Source: Exilispira sp. (GTDB taxonomy: Bacteria > Spirochaetota > JAAYUW01). Taken from it: DNA of 47,135 nucleotides. The notes beneath the pieces are model-generated. The model did no database searches. It was not told the origin of the DNA and saw nothing but the letters and a program-made list of their open reading frames with translations. Both the position numbers and the translations under genes were made by a program. The DNA is taken from positions 1-47,135 of the forward strand of contig JAAYUW010000087.1 in the NCBI GenBank assembly GCA_012517545.1, written 5' to 3'. Below are positions 1-47,135 of the stretch, one piece after another. The first letter of the stretch is position 1. Each line of letters begins with the position of its first letter.

Positions 1-201
1 ATAATATATGGTCTTGATGGAAAAGTCAGGTATTTTTATAAGGATAGGGAAAAAATTTATATGGAGCTTTTAAATATTTATAAAAGAACAAATGCAAATT
101 TCCCTTTATATTTTTGTATGGAATCAGAAAGAATTTATCTCGATACTTTTGGTCAGATGCCATGGCATATTGACAAATTAAAAGAAAGCTTTATTTTTTA
201 A
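1..201 (+). CDS. C-terminal fragment of a radical SAM protein, spore photoproduct lyase-like family (truncated by window start)
   Basis: Frame 1 is open from base 1 to TAA at 199-201: IIYGLDGKVRYFYKDREKIYMELLNIYKRTNANFPLYFCMESERIYLDTFGQMPWHIDKLKESFIF; the R-x6-Y...PLYFCMES pattern resembles the C-terminus of SPL-like radical SAM proteins. Confidence 0.4.
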   Translation: MIYGLDGKVRYFYKDREKIYMELLNIYKRTNANFPLYFCMESERIYLDTFGQMPWHIDKLKESFIF

Positions 202-370
202 AAAAGAATCATTTGACAAAATTATATTTTTCCCAACAAAAAAAGGAAAGAAGCGATAAAATTATTATAAACTAATATTATGTGCAAAGATAAAACATTA
301 TTATTTAGAATTAATACTTTATTTCAGGTGTGTATATTATTGCATTTATTAAAGAGAAAGGATTAAATTA

Positions 371-979
371 ATGAGAAGAGATCCCTATGATGTACTTGAA
401 ATTCCAAAAAACGCAACTATTGATCAGGTTAAAGCCCGATATAGAGAGCTTGTAAAAAAATATCATCCAGATAAATATCAGGGAAATCCACTTGCCGATC
501 TGGCTGAGGAGAAATTTAAAGAAATTCAGCAAGCATATGACGAAATAATAGATGGAAAATATCAATCGAGCAATTACTCTTCAAGTTACTCCAACTATGA
601 TAATGGTTATTCTAGTGAATATCAAGGTAATTATGGCTTTAGTAAAGAATATGATGATGTCATTTCTATGATACAAAGTGGTAAATTTGCAAAGGCAAAT
701 ATGAGGCTAAATGAATTAAATCAACCTGATTCTGGTATATGGAATTACCTTAAAGCTGTTGTCTCAGCAAATCTTGGTGAACTGGATAAATCATTTACCT
801 ATATTAATAAGGCTATAAATCTTGAACCTGGTAATGCTTATTATCAAAGATTTCGGGAACAACTTGCAAATACTCAAACCAGGCCTTATTATGCTTCAAG
901 TTCACAAACAACTTCTTCTTGCATGGATTGCTTAACCTGTCTTTGTTTTGCCAATTGTTGTTGTAACGGATGCTCGTAA
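371..979 (+). CDS. J-domain protein with TPR-like middle and Cys-rich C-terminal tail
   Basis: N-terminal J domain with HPD (KKYHPDKYQGN); TPR-like ANLGELDKSFTYINKAINLEPGNAYY; tail SCMDCLTCLCFANCCCNGCS. SD-like aaagga upstream of ATG. Confidence 0.85.
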   Translation: MRRDPYDVLEIPKNATIDQVKARYRELVKKYHPDKYQGNPLADLAEEKFKEIQQAYDEIIDGKYQSSNYSSSYSNYDNGYSSEYQGNYGFSKEYDDVISMIQSGKFAKANMRLNELNQPDSGIWNYLKAVVSANLGELDKSFTYINKAINLEPGNAYYQRFREQLANTQTRPYYASSSQTTSSCMDCLTCLCFANCCCNGCS

Positions 980-1854
980 TGCAAATCATTATTCCTGAAG
1001 GAAGTGGATTTTGCCCAGGAGTAATAGCTGCTGAAAAGAAACTTTTAAAAATACGCAAGGAGAATAAAGGTCCCATATATATTTCAGGTATGTTTATTCA
1101 CAATAAAGAGTATGAAAAATATCTTAATGGTTTTAATATAAAAAAAACCGAAAATCCATTTGACCTTCCTGAAGACTCTATTTTCGTCATAGCCACTCAT
1201 GGGATAGACAGAAATATTGAAGCAAACCTTGAAAAAAGACTAAAAGTTTTTGATCTAACCTGTCCCAAAGTTAAGCAAATTCAAAAGCTTATAGCTCAAA
1301 ATTCAGATAAAACCTGTATAATAATTGGAAAAGAAGGACACCCAGAAACTACTGGACTTAAAAGCTATGCATCATCATATATTTTGATTTCATCACAAGA
1401 AAATCTTTATGAACCCACTATTTTAGAAAAAATCAAAGAAAATAGAAAAATCGCATTATTTTCTCAGACAACTTCATCTCTTGCACTTTTCAATGATTCA
1501 AAAAATTTTTTTTTAAAATTAAAAAAAGATGGAAAAATTGAAGAAGTAAAGATATTTAACACGATCTGTACATCTGTCCAATACAGGGAACAAAAAGCAA
1601 TCGAAGTGTCAAGAAATTGTGATGTATCAATAGTTTTAGGAGATTATTTGTCTTCAAATTCTAAAAGATTATATGATAATCTAAAACAAAAAAATGATGA
1701 AGTTTATTTTATTGAAAAACCTGATGATCTTTCAAAGATAATTAACAATATCAAAGATAAAAACAAAGTCATGCTTGTAAGTTCTGCATCAACTCCTTCT
1801 TTTATTGAAGATTCTGTCAAAAACATGCTGATAAAATTAGGTTCTTCCGGTTAG
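979..1854 (+). CDS. ispH: 4-hydroxy-3-methylbut-2-enyl diphosphate reductase (IspH/LytB), divergent; ATG at 979 overlaps upstream stop (TAATG), alternative ATG at 970
   Basis: Ordered IspH motifs: GFCPGV, IHN, THG, DLTCPKV, GHPETTG, SQTTSS, NTICTSVQYRE, LSSNSKRL, SSASTPSF. Confidence 0.85.
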   Translation: MQIIIPEGSGFCPGVIAAEKKLLKIRKENKGPIYISGMFIHNKEYEKYLNGFNIKKTENPFDLPEDSIFVIATHGIDRNIEANLEKRLKVFDLTCPKVKQIQKLIAQNSDKTCIIIGKEGHPETTGLKSYASSYILISSQENLYEPTILEKIKENRKIALFSQTTSSLALFNDSKNFFLKLKKDGKIEEVKIFNTICTSVQYREQKAIEVSRNCDVSIVLGDYLSSNSKRLYDNLKQKNDEVYFIEKPDDLSKIINNIKDKNKVMLVSSASTPSFIEDSVKNMLIKLGSSG

Positions 1855-1962
1855 TGATTTCTTTTTTTATAAAAAAAATCATTTGACTTAGCATATCTGC
1901 TTTCATTCATCCTGCAAGGATGAATAGCTAAACTCTTCGCTGTATAATATAGCATAGTCAAA
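1842..1962 (+). repeat. Dispersed repeat copy A (MITE-like), starting within the last codons of ispH
   Basis: ttcttccggttagtga...ctttttttat...tcatttgac..gcatat..(t)ttcattcatcctgca...agctaaactcttcgct co-linear with 46975-47090; 23/33 identical in the ungapped block beginning gcaaggatgaat / gctatgataatt. Confidence 0.55.
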
Positions 1963-2528
1963 AGCTCTGGAAGATTATTATAATTTTTATTTAAGTTTAT
2001 CAAAAATGTATCTACTGTTCTTTTTATATAACTTATACAAAAAAAGCTAACAACGAGAAAATAAATTTAACAGATGAACTTAAAATTAAGAAATAATTAT
2101 AATATGATAAAGATAAAATATCGCAAAATAGGCTAATCAAAAAATAGGCCAATCAAAGAAGTTTTTTGACAAAAATGACTGGCAATGCAAAAGTTAAGTT
2201 AAATAATATTTGATTTAATCGATAAAGTAAATATAGTTGTTTTTATAAATATGGCTATTTTAACTATGGTTTTGCAAGTTTGTTTTTGGCAATATAGTTA
2301 TTGTTGATAAGCTGCACAATCTTACTAACTATCAATAATCTGGATTATCTATATCTTTGTATGCAATTTTATTAGTTTTACGAGGATATGATATTACTTG
2401 TTTGGAACGAAATAGTTTTTTATAAATAAATAATGTTAGAATTTTTTCTATTTGTAATAATATTTTACGGTTCTCAATAAATTTTAATCTTGTTCCAATA
2501 ATGAACTGCATAAAATATAATATAATAA

Positions 2529-3413
2529 ATGAGAGAAGAGAATTTGAAAAAAACTATGAAGAAAGTATTTATATTTATTTTTCTATTTTACATATTTATT
2601 TTATTACTTCTACTGAACTTAGATATACCGGCAGCTGAAAACTATGAAGTTATAGACAGAAAATTGAGCGGATTTATTAATTGGACATATAAAAAGTTTG
2701 AATCAGAAGGATTTTCCTATCTTGACCCCGATGCCACAAATATAGCAGCAAATGAACTTTTAACTTTAAAAAAAGCAGAGGAAAATGGAATAGCAAATCT
2801 TACAACACTTATAACGCAGATGATAGTGGACTCAAGAACTACTATTCTAGATCTTATAAAAGAAGATCCAGAAATAAATAGAAACATATACGAATATGTT
2901 AATAAAGCTTATAAATCAGATATAAAATATGAAAAAAATCGACGTTCCATATTATTTTTTTTGCCTTTTATAATGTCCGATCTTTCAATATATTCCGCCT
3001 TAAAACTTGATAGAGATTATAATAATGATATCCCCATAGTTACAGCATTTCCTCATGAAACAGAGTTTACCTCCATAGTCATTGACTGTAGAGGATATAT
3101 GATACTGCCAGCATTGAAACCAAGGATTTTTTCAGAAAATAGAGTCTCTTTAATCACATTTGACAATATAGATTATCAGACCATCAAGAAAAATGGATAT
3201 CTTACATACATATGTGATACATCCGGTTTAAAAGCTTTAAACACCTTAATCGGAGATAATCCTTTTTTTATTCCTGCAATAGGAAGCTACGGAATCCATA
3301 ATACAGATATTATTATATCAAATGAAGATATTGCTTTTTTGCTTGGAAATCAATCCAACCTGAAACTTATTAAAGAAGGAAAAATTATCCTTCTTATTGA
3401 CAAAAATAAATAA
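2529..3413 (+). CDS. Secreted/membrane-anchored protein resembling LPP20/FlgT-type envelope proteins
   Basis: N-terminal hydrophobic segment FIFIFLFYIFILLLLLNLDIPAA; TSIVIDCRGYMILPALKPRIFSEN... and C-terminal DIIISNEDIAFLLGNQSNLKLIKEGKIILLID resemble the GLVVDARGL..PALSPRI / DIVISNEDA...L..ARVMIVLD pattern. Confidence 0.5.
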   Translation: MREENLKKTMKKVFIFIFLFYIFILLLLLNLDIPAAENYEVIDRKLSGFINWTYKKFESEGFSYLDPDATNIAANELLTLKKAEENGIANLTTLITQMIVDSRTTILDLIKEDPEINRNIYEYVNKAYKSDIKYEKNRRSILFFLPFIMSDLSIYSALKLDRDYNNDIPIVTAFPHETEFTSIVIDCRGYMILPALKPRIFSENRVSLITFDNIDYQTIKKNGYLTYICDTSGLKALNTLIGDNPFFIPAIGSYGIHNTDIIISNEDIAFLLGNQSNLKLIKEGKIILLIDKNK

Positions 3414-3489
3414 TTTTTTATGTTTATCAGGGATAATTTTTCAAACTATACATCTTTTCCCCAAATAATTCTTAATTAAGATTTATCTA

Positions 3490-4413
3490 ATGTCAAATAA
3501 GAATACTCTTATTAATTTGCTTAATGAAGGTAATTTTACAAAAGCTTATGAATCTTTGTCTTCAGAGTTACAGGAAGAGAATGAAGTTGAACATCTTGTT
3601 TTGCTTCATCGAATAATCAAATTCTGGCAAAATAGAGAGGAAAAACTTACAAAGCTGGTGCATCCTTATGAACAAGCTTTGGCATATTATAATGAATGGG
3701 AAGCTTTTGAATCTTTCATGAAAGAAAATAAAATTAATCCTTCCATACCCGAAGTCCATGCAATACATAATTTTGTTTTCAATAAAGCCTTAAATTCCTT
3801 TTTAGGTTCCAGGTCCCAGAGCAGGATTAATGATATTGACCTTTTGAAAAAGATTTCAATATGTTTTAGAGAGCTGGGAGAATATGATAACTCTATAAAG
3901 ACTCTGCAGTATGCATACAGATTAAACAAAGACCAGCTTATATCTCTTATGCTTGCCGATGTTTTTTACGCAAAAGGGCAATTTTCTCATGCAAAAATTC
4001 TATTTAAGGATACTTTTTTTCTAGAAAACAATATAGCTTTTGATACAAAATATATTGTTTGTGATAAAATTCATGAGATAATCGAGAACATTAAAAAAGA
4101 TAACTATCCCGAATATCTTGTCCTTGAATGGATTCCGGTTTATGGCTATATTGATAGTTTTTTAAATGTGAAAAGAGAATTATCGGAAAATGAATTTGAA
4201 AAAGTATCTGCTGATCTTGTCAAATTTGAAAAATTATACTACTCAAAACAAGAACTAAAACCTGAGCTGGAACCAAAAATATTGAAAAAATGCATATTGA
4301 TGCTTGAGTATTATATATATCAGGTTAAAGATGAGATAAAAAAAAATCAGTACCTGCTTAAGATTCACAATTTGAATGAATCACTTGCCAAACAGATTGA
4401 ATTGGTTCTATGA
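3490..4413 (+). CDS. TPR-like helical repeat protein
   Basis: 307-aa ORF with helical repeats, e.g. ISICFRELGEYDNSIKTLQYAYRLNKDQLISLMLADVFYAKGQFSHAKILFKDTF. Confidence 0.6.
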   Translation: MSNKNTLINLLNEGNFTKAYESLSSELQEENEVEHLVLLHRIIKFWQNREEKLTKLVHPYEQALAYYNEWEAFESFMKENKINPSIPEVHAIHNFVFNKALNSFLGSRSQSRINDIDLLKKISICFRELGEYDNSIKTLQYAYRLNKDQLISLMLADVFYAKGQFSHAKILFKDTFFLENNIAFDTKYIVCDKIHEIIENIKKDNYPEYLVLEWIPVYGYIDSFLNVKRELSENEFEKVSADLVKFEKLYYSKQELKPELEPKILKKCILMLEYYIYQVKDEIKKNQYLLKIHNLNESLAKQIELVL

Positions 4414-4640
4414 TTAAAATGTACTCTTTGTAAAAGTTAAGAGAGCACAGCTTAATTAAAATTAATGTTCCTAAAATACCATTTTGGGCACTCTTTGGAA
4501 GAGGATGGATGATTTAGAGGAATATTTTTTATTAAATTCTTAAATTTTCATCTGCCCAGTGAACTTCTATTTTTTTATTTTCTTTGTTGAAGTAATTGAT
4601 TATTTTAGCAATTTATATTTATCGTTATACGGTATTTACA

Positions 4641-4693
4641 ACAATCGAAAGTCCGGGAATAATATTTTTTTTCAATACAATCGAAAGTCCGGG
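4641..4693. repeat. Two-copy 17-bp direct repeat acaatcgaaagtccggg (4641-4657 and 4677-4693)
   Basis: Identical 17-mers read directly from sequence, 36 bp start to start. Confidence 0.9.
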
Positions 4694-4970
4694 CTTATTA
4701 TATAGCATCGAAAATGCAGAAAAGGATAATGCTTAAGGCTTTTTTCCATTTAAAAAGATAATTAACTCTTCTACCTTTTTTTTGCCACCTGACAATAAAA
4801 AAGCTATGAAGAGCATAGAAAAACAATTTGATGTTTTTCTTATTTTCATAGACCTGTTAGAAGTAGTTATATTTATAAATAATTAGTGGAAAAAAATTGT
4901 TTATCAGGTTTTAATAGATTTTTAGCAAATTACTATTTTACTAAATTCATTTAAAGGAGCTTTTTGCCAT

Positions 4971-7673
4971 ATGAGTAATTATATTGATAACATATCGGAA
5001 ATATTAAAGGAAGAAAAATGGACGCGGATGACTATCGCTGACTTTAAGCAGAATGATTTTGAATCTTTTGATCCTCTCATTGTTGATATTGCTAATAGCC
5101 ATGAGAACAAAGAGATTGAGAATTTTCTTGAACAGTATTTGAAAAATAACTCTAATTCGATAATTGCCCTCTATTTTCTTTCTATGATTCTTGCCTCGAA
5201 CCAGGAGCTCATGGGAAATGATTATGCTAAGAAACTCTTAGATATTTTTGATGAAAATAGAAAGACAAAGATCGTCAAATTCCTCTGCGAAAAATTTATT
5301 TCAAAAACAAAATTATATAAAGCTGTTTTGTTAAGATATATTCAAATACTTGAAGATGAAAAAAAAAGCGATGATGAAATAGTTGAATTTTACGAAATGA
5401 TTATAAAACTTGACTTCACTGATACTAAAATTGGCAAAAAGTTAGCTCAATATTATGAAAATCATGGAATAAGAGATAAGGCAATTTATTATTACAAAAA
5501 AGTCTTTGATTATTCACTAAATAGCAAAAATCCCACTGAAATTGAGGAATTATTTAAGAAACTTCTGGAATTTGATGAAATAGATGAAGATTATTTCTAC
5601 CTTAAAATCGATAACACTGAAAACCTGAATCTTAAAATAAAATTAGGTGAAAAACTTATAGAGCACTTCGAAGTGAAAGAAAAATGGGAATCAGTTATAT
5701 CTACCATAAAAATAATTTACGAATATCTTCCCGATAAAAGCAGCCAGAATAATAATCCAACTATACAGAAGCTAAGAGAAAAAATAATCGCCGCATATTT
5801 AAAAAAATATGAGAGCAATACTCAACTTGAAGCCTGTTTACAAAAATCTCAGATAAGAGAAAAATGGAAATCCCTTGGTGCAGCAATAACTGACTTTGAA
5901 AGGTACATTCCTTTCGATATAAATAAATATGTTTTTCATCAACTATCCGGTCTTGGTTTTATTAAAGATATTAATGTAAATGAAGATTATGTAATTGTTG
6001 ATTTTGATAATAAAAAAGGACATAAATTTTCTATCGATATGGCTCTAAAAGCTTTAAAAATACTCGATGATAATGATTTTCGAGTTCTGGAAAAATACCA
6101 TCCCGAAATACTAACAGAATTAATCGAAAAAAATCCATCAGCACTCATGATATCTTTACTTAAATCTTTTAACAAACCACTTAATACAAAAGATATCAAA
6201 TCTATACTTACTAAAAAATTAATAAATGAAAAAGATTGGAATAAAACATGGGATAAGATTAGAAATAATATAAAAGATAATCCTCTAATCATACGAGATG
6301 GAACAGTTTACAGTCTGAGAACAAAGGCCGCCTCAAAGGAAGAAAATATTTTGCAGAGATTTAAATCTACTGAAAGCCTCTTACAAAAATCTCAGATATA
6401 CCTCAATTATCTTGAAGAAGCTCAAGATTTTGACACTGACACCTCTCAATATATGCTTAAAACCTTTCTAGCCTATATTCCAAACGAAAAAGATTATATG
6501 ATAATTCATGAAAATCTTGTCATAGCATACCTTTTTTTATATCAACTAAAACAAAAATACCCGCAGCTATCTATTAAATTTAGTTTTGATACAGTGGATC
6601 TTTTTAACAAGCTTATTGAAGAGAAAAATTATATTTTTAATTTTAAAGATACTATATATGAGAAAGATTTTTTTAATAAACTGATGCTATACTCTAATAA
6701 TTGGCAAAATATCATGGGAGAATATCTTTTAGAGTATCCATCTAAATTTATCGTATCCACCCTTATTTCGAGAGGATATTTAGATATAATCAAAGAAAAA
6801 GGCAAAGAAATAGCCAGAAATTTTAAAGATAAACCCGAAATATTTCTCTGGTTTGTTAAAAATGTATATACACAAAATGATTTTGCAGAGTTTTTTGATC
6901 CTGGTGAAATATTGGTCATCCTGGCTAACCTTCTGGATATCACCAATAAAGCAATTGTTCAAAAAATAGACTCATCTTACAATAGAAAACTTTACAATAA
7001 TATTGTTGATCTTCTTTTTAAAGATAAACTGTTTGAAAATTATCTTCTTACAAACTCTCCTAATATTGAAAAAGTTGCTTCAGTTTTTTTAAAAATAAAG
7101 TGGGTGAGAGAAGATAATTTGATTGAGTTTAAAACTTTACTTGCTAAGTATAGACCTGAAATCTTAACAAAGATAGCTCCTCAAGAAAAGGAAGAATCTG
7201 ATAGCACTTTTTATTCAACAACAGATGCAATAAAAGAAAAACAAAATTATCTTCAAAATCTGCTGAAAGTGGAAATACCAAGAGTCAATCGAGAGATGAT
7301 GCTTGCCAAGGAAAAGGGTGACCTCAGAGAAAATGCAGAGTATCATTCAGCAAGAGAACTCTTGCAAAGCCTGAATGTTGAAGCTGCTGAACTTCAAAAG
7401 GATCTAAACAATGTTAAGCCTATAGATTTTAACAGCATATCATGTGATGTAGTTTCAATAGGGACAAGATGTGTTTTACTTGAAAAGGAAAGCCAGAAAA
7501 AGTATGTGTACACAATTTTAGGTAAATGGGATATAGATATAAATAATAACATAATATCCTATGAAACGGAACTTGGTAAAATACTGCTCAATAAAAAAGT
7601 TGGAGACGAATTTGTAAATCCAGTTGATGAAAAAATATATTCCATTCTATCGATTGAAAAAGCATCAAATTGA
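4971..7673 (+). CDS. greA: Giant GreA-family protein: long helical N-terminal region plus C-terminal GreA domain
   Basis: C-terminal MMLAKEKGDLRENAEYHSARELLQ (GreA hallmark) and a GreA C-terminal domain; ~730 aa of alpha-helical sequence precede it. SD aaaggag. Confidence 0.88.
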   Translation: MSNYIDNISEILKEEKWTRMTIADFKQNDFESFDPLIVDIANSHENKEIENFLEQYLKNNSNSIIALYFLSMILASNQELMGNDYAKKLLDIFDENRKTKIVKFLCEKFISKTKLYKAVLLRYIQILEDEKKSDDEIVEFYEMIIKLDFTDTKIGKKLAQYYENHGIRDKAIYYYKKVFDYSLNSKNPTEIEELFKKLLEFDEIDEDYFYLKIDNTENLNLKIKLGEKLIEHFEVKEKWESVISTIKIIYEYLPDKSSQNNNPTIQKLREKIIAAYLKKYESNTQLEACLQKSQIREKWKSLGAAITDFERYIPFDINKYVFHQLSGLGFIKDINVNEDYVIVDFDNKKGHKFSIDMALKALKILDDNDFRVLEKYHPEILTELIEKNPSALMISLLKSFNKPLNTKDIKSILTKKLINEKDWNKTWDKIRNNIKDNPLIIRDGTVYSLRTKAASKEENILQRFKSTESLLQKSQIYLNYLEEAQDFDTDTSQYMLKTFLAYIPNEKDYMIIHENLVIAYLFLYQLKQKYPQLSIKFSFDTVDLFNKLIEEKNYIFNFKDTIYEKDFFNKLMLYSNNWQNIMGEYLLEYPSKFIVSTLISRGYLDIIKEKGKEIARNFKDKPEIFLWFVKNVYTQNDFAEFFDPGEILVILANLLDITNKAIVQKIDSSYNRKLYNNIVDLLFKDKLFENYLLTNSPNIEKVASVFLKIKWVREDNLIEFKTLLAKYRPEILTKIAPQEKEESDSTFYSTTDAIKEKQNYLQNLLKVEIPRVNREMMLAKEKGDLRENAEYHSARELLQSLNVEAAELQKDLNNVKPIDFNSISCDVVSIGTRCVLLEKESQKKYVYTILGKWDIDINNNIISYETELGKILLNKKVGDEFVNPVDEKIYSILSIEKASN

Positions 7674-7709
7674 TTTTATGTACCTGATATATAACTTGAG
7701 AACTTTACA

Positions 7710-8408
7710 ATGAAAAAAAGCATTAAAACTCTTCTTTTTATTATTTTTATTGCTGCAATTATCATCATTCTTGTTATATTTGACTTTGAATCATTGACTG
7801 AGTGGAATAATATTCTAAGCTTAAAGGAAAGATTTGTCGAAAAAAATTATTTTCTATCTATCCTATCACTGCTTGGTTTATATACTCTTTTTTCTTTTCT
7901 TTATTTACCTATAGCTCCTCTTTCGATAATTTCCGGGGTTTTATTTGGATTTTTCTTCGGTAGTTTGTTTTCCTTTATTGGAAGTGCTATAACGATGATC
8001 TTGTCCTTTGTTATTGCAAGATTTTTCCTTCACAACTTCTTTGATAAAGTTAAATCAAAAATAAAACTTTTTGATAGGATTCTTTTAAAAATTACCGAAG
8101 GGGGTAAAAACTTTATACTTTTTGCCAGATTATTTTTTGTTACCCCTTATAACTCACTCAATGTCGTTTCTGCTATTTCAAATATACCTTTTGGAATTTA
8201 TTCTATATATTCAGTTATTGGTGCACTTCCTTCCTGTTTATTCTATGCTTATTGCGGAAGTACACTTACCAAATTCACAAGTATGGCTGAAATAAAGAAA
8301 AATGGTTTAATACTTGCCTTTGTATCTATAGTTTTTTTTCTCGTAATTAATCTTTTCAAAAAGGTTATTTTAAAGAAAAAAATAGATACAGATGATATTA
8401 AAGATTAA
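7710..8408 (+). CDS. TVP38/TMEM64 family (VTT domain) membrane protein
   Basis: LSIISGVLFGFFFGSLFSFIGSAITMILSFVIARFF and LFARLFFVTPYNSLNVVSAISNIPFGIYSIYSVIGALPSCLFYAYCGSTL. Confidence 0.8.
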   Translation: MKKSIKTLLFIIFIAAIIIILVIFDFESLTEWNNILSLKERFVEKNYFLSILSLLGLYTLFSFLYLPIAPLSIISGVLFGFFFGSLFSFIGSAITMILSFVIARFFLHNFFDKVKSKIKLFDRILLKITEGGKNFILFARLFFVTPYNSLNVVSAISNIPFGIYSIYSVIGALPSCLFYAYCGSTLTKFTSMAEIKKNGLILAFVSIVFFLVINLFKKVILKKKIDTDDIKD

Positions 8409-8553
8409 CTTATTCCCAGGACTTTGACTTTAGACTGTTATATTTAGACTTAAAATAAAACAAAATATTGACTTTGCCATAGAATAGTTTTTATTAGATT
8501 AGACTCTTCGATTTTGACGATGAGTAAAATTATTAATAAATATGGAGTAATTT

Positions 8554-8883
8554 ATGAATCTTACACTATTATTACAACAGGCAGCACCGGCAGCTAAAAG
8601 TGGTAGCTCTGTTTCTTCTGCTCTTATCAACTTTTTGCCTATAATTGCCATTATTGTTATCTTTTATTTTCTTATAATTCTTCCACAAAATAAGCAGAAA
8701 AAAAAGATGGAAGCTATGATCAAATCACTTGATAAAGGGGATGAAGTCATTACAACCAGCGGAATATTTGGAACAGTTGTGGGAGTTAAAGATGAATATG
8801 TTACCATAAAAGTTGATGATAACACCACCATCCGTATTCTTGAAGGCGCAGTTGCCAGTGTAAAGAAAAAAGAGGTTGAATAA
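8554..8883 (+). CDS. yajC: Preprotein translocase subunit YajC
   Basis: Single TM helix plus FYFLIILPQNKQKKKMEAMIKSLDKGDEVITTSGIFGTVVGV; directly upstream of secD. Confidence 0.92.
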   Translation: MNLTLLLQQAAPAAKSGSSVSSALINFLPIIAIIVIFYFLIILPQNKQKKKMEAMIKSLDKGDEVITTSGIFGTVVGVKDEYVTIKVDDNTTIRILEGAVASVKKKEVE

Positions 8884-8975
8884 TTTATCAAATACCCTCT
8901 ATAATAATAAATTTCACTATTTGAAAGTAGATTTATTTCGATTTGCTTTTTTAAATTTATGTTTCTGGAGGAATA

Positions 8976-10544
8976 ATGTCTGATCGAAAAAATTTGAGAA
9001 TAAAAAAGACATTCGGAACCAAAGAATTTTTAAGCGATAATGTCAGAATAATACTGACAGTTTTGCTATTTCTTTTTTCATGCTATTTACTTTATCCAAC
9101 CATAAAATGGTACTTTATCTTATCTGCTCAGGATAGAGAATACACAATGATGACAAACGAGCAACTTCGCGAACTTAAAGTATCTGATGATACACTAAAT
9201 AAGATAAAAGAGAATAAAAAATTAAAAAATCGAATAATTAACCTTGGTCTTGATCTTCAAGGAGGATTATATATTATATTGCGACCGGATCTGTCTCGTT
9301 TTGATAGACAACTCTCACAGGCTGAACTTTCTGAACTTATTGATAAGGCAATGCTTATTTTAACTAACAGAATAGATCAGTTTGGTGTTGCCGAAACCCA
9401 TATTAGAAAAATAGGAAATGAAGGAATCGAAATCGAAATTCCTGGGGCAAAAGATGTTGAAAGAGTCCAGAGGATCCTGCTGGAACAAGGACAGTTAACT
9501 TTTCAACTAGTTGATGAAGCAACTCTAGCTACAATTGGTGGGATAAGTCCAGCTGATTTCGATGAATTTGGTCAATATAAATATCCTGAAAAGATACCGG
9601 AAGATTCTGCCATATACTGGCTATACGAAAAAGACAAATACGGTGTTCAGGTAAAAAAAGTTCCAACAATTCTCAAGAAAAAAGTTGAACTTGATGGAAC
9701 AGCAATAGGACAGGTTCTTGTTCAAAATGGAATGCGTGGTATAGAAGTAACTTTTACCTTGAACCCTGAAGGAGCTGAAAAGTTTTATAAAATTACAGCA
9801 GATAATAAAGGAAGACATCTTGCCATTGTTCTTGATGGCAAAATTCAATCCATGCCTGTTATAAATGAACCTATACCTAACGGCCAGGTTGCGATTTCTG
9901 GTAATTTTACCATGGAAGAGGCAAAAGATCTTGAAAATATTTTAAAAGCTGGAGCACTCTCTGTTCCACTTGTTATAGCGGAAAGACAGGATGTAGGTCC
10001 TACTCTTGGTAGAGATTCCATCACTAAAGGTATTAGAGCTGGCTTAATTGGTGCTTTGATCGTTGGTGTCATAATGGTTGTTGCCTACCTGTTTTCAGGA
10101 CTTATGGCTTACATTTTTATTTTGTTTAATATATTTATGCTGGTAGCATTTCTAGCAGCTTTTAACTATACTTTGACACTGCCTGGTATTGCCGGTATCC
10201 TTTTAAATGTCGGTATGGGTGTCGATGCTTTTGTTATTATCTTTGAAAAAATCAAAGAAGATTATCTTAAGAACTTAAATAGAATTCAACTCATTAATAT
10301 CGTCAATGATTCCTTTACTATAGCTTCAGCCACAATAGTTGATGCTAACCTTACCACTTTGATTTCAGCAGTTGCTCTTATGTTCCTAGGTGGTGGTTCT
10401 ATACGAGGTTTTGGAGTTACCCTTACTGTCGGTATTATAATAAACATGTTTATAGTACTCATCACTGGACGATGGTACTATATAAATATGTTTAAAAAAT
10501 GGAAGTTTAAATCTCTTACTAAAATTGGAGGAATTATAAGATGA
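8976..10544 (+). CDS. secD: Protein translocase subunit SecD
   Basis: NLGLDLQGGLYIILRPD, VLDGKIQSMPVINEPI, GVGMDAF-type motif (GMGVDAFVIIFEKIKED); SD ctggagg. Confidence 0.95.
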   Translation: MSDRKNLRIKKTFGTKEFLSDNVRIILTVLLFLFSCYLLYPTIKWYFILSAQDREYTMMTNEQLRELKVSDDTLNKIKENKKLKNRIINLGLDLQGGLYIILRPDLSRFDRQLSQAELSELIDKAMLILTNRIDQFGVAETHIRKIGNEGIEIEIPGAKDVERVQRILLEQGQLTFQLVDEATLATIGGISPADFDEFGQYKYPEKIPEDSAIYWLYEKDKYGVQVKKVPTILKKKVELDGTAIGQVLVQNGMRGIEVTFTLNPEGAEKFYKITADNKGRHLAIVLDGKIQSMPVINEPIPNGQVAISGNFTMEEAKDLENILKAGALSVPLVIAERQDVGPTLGRDSITKGIRAGLIGALIVGVIMVVAYLFSGLMAYIFILFNIFMLVAFLAAFNYTLTLPGIAGILLNVGMGVDAFVIIFEKIKEDYLKNLNRIQLINIVNDSFTIASATIVDANLTTLISAVALMFLGGGSIRGFGVTLTVGIIINMFIVLITGRWYYINMFKKWKFKSLTKIGGIIR

Positions 10545-11503
10545 AAAAAATAATTCCATTTTCAAAGTATAGATATCTTGCCTTCAGTTTTTCCATATGC
10601 GTAATGTTAATAGGTTTTGTATTCTTCTTTATAAACGGTATAAATCTGGGTATAGAATTTACCGGTGGTATCACCATACAGATCCAATTTTCAAAATCAG
10701 GAGTCGACATAGAGAATTTTAGAAAATTCTGCCAATCAAATGGTTTTGGTTCAAATATAACTCAGCTTGGTGGTGCTGATTCACAGCACTATGTAGTCAG
10801 ACTCCCGACTGCTGGTGACACTAACCTTAACAACCAGAAAATAGAAGATTTCAGAGCCGCTTGTTCAGCTTCTTTTTCACCATCAGATTATACAATACTT
10901 TCAGCAAACCTGGTAGGTTCTTCTTCATCTTCAAAATTATCATTTTCATATATTCTTTTACTCGTAGTAGTTCTGGGTCTTATCCTTTTATATACTCTTG
11001 TTCGTTTTAAAGAGTTTAAGTATTCTTTTGGTGCCGTTTTATCCGTTATTCATGATGCTTTATTTGTTTTATCAATTATGATAATCTTTAAAACAGAACT
11101 AAACTCACAATCTCTCGCTGCTGTATTGACTCTTCTTGGTTATTCGATCAACGACTCTATAGTTGTTCTTTCTAAAATCAAAGAAAATGAGTTTCAATAT
11201 ATAACAAGCAATCTTTCTAAAGATTTAAAAAGAAAGATTGCTAAAGAATATCAACAAAGCAATACTCAGATGATAAGCTCTTTTATGGAAAATATCGATA
11301 ACTCTATTACTGTTACCTTATCTCGAACAATGATAACTGGAAGTACTACCCTTGTTATGACAATCTGTCTATGGCTTTTCGGTGGCATTCCTACAAGAGA
11401 CTTTGCATTTATACTTTCCATAGGTATTATTATAGGAACTTATTCCTCAATCTTTATAGCTGCTCCAGCCTTATTGTTCTGGGGTAACCCGAAATATGAT
11501 TGA
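10541..11503 (+). CDS. secF: Protein translocase subunit SecF
   Basis: GINLGIEFTGGITIQIQF, LLGYSINDSIVVLSKIKEN; ATGA overlap with secD. Confidence 0.95.
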   Translation: MKKIIPFSKYRYLAFSFSICVMLIGFVFFFINGINLGIEFTGGITIQIQFSKSGVDIENFRKFCQSNGFGSNITQLGGADSQHYVVRLPTAGDTNLNNQKIEDFRAACSASFSPSDYTILSANLVGSSSSSKLSFSYILLLVVVLGLILLYTLVRFKEFKYSFGAVLSVIHDALFVLSIMIIFKTELNSQSLAAVLTLLGYSINDSIVVLSKIKENEFQYITSNLSKDLKRKIAKEYQQSNTQMISSFMENIDNSITVTLSRTMITGSTTLVMTICLWLFGGIPTRDFAFILSIGIIIGTYSSIFIAAPALLFWGNPKYD

Positions 11504-11560
11504 TAAATAGATTTAAAACAAAAATTTTTACTTATAATTTAAAAATTGTCAGACTAAAAA

Positions 11561-11590
11561 GTAGCCTTCATTTGAGGGCTATTTTTTTAT
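11561..11590 (+). terminator. Rho-independent terminator after secF
   Basis: gtagccttcatttgagggctatttttttat: stem tagcctt/gagggcta followed by a T-run, 57 bp after the secF stop. Confidence 0.75.
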
Positions 11591-12221
11591 ATGAATGATC
11601 TATTTTTATTTTCACAGGTAACTAATTTTATTAATATTCATTATATTTCTTTTCCTTTTTGCCTTTGCCCTTGCTTTAAACTTGCCGCCAGACCTATCTT
11701 CTATTTTTTTTTAAATTTGCTTATATACTTACTTATATTTTTTAACCTATTTTTCCCCCTTATTTTTATTAATTGTTCTTTTTACGATCTGCTTATTTAT
11801 TTTTCCTATATCATTTAATAAGGGTATTTTTCTTTTTTGAAGCAAATAGAGCGGCAACTGTTTTTCTTTGATAAAAGTTATAATGGCTTTTTTTTTATTT
11901 TTATCTATCTTTTATTTAATTTAGTTATTAAAGTAAATAACTATATATTATACTTTGTTAGTAACTACCTTGTATAGAGTTTCAGGTTAATTTGCGGTTT
12001 TTTTTACCTCTTTTAACTCATAATTAGAATTGAGATTTTTTGATTAAAATTAATACTTCTTGTTAATACATACTTTTTAGGCTACCTGCAACAAATATGG
12101 TAAAAACTTTTCTTTATTAACCATGGCGTTAAAATAAAAATAATTACCTTAAAAAAACATCGAAGAACAAGAAGGCAATTTGCCGGATGAAACTTAAATT
12201 TGTCAGTAAAAGGATACTTAC

Positions 12222-13247
12222 ATGGGACGAATTCTTACTGGAGACAGACCGACTGGACCTTTGCACATTGGACATTATTTTGGAAGTCTTAAAAACAGAG
12301 TAGAGCTTCAAACCTTGCATGAAACCTATATTTTAATAGCCGATCTTCAGGCTCTAACAGATAATTTTGATGACCCACAAAAGGTGAGAGACAATGTAAA
12401 AGAAGTTTTACTGGACTATCTTGCCTGTGGAATAAACCCTGATAAGACGAATATTGTTCTTCAGTCAAAAATTCCTGCAATTTCTGAATTAACTATTTAC
12501 TTTTCAAACCTGGTAACAATGGCAAGATTATCGAGAAATCCAACAGTAAAAGAAGAAATAAAGCAAAAACAACATCTAGCCGGGGACTCACTAACATATG
12601 GATTTTTTGGTTACCCTGTTTCTCAAGCAGCAGATATACTTTCATTTAATGCAGACATTGTCCCGGTTGGAGAAGATCAGCTTCCCATGATCGAGCTTAC
12701 CAGAGAGATCGCTAGAAGATTCAATCAGATTTATGGACAATTCTTTGTTGAACCTGATGCCATTGTACCGAAAGGAAGTTCCAGAGTAATGGGGCTTGAC
12801 GGGAACTCAAAGATGAGTAAAAGTCTGGGCAATGCCATATATATAAAAGATACTCCCGATGAAATTAAGCAAAAAATATTTAGTGCCTATACCGATCCTT
12901 TAAAGCTTAGAAAAAATGATGCAGGTCATCCCGATGGCTGTATGGTATATTATTATAGAAAATTATTCACAGAAAATAATATTGCTCAAAATGAATTACA
13001 ACAAGTTTATCAGCAGTGCAAAAATGGTGAGAGGGGTTGTGTTCTTTGCAAACAGGAGCTAACCGAGATTGTTGTTAATTTTCTAAAACCTTTTTATGAA
13101 AAACGCAGGGAAATGGAAAAAGATATTTCAATTCCCTTTAAAATTTTGAGAAATGGAACCAGAAAAGCAAATGAAGTTACAGATAAGATCCTTCAAGATG
13201 CTAAAAGCCTTATGAAAATAGATTACAACTTTATTTTTAAAATTTAA
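12222..13247 (+). CDS. trpS: Tryptophanyl-tRNA synthetase
   Basis: TGDRPTGPLHIGHYFG (HIGH), KMSKSLGN, class I TrpRS layout. Confidence 0.95.
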   Translation: MGRILTGDRPTGPLHIGHYFGSLKNRVELQTLHETYILIADLQALTDNFDDPQKVRDNVKEVLLDYLACGINPDKTNIVLQSKIPAISELTIYFSNLVTMARLSRNPTVKEEIKQKQHLAGDSLTYGFFGYPVSQAADILSFNADIVPVGEDQLPMIELTREIARRFNQIYGQFFVEPDAIVPKGSSRVMGLDGNSKMSKSLGNAIYIKDTPDEIKQKIFSAYTDPLKLRKNDAGHPDGCMVYYYRKLFTENNIAQNELQQVYQQCKNGERGCVLCKQELTEIVVNFLKPFYEKRREMEKDISIPFKILRNGTRKANEVTDKILQDAKSLMKIDYNFIFKI

Positions 13248-13318
13248 ACTTTAAATTTTATCCTTTACATCCAAAAAGCAATAAGTTTTTAATCTTCAAA
13301 AAACCATGAGGGTCATAA

Positions 13319-14176
13319 ATGAAATATGCTGTTATAGGTAGCGGAAGCAAGGCGAATAGTTACATTTTTTCCCATGACAAGTTTTCCTGTCTCATCGATA
13401 ATGGTTATAGTTTTGTTGAACTTCAAAATAGACTTTCAAGAATCAATATAGACATAGGAACAATAAAGTTTATTCTCCTTACGCACACTCATGCAGATCA
13501 TATTCATGGGGTTAAAACAACTGCAAGAAAACTTAAGATCCCTGTTTTTGTAAATAAAGAGATCGATATTTCTGCTTATTTACCCTCCGATAAAATTGAT
13601 TTAAGATTCATTGAAAAGGAGAAAACTTACAGATTTGGGCCTTTTTATTTTCTTCCATTTGAAACCTATCACGATGCAACTGGTAGTCTTTCGTACTCTT
13701 TAAAGATAGCCGATATGACATTTACCGTTATCACCGATACCGGGAAAGTATCAAATACGATGTTTAACATAGCCAAAAAGTCCGATATATTATTTTTGGA
13801 AGCTAATTACAATAAAAACATGCTTAAAACAGGTCCATACCCGAAGATGTTAAAAGAAAGGATAGAATCTCCATATGGGCACCTTTCAAATAGCGATGCG
13901 ATAGATTTCTTAAATAATCTTTTCAAGGGGGAAAGCAAACTGAAACTCGTTTATTTCTGCCATCTTTCAGAGGTAAACAATAATCCTGAAGTGCTGGAAG
14001 AGGAGATCATTTCAAATGGAACATTCAATATACCATATATTATTTGTCCGAGGGATAAGTTCCAGGAAGGATTTAACCCGATAAATTTAGAAATCAATGA
14101 AAATCTTGATAATTATAAAAAACCTTACAATTATATAACAAACGCTAGATCCAGAAAAGATGTATTATTATTCTGA
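13319..14176 (+). CDS. MBL-fold metallohydrolase, YycJ/VicX-like
   Basis: AVIGSGSKANSYIF, LLTHTHADHIHG, FLEANYN, HLSNSDAIDFL, FCHLSEVNNNPE. Confidence 0.85.
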   Translation: MKYAVIGSGSKANSYIFSHDKFSCLIDNGYSFVELQNRLSRINIDIGTIKFILLTHTHADHIHGVKTTARKLKIPVFVNKEIDISAYLPSDKIDLRFIEKEKTYRFGPFYFLPFETYHDATGSLSYSLKIADMTFTVITDTGKVSNTMFNIAKKSDILFLEANYNKNMLKTGPYPKMLKERIESPYGHLSNSDAIDFLNNLFKGESKLKLVYFCHLSEVNNNPEVLEEEIISNGTFNIPYIICPRDKFQEGFNPINLEINENLDNYKKPYNYITNARSRKDVLLF

Positions 14177-14201
14177 ATTTTTGCATCAACTAACATTGAA
14201 C

Positions 14202-14309
14202 TTTCTGGTTAATCCAGCAAATTGCTCCTCTTATTATTCCTTAGTTTATATAGCTAAGCGACACATAGAAAAAATGTAAAAAAACTAAAAAGTACTGATT
14301 AACCAGAAA
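14202..14309. repeat. MITE-like element with 13-bp perfect terminal inverted repeats
   Basis: tttctggttaatc at 14202-14214 and gattaaccagaaa at 14297-14309; its - strand end matches 46976-46995 (ttctggttaatcagtact vs ttctggttaataagtacc). Confidence 0.6.
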
Positions 14310-14414
14310 TATTATTTTTTATCAATTATATTCATAGCATACATGATACATAAAAAGGAATCAGTAGCCTGCAACTAATTCAGTTTATTGATTAAAAAAC
14401 AAAGGGATGGAAAG

Positions 14415-14792
14415 ATGCCGATTCTGAAAAAACTGCTTGATGTTCGTGGTGCTATTTCATTCAAAGAAGATAATTATAGCTCTATTGAATCAGCCATATT
14501 AAAATTTTTCTCAGTTTTTTTTAATAAAAATAAACTTAAAAATGCTAATATATTATCTGTAATAGTTGTTGCTCCTCCTTCTCTAAAATCTTGTTATCCT
14601 TGCAGCATCTTAAGAAAAAATGGTTTTACTTTCCCCTGTATTACAGTAAGCGATATACTGGTAGATGGTACACCACAAAATATACTAAGATTTTTGATTA
14701 GAATTAAAAGTCATAGAAAAGTGGAAGCCCTTTATCTTGAAGAAGCAGAAAACCTTTTAAGAAATATAGATAAAAATAATACTGAGAGTTGA
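14415..14792 (+). CDS. aroH: Monofunctional chorismate mutase, AroH class (start at ATG 14415 preceded by agggatgg; track ORF begins at TTG 14388)
   Basis: VRGAISFKEDNYSSIESAILKFF ... VIVVAPPSLKSCYPCSILRKNGFTFPCITVSDILVDGTPQNILRFLI ... ALYLEEAENL matches the AroH pattern (RGA; TPDL..P; V.G.....IRV; VYLE.A..L). Confidence 0.8.
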   Translation: MPILKKLLDVRGAISFKEDNYSSIESAILKFFSVFFNKNKLKNANILSVIVVAPPSLKSCYPCSILRKNGFTFPCITVSDILVDGTPQNILRFLIRIKSHRKVEALYLEEAENLLRNIDKNNTES

Positions 14793-14851
14793 ATAAAAGT
14801 TGGATTGCATTATCAAAAGAAAATTAAAAAATACAATTAACGGAAAAGATC

Positions 14852-15262
14852 ATGAATTCTAAAATAATTACTTACAATAAAATAGTCAATTACTGGGAAA
14901 CAGATAAGATGGGTATAGTTCATCACTCAAACTATGTTAAATGGTTCGAAGAGGCTCGATGCCATTTTCTCAGAGAATGCGGTATCCCATACAATGAAGT
15001 AGAAAAGAGCGGAATACTGTTACCTGTATACGAATTGTCTATAAAATATTTAAAACCTGCATTTTTTGAGCAAAATATAAGCATAGATGCCAGCATAAAA
15101 GAACTTACACCAATTAAACTGACACTTTGTTATATTGTTCGAAGAGACAACGAAACTTTAGCAAAGGGTCATACGATTCATCCTTTTACAGATGAAAATC
15201 TTAAACCAGTGAGAAATTCAAAGGTTTTTTTATTGCTTGATAAGGTATTCAATTCAAATTAA
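14852..15262 (+). CDS. Acyl-CoA thioesterase, 4HBT/YbgC-like hotdog fold
   Basis: YWETDKMGIVHHSNYVKWFEEARCHFLRECGIPYNEVEKSGILLPV (YbgC-like D..G.VyH..Y..wfE.aR). Confidence 0.9.
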   Translation: MNSKIITYNKIVNYWETDKMGIVHHSNYVKWFEEARCHFLRECGIPYNEVEKSGILLPVYELSIKYLKPAFFEQNISIDASIKELTPIKLTLCYIVRRDNETLAKGHTIHPFTDENLKPVRNSKVFLLLDKVFNSN

Positions 15263-15310
15263 TAATTTTCAAAATAGATTTTAAAAAATCATAAAACTTA
15301 AGGTTGAATA

Positions 15311-15757
15311 ATGAAAAAAATACATATTGTAAATGGTCCTAATATTTCACATCTTCATCTTAGAGAACCTGAATATTATAAAAATATAAGCCTTGTTGAT
15401 ATTGAAAATGCCTTGAATGAATTTATTATTGCAAAACATTTTACAAATATTGATCTTGCATTTTTTCAAAGCAACAGCGAAGGGGATATTATAAAATATC
15501 TTCTTGATAATCTTTCAAACCTTGATGCTTTAATTATAAACCCGGCTGCTTACAGCCATTATTCTCTTGCAATATCGGATACCCTGGCTATTTTAAAAAA
15601 TCAAAATAAGGTTATAGCAGAAGTTCATATTTCAAATATCTTTGGCCGAGAAGAAGATAGAAAGGTCTCTATCACGGCTAAGTATGCTGATATAATTATT
15701 ATTGGTGCCGGTGTAGAAGGTTATAAACTTGCGCTGGAGTATATAAGTGAAAGATAA
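15311..15757 (+). CDS. aroQ: 3-dehydroquinate dehydratase type II
   Basis: HIVNGPN, REPEYY, FQSNSEGDIIKYL, NPAAYSHYSLAISDTL, EVHISNIFGRE, GAGVEGYKLAL. Confidence 0.88.
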   Translation: MKKIHIVNGPNISHLHLREPEYYKNISLVDIENALNEFIIAKHFTNIDLAFFQSNSEGDIIKYLLDNLSNLDALIINPAAYSHYSLAISDTLAILKNQNKVIAEVHISNIFGREEDRKVSITAKYADIIIIGAGVEGYKLALEYISER

Positions 15758-16547
15758 CTATTACGAAAAATTTGATTTTCAGGAGGCAAGAAATTATTTT
15801 TTCAATCCTGATTTTGACAATTTATTTATTGGTATAGGACCCTGTGCAATAGAAAATCAAGATATGGCTCTAAAATCTGCCAATTTTGCTTTACAAAACA
15901 AGATTCAGTTTTTAAGAACCTTTTTATTTAAGCAGAGGACATCACCTTATACTTTTCAAGGCTTAGGAAATGATGGATCATATATAGTTGAACACTTAAA
16001 ATCAAATTTTCCTTCTATAAAATTAATATGTGAAGTCTCTTCGATTGAACAATATGAGTTTATAAGAAAAAAAATTGATGTTGTTCAAATAGGCGCCAGG
16101 ATGATGTTTAATACAGAGTTACTTAAAAGATTGGGAAGTGATAATTTTCCTATAATTTTAAAAAGAAATTTTGGAGCAAATATCTTTGAATGGCTTAATA
16201 TGGCTGAATATTATCTTAAATACGGTGGTAGACTTATTCTTCTATGTGAGAGGGGGATAAAAACATTTGAAACAAGCATAAGATTTTCTTTTGATATAAC
16301 CTCTGTTTCAGTTGTAAAAGAGATATCAAAAATCCCAATAATAGCAGATCCTTCTCACCCTGCCGGCAAATCTTCTTATGTTGATTCGATAGCTTGTGCA
16401 TCTATCGGCGCTGGGTTTGATGGACTGCTAGTAGAAACTCACCCTTCCCCTTTAAATGCTCTATCGGATGCAGATCAGCAACTCAGTTTTGATCAAGCTG
16501 AAATTTTGCTGAAGAAAATTAAAAATATTAAAAAAGCCATGTCATAA
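15747..16547 (+). CDS. aroF: 3-deoxy-7-phosphoheptulonate (DAHP) synthase, KdsA-like/type I-beta; GTG start overlapping aroQ
   Basis: GPCAIEN, FKQRTSPYTFQGLG, VQIGARMMFNTELLKRLG, CERGIKTFE, ADPSHPAGKSSYV, VETHPSPLNALSDADQQLSF. Confidence 0.9.
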   Translation: MKDNYYEKFDFQEARNYFFNPDFDNLFIGIGPCAIENQDMALKSANFALQNKIQFLRTFLFKQRTSPYTFQGLGNDGSYIVEHLKSNFPSIKLICEVSSIEQYEFIRKKIDVVQIGARMMFNTELLKRLGSDNFPIILKRNFGANIFEWLNMAEYYLKYGGRLILLCERGIKTFETSIRFSFDITSVSVVKEISKIPIIADPSHPAGKSSYVDSIACASIGAGFDGLLVETHPSPLNALSDADQQLSFDQAEILLKKIKNIKKAMS

Positions 16548-16560
16548 CAGGGCTTTTTTT
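16531..16560 (+). terminator. Intrinsic terminator overlapping the aroF stop codon; probably bidirectional
   Basis: aaaaagccatgtcataacagggcttttttt: stem aaaaagcc/ggcttttt containing the TAA at 16545-16547; T-runs on both strands between convergent genes. Confidence 0.75.
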
Positions 16561-16643
16561 AGTTTACATTACAACCGTTTTACAAAAAAACTTTTTTAAA
16601 GCATAATTCAAACTAAGTGAAATAAAGAAGGATAAAACACCTC

Positions 16644-18782
16644 CTAAAAGAAACTAACCTGTGTCATAACACTATAAGATGTTTGCTGTAGATAATTGCC
16701 AGATATATCTGGTATATAAAAAATAGAGTACGAAACATATATCTTAAAACCTTCTGAAACAGTATAACCAAGTATTATCTTCATAGAAAGATTCTCAAAA
16801 AAGTTAACTCCTTCCACAAGAAAATCTGGTTTTACAAGCTCTAAAGTTCCTTCAAATGGAGGTAAAAGCTCATCAGATAATGTAACTCCTGCTGTTAGAA
16901 AATCGTTTGCAAGGGTACTTGTAGTTTGCTGGTAGAAATAGTGAGCCCATGATGCATATCCAGTTATCTTCTTATCAAACAGATCAAACTGCGCCTCAAG
17001 GAACAAACCAGATTTAGCGCCTGAAATTAAGGAAGAAAGAGCTGAAAAATCTAAAGGATTTGTGTTTGTGGTAAAGTATGAAACATAGTCACTTCTTTTT
17101 TTATAGTAGTCTATGCTAAATATTTGAGGAATATACTCACCTGCCAGCATCCTGTATTCTGCGCGATAATTGATAAATAGTATATTTCCTCTAAGTCCGG
17201 CGAAGATACCGTAACCATTGGTTATATAAAATGGATTTTCTGCATCATTAGAGTTCATTACATAGTTAACACTTAGATCTCCGAATCCTATAATTGTCAA
17301 AAAGTTCTGGGTTTGAATAATAGGAAACGTTAAACCTGTGGCTAAAGAACCATAAACAGGCTCAATACTTGTTTCATCATATAAAGGTGTAAGATCACCG
17401 GTAAATTCAAAACCTAAATATAAAGGTACATTTTTAATAAACTGAAAGTAAGGTCTAATACCGACAACTCCTGGTTTTGTAAGCTGATCTATGGCAAGAT
17501 TCAAACCAAAACCTTTAAAAAGAAGGTTCATATTTACACCAAGTCGTCTTACATAAGGGAAATCGTACATATTGGAATAAAGATAAAGGTTCATACCATT
17601 ACCAAGTATAAAATCATCAAACTGGCCAAATTTTAAGAAAAATGGATCATCCGGGTAATTTATTCTGAAATATCTAAAAATTGAGAGAATCTTGCCTGTA
17701 GAATCAAGGACCTCTCCAAAGCTACCCCAGGTTAGATGATAACTTTCATAGTTGTACCAGGATTCTGGATTAAATAGATCATTTCCATAAATTATAGGCA
17801 TATAAAGAGCAAAACCAATCTTCCCAAAATCAAATTCGGCATCTACGGTAAATGTCGACCATACTTGATCATCAATAACTGTCGAGCCAAAATCACCTAT
17901 AAAATTTAAATACTTATCAAGCCATTTTTCAAACTCTGATTTGACCTTTTGTTCAGCTTCCTGCTTTTCCTGTCCGGTCAACTCTGTAGTTTGTGTTTGT
18001 TGCTCCTGATTGGTCTGTTCATTTTGTTGACCTTCTGCTGGAGTTCCATTTTCTTCTTCTGGTGGTTCACTTTCTATATCCTGCATACCGCCTTCTGTTC
18101 CTGTTTGATTGAACTCATCGAGTGCTTCAGAAGTAATATCTGATATAGTTGATAGAACTGAGTTCGCAGCAACACTAACCATCTGACCTGCATTGAGAAA
18201 ATTTGAAGGTATAGCACCCAATGGACCAACAGCAACTTGACCCTTAAAAACAAGTATATCCATCAAGGAACCTGAAGGACCATCTTTTACATTGACTCCA
18301 AAAGATGTGCCTCTAACAGAGGCTACACCATTGTTTGTAATAATCTGGAATGAAGAGTTACCCGTTAATTTTGAAACAAAAGCCATAATCTTGCCTGTAA
18401 AGAGTTTGAATATCCCTTGTTTCTGCTTGGATTGTGAATCAAAATTCCAGGTCTCAATAAGCAAATCTGACCCTGGACCTATTTTAAGAACTGATTTGTC
18501 CTGTAAAAGGATCTCAATAGTGGAATCTTTGCCAGTTTTTATCCTTGTAGGAGCTTTCAACTCCTGGTTAACCTGAGCCTTTGCAAAAACTGGAGCTGCT
18601 GTGGAAGCTGTTTCACCAAAGGCAATCTGAACATCACCAATATATACCTTAACCAGACCTGTTGCCGGTGGTGGTACGGGTTGTTGACTTGCTGCTTGCC
18701 CCGAAACAAAACTATTTGTTGCAAAAAATAAGACGAAAATCAGGCATATAAGGATCGAAATATTTACGCATTTCTTAAACAT
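16644..18782 (-). CDS. FecR-domain protein fused through a Gln/Glu-rich linker to an outer-membrane beta-barrel-like domain
   Basis: Signal peptide; FecR region LKAPTRIKTGKDSTIEILLQDKSVLKIGPGSDLLIETWNFDSQSKQKQGIFKLFTGKIMAFVSKLTGNSSFQIITNNGVASVRGTSFGVNV; QNEQTNQEQQTQTTE linker; aromatic beta-rich C-terminal half ending ...MTQVSFF. SD ggagg. Confidence 0.8.
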   Translation of the reverse strand: MFKKCVNISILICLIFVLFFATNSFVSGQAASQQPVPPPATGLVKVYIGDVQIAFGETASTAAPVFAKAQVNQELKAPTRIKTGKDSTIEILLQDKSVLKIGPGSDLLIETWNFDSQSKQKQGIFKLFTGKIMAFVSKLTGNSSFQIITNNGVASVRGTSFGVNVKDGPSGSLMDILVFKGQVAVGPLGAIPSNFLNAGQMVSVAANSVLSTISDITSEALDEFNQTGTEGGMQDIESEPPEEENGTPAEGQQNEQTNQEQQTQTTELTGQEKQEAEQKVKSEFEKWLDKYLNFIGDFGSTVIDDQVWSTFTVDAEFDFGKIGFALYMPIIYGNDLFNPESWYNYESYHLTWGSFGEVLDSTGKILSIFRYFRINYPDDPFFLKFGQFDDFILGNGMNLYLYSNMYDFPYVRRLGVNMNLLFKGFGLNLAIDQLTKPGVVGIRPYFQFIKNVPLYLGFEFTGDLTPLYDETSIEPVYGSLATGLTFPIIQTQNFLTIIGFGDLSVNYVMNSNDAENPFYITNGYGIFAGLRGNILFINYRAEYRMLAGEYIPQIFSIDYYKKRSDYVSYFTTNTNPLDFSALSSLISGAKSGLFLEAQFDLFDKKITGYASWAHYFYQQTTSTLANDFLTAGVTLSDELLPPFEGTLELVKPDFLVEGVNFFENLSMKIILGYTVSEGFKIYVSYSIFYIPDISGNYLQQTSYSVMTQVSFF

Positions 18783-18794
18783 AATAACCTCCTA

Positions 18795-20051
18795 CTAGAA
18801 ACTTAAACCTGTTTGAAGTTGAGTTGATGCGATAGGATTACCATCTTTATCCCACGTAATCTGGTATACTAACGATACAGAAGAAGTATCCCCAACATTC
18901 AAACTAAGAATAAAAAGTATATATGAATTTAATAGCGCATTTGAAGACCAATTCAACAAATCTCCAAAATTTGTTATACCAGATCTTATAAACATCCCTT
19001 CAAGTGATAAAATCTTAAGAACTGATTTATCCAATTTGAGTGAACCTATAAGAGTAAGCGGGCTACTTGAAAAATCACCACGCATCTCAAAATATAAAGA
19101 AAAGATATCCTGACCTATAAGTAGAGATGCGAAAGTTCTCCAGCCAACAGTAGATATTAAAGAATCTAAATATTGAAACTTTGAGTTTCTAACATCATAG
19201 TTTTCATATAGAATATCAAAATATTGGTTTGTAAATTTATCGCCGAAAAGATCAAGTGCAAGTCCCATATACACCAGCTTAAATAAATAAGCATTTACTC
19301 CTATCTCAGTTCCATTTCCTTTATCTAAAATCATGGCCCAATCAGCATATCCGTACATATAAACAGCATCTGACTGAAGAAAAGGAACTTCAAGATCGAG
19401 ACCAATAATATTTACAGTACTGGATGCTGAATTATCTTCAAGATTCATATCCTGTGCCTTTGTTTCCATAGGATCTGAATCAAGAGCATAGGTGAAACCT
19501 ATTTTAATATTTGATAAAATAGGAATCTGTAAGAAAAGCAAGGGCCTTGAATAAAGTCTAAAAGCCATTATATCTGGATCAAGAAGGTTATCGATAAAAG
19601 ATTCAACACCAAGATATGGAAAGTTGAAGATATTACCGTCTAAATCCAGTTCAAAACCAAGTTTTCGTATTTCTGGAAAGTAAAGCATATTTGTATAATT
19701 ATACATTATAAGACCATGACCAAGAACAACATTTTTAAACATACCTATTTGAGAGTAAAGTGGATCTCCTTTAGTACCATAACGAATGTATAAAATTTTA
19801 TTCATCCAATCGGCAAAACTATCCCAATTGTCTGAAACAATATTAAAATTTTCATCAAACATAAAAAAAATATCAAGTCCTATACCAAATTTACCAAATG
19901 ATAAATCAGGTTTAAGGCTAACTGTCTGATATGTTGTACCGTTATAAACTATAGTTCCCAAACCAAGATTAAAACCAAAATCAAAAGAACTTTGAGCAAA
20001 TACTGGAATAGCTAAAAAAAAGATAAGTGATAAAAGCAACAGCTTTCTCAT
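18795..20051 (-). CDS. Outer-membrane beta-barrel-like protein, paralogous to the barrel half of the neighbouring FecR fusion
   Basis: Signal peptide MRKLLLLSLIFFLAIPVFAQ; C-terminal Phe (TQLQTGLSF); YSQIGMFKNVVLGHGLIMYNYTNMLYFPEIRKLGFELDL parallels LKFGQFDDFILGNGMNLYLYSNMYDFPYVRRLGVNMNLL. SD ggagg. Confidence 0.75.
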   Translation of the reverse strand: MRKLLLLSLIFFLAIPVFAQSSFDFGFNLGLGTIVYNGTTYQTVSLKPDLSFGKFGIGLDIFFMFDENFNIVSDNWDSFADWMNKILYIRYGTKGDPLYSQIGMFKNVVLGHGLIMYNYTNMLYFPEIRKLGFELDLDGNIFNFPYLGVESFIDNLLDPDIMAFRLYSRPLLFLQIPILSNIKIGFTYALDSDPMETKAQDMNLEDNSASSTVNIIGLDLEVPFLQSDAVYMYGYADWAMILDKGNGTEIGVNAYLFKLVYMGLALDLFGDKFTNQYFDILYENYDVRNSKFQYLDSLISTVGWRTFASLLIGQDIFSLYFEMRGDFSSSPLTLIGSLKLDKSVLKILSLEGMFIRSGITNFGDLLNWSSNALLNSYILFILSLNVGDTSSVSLVYQITWDKDGNPIASTQLQTGLSF

Positions 20052-20115
20052 AATAATCCTCCAGAATAAAAAAAAAATTTAAAAAAATTTAATTAAAAGT
20101 ATGATTGTCAACAAA

Positions 20116-20144
20116 ATTATAGCACTATATTTTCACAAAATCAA
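20116..20144 (-). promoter_or_regulatory. Sigma-70-type promoter for the two-gene barrel operon
   Basis: On the - strand: TTGATT, 17-bp spacer, TATAAT, about 65 bp upstream of the ATG at 20051. Confidence 0.6.
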
Positions 20145-20398
20145 CAATTCGGCTTATTTTTTTAAATAATTTAGCTACTAATTTGTAAATTAAAATAGAA
20201 TGAATGAGAGTTATTGAAAAATGGGAAAAAAGTATCTTTATGATTTATAGCGTTTTTAAAGCAAGATTCCAGTTTAAAATAAAACAACTTAATATATGTG
20301 AAAAAGCACATAAAATGCCTAAAAATGTCCTGAATGGCAAAAAAGTGCAAAAACTAAGCGGAAAATTTAAGAATTCTACCTTTTAAGAGGAAAATCAA

Positions 20399-21412
20399 TC
20401 ATTGGGAAATTGAATTTATGAAACCAGCTATAAGGTTAAGTGGCAAAATGTAATCCACTATAAATATCTCAATCGCTGATTTTGGCATACCATAAACTAC
20501 TGAACTTCTCTCATCCTGAACAACAGTTATGGCTCCATGATCATGAAGTTTCTTTAAACCAGTTGCACCATCGCTCCCCATACCTGTTAAGAGTATTCCA
20601 CAGGTTTTTTCAGCTTCTGAGACAAAAGATTGAAACATAATATCTATACCAGGACTCACTATTTGTTTTGAAGCATCGGTAAGTTCTATATGATCCCCGG
20701 CAAAAATTAAGTTAAAATTTCCTGGAGCAATATAACAATGTCCACTTTTTATCTTTTCACCATTGATAGCTTCTGTTATCCCATTTGAACAGATACTATT
20801 TAACCTTTGAGCAAAAGCTGTAGTATATCTTGCTGGCATATGTTGTGATATGAATATTGTTGTTTTTGAAAGCCTTTTTACATCTCGCATAATTGTTTCA
20901 ATGGCCTTTGTTCCACCTGTTGATGCACCTATTGCAATATAATCTGTAGTTTTGCTTTCTACAGTTTTAACCTGATTTAGAACGACACAATTATTGTAAA
21001 TGTATCTTATTTTTTTCAATAGAGATGTTTTTAAAAGATCAAAACTAGCTTTAAAACTTTGTTCTGTTGGTTTTTCAATAATATCAACAGCACCCTTTTC
21101 AAGGCACTCAAGTATTCCCTCGTTATCCTGCTTTGCGTAAGATGATATCAAAATAACTGGAATATTATACTTCATCTCATTGATTTTTTCTATAACATAT
21201 AAACCATCACCATCTGGCATTTTAAAATCTGTTAGTATTATATCTGGTTTTATTGCAAATATATTTTTTATTAATTCCTGGCCATTTTTATATACGCCAG
21301 AAACAATAAATTCTTCTTCCTCCTCAAAAATATCGACCAGAACTTTTCTGAAAAAATCAAGATCATCAGCTATTGCAACTTTTATTTTATCTAATTTTTT
21401 AAGCTGTTCCAT
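20399..21412 (-). CDS. cheB: Chemotaxis response regulator protein-glutamate methylesterase
   Basis: REC domain (DDLDFFRKVL, DFKMPDGDGLYVI) and methylesterase IGASTGGTKAIE, SQHMPARYT, YIAPGNFNL, LTGMGSDGATGL. Confidence 0.95.
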   Translation of the reverse strand: MEQLKKLDKIKVAIADDLDFFRKVLVDIFEEEEEFIVSGVYKNGQELIKNIFAIKPDIILTDFKMPDGDGLYVIEKINEMKYNIPVILISSYAKQDNEGILECLEKGAVDIIEKPTEQSFKASFDLLKTSLLKKIRYIYNNCVVLNQVKTVESKTTDYIAIGASTGGTKAIETIMRDVKRLSKTTIFISQHMPARYTTAFAQRLNSICSNGITEAINGEKIKSGHCYIAPGNFNLIFAGDHIELTDASKQIVSPGIDIMFQSFVSEAEKTCGILLTGMGSDGATGLKKLHDHGAITVVQDERSSVVYGMPKSAIEIFIVDYILPLNLIAGFINSISQ

Positions 21413-21684
21413 GTTTTTTAACCTACTTAATTGAGAAGAAAAGAGAATAATAAAAATAAATCACATTCTTTTCTTTAATAAAAATGGATAAATTTTTTTT
21501 GATTAATTTCATGAACTTACATATTCATTCTTTAATATAAGAACCACATATGAGTTAGATGAATAAAAAAAGATTTGAAATAGAAATAAATCAAAATAAT
21601 TCTTCAATAAATTACTATAAAATCAACTATAAAATAATAATTTAAAAAAATATATCTATTATCTAAACTTAAGGCAAATAACTC

Positions 21685-22047
21685 CTACATCAAGGCTTTT
21701 TTAATGGCTGAAATCATTCTCTCTTTTTTAAAAGGTTTGACTATAAAATCCTTTACACCAGCTTTAATGGCTTCAATAATAAGCTGTTGTTGACCCAATG
21801 CGGAGCATATAATAATCTTAGCATTAGGATCAAATTCAAAAATTTTTCTCATCGCTTCAAGGCCATTCATATAAGGCATGGTAATATCCAGAACTATTAT
21901 ATCCGGTCTTAACTCTTTATATTTATTGACAGCTTCTATACCATTTGAGGCTTCACCAATTATTTCAAACCCTTCTTGTTCAAGCATATCTTTTTGCATC
22001 ATTCTCATAAAGGATAGATCATCGGCCAATAATATCTTAACTTTCAT
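21685..22047 (-). CDS. cheY: Chemotaxis response regulator CheY (start MKVKILL)
   Basis: LLADDLSFMR, IIVLDITMPYMNGLEAM, CSALGQQ, FIVKPF. Confidence 0.92.
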   Translation of the reverse strand: MKVKILLADDLSFMRMMQKDMLEQEGFEIIGEASNGIEAVNKYKELRPDIIVLDITMPYMNGLEAMRKIFEFDPNAKIIICSALGQQQLIIEAIKAGVKDFIVKPFKKERMISAIKKALM

Positions 22048-22094
22048 AAATGCCCCCATTGGTTAATAACGTATTACAACAAATTTTGATAAAA

Positions 22095-24452
22095 TCAAGA
22101 TAAATCTAAAATCGAAAGTTCAGTTATTTCAGCGCTTCCATCTTGTTTATCTTTATTATCCTCAGTATTTTCGCTATTTACATTTTCTTTGTTTCCAATT
22201 CTATCATTTTCATTAGAATTTAGATTTTTTTCTGTGAAAGTTTTTTTATTATCTGTTAATACTTCTGGATTCTTGTAGTTTGCAACAATCTCATCATGAA
22301 TTCTGGCAAGATTTGAGTTTTCTTCAATTTTATTCAGAATAGCAGTATTTTTTTTGACAAAATCGTTTACTATCTCTGGAATATCCAGAATCAAAGCAAT
22401 AGAACCATCACCAAGGATAGCAACACCTGATATGCCTTTAATCCTTTTAAAAACATCATCAAGTGATTGAACTACTATATCCTGCTCTCCCACAAGATCA
22501 TCGATAAGAATGCATACTTTTCTTCTATTGTATCTTACTATTACAATGTATACTAGATCTTCTTCCAGTTTAATCTTCTTTCCTTTTCCTACAAGTTCTG
22601 AAAGATACATAACTGAATATACTTCATTTCTATATTGCAAAATATCATAGTTATCCAGTTGTTCTATGCTTGAAAATGGAATCCTATCTGTCTGTTCAAT
22701 ATTAAATATTGGAATAGCATAAAAAGAATCACAGGATTTTACCATAAGGACTTCCAATATTGTTAAAGTCAAAGGCAATATAAGTTTAATAGAAGTCCCA
22801 ATATTCTTTTCCGTGGTCACTTCTATTCTTCCTCTTAACCTGGTAATATGATCTTTTACAACATCAAGGCCAACACCCCTTCCGGATAAAGTTGTAATCT
22901 CATCCTTGGTTGAAAACCCTGGTTTAAAAAGATAATCTATTAGTTCATTCTGACTCAGTGCGTCAACATTAACGTCAGAATATAGTTTTTTGACCTTGCT
23001 TGCTATTTTATCATAATTCAATCCTGCGCCATCATCAGAAACTTCTATAATAATATTTGATCCTTCCTGATATGCTCCAAGTGTTATCTTTCCCCTTGGT
23101 GGTTTTCCTTTTGCTATCCTTTCATTTTTCGATTCTATACCGTGATCTATGGCATTTCTAATAAGGTGCGTGATAGGGTCCTGGATCTCTTCTATAACCT
23201 TTTTATCTATCTCTGTATCTGCACCTAAAATTATAAAATCGACATCTTTGTTTAGTTTTGCAGCTATATCTCTTACGACTCTAGGGAATTTATTAAATAC
23301 AATGCTAACAGGTATCATTCGCAGTTGCATTATAATAGTTTGAAGTTCATCGGAGATTCTAAAAAGCTCCCCTTGAGCTTCTTCCATCTTTTGAATAATG
23401 AAATTGATAGATTCACCACCTCTTAAATACTCAAGGATTTGTTCAAATTTGGCTCTATTTGTTATTATCTCTCCAGCTGATCTTCCAAGAGCATCGAGTT
23501 TTTCGATATCAATTCGTAATGTAGAATTTGAAGATTTTTTAAGAATGTTTAATGATTCATCTGAGTTAACTTTTGAGTTAGATATCGATACTTCAGTTTC
23601 TTCATCTTCCCTGGAATGCTCAATCTGCTTTATTTCAGATATTCTAACAGATTTTATCTCATCAACTTTAAATAGATTGTAAAAATCTTCATTTTTATAA
23701 TCGCCCGTAACTTTTATGATAAATGAAATAGTATCATAATGTGAGTCATCCTGATCTTCTTCTATATCCGGAATAGTTTTAATAACTTCAACCGATGAAC
23801 GAAGATTATTATAGACAAGGTACATCCTTGGGTATTTCATGATGCAATTATCAATAACTTTTACTTCTACAAGCAGGTATGTGGCTTTCTCACTTTCTAT
23901 AAGATGAGTCTCAAAATCCGAAAGGATAAATTGCTGTTTAATATTTGCAAAATCGATCGGTTTCCCAAATGAAATCTCAAGATCATCAAGCAAGAAACTT
24001 TCTTCTTTTTCCTTTTTTTCTTGTTCTGATATTGATGACTTTTTTTCTATTTTACCTCCACCCTGTATAGATAAATAAGCTTGTTTAAGTTTATCAATAA
24101 TATCTGTCTCTGTTATCTCTTCTGATGTCGCAGATATTGAATTTAAAGAATCATTTATAAAATCTATCGCTTTTAAGATAATGTTGATCGTTTCATTGGA
24201 TATTGGTAGTTTCTTTTTTCTGAAATTGTCAAATAAATCTTCAAGAATATGGGAAATTTCCATTATAGTTGAAAAACCTAAAAGACCAGCTTCACTTTTG
24301 AGAGAATGCATTATTCGAAAAAGTTCATTTATAGTTGATTCATTTGTAGGATCTTTTTCAAGATATAGTATAAGTTGATTAGCACTCTCTACAAACTCAA
24401 AAGCTTCTTCAAGAAAGGCTTTTTTGTATTTATCATCCAGCATTTTGGTCAT
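22095..24452 (-). CDS. cheA: Chemotaxis histidine kinase CheA
   Basis: P1 H-box RIMHSLKSEAGLLGF; QLRMIPVSIVFNKFPRVVRDIA; NAIDHGIES; DDGAGL; GRGVGLDVV; CheW-like C-terminal domain. Confidence 0.95.
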   Translation of the reverse strand: MTKMLDDKYKKAFLEEAFEFVESANQLILYLEKDPTNESTINELFRIMHSLKSEAGLLGFSTIMEISHILEDLFDNFRKKKLPISNETINIILKAIDFINDSLNSISATSEEITETDIIDKLKQAYLSIQGGGKIEKKSSISEQEKKEKEESFLLDDLEISFGKPIDFANIKQQFILSDFETHLIESEKATYLLVEVKVIDNCIMKYPRMYLVYNNLRSSVEVIKTIPDIEEDQDDSHYDTISFIIKVTGDYKNEDFYNLFKVDEIKSVRISEIKQIEHSREDEETEVSISNSKVNSDESLNILKKSSNSTLRIDIEKLDALGRSAGEIITNRAKFEQILEYLRGGESINFIIQKMEEAQGELFRISDELQTIIMQLRMIPVSIVFNKFPRVVRDIAAKLNKDVDFIILGADTEIDKKVIEEIQDPITHLIRNAIDHGIESKNERIAKGKPPRGKITLGAYQEGSNIIIEVSDDGAGLNYDKIASKVKKLYSDVNVDALSQNELIDYLFKPGFSTKDEITTLSGRGVGLDVVKDHITRLRGRIEVTTEKNIGTSIKLILPLTLTILEVLMVKSCDSFYAIPIFNIEQTDRIPFSSIEQLDNYDILQYRNEVYSVMYLSELVGKGKKIKLEEDLVYIVIVRYNRRKVCILIDDLVGEQDIVVQSLDDVFKRIKGISGVAILGDGSIALILDIPEIVNDFVKKNTAILNKIEENSNLARIHDEIVANYKNPEVLTDNKKTFTEKNLNSNENDRIGNKENVNSENTEDNKDKQDGSAEITELSILDLS

Positions 24453-24642
24453 CCTGAAATTTATTGTAACCTATAATCTTTTCTTTATTTTACCTTAATA
24501 TTTAAATTATAAAACATTTTATTATAATATTCGATTAAAATTTTTTAAATTTTTATCCATTTTTAAATATTATAAAATATTCTTCCAAAATATCCACAAC
24601 TTTTAAAGGATAAAAAAGGGAACAAAACTTAAAAATCGAGCT

Positions 24643-25146
24643 CTACAAAACAATTTGAGTTCCATCGAAGCATTTAACAAACAATGAACCATCTTTCAAA
24701 TTAAAAAATACTGTTCTGCCAAAGGAACCAAGTACATTTTCTGCTTTTATTTTTATATTATTTTCTATTAATAATTTTCGACATATCAGGACATTTTCCT
24801 TACCAATATCGGGAATTATAGAATCCTGTGATGCAAAATAGATTTTTGCTCCACCTACAAGCTTGGCAGTAAGATTAGACATCTTATAACCTTTTATCTT
24901 AAAAAGTTCAATACCTTTAGAAATAGCATAATCTGCATATTTAAAATTATTGGATTTATGATTAATGGCTTTTGGCAGCATAATATGTGAAAGCCAGCCA
25001 AATCCGTCAACTTCTGAGTAAATGGCAATTGCAACACATGAACCAACAATAGTTTTTAATACCTTTGGTGAATAATCATATTTTGCATCACCTATAGAAA
25101 CATAAATGGTATTGGAATAAGCATTTTCTATATCATTTTTATCCAT
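24643..25146 (-). CDS. cheD: Chemoreceptor glutamine deamidase CheD
   Basis: VGSCVAIAIYSEVDGFGWLSHIMLP, AKLVGGAKIY, LGSFGRTVFFNLKDG. Confidence 0.92.
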   Translation of the reverse strand: MDKNDIENAYSNTIYVSIGDAKYDYSPKVLKTIVGSCVAIAIYSEVDGFGWLSHIMLPKAINHKSNNFKYADYAISKGIELFKIKGYKMSNLTAKLVGGAKIYFASQDSIIPDIGKENVLICRKLLIENNIKIKAENVLGSFGRTVFFNLKDGSLFVKCFDGTQIVL

Positions 25147-25169
25147 AATAAACTTTAACTATAAAATTT

Positions 25170-25799
25170 TTATTCTGAACCGAGATTTAGATAATTAACA
25201 TACTTTGGAACAAAGAGAAAATATCCTTCTATATTCTCTATTAAAAATTTAGAAATATATATTTCAAGGGAATCATCTGAATTTGTTTGATCTATTACTA
25301 TTTCATTTATAACAGAGTCTCTATAAGAATAAGATATAACTGGTACTGATGTAAATATAGGTTTCTGAATAAAATTTGATATGGCTGAAACAAAAGTCAT
25401 TGCAAAAATTGAAGCAACTGATTCAATGCATGATGATACTTCTGGTAAAAGATATCCTTTTTTTTCTTCAATATTTTCAATATTTTTTTGAGTAAGCAAA
25501 TTATAGAGATTTTTAGCACCAGCATTTGATATTAATATAGCTATTTTACCCTGTATTTCATTTTCTATCTCAAATATCACCGATATTGCAGTATCTTCCT
25601 CATTACCAATCAACATAGGCAGTTCTGTTATATCTATCATTGATTTTACCATATTATTTATAATAATTGGCTGGTTAAACATATCCTGAAGCTTGCCTGC
25701 AATCTCAACAGTAGCGACATCAATAAAATGATCTATCATCTGAGATAATATATCTTCTTTTTCATTATTTTTCTTTTTAAAAAATTTAAAAAATTTCAT
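25170..25799 (-). CDS. CheC/CheX-fold protein lacking canonical phosphatase Asn residues (start MKFFKFF at 25799; track ORF extends to a TTG at 25916)
   Basis: Two helix repeats VATVEIAGKLQDMFNQPIII...ITELPML and LPEVSSCIESVASIFAMTFVSAISNFIQKP; adjacent to cheD; SD ggag 7 nt before ATG 25799. Confidence 0.7.
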   Translation of the reverse strand: MKFFKFFKKKNNEKEDILSQMIDHFIDVATVEIAGKLQDMFNQPIIINNMVKSMIDITELPMLIGNEEDTAISVIFEIENEIQGKIAILISNAGAKNLYNLLTQKNIENIEEKKGYLLPEVSSCIESVASIFAMTFVSAISNFIQKPIFTSVPVISYSYRDSVINEIVIDQTNSDDSLEIYISKFLIENIEGYFLFVPKYVNYLNLGSE

Positions 25800-26171
25800 G
25801 GTTAAGCTCCAATCTAAGATATTTCCTATTTTTGGTTTATCGGAACTACCTAAGTCTATTAAGTATCTCTTTGAAATGACATCTTGAAGCTCTTTACTAA
25901 ATAAGTTCCTCTGCAACCAACAAAAACATTAAAAGATTAGTTATGATTCATAATTTTACAACAATATATAACAATCTATCGAATAATACATAAATTTGGA
26001 TAGAGTTTGTTACTTTATATAACGCTCTTCCCTGTTTATGCCAGTACAAAGTCTAAAGAGTGATCATTATATCATAAATTTTTGCTTTTCACATATATAA
26101 ATAAGATTTTTCATTTGAAATCTAGTTTTTAAACTTACTGCCAATGCAAAAAACTAAGAGCCTATTCGTAT

Positions 26172-26984
26172 CTATTCCTTATAATACACAGAACTATTTT
26201 CTATCTTTAGATATTTAAAATTATCTGAAATGGCATATAATGTTTCTGCATGTCCTATAAAAAAAAATCCTCCTGAAATTAAAGAATTGTAAAAATTTTT
26301 TACAATTTGTTTTTGTATATCTCTGCTAAAATATATCATAACATTTCTACAAAATATTATGTCAAGCTCCGTGGGGAAAATATCTGTAAGAAGATTATGC
26401 TTTTTAAAGGTTATTCTATTTTTAAGGTTTTTATCAATATGATACTTATCATCTGTATCTTTATAAAAATACTTTTCCATGATTTCTGGTTTAACATATT
26501 TTAATTTTCTTTCAGGATAGATACCTGTTTTTGCAGCTTCGATGACATCCGAATTGATATCAGTGGCTAAAATATCGACCTTGGAATAAAAGCCAAGTTC
26601 CTTTGCAACAATTGCAATTGAATAGGGTTCTTCACCAGTAGAACATCCTGCACTCCATATTCTCGCAAAACCTTTTCTATTTATAATAAGTGGTAAAATG
26701 ACCGAGGACAATGCTTCAAGCTGAGTTTCCGATCTAAAAAAATATGTTTCGTTTGTAGATATTACATTTAAGAAATATTGGACTTCATCTTTATGTGATA
26801 AGAGGTAATCGTAATAATCTTCGTAACTTTTAATATTCAGTGCATTTAGCCTTTTTCGAAGCCTATTTGATAAAAGAACGACCTTTGATTCCTTCATATA
26901 AATGCCACAAAGCTGATAGATAAGCTTTGTAAACTTTTCAAATAATTCACGAGAAATAAGTTCTTCCACTGTTGTTTCATTCAT
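26172..26984 (-). CDS. cheR: Chemotaxis protein methyltransferase CheR
   Basis: NETYFFR, RIWSAGCSTGEEPYSIAI, ILATDINSDVIEAAKTGIY, DIIFCRNVMIYF. Confidence 0.95.
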   Translation of the reverse strand: MNETTVEELISRELFEKFTKLIYQLCGIYMKESKVVLLSNRLRKRLNALNIKSYEDYYDYLLSHKDEVQYFLNVISTNETYFFRSETQLEALSSVILPLIINRKGFARIWSAGCSTGEEPYSIAIVAKELGFYSKVDILATDINSDVIEAAKTGIYPERKLKYVKPEIMEKYFYKDTDDKYHIDKNLKNRITFKKHNLLTDIFPTELDIIFCRNVMIYFSRDIQKQIVKNFYNSLISGGFFFIGHAETLYAISDNFKYLKIENSSVYYKE

Positions 26985-27448
26985 CTTTTTTCGATTATTT
27001 CTTCTTCTTTCTCCGTAAAAATAAGCCTTTCAATATTTAAAATTATAATTAATTTTTCATTCACCTTCCCTATACAGAGTATAAAATCAGATTTAATACC
27101 AGAGACTGTAGGCAAAGAAGGTTCTATCTGAGAACGATTTAAAGTAATAACCTCTGAAACAGTATCAACAATAAAGCCAAATTTTCTATTGTTTAAAGCA
27201 ACGATTATTATCCTGGTCTTATTTGTGTATTCAACCTGTTCAGCCCCGAATCTTTTCCTTAAGTCAAGTATAGGTATTACCGAACCTCTAAGATTTATTA
27301 CTCCTTCTACAAAAGGTGGAGAGTTAGGAATCCTTGTGGGAACCATATATTTCTCGATATAATCGACATATGATATCGGGATGGCATAAGTTACTTTACC
27401 TATAGTAAATAGAATTATTTGAAGTTCATTAATTTTATTCAAATCCAT
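26981..27448 (-). CDS. cheW: Chemotaxis coupling protein CheW
   Basis: FTIGKVTYAIPISYVDYIEKYMVPTRIPNSPPFVEGVINLRGSVIPILDLRKRFG. Confidence 0.95.
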   Translation of the reverse strand: MDLNKINELQIILFTIGKVTYAIPISYVDYIEKYMVPTRIPNSPPFVEGVINLRGSVIPILDLRKRFGAEQVEYTNKTRIIIVALNNRKFGFIVDTVSEVITLNRSQIEPSLPTVSGIKSDFILCIGKVNEKLIIILNIERLIFTEKEEEIIEKR

Positions 27449-28297
27449 TTACTTCTCCTCTGCTTTTTTTATTTCCCTTTTTAATGTATTATATATATCT
27501 TTTGCTTCAACTAAAACTTTTTTATCTGGATCATTTAAAAGATTGTAAATCTTTTGTAAAACAAGTTCTTTATCATTTTTATTCAAAATTTTTAATGCAT
27601 AAAGTCTAACATCAGAAGATTCATCTTCAAGATATTTAACACAAATTTCGCTACCTTTTTCACAGAAATTATCATTTAATAGATTTAAAACTGTAAGTTT
27701 TACATTTTTTGAAGAATTCAATAAAAAGCTAAAAAGATCAGCAAATACCATATTTCCATAACTTTTTGCAAGAAGTTTCAAAATAAACATCACATTTTCT
27801 TCTATTTTTTCATTCTTTATAAATCTGACAAGTATGGAGTATGCAATTCGATGGTCCTTCTTTATTAAAGCTTGTGCTGCACTTTGTTGCGTATATATAT
27901 TACTTGAATGAAAAAGCCTTTGCATAAGTTCAGCAAATGAAAGATTTAAAGTTGATTCATCAATTTTATATTCTTTTATTAATTTCTTATTTGTATCTCC
28001 AAGCTTTTCCTTGACAGAATTATCAAGTTTTATAAATATGTCAGAAAAATTGTTCTTAAAAAGCTGAATTTTATATTGATCTTCAATAGCAATATCATAT
28101 TCCAGCCTGGTTTTCGAGTTAGATAATACTGAAAAAGCCTTACTTATAGTTTTAAACATCTCTATTGCAGATGGATCCTTATTTCTATCTGGATGAAATT
28201 TGAAAACAAGTTTTCGATATGCTTTTTTAATCTCTTCAGTTGACGAATCAGGAGTAACATTAAGTATTGAATAGTAATCCTGAATTATCTCATTCAT
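27449..28297 (-). CDS. J-domain protein with HEAT-like C-terminal repeats (start MNEIIQDYY after aaggagg)
   Basis: DYYSILNVTPDSSTEEIKKAYRKLVFKFHPDRNKD (HPD) followed by HEAT-like SSDVRLYALKILNKNDKELVLQKIYNLLNDPDKKVLVEAKDIYNTLK. Confidence 0.85.
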   Translation of the reverse strand: MNEIIQDYYSILNVTPDSSTEEIKKAYRKLVFKFHPDRNKDPSAIEMFKTISKAFSVLSNSKTRLEYDIAIEDQYKIQLFKNNFSDIFIKLDNSVKEKLGDTNKKLIKEYKIDESTLNLSFAELMQRLFHSSNIYTQQSAAQALIKKDHRIAYSILVRFIKNEKIEENVMFILKLLAKSYGNMVFADLFSFLLNSSKNVKLTVLNLLNDNFCEKGSEICVKYLEDESSDVRLYALKILNKNDKELVLQKIYNLLNDPDKKVLVEAKDIYNTLKREIKKAEEK

Positions 28298-28377
28298 CTT
28301 CTCCTCCTTGAATAAAGATGAAAACTTTTCACTTTTTAGAATCAACAGGAGCTAGATTTTTCAAATGTGATATAAAA

Positions 28378-30129
28378 TCAACCCAATAATCCTTTCATCA
28401 GATACTCTTTTTCTGTATAATCTATTTCATCTTGATAAAAAAGTAATGCATCATAATAATTTTTGAGCTGTTCGTATGTTGCAATATTTATATTTTCTTC
28501 TATCTCTTTGAGCAACTCAATTATTTCATTCTGGATCTCAAGAGAGTATTTCAATCTGTTGACTTTTTCAATAATTCTATTTTTAACATGTTTAATATCA
28601 CTTCGTAATCTTATCTTTTCTTCAAATTCAAGATCTTCTCTTTCAAATTCTCTTGCATTTTTAATTATATTATGAATATCGGATAATTTAAGCGAATTAG
28701 GACTTGTATTAACGGTAATCGTTTGATTTGCTTTTGTATCTTCATCGATGGCTGAAACTGTTAATATTCCATTTACATCCAATGCAAATGTAACTTTTAT
28801 CCTTGGCTCACCAGCTTTTGCCTGTCTTATATTATGAAGTGAAAAGGTTCCAAGTTTATAGTTTTCACTGCATAGTTTCCTTTCACCCTGGTAAATATTT
28901 ATTTCTACCACTTTTTGATCATCTGCAATGGTCGTAAAAAGTTTTGAGTTTTCACAGGGAATTTTGGAGTTTCGATCAATGACTGGAATAAATAAACCAC
29001 CCGTCACTTCGACTCCAAGGGATAATGGGGTAATATCAACAAGTATAACATTATCGATATCACCTGACAATATTGCTCCCTGTATCGCAGCTCCCATGGC
29101 AACGACTCTATCAGGGTCCACTGTTTTTGATAATTTTTCTTCCGTAAAAAGATTCTTTAATCTAAGCTGTATAAGGGGTATTTTTGTTGAACCACCGACA
29201 GGTATGACAATATCTATATCAGAGGGATTGAGATTGCTATCGGATATTACTTTTTTTACTATATCCATGGTATAATCAACATATTTTTCAATCATTTGTT
29301 CAAATTCTGATCTTTCTAAAGTATATTCAAGATGTATAGGACCTTTTTCATTTGCACAGATAAATGGGATAGAGATTTTTGCAACCTTTTCGGTTGAAAG
29401 TAATATTTTTGCTTTTTCAGCAGCATCATATAGCTTGGACATTGCAAAATTATCTTCAGAAAGATCTATACCGTGTTGCTGGCTAAAAACTTTTAGCAGC
29501 CGATTAACAATTTTATTGTCAAAATCAAGACCGCCAAGCATATTATCACCACTTGCAGCAATAACATTAAACATGCCATCGGTAATATCAACTATAGATA
29601 CATCGAAAGTCCCACCCCCAAAATCATAAACCAGAACTAAATTATTTTCAGTTTTCGTTAATTCGTAAGCAAGACACGATGCAGTTGGTTCATTTATTAT
29701 TCTAATAACATCAAGTCCAGCCATTTCTCCAGCTTTGACAGTTGCTTTTCTCTGAACTTCATTAAAATAAGCTGGAACAGTAATAACAGCTTTTTTAATA
29801 TCCTGTTTTATGTACCTTTGTGCATCATTTTTTAAACTTTTTAAAATAAAAGATGCAATATCGATAGGGGTATAATTTTTACCATCAATATTATAGATCT
29901 TTTCTGTTCCCATAAACCTTTTAACAGATGACACAACATTTTTAGAGTCAATGATCAGTTGATTTTTAGCTGCTGTACCAACAAGAATATTGTCAATAGA
30001 TTTTATATAAACAAAGGAAGGGGTAAGAGTTTCTCCTTCTTCATTCTTAATCATCGTTATTTCTTGATATTCATATATAGCACAACAACAATTTGTAGTT
30101 CCCAAATCTATACCCAATACAGGCTCCAT
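28378..30129 (-). CDS. Hsp70/DnaK-family chaperone, compact (583 aa)
   Basis: GIDLGTTNCCCAIYE, INEPTASCLAY, VYDFGGGTFDVS, VIPVGGSTKIPLIQ, full NBD and SBD; no acidic disordered tail. Confidence 0.93.
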   Translation of the reverse strand: MEPVLGIDLGTTNCCCAIYEYQEITMIKNEEGETLTPSFVYIKSIDNILVGTAAKNQLIIDSKNVVSSVKRFMGTEKIYNIDGKNYTPIDIASFILKSLKNDAQRYIKQDIKKAVITVPAYFNEVQRKATVKAGEMAGLDVIRIINEPTASCLAYELTKTENNLVLVYDFGGGTFDVSIVDITDGMFNVIAASGDNMLGGLDFDNKIVNRLLKVFSQQHGIDLSEDNFAMSKLYDAAEKAKILLSTEKVAKISIPFICANEKGPIHLEYTLERSEFEQMIEKYVDYTMDIVKKVISDSNLNPSDIDIVIPVGGSTKIPLIQLRLKNLFTEEKLSKTVDPDRVVAMGAAIQGAILSGDIDNVILVDITPLSLGVEVTGGLFIPVIDRNSKIPCENSKLFTTIADDQKVVEINIYQGERKLCSENYKLGTFSLHNIRQAKAGEPRIKVTFALDVNGILTVSAIDEDTKANQTITVNTSPNSLKLSDIHNIIKNAREFEREDLEFEEKIRLRSDIKHVKNRIIEKVNRLKYSLEIQNEIIELLKEIEENINIATYEQLKNYYDALLFYQDEIDYTEKEYLMKGLLG

Positions 30130-30161
30130 AAATCCTCTCTATATAGATATAAGTAAAATAT

Positions 30162-30644
30162 TTACTTGACTATCCTTTTAATCATTTCATAGTATGAAAT
30201 TGCGAATTGAACTTCACCAGAAAGTTTTCCAAGTTTTTGAGCGATTTCATCAACACTAAAACCATTTGAGAACATTTTATATGCTGTTTCCTGCCAGTTC
30301 AAATCCAGCTTTTCATCAACTTTTTCCTTATTTTCTTCTTTTTCCTCTTCTAAATCTTTAATATTAATTTCGTTTAAATTATAATGTTCTAAACTTTTTT
30401 TTATTTTTTCTAACTTTTTTATCTTTGTATCAATCTGTTTAATTTTGTCTTCAAGTATGGATATATTTCGGTCAGCTTCTTCATTAAAAGCCGAAATTAT
30501 ATCTTTCATTTCCGAAATAAGATCATTTTTGACATATTCTTTTTTAACCTTATTTATCTTATCATTCAATATGAAATAAAATATCAAACAAACTGATATG
30601 GTTAAAAGAATTATTGTAAGTGTCATTTTTATTTTCCGATTCAA
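30162..30644 (-). CDS. Membrane-anchored coiled-coil protein with C-terminal DUF6115/DUF2802-like motif (start uncertain: TTG 30644 or ATG 30626)
   Basis: N-terminal TM helix, K/E-rich coiled coil, C-terminal YKMFSNGFSVDEIAQKLGKLSGEVQFAISY. Confidence 0.65.
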   Translation of the reverse strand: MNRKIKMTLTIILLTISVCLIFYFILNDKINKVKKEYVKNDLISEMKDIISAFNEEADRNISILEDKIKQIDTKIKKLEKIKKSLEHYNLNEINIKDLEEEKEENKEKVDEKLDLNWQETAYKMFSNGFSVDEIAQKLGKLSGEVQFAISYYEMIKRIVK

Positions 30645-30657
30645 TTTAATGATTAAT

Positions 30658-30810
30658 CTAAAAAGATTCTTTATTTTCCAGGTTATTTTCTTCTTTGCTA
30701 AAATTTATGGTAACCTTTATAAAGGACTTAAAATGTTGTATTCTTAAAAATAAATCTACAATATCAATTAACCTTAAGTAAAAACGAAGAGCACCTTCCC
30801 GTGAAATCAA
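30658..30810 (-). CDS. Unannotated 50-aa ORF (TTG start), directly upstream of the coiled-coil gene
   Basis: Read by hand: (M)ISREGALRFYLRLIDIVDLFLRIQHFKSFIKVTINFSKEENNLENKESF*; aggag 8 nt upstream of TTG; stop 13 bp from the next start. Confidence 0.35.
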   Translation of the reverse strand: MISREGALRFYLRLIDIVDLFLRIQHFKSFIKVTINFSKEENNLENKESF

Positions 30811-30853
30811 TTAATGGCTCTCCTGCAAAAAGATAGATTTTGATTTTTCTTCT

Positions 30854-30870
30854 GCTCTTCTATGAAGAGC
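30854..30870. repeat. Perfect hairpin GCTCTTC-TAT-GAAGAGC in a cluster of GAAGAGC/GCTCTTC motifs
   Basis: Motif copies at 30786, 30854, 30864, 30893 and 30961. Confidence 0.85.
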
Positions 30871-31335
30871 CTATTTCTTCTTGCTCTTCTTAAGGTTTGT
30901 AATATTTTCTCTTATTTTACTATTTATAATCCCTATAGTAATTACTATCAATAGAAAAATGAAGAGCCTTTTTTGTTTTCTTTTTTGCAGGCTAGAGCCA
31001 TTAAGGCCTTTTCAAGGCGGTTTACGCGCTCCTGCATGTACCAGTTAGATAGTTTTTTCTAAATTTATACCTTATTTCAGGAGCGCCATTATTTAATTCA
31101 AATATTGTCATTTTATAATTATTAATATTCAACAAAAAATGAGTAGTTATTTAGAAAGATTCATCAACTCAAGTTTCGCGCTTTTTTTTATGAATGTTTA
31201 TAAACAAACCAAATAATAGGCAATTTATAAATTAAAAATTGCTGATAATTTTTTTATTAAAGAAAAAAATTCCACTTTCGATAGTATTGCAAAAAATACT
31301 TTCCCCGAACTTCAGACTTTTAACTTTTGACTGTA

Positions 31336-31638
31336 TTATATTTTTTTTTCAAAAGTGTGTTCATCTTCATTTTCATTGTTATAATATTGATTTTTTCTTT
31401 TTCTACCCTTATTTTCATCATATTTCTTAAATTTTTCTATCTTTGATAATTTGTTTTCATCATCCTTTATTTTTTCAATAGACGCTATACCATCTTTCTT
31501 CTGGATGGATATTTCGCTTGACTTCTTTTCCTGTATTTGTTTAATTATAGCTTCTGAATTCTGACTCAAGGAGATGCTTTTAGAAAAATTATCCAGCCGG
31601 GCAATCATATTCTGAATGTCTATAGGTCTTATAGGCAT
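31336..31638 (-). CDS. Small charged protein of the flagellar locus (MPIRPIDIQ N-terminus)
   Basis: MPIRPIDIQNMIARLDNFSKSI... plus K/E-rich tail; immediately downstream of the FapA-like gene. Confidence 0.6.
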   Translation of the reverse strand: MPIRPIDIQNMIARLDNFSKSISLSQNSEAIIKQIQEKKSSEISIQKKDGIASIEKIKDDENKLSKIEKFKKYDENKGRKRKNQYYNNENEDEHTFEKKI

Positions 31639-31649
31639 TTTAACTACCT

Positions 31650-33617
31650 TTACAATTTATTTCTTAAAGATAGTATCCTCTTATCAAATAATTTTCTATC
31701 AACATTTGGAGGTTCATAAGGTTTCGATCTTATGTTATTATCAACATATGTTAGAGTGCATGATCTGAGTTCATTGTTCGTTTCATATGGTTGCATTCCT
31801 GGCTTGAATACAATGGAGACACCCGGGTACAAAATATTTTTTACAGAAACCTTTCCTTCAAGATTAAGTTGATTTATTTCATGATTTAGTTCATCAATTC
31901 TTGCTAAAATATCTTTGAAAGACTGCTCCAACTGTGGCAATTGTTCCATTTTATCCTTTAAAAGTTGCTCTTTTTCTGGATTCCAGTTTTTGCGCATCCT
32001 TCTTTGAGTATTTAAGGTTGAAATATCTCTTTTAAAATCATCAATCTCATTTTCAAGTTTTTTCTTTTGAATCATGATTTCGTTTAGCTCTATCCTCATC
32101 TTTGGATAGATTCCTATTTCAACAAGAGTATCGGTATATGAAACTGTACCTAAGTTCTTTGTATTGACTTCAAGTCCAGCTCTTATTATCCCACCACCTA
32201 TTTGTGCTCTATGTCCAAAACATATAATTGCATCATTTGCATTTACTTCAGAATGCATTATATGATCATCTACTATAATAGAAACACCTGCGTATACTTT
32301 TGCATTTTCAATGTACTTTGTATATACACTTCCTTCTGCAGATATAAAGGCTTCAGAATGACCAGCAATACCTTGAGCAATATAAATATCATGATCCGAG
32401 ATAATTTCACATTTTCCAACACTTCCTCTTATCTCTATATTACCTTTTGCCTTTACAGAAAATCCATCAAGAACAGAACCATGTACTACAACGGAGCCAA
32501 CATATGTAATATTGCCAGTTTTTATATCAACATCCTGATTTATGTGTTTCACAGGTTCAACACAAATTTTGCCTGCTTTTTTAACAACATGTCCATCTAT
32601 CGCAGCCCTTAAAAATTTACCATCAGGAGATAACTCTGTATTAGCACCAGCCATGATCTGTCTATCAACACCTTTTCTAGCTGGTAGAAGTTTACCTGTA
32701 ACAGTATAACCATCTTCACCAGCAATTGCCGGTATCTTCTCACAAATAAGGTCTCCTTTTAAAACATTCTGGATATTTCTTATAATGTTTTTAAAATCAA
32801 ATTTATCCTCTGCAATCGCACGATATACTGTCTTTTCGCCGTTGGGATCAAAATACATCTTAATCTCAGCATTCTGCCCATGAACTGGTTGTTTTGCTCT
32901 TGCTACTACCATCTCTTTATATTCAATCTTTTCATCAGCCATCTTTGTAACAACTTTATCCAGTATTCCGTAACTAACTCCAGCCATCCTAATTTCAGAT
33001 TCGATCTCTTCAGGTGTAAGTTCATAACCTCTTGTTTTGGGAGGAAAAAGTATAGCCGTAGCTGTCATCTCATTTATACCTATACTTACCTGAACAGTTG
33101 CAGAGTTTTCTTCTATTCCATCAAAAGCTCCAACTATTATATATTGTCCCGTAGGATTTGCAACGGCCTGTTTTACAAGATTTAAATTGTAATTTTCAAT
33201 CCCTTTGGATCTGAATCCATCAAGAACTTCTTTAAGTTTTACCTGCCTTCCACCCTTTGCGGCTGGTGTAACTTTAAGCAAAACGCCATTTCTGCTCTTG
33301 ATAATAGCAAAATATCCATCCTTACTTTCTGTAATTTCATCTTCGTAAATTTCCTGAGCTTTTTCTACCTCTTCTTCTACATTGATTGTTTTTGCAATTG
33401 GTCTTTTATAAGCCAATATTTTGTAATTTTTCTTAACAAATCCAGCCATCCCTTTTGAGCCATATTCAAGAATCTCGTAATCTATTTCATCTATAGTAGC
33501 TCTTAGCCTTTTACAAGCCTCGGATATAGCTTTTTCTAAAGTTTCTGCAACTACCTCTATCTTTTTAGAATCCACCCCAAAATCTATCGATCTTAAAGCT
33601 TCCTTTAATTTATCCAT
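31650..33617 (-). CDS. FapA-like (DUF342) protein with N-terminal Jag-N-like domain
   Basis: N-terminus VVAETLEKAISEACKRLRATIDEIDYEILEYGSKGMAGF; DUF342 beta-helix region ...VVHGSVLDGFSVKAKGNIEIRGSVGKCEIISDHDIYIAQGIAG...; coiled coil. Confidence 0.88.
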   Translation of the reverse strand: MDKLKEALRSIDFGVDSKKIEVVAETLEKAISEACKRLRATIDEIDYEILEYGSKGMAGFVKKNYKILAYKRPIAKTINVEEEVEKAQEIYEDEITESKDGYFAIIKSRNGVLLKVTPAAKGGRQVKLKEVLDGFRSKGIENYNLNLVKQAVANPTGQYIIVGAFDGIEENSATVQVSIGINEMTATAILFPPKTRGYELTPEEIESEIRMAGVSYGILDKVVTKMADEKIEYKEMVVARAKQPVHGQNAEIKMYFDPNGEKTVYRAIAEDKFDFKNIIRNIQNVLKGDLICEKIPAIAGEDGYTVTGKLLPARKGVDRQIMAGANTELSPDGKFLRAAIDGHVVKKAGKICVEPVKHINQDVDIKTGNITYVGSVVVHGSVLDGFSVKAKGNIEIRGSVGKCEIISDHDIYIAQGIAGHSEAFISAEGSVYTKYIENAKVYAGVSIIVDDHIMHSEVNANDAIICFGHRAQIGGGIIRAGLEVNTKNLGTVSYTDTLVEIGIYPKMRIELNEIMIQKKKLENEIDDFKRDISTLNTQRRMRKNWNPEKEQLLKDKMEQLPQLEQSFKDILARIDELNHEINQLNLEGKVSVKNILYPGVSIVFKPGMQPYETNNELRSCTLTYVDNNIRSKPYEPPNVDRKLFDKRILSLRNKL

Positions 33618-33787
33618 AATTCCTTCCTGTCTGCCTTTTCCACAAAAATAAGGGAAAAAAAATTTAATAGTTTAAAATATCTCAATATTCTAATATCATC
33701 TTTTTTTCAAATTTAAACTTTTTTTAATTCAAAGGTTGATTATTTTAAATTTGTCATTATTTAAATACCATTTTCAAAATTAGTACT

Positions 33788-34591
33788 TTAATTAATATTT
33801 TTCGAAGCAGGGATCTCACCTATTATCCTGGAAATTTTAGCCCTTAATCTCATCACAGCCTTTGTATGAAGCTGTGAAACTCTTGACTCTGTGATATCAA
33901 GGACTTCACCGATTTCTTTAAGTGTAAGTTCTTCATAATAATATAGAATAAGAACCTTTTTTTCCTTATCTGGTAACTCTTTTATAGCTTTCGCGAGAAT
34001 TTTTGTTATTTCTTCTTTTTCAAGAATTTGATCAGGGTTTTTGTGTGGTGGAGCTTCTATTGTGCTGATAACCTCAATATTTTCACCATCTTTCATATTT
34101 TGATAGTAAATATCGGTAAGACTAACAATTGTGGTAGGGTTGACTTCTATATACATATCTTGAAGTTCTGCAACTGATACTCCAAGCTCAGAAGCTATTT
34201 CTTCATCAGTCGCAGGGAAACCTTTTTGAATTTCTATTTTTGCCATGGCTTCTTCTATCCTTCGACTTTTCGTTCTTATAGTTCTAGGGATCCAGTCCAT
34301 ATTGCGAAGTTCATCATAAATAGATCCCTGAATTCTGGTCATAGCATAAGTATTGAATTTGATATTTTTTGTTGGATCATATTTTTCTATTGCATCTAAT
34401 AAACCTAAAGAACCATAGCCAATAAGATCATCAAACTCAACAGAGCCCTTTATCTTATAACCTATCTTTCCTGCAATATGTTTAACCAGGGGAGCATATT
34501 TTCTAACAAAATACTCTCTTAGTTTTTCATTTTTGGTTTCTTTATATTCAATCCATAATTCCTTTTCATCCATTTTATCATATGAACTCAT
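33788..34591 (-). CDS. fliA: RNA polymerase sigma factor, FliA/WhiG family
   Basis: FDDLIGYGSLGLLDAIEKYDPTKNIKFNTYAMTRIQGSIYDELRNMDWIPRTIR; LPDKEKKVLILYYYEELTLKEIGEVLDITESRVSQLHTKAVMRLR. Confidence 0.95.
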   Translation of the reverse strand: MSSYDKMDEKELWIEYKETKNEKLREYFVRKYAPLVKHIAGKIGYKIKGSVEFDDLIGYGSLGLLDAIEKYDPTKNIKFNTYAMTRIQGSIYDELRNMDWIPRTIRTKSRRIEEAMAKIEIQKGFPATDEEIASELGVSVAELQDMYIEVNPTTIVSLTDIYYQNMKDGENIEVISTIEAPPHKNPDQILEKEEITKILAKAIKELPDKEKKVLILYYYEELTLKEIGEVLDITESRVSQLHTKAVMRLRAKISRIIGEIPASKNIN

Positions 34592-34769
34592 CAACCCTCC
34601 CAGGATATTAATAAATTTAAAATAAAAAATTATACGAGAAGTTCAAAATTTTATATAAAAATTCATAAAAGTCTATTTTTATAAAAAACAATTCTAAAAA
34701 AACTTATATATATTAAAAATGCAATAATAATTTATAAATAAATTGCTCAATCAGGAAAACTAAATCTTT

Positions 34770-35855
34770 TTATATAGTCATCAAAACCATCATAATCATA
34801 AAAATAATTATGAGACCTGCAATAATTATTAAGATTGCATTAATTCCTAAAGACTTCTTTTTAGTTCCTTTCCCTTTAATTTGCATGGACTTCTGTTTAG
34901 CCTTTTCGACTCTTTCTCCTGAAATATCCGCTTCAATCTTAACATCAATTCCACATATAATTTTTCCAAGAATACCAGGTCCAAACTCAACAATAATCTT
35001 AAATAAATTTTCATCGAGCATTTCTTTACTGTTAATTTTTGCGTTAATGTACTGGTTATTATCCTCCGAAGCTTCGAGTAATCTGCCAAGATACTGGGCT
35101 ATTTCTCTATCATCCGATATTTTAACCTTAATATAATCACCTTCCTGCAACAAAGAAACATCTATCCCCTTTATTGGCGAATATATAGGTTCACATTCAA
35201 GCACTATATAACCTATTGAAGCTGTTTGAGCCTGTATATTAGAATCTTTTTGGTTATCTGACTGAGTTGAAGTATCCTTTTCATTCTCATCTTTTATAGC
35301 ATCGGAGATTATTTTTCCCATAGCAAATGGATCCATTGTTTCATATCGAAACTTGAAAATTATATTTGACTCAGTTGTTATTTCATTTAATATTGCTCCA
35401 AAAAAGTTAATTAAATACTCATTTAAACTTTCAGTTGCCTTTGTTTTGCATGCATTAATAAGCTTTTCGAGATATTGAGGACTGGATATTTTTGTTTCCA
35501 GAGCAGTGGAAATATAAGCAAACTCAGGGTTATTTGGAGTATAATTTATAACCTGCTTTATCTCTTTTACATCCTTTAGCAGGTCAATTGAACTAATCTC
35601 CTGATTTTCTGAAACTGTGCAATAGAATTTCTCCAATTTCGCTTGATTAAGATTAATCAGGATAATTGATAAGCCATAAGCTTTTGTACTTTGTAAAGAG
35701 AATTTTATTAAAAGGCATCCAATATTTTTCTCAAAGGTTGAAAGAATCATTTTAGCACCTTCGACATCCCCACCAGTAAAAATAAGCATGGACTTTGCAA
35801 GTTGAGGATCAACAGAAGTTTCATCGATAAGTTGCTGAAGTGAAGATTTACCCAT
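34770..35855 (-). CDS. Tail-anchored protein with UBA-like N-terminus, flagellar-locus associated
   Basis: N-terminal SVDPQLAKSMLIFTGGDVEGAKMILSTF; C-terminal single TM AILIIIAGLIIIFMIMMVLMTI preceded by a Lys-rich stretch. Confidence 0.6.
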   Translation of the reverse strand: MGKSSLQQLIDETSVDPQLAKSMLIFTGGDVEGAKMILSTFEKNIGCLLIKFSLQSTKAYGLSIILINLNQAKLEKFYCTVSENQEISSIDLLKDVKEIKQVINYTPNNPEFAYISTALETKISSPQYLEKLINACKTKATESLNEYLINFFGAILNEITTESNIIFKFRYETMDPFAMGKIISDAIKDENEKDTSTQSDNQKDSNIQAQTASIGYIVLECEPIYSPIKGIDVSLLQEGDYIKVKISDDREIAQYLGRLLEASEDNNQYINAKINSKEMLDENLFKIIVEFGPGILGKIICGIDVKIEADISGERVEKAKQKSMQIKGKGTKKKSLGINAILIIIAGLIIIFMIMMVLMTI

Positions 35856-35969
35856 ATTTTCCCCTCAAAAAAATACAAAAAAGTTTTTCATAAATTTTTC
35901 TATTGATACTTTTTAAAAATGGTTGATCCAAAATATTTTAGATAATTTGCCAGCTATTTAATCCTTTTT

Positions 35970-36818
35970 CTAATCTTTTTCTATCATTTGTTTTATTACC
36001 CTGGCTATCTTTTCAGGTTTATTTTCTATTTTGGCACCTTTTGTAAAATATATATATTTATCATCAATGCTCTTTACTTCCCCTGACATCGAAGAAGCCT
36101 TCGAAGTAGCTGCAATTTTAGCTGCTTCTTCAGCACTGACCTGCTGGTTACTAAAATCACTATCCCCCTCTATCACCTCAATATCACCATCAAGTTCAAG
36201 CGCAACATTTGATTCATCAGCTTCCTTTTTTATTTCTTTAATAAAATCATCCCCATGATTATATTTGGTAAAATTATTTTTTCCTATATGTCTGGAATCA
36301 GCAGTTTCCTCTTTATTTTCAATGCTTTCAACGAATGAATCTTTTGAATTATCATCACTTTTGATATCAAAATTTTGATCTTCAATAACAAATGATTTAT
36401 CAACAGCCATAGTTTCGTGTGAATCTGTATCATCAAGTTTTGCAAATAAACTTTCGTAAGAGATATCCTGATTTTCTAAAGGTTCGGAAAGAACTGTTGA
36501 AGTTTCACTTTTAGCTGAAGAATAATCATCCGAATATTTTTCTTTGAGATTTCTATTTGCAGTTTTCAAATCATTCGTTTTAATACCAACATGATCTGGA
36601 TTGGCTTTTTTAATGTTTTCAGAATCAATATTTTCTTCAGAACTAAAAGCTTTAATAAAATATTGAAATATGTAACCTAACCCTCCAAGAATCAATGCTG
36701 AAAGAGTAGATTTTAAAAAGAGACTTCCTAAAGAATTCCTGGCAATTAACGATAAAAGAAAAGATATAATAAAACCACCTGCTGCGAAAATTAAAGGTAA
36801 AACTAAGTCACCTGACAA
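35970..36818 (-). CDS. Membrane protein with long acidic linker and conserved-looking C-terminus (flagellar locus)
   Basis: Two N-terminal hydrophobic helices; Asp/Glu/Ser-rich middle; C-terminal VKSIDDKYIYFTKGAKIENKPEKIARVIKQMIEKD; TTG start after gggaga. Confidence 0.6.
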   Translation of the reverse strand: MSGDLVLPLIFAAGGFIISFLLSLIARNSLGSLFLKSTLSALILGGLGYIFQYFIKAFSSEENIDSENIKKANPDHVGIKTNDLKTANRNLKEKYSDDYSSAKSETSTVLSEPLENQDISYESLFAKLDDTDSHETMAVDKSFVIEDQNFDIKSDDNSKDSFVESIENKEETADSRHIGKNNFTKYNHGDDFIKEIKKEADESNVALELDGDIEVIEGDSDFSNQQVSAEEAAKIAATSKASSMSGEVKSIDDKYIYFTKGAKIENKPEKIARVIKQMIEKD

Positions 36819-36878
36819 TTTTCTCTCCCATTTTTTAAAAATAAAACTTTACCTCGTTCATATACACAAAAAAAGTAA

Positions 36879-37250
36879 GTTAATCCAATAAACTCTATCA
36901 AGGATTTTAACTTATTCTACCTGCTTTTATATACTTTGCCTGTGATGTTCTATGCTGGAAATATTTCTACTTCTCTAGCCAGTTTACATGACCGAAATAT
37001 CACAGAATTGCTTCAGCTTTAAATGGAAGAAGTATGAAAATATGTAATTAAGTTTATTCAGTATTACCCCCTGGATTTCTTTGTATGCCTGCGAACATAC
37101 ATAGAAAAAAAGAGAATGGTAAGTCTTCGAAAATCAGCACCCTCTTCTATCTTTATAGATGCAAAAAAACAAAGTATTAAACTATCTGATACCCTCTTTG
37201 ATGCTTTTCATATAAATACAGGAAGCTATTTTTCATTATTCATAATTATA
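36879..37250 (+). pseudogene. Possible decayed ORF between flhG and 35970..36818
   Basis: A single + frame with two internal stops: VNPINSIKDFNLFYLLLYTLPVMFYAGNISTSLASLHDRNITELLQL*MEEV*KYVIKFIQYYPLDFFVCLRTYIEKKRMVSLRKSAPSSIFIDAKKQSIKLSDTLFDAFHINTGSYFSLFIII*. Confidence 0.35.
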
Positions 37251-37461
37251 TAATGCAACATAGAATAAGTCAATATATTAAAGTTTCAATCAATATTAAT
37301 TAATCTCTTTTAATCTTTTTGCAAATTTAGCATCTTACAAAATCTTACAAATTTTATATTTTATTCTCTTATTTTTCTATCAAAATTATTTTGTATCTAT
37401 TTATTCCAAAATTTTTGCGTGTTTTTTTCAATAATTATTCAAAATCTTAAAAATTTTCAAG

Positions 37462-37500
37462 ATCTGATATTTCTAAAAAATTTAAATAGAAATATCAGAT
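37462..37500. repeat. Perfect 14-bp inverted repeat with 11-nt loop, downstream of flhG
   Basis: atctgatatttcta (37462-37475) / tagaaatatcagat (37487-37500). Confidence 0.9.
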
Positions 37501-37545
37501 ATAAAGAATTAAAATGAAAACAGTAATTATAAGTTGCAATTTCTA

Positions 37546-38394
37546 TTAAGTGTATTTCAAATATCTTTTCATGAAAGATACCACCCCCTTACCTTCTACT
37601 GCATTTATGTGCTCAAGTTGTGAGATAATATGATCTATACAGATTGAAGCTTTTGATTTCGGATTTAAAGTATAAAATGGTTTCTGTACTCTTACAGCTT
37701 TTTCAACTATTTCATCCTGCATTATATAACCAAGATTTTCGACTTTAATTGATAAGAATTGAAAAGAGATGTTTATTATTCTATCTGCGACCTTCTTACC
37801 TTCCATTATTGAACTACACTTATTTATAACAAGCTTGATAGGTATATCTTTTTCGAGAGAATAGATAGATTTGATTATCCCATAAGCATCTGTAATCGAT
37901 GTGGTCTCTGGAGTTGTGATGATTATGGTTTCATCAGCAGCTAAAATAAATGAAAGCACATTGTTTGATACACCAGCACCGGTGTCAATAATTATAATAT
38001 CAGCAGTTTCAAGTTCTGAAAGTGATTGAATAAAGACATCACGTTGTTCATCGCTTAGATTTGCCAACTGTGAAAAACCTGAAGCTCCAGCTATTATCTT
38101 TATTCCATATGGCGTATCAAGTACTATTTCCTTCATTGTCTTTTTATTTTTGATAACATGATAAAGATTAAACTTAGGAATAACACCTAAAATTACATTA
38201 ACATTTGCAAGGCCCAGGTCTGCATCCATGACTATTGTTTTTTTCCCCAGTTTCGAATATGCGATAGCAAGGTTAACAGCAAAATTGGTTTTACCGACAC
38301 CGCCTTTACCTGAAGATATAGCAATAATCTTTGTTTTTTGTTTATTCTTACTGCTTTCGATTATTTGTTTTAGCTGCTGCTCTTGATTTATCAT
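37546..38394 (-). CDS. flhG: FlhG/FleN (YlxH) MinD-like ATPase
   Basis: IIAISSGKGGVGKTNFAVNLAIAYSKLGKKTIVMDADLGLANVNVILG. Confidence 0.93.
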   Translation of the reverse strand: MINQEQQLKQIIESSKNKQKTKIIAISSGKGGVGKTNFAVNLAIAYSKLGKKTIVMDADLGLANVNVILGVIPKFNLYHVIKNKKTMKEIVLDTPYGIKIIAGASGFSQLANLSDEQRDVFIQSLSELETADIIIIDTGAGVSNNVLSFILAADETIIITTPETTSITDAYGIIKSIYSLEKDIPIKLVINKCSSIMEGKKVADRIINISFQFLSIKVENLGYIMQDEIVEKAVRVQKPFYTLNPKSKASICIDHIISQLEHINAVEGKGVVSFMKRYLKYT

Positions 38395-38439
38395 CCGTAT
38401 CTCCTTTGGAAATAATAGAAGTTTTCAAAAAGTGAAGGT

Positions 38440-39627
38440 TTATTTTAAATCATCTGAAAAGGCAAGTTTTAAAATAAAATCTTCATCTGGTTCTATTAAG
38501 TTTTTCGTCATTTCTTGACCATTTGTTATATACGAAATTGGAATATTATATCTTGATATCGCACTAAGTATTGCCCCGTAGTTTGATGTCTCATCAATCT
38601 TGGTAATTATAAGATGAGTATAGTCTAAAAATTTGAACCTTTCAAAAATATCAATAAGATCATTGTACTTTGTGGTCGCTGAAATTGTTAAAAAAGTCTT
38701 GATATTCTTCTTTTTAACATCAAGGATCTCTTTAATACAACCAAGCATTTTACTGTCTTTTTGAGAAGTCCCGGGACTATCTACAAATATTACATCGTCT
38801 TTTTCAGCTATCTGGCTTATATAATCATCCCTTTTCATTATCGTATAAAAAGGAACTTGAAGTATCTCTGCCGCGATCTGTAAATGAGCATAACCACCTA
38901 TTTTTGTCTGGTCTGCACTTAAAAGCTTTATTGAATAATTTTTATTAACTTTAGAATTAGTTGCAAGCTTTACTATAGTAGTTGTTTTTCCTACACCTGT
39001 TGGCCCTATAAGAACAGCTATATCGTTTTTACCAATCCTTTGTTTGTCAATAATTATTTTGCCTTTAAGATACTCCATTGTTTTTTTTCTTATGACTTCG
39101 ATGGAATTTGCCTCTTCGTATGTAAGAGTTTTGCTGAGATTTTCCTTCATCTCATCAAGAAAATCATTTGAAAAATCAAGATTAGTAAGGGATGAAATGT
39201 ATCTATCAAGTATAGATTCTTTAATATAAACATTTGTATTTAAATCACTCAATTTTTTTTCTATTGTTTCCAATTTTTCAAATATTGGATCTATATTTTT
39301 TTTAACCTTGTTTTTATTTTCAATATTTTTTATCTCAATATTATCTTTCGAAGTTTCCTCTTCTTCGTTTTCTTCTTCGTCTTCATAGATCATCCCCTCC
39401 ATGCTTTTTTCTTTCGCTATTGTAGAAGTCCTCAAAAATTGCTGCTTCTGTCTTTTTAGATAAACATCATCAGGTATTCCGGCAACCATGACATAGGATC
39501 TTTTGTTATGTAAAATTCCCTTCTTTTTTTCTTCAACATTGATAATATAAATATCTTCGCCATATTCTCTTAAGAGTTTTTCGCGAAGTTTATCTATTCT
39601 CTCACCTTCCAGAGTAATATAATGCAT
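38440..39627 (-). CDS. flhF: Flagellar SRP-like GTPase FlhF (start MHYITLEGE after aggagg)
   Basis: VLIGPTGVGKTTTIVKLA, FVDSPGTSQKD, ITKIDETSNYGAILS. Confidence 0.93.
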   Translation of the reverse strand: MHYITLEGERIDKLREKLLREYGEDIYIINVEEKKKGILHNKRSYVMVAGIPDDVYLKRQKQQFLRTSTIAKEKSMEGMIYEDEEENEEEETSKDNIEIKNIENKNKVKKNIDPIFEKLETIEKKLSDLNTNVYIKESILDRYISSLTNLDFSNDFLDEMKENLSKTLTYEEANSIEVIRKKTMEYLKGKIIIDKQRIGKNDIAVLIGPTGVGKTTTIVKLATNSKVNKNYSIKLLSADQTKIGGYAHLQIAAEILQVPFYTIMKRDDYISQIAEKDDVIFVDSPGTSQKDSKMLGCIKEILDVKKKNIKTFLTISATTKYNDLIDIFERFKFLDYTHLIITKIDETSNYGAILSAISRYNIPISYITNGQEMTKNLIEPDEDFILKLAFSDDLK

Positions 39628-39637
39628 TAGTTTCCTC

Positions 39638-41716
39638 CTATTGATCACCCATGGATATCTGCCCAACATACTCCAATGAAACACCTGGAGATATTTCAGA
39701 AGTTGATAAAACAACAGCTCTTGGAGCCACAGATGAGAGAATCATTTTAAGTTGCCTTCTTATCCTTGGACTAACAAGCAAAATAAAGTAGTCCAGTTTT
39801 TTTTCATTGGCTTCTTTTTCGAATTCAAGAATTTTATTAATAAAATTGGGTAAAAACTGTGGTGGAAATGTATAGACTCCAAGTCTCACTGATTTTTCAA
39901 ACTCATTTGCAAGGTAATTTTCAAGCTTTGGTGATAGAGCATAGACTCTTAATCTTCCTTTATCATCTGTATAGGTTCTACATATCTGATTTTTTAGTTT
40001 TTCTCTAACAAATTCAGAAACCAGATCAGGATCAAGATTCTTGTTTATCTCAAGCTTATCTGCAACAGTCTGCAAAATAGTGGCTATATTTCTTATTGAA
40101 ATCTTCTCTGACAAAAGATTTTGAAATACTTTTTGTAAAAATCCAATATTTGTCACCGATTCAACTTCTGAAACAAGTGTTTTATATTCATCACGAATTG
40201 AATCAATAATTTTTTTAACTTCTTCTCTACCAAGGAGACTATCAACATTGTTCATTATTGTTTCAGTAAGGTGTGTAGCAATAACTGTCGAACAGTTTAT
40301 GACAGTATAACCAAAAGATTCGGCAATATCCTTTTGAGATGGTTCTATCCAGACTGCATCAAGATTGTATGTTGGTTCCTTGATCTTAATCCCCTCAATC
40401 TCTTCTGATACGACTCCCGGGTTAATAGCGAGGAGTCTGTCAGGATAAAGTTTACTGGATGCTACCTTGACTCCATGTATTTTTATTGAATATTCTGTAG
40501 CTTCAAGTTTTAATGAATCTCTTACAACAATGGGAGGAACGATCATCCCATAATCATATGCTATTTGCTTTCTAACATTTGCTATCCTCTCAAAAAGATC
40601 ACCACCCTGACTTTTATCAACTAATGGTATCAGCGAATATCCTATTTCAAGTGCAATAGGTTCAATGGGAACAAGTTTATCTATAATGACCGGTTTTTCT
40701 TCTTCCTTTTTTTCTATTTTTTCTTCTACCTTTTTTTTTGTACTTGTTTGCATGGAATATGCAAGATAACCAAAAAGTCCTCCAAGTGGCAAAAATACAT
40801 ACCAGGGGAAACCAGGAACAAAGCCAAAAAAAGTTAGCGTTGCTGCAAGGATCCAGAGTGGATAATAAGATCTCGTAGCTTCTTTTTTAAATTCATTGCC
40901 AAGAGTATCTGCAGCCTCTGATCTTGAGACTATAATACCAGCTGAAACACCATTAAGCAATGATGGTATTTGAGAAACAAGGCCATCACCAACTGTAAAT
41001 ATTAAAAAAGTTTCCATTGCCTGTGTAAAATCCATATGAAACTTCAAAAGTCCTATTAATATACCACCAATTATATTTACAACAGTTATGAATATACCTA
41101 CCATTACATCGCCAGAGACGAATTTTGAAGCACCATCCATTGAACCATAAAAATCTGCTTCTCTTTGCAATGATTTTCTTCTTAGTATCGCTTCTTGCTC
41201 TGTTATTATACCTGCTGCAAGATCTGAATCGATCATCATCTGTTTCCCGGGTAAAGAGTCCAGAGCAAACCTCGCTGCTACCTCAGACATTCTTGTTGTA
41301 CCTTTTGAAATAACAATATATTGAACTGCAATAAGGATAATAAAAATGATCAATCCAACAATAAAATTGCCTCCGACCACAAATTGACCAAATGCAGTTA
41401 TAAGTTTTCCGTTGAATTGAGGACCTTTTGAAAGTATCAGTCTTGTTGAAGAGACATTCAATCCGAGCCTTAACAATGTCATTATCAAAAGCATACTTGG
41501 GAAGATAGAAATATCAAGTGGATTCGTAGAAAAGATAACGAGAAATAAAACAAATAATGATAGTGCAAGAGATATTGACATAAAAAAGTCCAGAAAAAAT
41601 ACGGGCAAAGGCAAAATAAACATTATGACTATTGTAACAATAGCCACAGCTACAAGAATATCTGGTGAATTTAAAATTTTTGAAAAATTAATTCGAGGTC
41701 TAGCAGTATCTGCCAT
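39638..41716 (-). CDS. flhA: Flagellar export protein FlhA
   Basis: LLIMTLLRLGLNVSSTRLIL, FVVGGNFIVGLIIF, VAARFALDSLPGKQMMIDSDLAAG, GDGLVSQIPSLL. Confidence 0.97.
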   Translation of the reverse strand: MADTARPRINFSKILNSPDILVAVAIVTIVIMFILPLPVFFLDFFMSISLALSLFVLFLVIFSTNPLDISIFPSMLLIMTLLRLGLNVSSTRLILSKGPQFNGKLITAFGQFVVGGNFIVGLIIFIILIAVQYIVISKGTTRMSEVAARFALDSLPGKQMMIDSDLAAGIITEQEAILRRKSLQREADFYGSMDGASKFVSGDVMVGIFITVVNIIGGILIGLLKFHMDFTQAMETFLIFTVGDGLVSQIPSLLNGVSAGIIVSRSEAADTLGNEFKKEATRSYYPLWILAATLTFFGFVPGFPWYVFLPLGGLFGYLAYSMQTSTKKKVEEKIEKKEEEKPVIIDKLVPIEPIALEIGYSLIPLVDKSQGGDLFERIANVRKQIAYDYGMIVPPIVVRDSLKLEATEYSIKIHGVKVASSKLYPDRLLAINPGVVSEEIEGIKIKEPTYNLDAVWIEPSQKDIAESFGYTVINCSTVIATHLTETIMNNVDSLLGREEVKKIIDSIRDEYKTLVSEVESVTNIGFLQKVFQNLLSEKISIRNIATILQTVADKLEINKNLDPDLVSEFVREKLKNQICRTYTDDKGRLRVYALSPKLENYLANEFEKSVRLGVYTFPPQFLPNFINKILEFEKEANEKKLDYFILLVSPRIRRQLKMILSSVAPRAVVLSTSEISPGVSLEYVGQISMGDQ

Positions 41717-41719
41717 ATT

Positions 41720-42976
41720 TTACCCCTTATTTGAGTATATCTTTTTCTTTCTCTTTGCATATTCTTTATATACATACTGATATACACCAGCAACGATAGA
41801 ATAAAGATCTGACGGGACATAGTCTCCTATCTCAGTTCTGGCAAAAAGCTCTCTTGCGAGAGGTTTATTTTCAACAGTTATAATATCATTTTCAAATGCA
41901 ATCTGTTTTATTCTTTGAGCCATAAGATCCTGCCCTTTGGCAACAACCTTCGGAGCAATATCGATTCCAGTTTCATACTTAAGTGCTATAGCATAGTGAG
42001 TCGGGTTTGTAATAACAACATCAGCTGTTTTAACATTTGCAAGACTCCTTCTCTGTGCAATCTCTCTTCGCTTTCTATTCAATGCTTGCTTTATCTCGGG
42101 TCTACCTTCCTGTTCATAAAATTCATCAAGAATCTCTTTTTTACTCATCTTTAATGACTCAATATATTGCCTTCTCTGAAGGATATAATCGATAATAGCA
42201 AGAACCAAAAGGATTATCGCTATTTTTATAAACATAGATTTAAAAAGATTTATTCCCATAGATATTGCTGTTTTATACGAATCAGCAACAGATTTAAAGA
42301 TATTGTATAAGGAAGAATTTATGGATAAAAACACTATCAAAAGTGATCCAACAACCAGAAGCAAACTTTTTAATAAATTCATCGCCCCCTGGACAGAGAA
42401 AATTCTCTTAAAATATGCTGAAAAGTTTGGTGCTATTCTTGAAAAGTTTGGAGCTATAAGAGAAGGCACAACTAAAAAACCTATCTGAGCGACAGTAGCT
42501 ATAATAGATACAACTATTGGAGGTAAAAATATGATTACTGCAACTATTAGGAGCTGATTAACAACAAACTTTAAAAAATACCCAAGATTTCCTATGCTAA
42601 ATTCCATGTCTACCTGGAAGAAAAAATAGAGTATATTGACAATCCTCTCCCAAATTACCGGGAAAAAAGCAAAAACCGACAACATGACAGAAAGTAAAGA
42701 AGCAAGAGAAACAATTTCCTGAGATTTTAGAACCTGTCCTTTTTCTCTTGCTTTTTTCTTCTTTTGCTCGGTTGGAAGTTCAGTCCTTCCTTCATCTTCA
42801 GCTGCAAACCTTTGGAGATTAAGTTCTGGTACGGAGGATAAACTTGAATGCAGAATAGAATCAATAAAATCATTAAAAGAAATAGAATCATTGCTGTCTT
42901 TACAAATAAAATTTTCATCTGAAATAGTATTTAATGATAAATCTAATTCTGACATATTAATGATTTTACCCTGCAA
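41720..42976 (-). CDS. flhB: Flagellar export protein FlhB with N-terminal extension
   Basis: GRTELPTEQKKKKAREKGQVLKSQE; autocleavage motif VVITNPTHYAIAL. Confidence 0.96.
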   Translation of the reverse strand: MQGKIINMSELDLSLNTISDENFICKDSNDSISFNDFIDSILHSSLSSVPELNLQRFAAEDEGRTELPTEQKKKKAREKGQVLKSQEIVSLASLLSVMLSVFAFFPVIWERIVNILYFFFQVDMEFSIGNLGYFLKFVVNQLLIVAVIIFLPPIVVSIIATVAQIGFLVVPSLIAPNFSRIAPNFSAYFKRIFSVQGAMNLLKSLLLVVGSLLIVFLSINSSLYNIFKSVADSYKTAISMGINLFKSMFIKIAIILLVLAIIDYILQRRQYIESLKMSKKEILDEFYEQEGRPEIKQALNRKRREIAQRRSLANVKTADVVITNPTHYAIALKYETGIDIAPKVVAKGQDLMAQRIKQIAFENDIITVENKPLARELFARTEIGDYVPSDLYSIVAGVYQYVYKEYAKRKKKIYSNKG

Positions 42977-43033
42977 AACCTATCTCCATAAATTCTATAT
43001 CAAAGCTGAACCATTTTAAACTGTGTTGTAAAT

Positions 43034-43816
43034 TCAACTCAATAACTTAAGCCAGGATACTATCCTGACAAAAAGATTATCAAAAAGGTTTTTTGCAAAA
43101 TCAGAAAAAAATGGAATATATAGAAGTATCAAAATAAAACCCACTATTACCTGGATATTTATTCCAACCATAAAAATGTTTACCTGAGGAGCAAATTTTG
43201 AAATAATACCAAGAGTTATATTTAATATCAATAAGGTAACAATTATCGGGATAGCTATCTGAAGAGAAATTAAAAAAAGATCTCTAAAAAGAATAATGAC
43301 CTCGGGAAACATATCATTTATCTTAGTAGAAAAATCTACATAGCTTACTATTTCAAAAGATTTTCGTAACACAAGAATTTCATATTCCATCCCATCGATT
43401 GCTATAAATATTAGCATTCCAAAGATTTGAAAAACCTGGCTCACTATTGGAACTTCTATTTCACTCAAGGGATCCAGAACTTCTGAAATTCCAAGGCCCA
43501 TCTGGTAAGAAAATAGTTCTCCCGAAAGTTGAAATGTTGTAAAAATAATCGTTAGAAAAAGCCCTATTGAAAAACCTATAAAAAGCTCATTTACAAGCAT
43601 AAGTGCATATTGTCCGAGATTCTTGGGCATAACGATCTTTAGATTTATGGAAGCAAAGGGATAGATTATTATTGCCATAAAAAACATAAGCCCGACAATA
43701 ACTTGAGGGGGAATCAAAGATGAAGAAAATATTGGTGAAGTCAAAGTTATACCTATAAGTCGTATAAATATTAAAAGAAAGATTGGAAAAATTTCGACAT
43801 AATAAAAAGGTGTCAT
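43034..43816 (-). CDS. fliR: Flagellar export protein FliR
   Basis: FIRLIGITLTSPIFSSSLIPPQVIVGL; NELFIGFSIGLFLTIIFTTFQLSGELFSYQMGLG. Confidence 0.94.
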   Translation of the reverse strand: MTPFYYVEIFPIFLLIFIRLIGITLTSPIFSSSLIPPQVIVGLMFFMAIIIYPFASINLKIVMPKNLGQYALMLVNELFIGFSIGLFLTIIFTTFQLSGELFSYQMGLGISEVLDPLSEIEVPIVSQVFQIFGMLIFIAIDGMEYEILVLRKSFEIVSYVDFSTKINDMFPEVIILFRDLFLISLQIAIPIIVTLLILNITLGIISKFAPQVNIFMVGINIQVIVGFILILLYIPFFSDFAKNLFDNLFVRIVSWLKLLS

Positions 43817-43953
43817 CTAATAATTTTCCTCGTAAATCTTTATTAAAACTTAAAACCCGGGGTTCCTTACTGTTTCTATTATTTGATTAATCTTCTTGCT
43901 ATTGCATCTAATATTGCTACCTCTTCCAACTTTTTTTATTTCTCTTCAGGATT

Positions 43954-44223
43954 CTATTTTATTGCATTTGGTATAATATTTATTAGATAGTTTATGTAAT
44001 TTATAAGTCGTGTAATCATCCAGGGTCCAAGTATTGCAACTACTGCAAAAATGGCTATCATTTTAGGTACAAAAGTTAAGGTTTGTTCCTGAATCTGAGT
44101 GGTAGCCTGAAAAATAGAAACAATAAGACCAATAATCATTGGAGCCAGTAAAAGTGGTGCACCTATTATAACAATTTCATAAATTGAAGTTCTTAAAATA
44201 TCTATGACTATACCCATATTCAT
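43954..44223 (-). CDS. fliQ: Flagellar export protein FliQ
   Basis: GLIVSIFQATTQIQEQTLTFVPKMIAIFAVVAILGPWM. Confidence 0.95.
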   Translation of the reverse strand: MNMGIVIDILRTSIYEIVIIGAPLLLAPMIIGLIVSIFQATTQIQEQTLTFVPKMIAIFAVVAILGPWMITRLINYINYLINIIPNAIK

Positions 44224-44286
44224 AAAATTCTCCTTTTATCTTTAACTTCTTATTAAAATATATTCTTGACTTTTATCTTATCAAAT

Positions 44287-45048
44287 CTATCTGGGGAACG
44301 CCCTTATCAAGCTTCCTACTATAAGATTCCATCCATCAGCAAGAACAAAAACTATTATCTTCAGGGGGAGCGAAATCATTATAGGCGGAAGCATAATCAT
44401 ACCCATCGCCATCAATGTTGCAGAAACAAGCATATCTATAACTAAAAATGGCATCATTATAAGAATACCAATATTAAATGCAGTTTTTAGTTCAGATAAC
44501 ATGAATGCTGGAATCAATATATATGTGGGGATATCCTTGATAGTAGCCACCTGTCCAATATTCGCAACCCTTAAAAATAGGGCAATATCATTTGGTCTTG
44601 TTATTTTAAACATAAAAGCTCTTAAAGGTTCAATACCTTTATAGTAAAGACCATCCAAGTCTATCTTACCATTCATATATGGCTGAATGGCTTCTGAATT
44701 AATCTGAGTAAAAACTGGCATCATTACAAAAATTGTCATGAACAGAGCAAGACCAGCCATGACTTGAGCTGGAGGCATCTGCTGGGTTCCAAGACCTCTT
44801 TTCAAAAAATCAAATACTATAATGAACCGAACATAACTTGTTAGAGAAATAACGAGAGATGGTCCCAAAGATAGTAAAGAAATCAAAAGGAGTATTTCTA
44901 AAGAAGATGCAACTTGATTTTGAGTTTTAGCTGGCTGAACAGAAATATTTATGTTGGGAATAGGAATAGTGGTTTGTTGAGCAAAGACCGGAATACTGAA
45001 AATAGATAAAACAATAATAAATAGTATTAGATTACGTTTTACAATCAT
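44287..45048 (-). CDS. fliP: Flagellar export protein FliP
   Basis: SYVRFIIVFDFLKRGLGTQQMPPAQVMAGLALFMTIFVMMPV; DMLVSATLMAMGMIMLPPIMISLPLKIIVFVLADGW. Confidence 0.96.
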   Translation of the reverse strand: MIVKRNLILFIIVLSIFSIPVFAQQTTIPIPNINISVQPAKTQNQVASSLEILLLISLLSLGPSLVISLTSYVRFIIVFDFLKRGLGTQQMPPAQVMAGLALFMTIFVMMPVFTQINSEAIQPYMNGKIDLDGLYYKGIEPLRAFMFKITRPNDIALFLRVANIGQVATIKDIPTYILIPAFMLSELKTAFNIGILIMMPFLVIDMLVSATLMAMGMIMLPPIMISLPLKIIVFVLADGWNLIVGSLIRAFPR

Positions 45049-45347
45049 CCCCCCCTCCCAAAAAACAAAAGAAGAACACTACAAGGTAAAATTTTATTTA
45101 AAAATAAATTATAAAACTAAAAAATCACGGTAAAAAAGATTAAGATAAGCAAATATTCCTGCTTTTATAATAAGATGAAATGAATTTATTATTTGTCAAT
45201 AGTTTTTAACAAAAAAATATAAAATTTTCATTAATCTATCACCTGATTAAAAAAATAGAATTTTCAAATAAACATTTGCAACGTCATAACAGGGATACAA
45301 TATTCAAGTTATCTTGTACCATTTTCTTATATAGTTTAATTTGATGC

Positions 45348-46652
45348 TTAATCTATAAGGGAAGGCTGACCGGTTGAAAGAAGAACAGACTGCCAGAGAG
45401 AACTTTTAGGATCTATTTTTTTTCTTCCCAGACTAACTATGTCCATGGGAAGGTTAATAAAGGTATCATTCCATTTGCCAATAACCAACCTTGTTCTTCC
45501 ACTCATAGCAGCATGAACGGCATGTTCAGCCAAAAACCCACAGTACACTGCATCCTCTGCGTTGGCGACAACCGAACGAATCATATATGATGGATCTATA
45601 TACTTAATATTTACCTCAATCCCTTTTTCTTCAAAATGTTTTGAAATCTTATTTTTTAAAAATAACCCTATATCTTCCAATTTTTTATTCCCTGATTTAT
45701 CGTATCTTGTTTGAGAATTATCAAAAAATTTCTGGCCCGAACCTTCAGCAACAACAATAAGTGCATGGTCAGCTACTGTCAATCTCCTTTCAAGTGAAGC
45801 TAAAAGTCCATTGTGCCCTGCAAGGTTAAAATCTATTTCTGGAACCAGCACATAGTTTGCATCTTTTTGAGCAAGAGCTGCTTGAGCTGCAATAAAACCA
45901 GAATCTCTACCCATGAGTTTAACTATCCCAATCCCATTCGGAGCTCCTTTAGCCTCATTATGGGCACACCTGATAGCTTCCTGAGCTGCTGCGACTGCTG
46001 TCTGAAAGCCAAAAGATTTACTTATAAAAGGGATATCATTGTCTATTGTCTTTGGAATATTTATTACTGAAATTGGAAGATTTCTTCTTGACACTTCCTC
46101 TTCAATAGCCATAGCACCTCTTATGGTCCCATCACCGCCTATGGTAAACAATATATCTATCCCGTAATACAATAAAGAATCAACCAGTCTCTTATTATCT
46201 GTAGCTCCTCTTGAAGAACCAAGATATGAACCTCCCAGATTATGAATATCGGCTACTTCACTTACATCAAGAAAAATTGGATTGATCTTATTATCAATAT
46301 CTATACCTCTATATCCATATCTAAAACCTATTATTTTATTAATACCATATTGATATATAAGCTGCAGGACAAGCGAACGTATGACATTGTTAAGTCCAGG
46401 ACATAAACCACCACAGGTTACTATGCCAGCGGTAGTTTTCTTTGGATCAAAAAAAATATTTTCTCTTGGCCCAGCTTTTTCAAAAACAATTAAATCACTA
46501 TCATTATTGCTTAATACAGCATTTTTAATCTTTGAATAATCAACATCATAAAATATTTTTTCACTGTCATCAATAAAATTTACATTTTTCATCGGAGAAA
46601 AGTAAATTGGTTTCCCAAGTCTTTTAATGTTAAAGTCTATCGATTTTTCCAT
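45348..46652 (-). CDS. pfk: 6-phosphofructokinase, long/PPi-PFK-related clade, with ATP-type GGDGT
   Basis: GIVTCGGLCPGLNNVIR, TIGGDGTIRGA, PKTIDNDIPF, GFQTAVAAAQEAI, KLMGRDSGFIA. Confidence 0.9.
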   Translation of the reverse strand: MEKSIDFNIKRLGKPIYFSPMKNVNFIDDSEKIFYDVDYSKIKNAVLSNNDSDLIVFEKAGPRENIFFDPKKTTAGIVTCGGLCPGLNNVIRSLVLQLIYQYGINKIIGFRYGYRGIDIDNKINPIFLDVSEVADIHNLGGSYLGSSRGATDNKRLVDSLLYYGIDILFTIGGDGTIRGAMAIEEEVSRRNLPISVINIPKTIDNDIPFISKSFGFQTAVAAAQEAIRCAHNEAKGAPNGIGIVKLMGRDSGFIAAQAALAQKDANYVLVPEIDFNLAGHNGLLASLERRLTVADHALIVVAEGSGQKFFDNSQTRYDKSGNKKLEDIGLFLKNKISKHFEEKGIEVNIKYIDPSYMIRSVVANAEDAVYCGFLAEHAVHAAMSGRTRLVIGKWNDTFINLPMDIVSLGRKKIDPKSSLWQSVLLSTGQPSLID

Positions 46653-46974
46653 AAAACCTCTTAAAAAGAAAATCTTATAATATTTCTTAGTCTTCCACTA
46701 AAAATTATAGGCAATTTTTAACTTGTGAAGAATAAACTTTCTTTAAAAAAATTAAAATTTTAGTATTTTTTTCTGAACTATAAAATAGTGAATTCCTACA
46801 GTAGTGTTAATTGCATCGATCTTTCGGCTTTGAAATGTTGTATAAAAGTCGAAATTCTTTTTTTTCACTCACAACTTTAATGATATAGAATATTTATCAT
46901 CTGGTTTAAGATTTAAGAGCATTCAAAAAATACTAATAAAATAAATTACTAGTTATTCCTGTTATAAAATCAGA

Positions 46975-47090
46975 TTCTTCTGGTTAATAAGTACCTTTTT
47001 TTATATAAGAAATGTCATTTAACGTTGTATATACATTTTCGTTCATCCGGCTATGATAATTAGTCAAGCTCTTTGCTATATTGTGTGATT
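46975..47090 (+). repeat. Dispersed repeat copy C (MITE-like)
   Basis: ttcttctggttaataagtacctttttttat...gtcatttaacg...ttttcgttcatccggctatgataattagtcaagctctttgct; co-linear with copy A. Confidence 0.55.
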
Positions 47091-47135
47091 GATACTCCAT
47101 ATTTAAAAGCTGGTTTATAAATCTTGCGTCTACGA

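Follow-up and report, generated by a model that had tools for sequence, protein, structure and literature searches.

A conserved Hsp70/J-HEAT gene pair beside flagellar and chemotaxis genes is a probable motility chaperone of spirochaetes

We propose that DnaK2, an Hsp70 paralog, and J-HEAT, a J-domain protein with a HEAT-like C terminus, are a dedicated Hsp70/J pair for flagellar or chemotaxis components, kept together with the flagellar superoperon and with chemotaxis genes, a reading to which we assign a probability of roughly 0.6 on the basis of gene order and conserved residues. The pair is real and conserved and most likely motility-linked, the chaperone is probably dedicated to the motility machinery in these spirochaetes, and, as far as the literature searched shows, it is new as a described variant. 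How the intra-envelope flagella of spirochaetes, which are needed for motility, are assembled, numbered, and placed is partly understood, and a pair that occurs across family-level lineages and matches by position the last, apparently uncharacterized gene of the Borrelia flgB superoperon is a defined candidate for a motility role.

Gene organization of the window

The window, a 47,135-nucleotide stretch of an Exilispira sp. contig, carries on its minus strand the gene order fliA-fapA-100-aa gene-TM-HTH-dnaK2-J-HEAT-cheW-cheR-(248-aa protein)-cheD-cheA-cheY-cheB, in which cheY and cheB were assigned by reading the sequence, without a profile scan. The genes of the pair are intact, and the features around them are as follows.

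26172..26984, minus strand: cheR (Pfam CheR, 205.4 bits), with a 4-nt overlap with cheW
26981..27448, minus strand: cheW (Pfam CheW, 134.1 bits), its ATG immediately after the J-HEAT stop
27449..28297, minus strand: J-HEAT, a J-domain protein of 282 aa with a HEAT-like C terminus (Pfam DnaJ and HEAT_2, ribosome-binding site, ortholog starts, alphaRep profile match)
27485..27964, minus strand: HEAT-like region of J-HEAT, with the family motif LSxxELxxRLxxSxN
28094..28279, minus strand: J domain of J-HEAT, with the HPD motif
28378..30129, minus strand: DnaK2, an Hsp70 paralog of 583 aa (Pfam HSP70, site table, tree)
30162..30644, minus strand: TM-HTH, a flagellar-locus protein, DUF6115-like (below the Pfam cut-off, which the f35 homolog passes)
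31336..31638, minus strand: 100-aa gene in the yjfB position (no Pfam match)
31650..33617, minus strand: fapA (Pfam FapA, 224.7 bits)
33788..34594, minus strand: fliA, sigma-28 family (NCBIfam FliA_WhiG, 268.9 bits)

The original prediction had cheW-cheR following the Hsp70/J pair directly, and this was borne out. No CIRCE site was found in the genome with up to 3 mismatches allowed, and a search for sigma-28-like sites (3 mismatches) returned six versus 1.1 expected, none of them just upstream of the pair.

The segment between the yjfB-position gene and the TM-HTH gene (30645-31335) contains a dispersed repeat that has 51 matches across the genome, its partial copies being up to 95% identical and centered on two subregions. 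It abuts the 5' end of the TM-HTH gene, which in the window starts at a TTG lacking a clear ribosome-binding site; in genome G001 the same junction spans a few nucleotides. Elsewhere in the window, a third J-domain protein (371-979, plus strand; 202 aa, no further Pfam domain) lies directly upstream of a LytB-family gene (970-1854), and a FecR-domain protein (16644-18782, minus strand) adjoins a 418-aa protein (18795-20051, minus strand) whose start is signal-like and which matches nothing in Pfam; these last two are also found in genome G003, downstream of the che genes.

DnaK2 and the housekeeping DnaK system

DnaK2 is, as originally described, a complete 583-aa Hsp70 without an acidic tail. 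It matches Pfam HSP70 with 582.7 bits over residues 4-558 and comprises a complete NBD, a VILVD linker, SBD-beta, and a lid (lid region of 103 aa); the presence of D8, K70, P143, R151, E171, D194, T199, and D393 places it in the Hsp70 superfamily. Its scores fall short of the equivalog cut-offs for housekeeping DnaK (TIGR02350, 610.8 versus 822.55; NF001413, 626.3 versus 648), and with no grpE at the locus, no subdomain-IB insert, and no acidic tail, it does not match the spirochaete DnaK1s either. The missing insert had escaped the original prediction, and the residue at the Ala429 position is Ile. HscA was ruled out as an identity (TIGR01991, 474.2 versus a cut-off of 708.55).

A canonical grpE-dnaK-dnaJ system, for which the original prediction had proposed a check, is present elsewhere in the genome and rules out DnaK2 as its only DnaK. 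This system is split between two contig ends: contig C76 carries grpE and breaks off within dnaK, and one end of contig C82 has the remainder of dnaK along with a type I dnaJ, the two dnaK pieces overlapping by residues AVG (...EVVAVG / AVGAAIQ...). The encoded DnaK1 has an acidic tail and is about 41% identical to DnaK2. GrpE is single in the genome and sits on C76, in agreement with the earlier statement that no grpE is near DnaK2.

A site table of 27 DnaK2-type and 22 housekeeping DnaK sequences gives the signature of the paralog. The subdomain-IB insert of about 22 aa is absent from all 27 and present in all 22, and Ala429, a substrate-arch residue in E. coli DnaK, is found in every housekeeping sequence, versus I, V, L, or T in every DnaK2-type one. 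D8, K70, P143, R151, E171, D194, T199, and linker residue D393 are kept in both sets wherever covered. The DnaK2-type linker is mostly xLVD, versus LLLD, and is eroded in families f30, f35, f37, and f40; the window lineage has a full lid, most of which is missing in f5, f12, and f35. In a tree of 63 sequences, built by a quick method and containing several long branches, the housekeeping DnaKs form one clade (SH-aLRT, 100) with the DnaK2-type sequences outside it; one DnaK2-type protein (G015) branches beside the housekeeping clade (93) and yet bears the DnaK2 signature. Judged from the tree and the site table, DnaK2 is a spirochaete paralog that separated long ago from the housekeeping DnaK. 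The Hsp70s of f13, f20, and f26, which have very long branches and no recognized flagellar neighbors, were excluded from the family. Likewise not counted were a degenerate Hsp70 in G029 (f23; L232:9405-10922), in which IDFGAINIK and GGGGIRAS replace the phosphate loops, possibly reflecting loss of the ATPase, and the J-HEAT-like gene that follows it (L232:8822-9415).

The TTNCCCA stretch with three Cys residues is present in DnaK2 (codons at 30090-30082), but its reading as a mark of specialization did not survive comparison with orthologs, which read NSCC, NSSC, NSVA, RSSC, and NSAV. As the middle Cys is canonical (DnaK1 of the same genome reads TTNSCVA) and the ortholog residues vary, we regard the triplet as a peculiarity of this genome and discarded it as a functional mark.

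J-HEAT combines a J domain with a HEAT-like region

The prediction of a J-domain protein with a HEAT-like rather than a client-binding C terminus was confirmed by profile scores of 82.6 bits for Pfam DnaJ (cut-off, 27.8) and 33.6 bits for Pfam HEAT_2 (cut-off, 27.7), which identify J-HEAT as both a J-domain co-chaperone and a HEAT-like repeat protein. H-P-D is invariant across the alignment, and the G004 ortholog also exceeds the HEAT_2 cut-off. Pfam returned DnaJ and HEAT matches only, the zinc finger and client-binding CTD of class I/II proteins being absent, and the DnaJ_bact score (79.4) is below its cut-off of 377.2. The start, previously placed at TTG 28345 (298 aa), was moved to ATG 28297 (282 aa), which is preceded by AAGGAGGAG and matches the start used by the orthologs in G001, G002, and G003; the TTG adds 16 residues.

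The motif LSxxELxxRLxxSxNxYVxxxAAxAL is common to families f1 through f32, and in the alignment S20 does not vary. Among solved structures, designed alphaRep proteins, which are HEAT-like, match the family profile (E values of 1e-35 to 1e-28), and the J protein of G124, which was left out of the profile, scores 37 bits against it. An AlphaFold model of J-HEAT alone is all-helical and of low confidence (mean pLDDT, 57), and in a structural comparison it comes closest to HEAT/ARM-type solenoids, at E values of 0.01 or worse, a result that fits the HEAT-like assignment without proving it. A genome-collection scan with the window DnaK2 found no relative, and one with the G124 DnaK2 found non-spirochaete matches only; the J genes read beside those matches encode type I or other client-binding DnaJs and include no J-HEAT, although such scans may omit near records and are compatible with J-HEAT in other phyla.

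Conservation across spirochaete families

DnaK2 lies beside flagellar or chemotaxis genes in 10 spirochaete families, in 8 of which J-HEAT is there too. Its commonest site is directly after the TM-HTH gene that ends the flhA-flhF-flhG-fliA-fapA superoperon, and TM-HTH is its most constant neighbor. The window gene order is repeated in G002 (same genus), in G003 (same order), and, on a short contig, in G001. Because the order recurs within the genus, within the order, and in other families, the arrangement is more than chance, and the objection that the association might not be conserved in relatives fails.

The layouts vary around this theme. Families f30, f12, and f40 have flhF-flhG-fliA-fapA-TM-HTH-DnaK2-J-HEAT, and in f40 the J gene is followed by one for a CheA-like Hpt/HATPase protein; f14 has fapA-TM-HTH-DnaK2-J-HEAT; f3 has TM-HTH-DnaK2-J-HEAT-cheW-cheR(-cheA); and in f5, DnaK2 is with cheD-cheR-cheB. 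In the survey that the original prediction had proposed, of J-HEAT genes next to cheW, the pair is conserved with motility genes, and cheW-cheR follows it directly in f1, f2, and f3 only. DnaK2 is with TM-HTH but has no adjacent che gene in f30, f35, and f37 and, up to the contig limits, in f12 and f14. Close spacing recurs, with TM-HTH/DnaK2 overlaps of 1 to 4 nt in f35, f37, and f40 and DnaK2/J-HEAT overlaps in f2 and f40. At the superoperon end in f37 and f35, no J-HEAT was seen after DnaK2 (the G092 contig stops about 180 nt past DnaK2).

Where J-HEAT stands apart from DnaK2, it adjoins two flagellin genes (G058 and G105) or a TM-HTH homolog near flhA-flhF-flhG (G051) or precedes cheW-cheR-cheA (G045); no flagellar or che neighbor was seen for the J-HEAT of the other two f28 genomes (G080 and G110). 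In f28, DnaK2 is among housekeeping genes, apart from J-HEAT, and in f25 and f32 the pair itself is among housekeeping genes, with cheD-cheR about 3 kb off in G064. As a control, the housekeeping dnaK regions of 14 of the DnaK2 genomes had no flagellar or che neighbors within about 5 kb, once a 31-bit TM-HTH match in G124 and a G004 sigma factor with 70 bits to FliA were set aside.

No second DnaK was found at an E value of ≤1e-80 in many genomes having flhA, a survey that reports matches at this threshold only, so that divergent DnaK2s may escape it. FlhA was present in 40/40 genomes tested, including those in which no second DnaK was found, and the presence of flagella is therefore uninformative as a correlate. 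As flhA occurs in genomes where no second DnaK was found at this threshold, the pair looks accessory, which suggests that it is not needed for spirochaete flagella generally.

A reduced DnaK2 in the Borrelia-like group

Family f35 has the order flhF-flhG-x-fapA-x-TM-HTH-Hsp70, with no fliA between flhG and fapA. The B. burgdorferi flgB superoperon spans bb0294-bb0264 and includes flhF (bb0270), flhG (bb0269), flgV (bb0268), and fapA (bb0267), and sigma-28 is reported to have been lost in this species (PMC11607428); the text of that paper makes no mention of an Hsp70 in the superoperon. From the f35 layout, the position of bb0264, the last superoperon gene, matches flhF-flhG-flgV-fapA-x-TM-HTH-Hsp70, and on this basis we infer f35 to be the Borrelia group, with its Hsp70 at the bb0264 position. 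The Lyme disease group would then apparently be among the spirochaetes that keep DnaK2 by motility genes. We found no functional paper on bb0264 in the literature searched. A transposon study places "HP70" among undisrupted core chaperones and describes "DnaK-1" as disruptable, with equivocal intermediate infectivity (PMC3485029). This DnaK-1 may be BB0264.

The f35 protein is unlike the window DnaK2 in being 497 to 503 aa long and lidless, with Arg167 changed to Ala, an eroded linker, and no J-HEAT found. Through Arg167, DnaK is known to contact the J domain. This residue is Arg in 24/27 DnaK2-type sequences; the exceptions are two genomes of f35, with Ala, and f37, with Lys. The noncanonical J proteins examined in G092 (f37) and G128 (f35) include no J-HEAT, and the families without J-HEAT are the only ones with Arg167 changed. 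Since f35 and f37 share one tree clade, together with the J-HEAT-bearing G124 and G061, the Arg167 change and the J-HEAT loss may represent one event or two. This contrast between a full chaperone with J-HEAT and a lidless form without it bears on which Hsp70 parts a dedicated role needs. Speculatively, spirochaetes may have developed a flagellar Hsp70 machine of their own, with J-HEAT as the adaptor selecting a client from the periplasmic flagellum or from chemotaxis, and the Borrelia-like Hsp70, having lost the lid, linker hydrophobicity, the J-contact arginine, and J-HEAT, may now bind or act as a scaffold in flagellar assembly independently of a J protein.

Proposed function and alternatives

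In the mechanism that we propose, the HEAT-like solenoid of J-HEAT would capture a specific protein of the flagellum or of chemotaxis; the J domain, through HPD, would hand this client to DnaK2 and trigger ATP hydrolysis via the conserved Arg167/linker route; and DnaK2 would fold, hold, or remodel the client while the periplasmic flagellum or the chemosensory machinery is being assembled, with nucleotide exchange probably provided by the single genomic GrpE. The physical pairing is deduced indirectly, from Arg167 and HPD conservation, gene adjacency, and co-loss, the class of client, the step of action, and the sharing of GrpE are likewise deduced from sequence and gene order, and a position among motility genes can also reflect co-regulation or inheritance instead of common clients.

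The latter idea underlies the alternative of a general auxiliary Hsp70/J pair with broad clients that lodged early in the spirochaete flagellar superoperon and shares its regulation but not its clients. The housekeeping surroundings of the pair in f25 and f32, the separation of DnaK2 from J-HEAT in f28, and the secondary DnaK plus type I DnaJ pairs without flagellar genes in Aminicenantes and others would fit such a history, which we nevertheless consider unlikely, as J-HEAT retains flagellar or che neighbors when split from DnaK2, the partner is a HEAT adaptor rather than a DnaJ for general client binding, and both the substrate arch and the lid have changed. A narrower alternative, in which the pair folds or assembles CheW, CheA, CheR, or receptors of the chemosensory array, draws on the J-HEAT-cheW-cheR junction in f1, f2, and f3, on G045, where J-HEAT-cheW-cheR-cheA stay together without DnaK2, and on the che genes beside DnaK2 in f5 and after the J gene in f40. 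It appears improbable given that DnaK2 in f30, f35, and f37 lies at the flagellar superoperon end with no che gene adjacent and that TM-HTH is the more constant neighbor. The original prediction of a specialized pair acting on chemosensory or flagellar components is accordingly upheld as to a conserved pair distinct from the housekeeping system, and its chemosensory pointer finds weak support.

A third alternative is that DnaK2/J-HEAT tunes flagellar expression or number control (e.g., through FliA, TM-HTH, or FlhF/FlhG) instead of folding structural parts. The site directly after fliA-fapA-TM-HTH, the TM-HTH/DnaK2 overlap in three families, and the lidless members with degenerate linkers, which resemble sensors or scaffolds more than refolding machines, are compatible with a regulator, but the Borrelia-like group retains DnaK2 with no fliA between flhG and fapA (sigma-28 loss, PMC11607428), and we regard this explanation as very improbable. 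We favor a chaperone pair dedicated to flagellar or chemotaxis components.

Comparison with known systems

The housekeeping DnaK-DnaJ-GrpE system shares with DnaK2/J-HEAT the Hsp70 fold, the catalytic and linker Asp residues, SBD-beta, and a J partner with HPD, and the best solved relative of DnaK2 by sequence is a DnaK (2v7y). The two systems differ in that Ala429 is replaced in DnaK2, HEAT repeats stand in J-HEAT where DnaJ has a zinc finger and CTD, and the operon is without grpE. SglK and StkA of Myxococcus xanthus are likewise Hsp70 paralogs and act in surface motility and exopolysaccharide (PMC8265645; PMC4319316); that motility depends on type IV pili and exopolysaccharide and not on flagella. 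By domain layout, J-HEAT recalls RME-8, a large eukaryotic endosomal protein in which a J domain is likewise joined to a helical-repeat scaffold, a resemblance that we offer as a lead.
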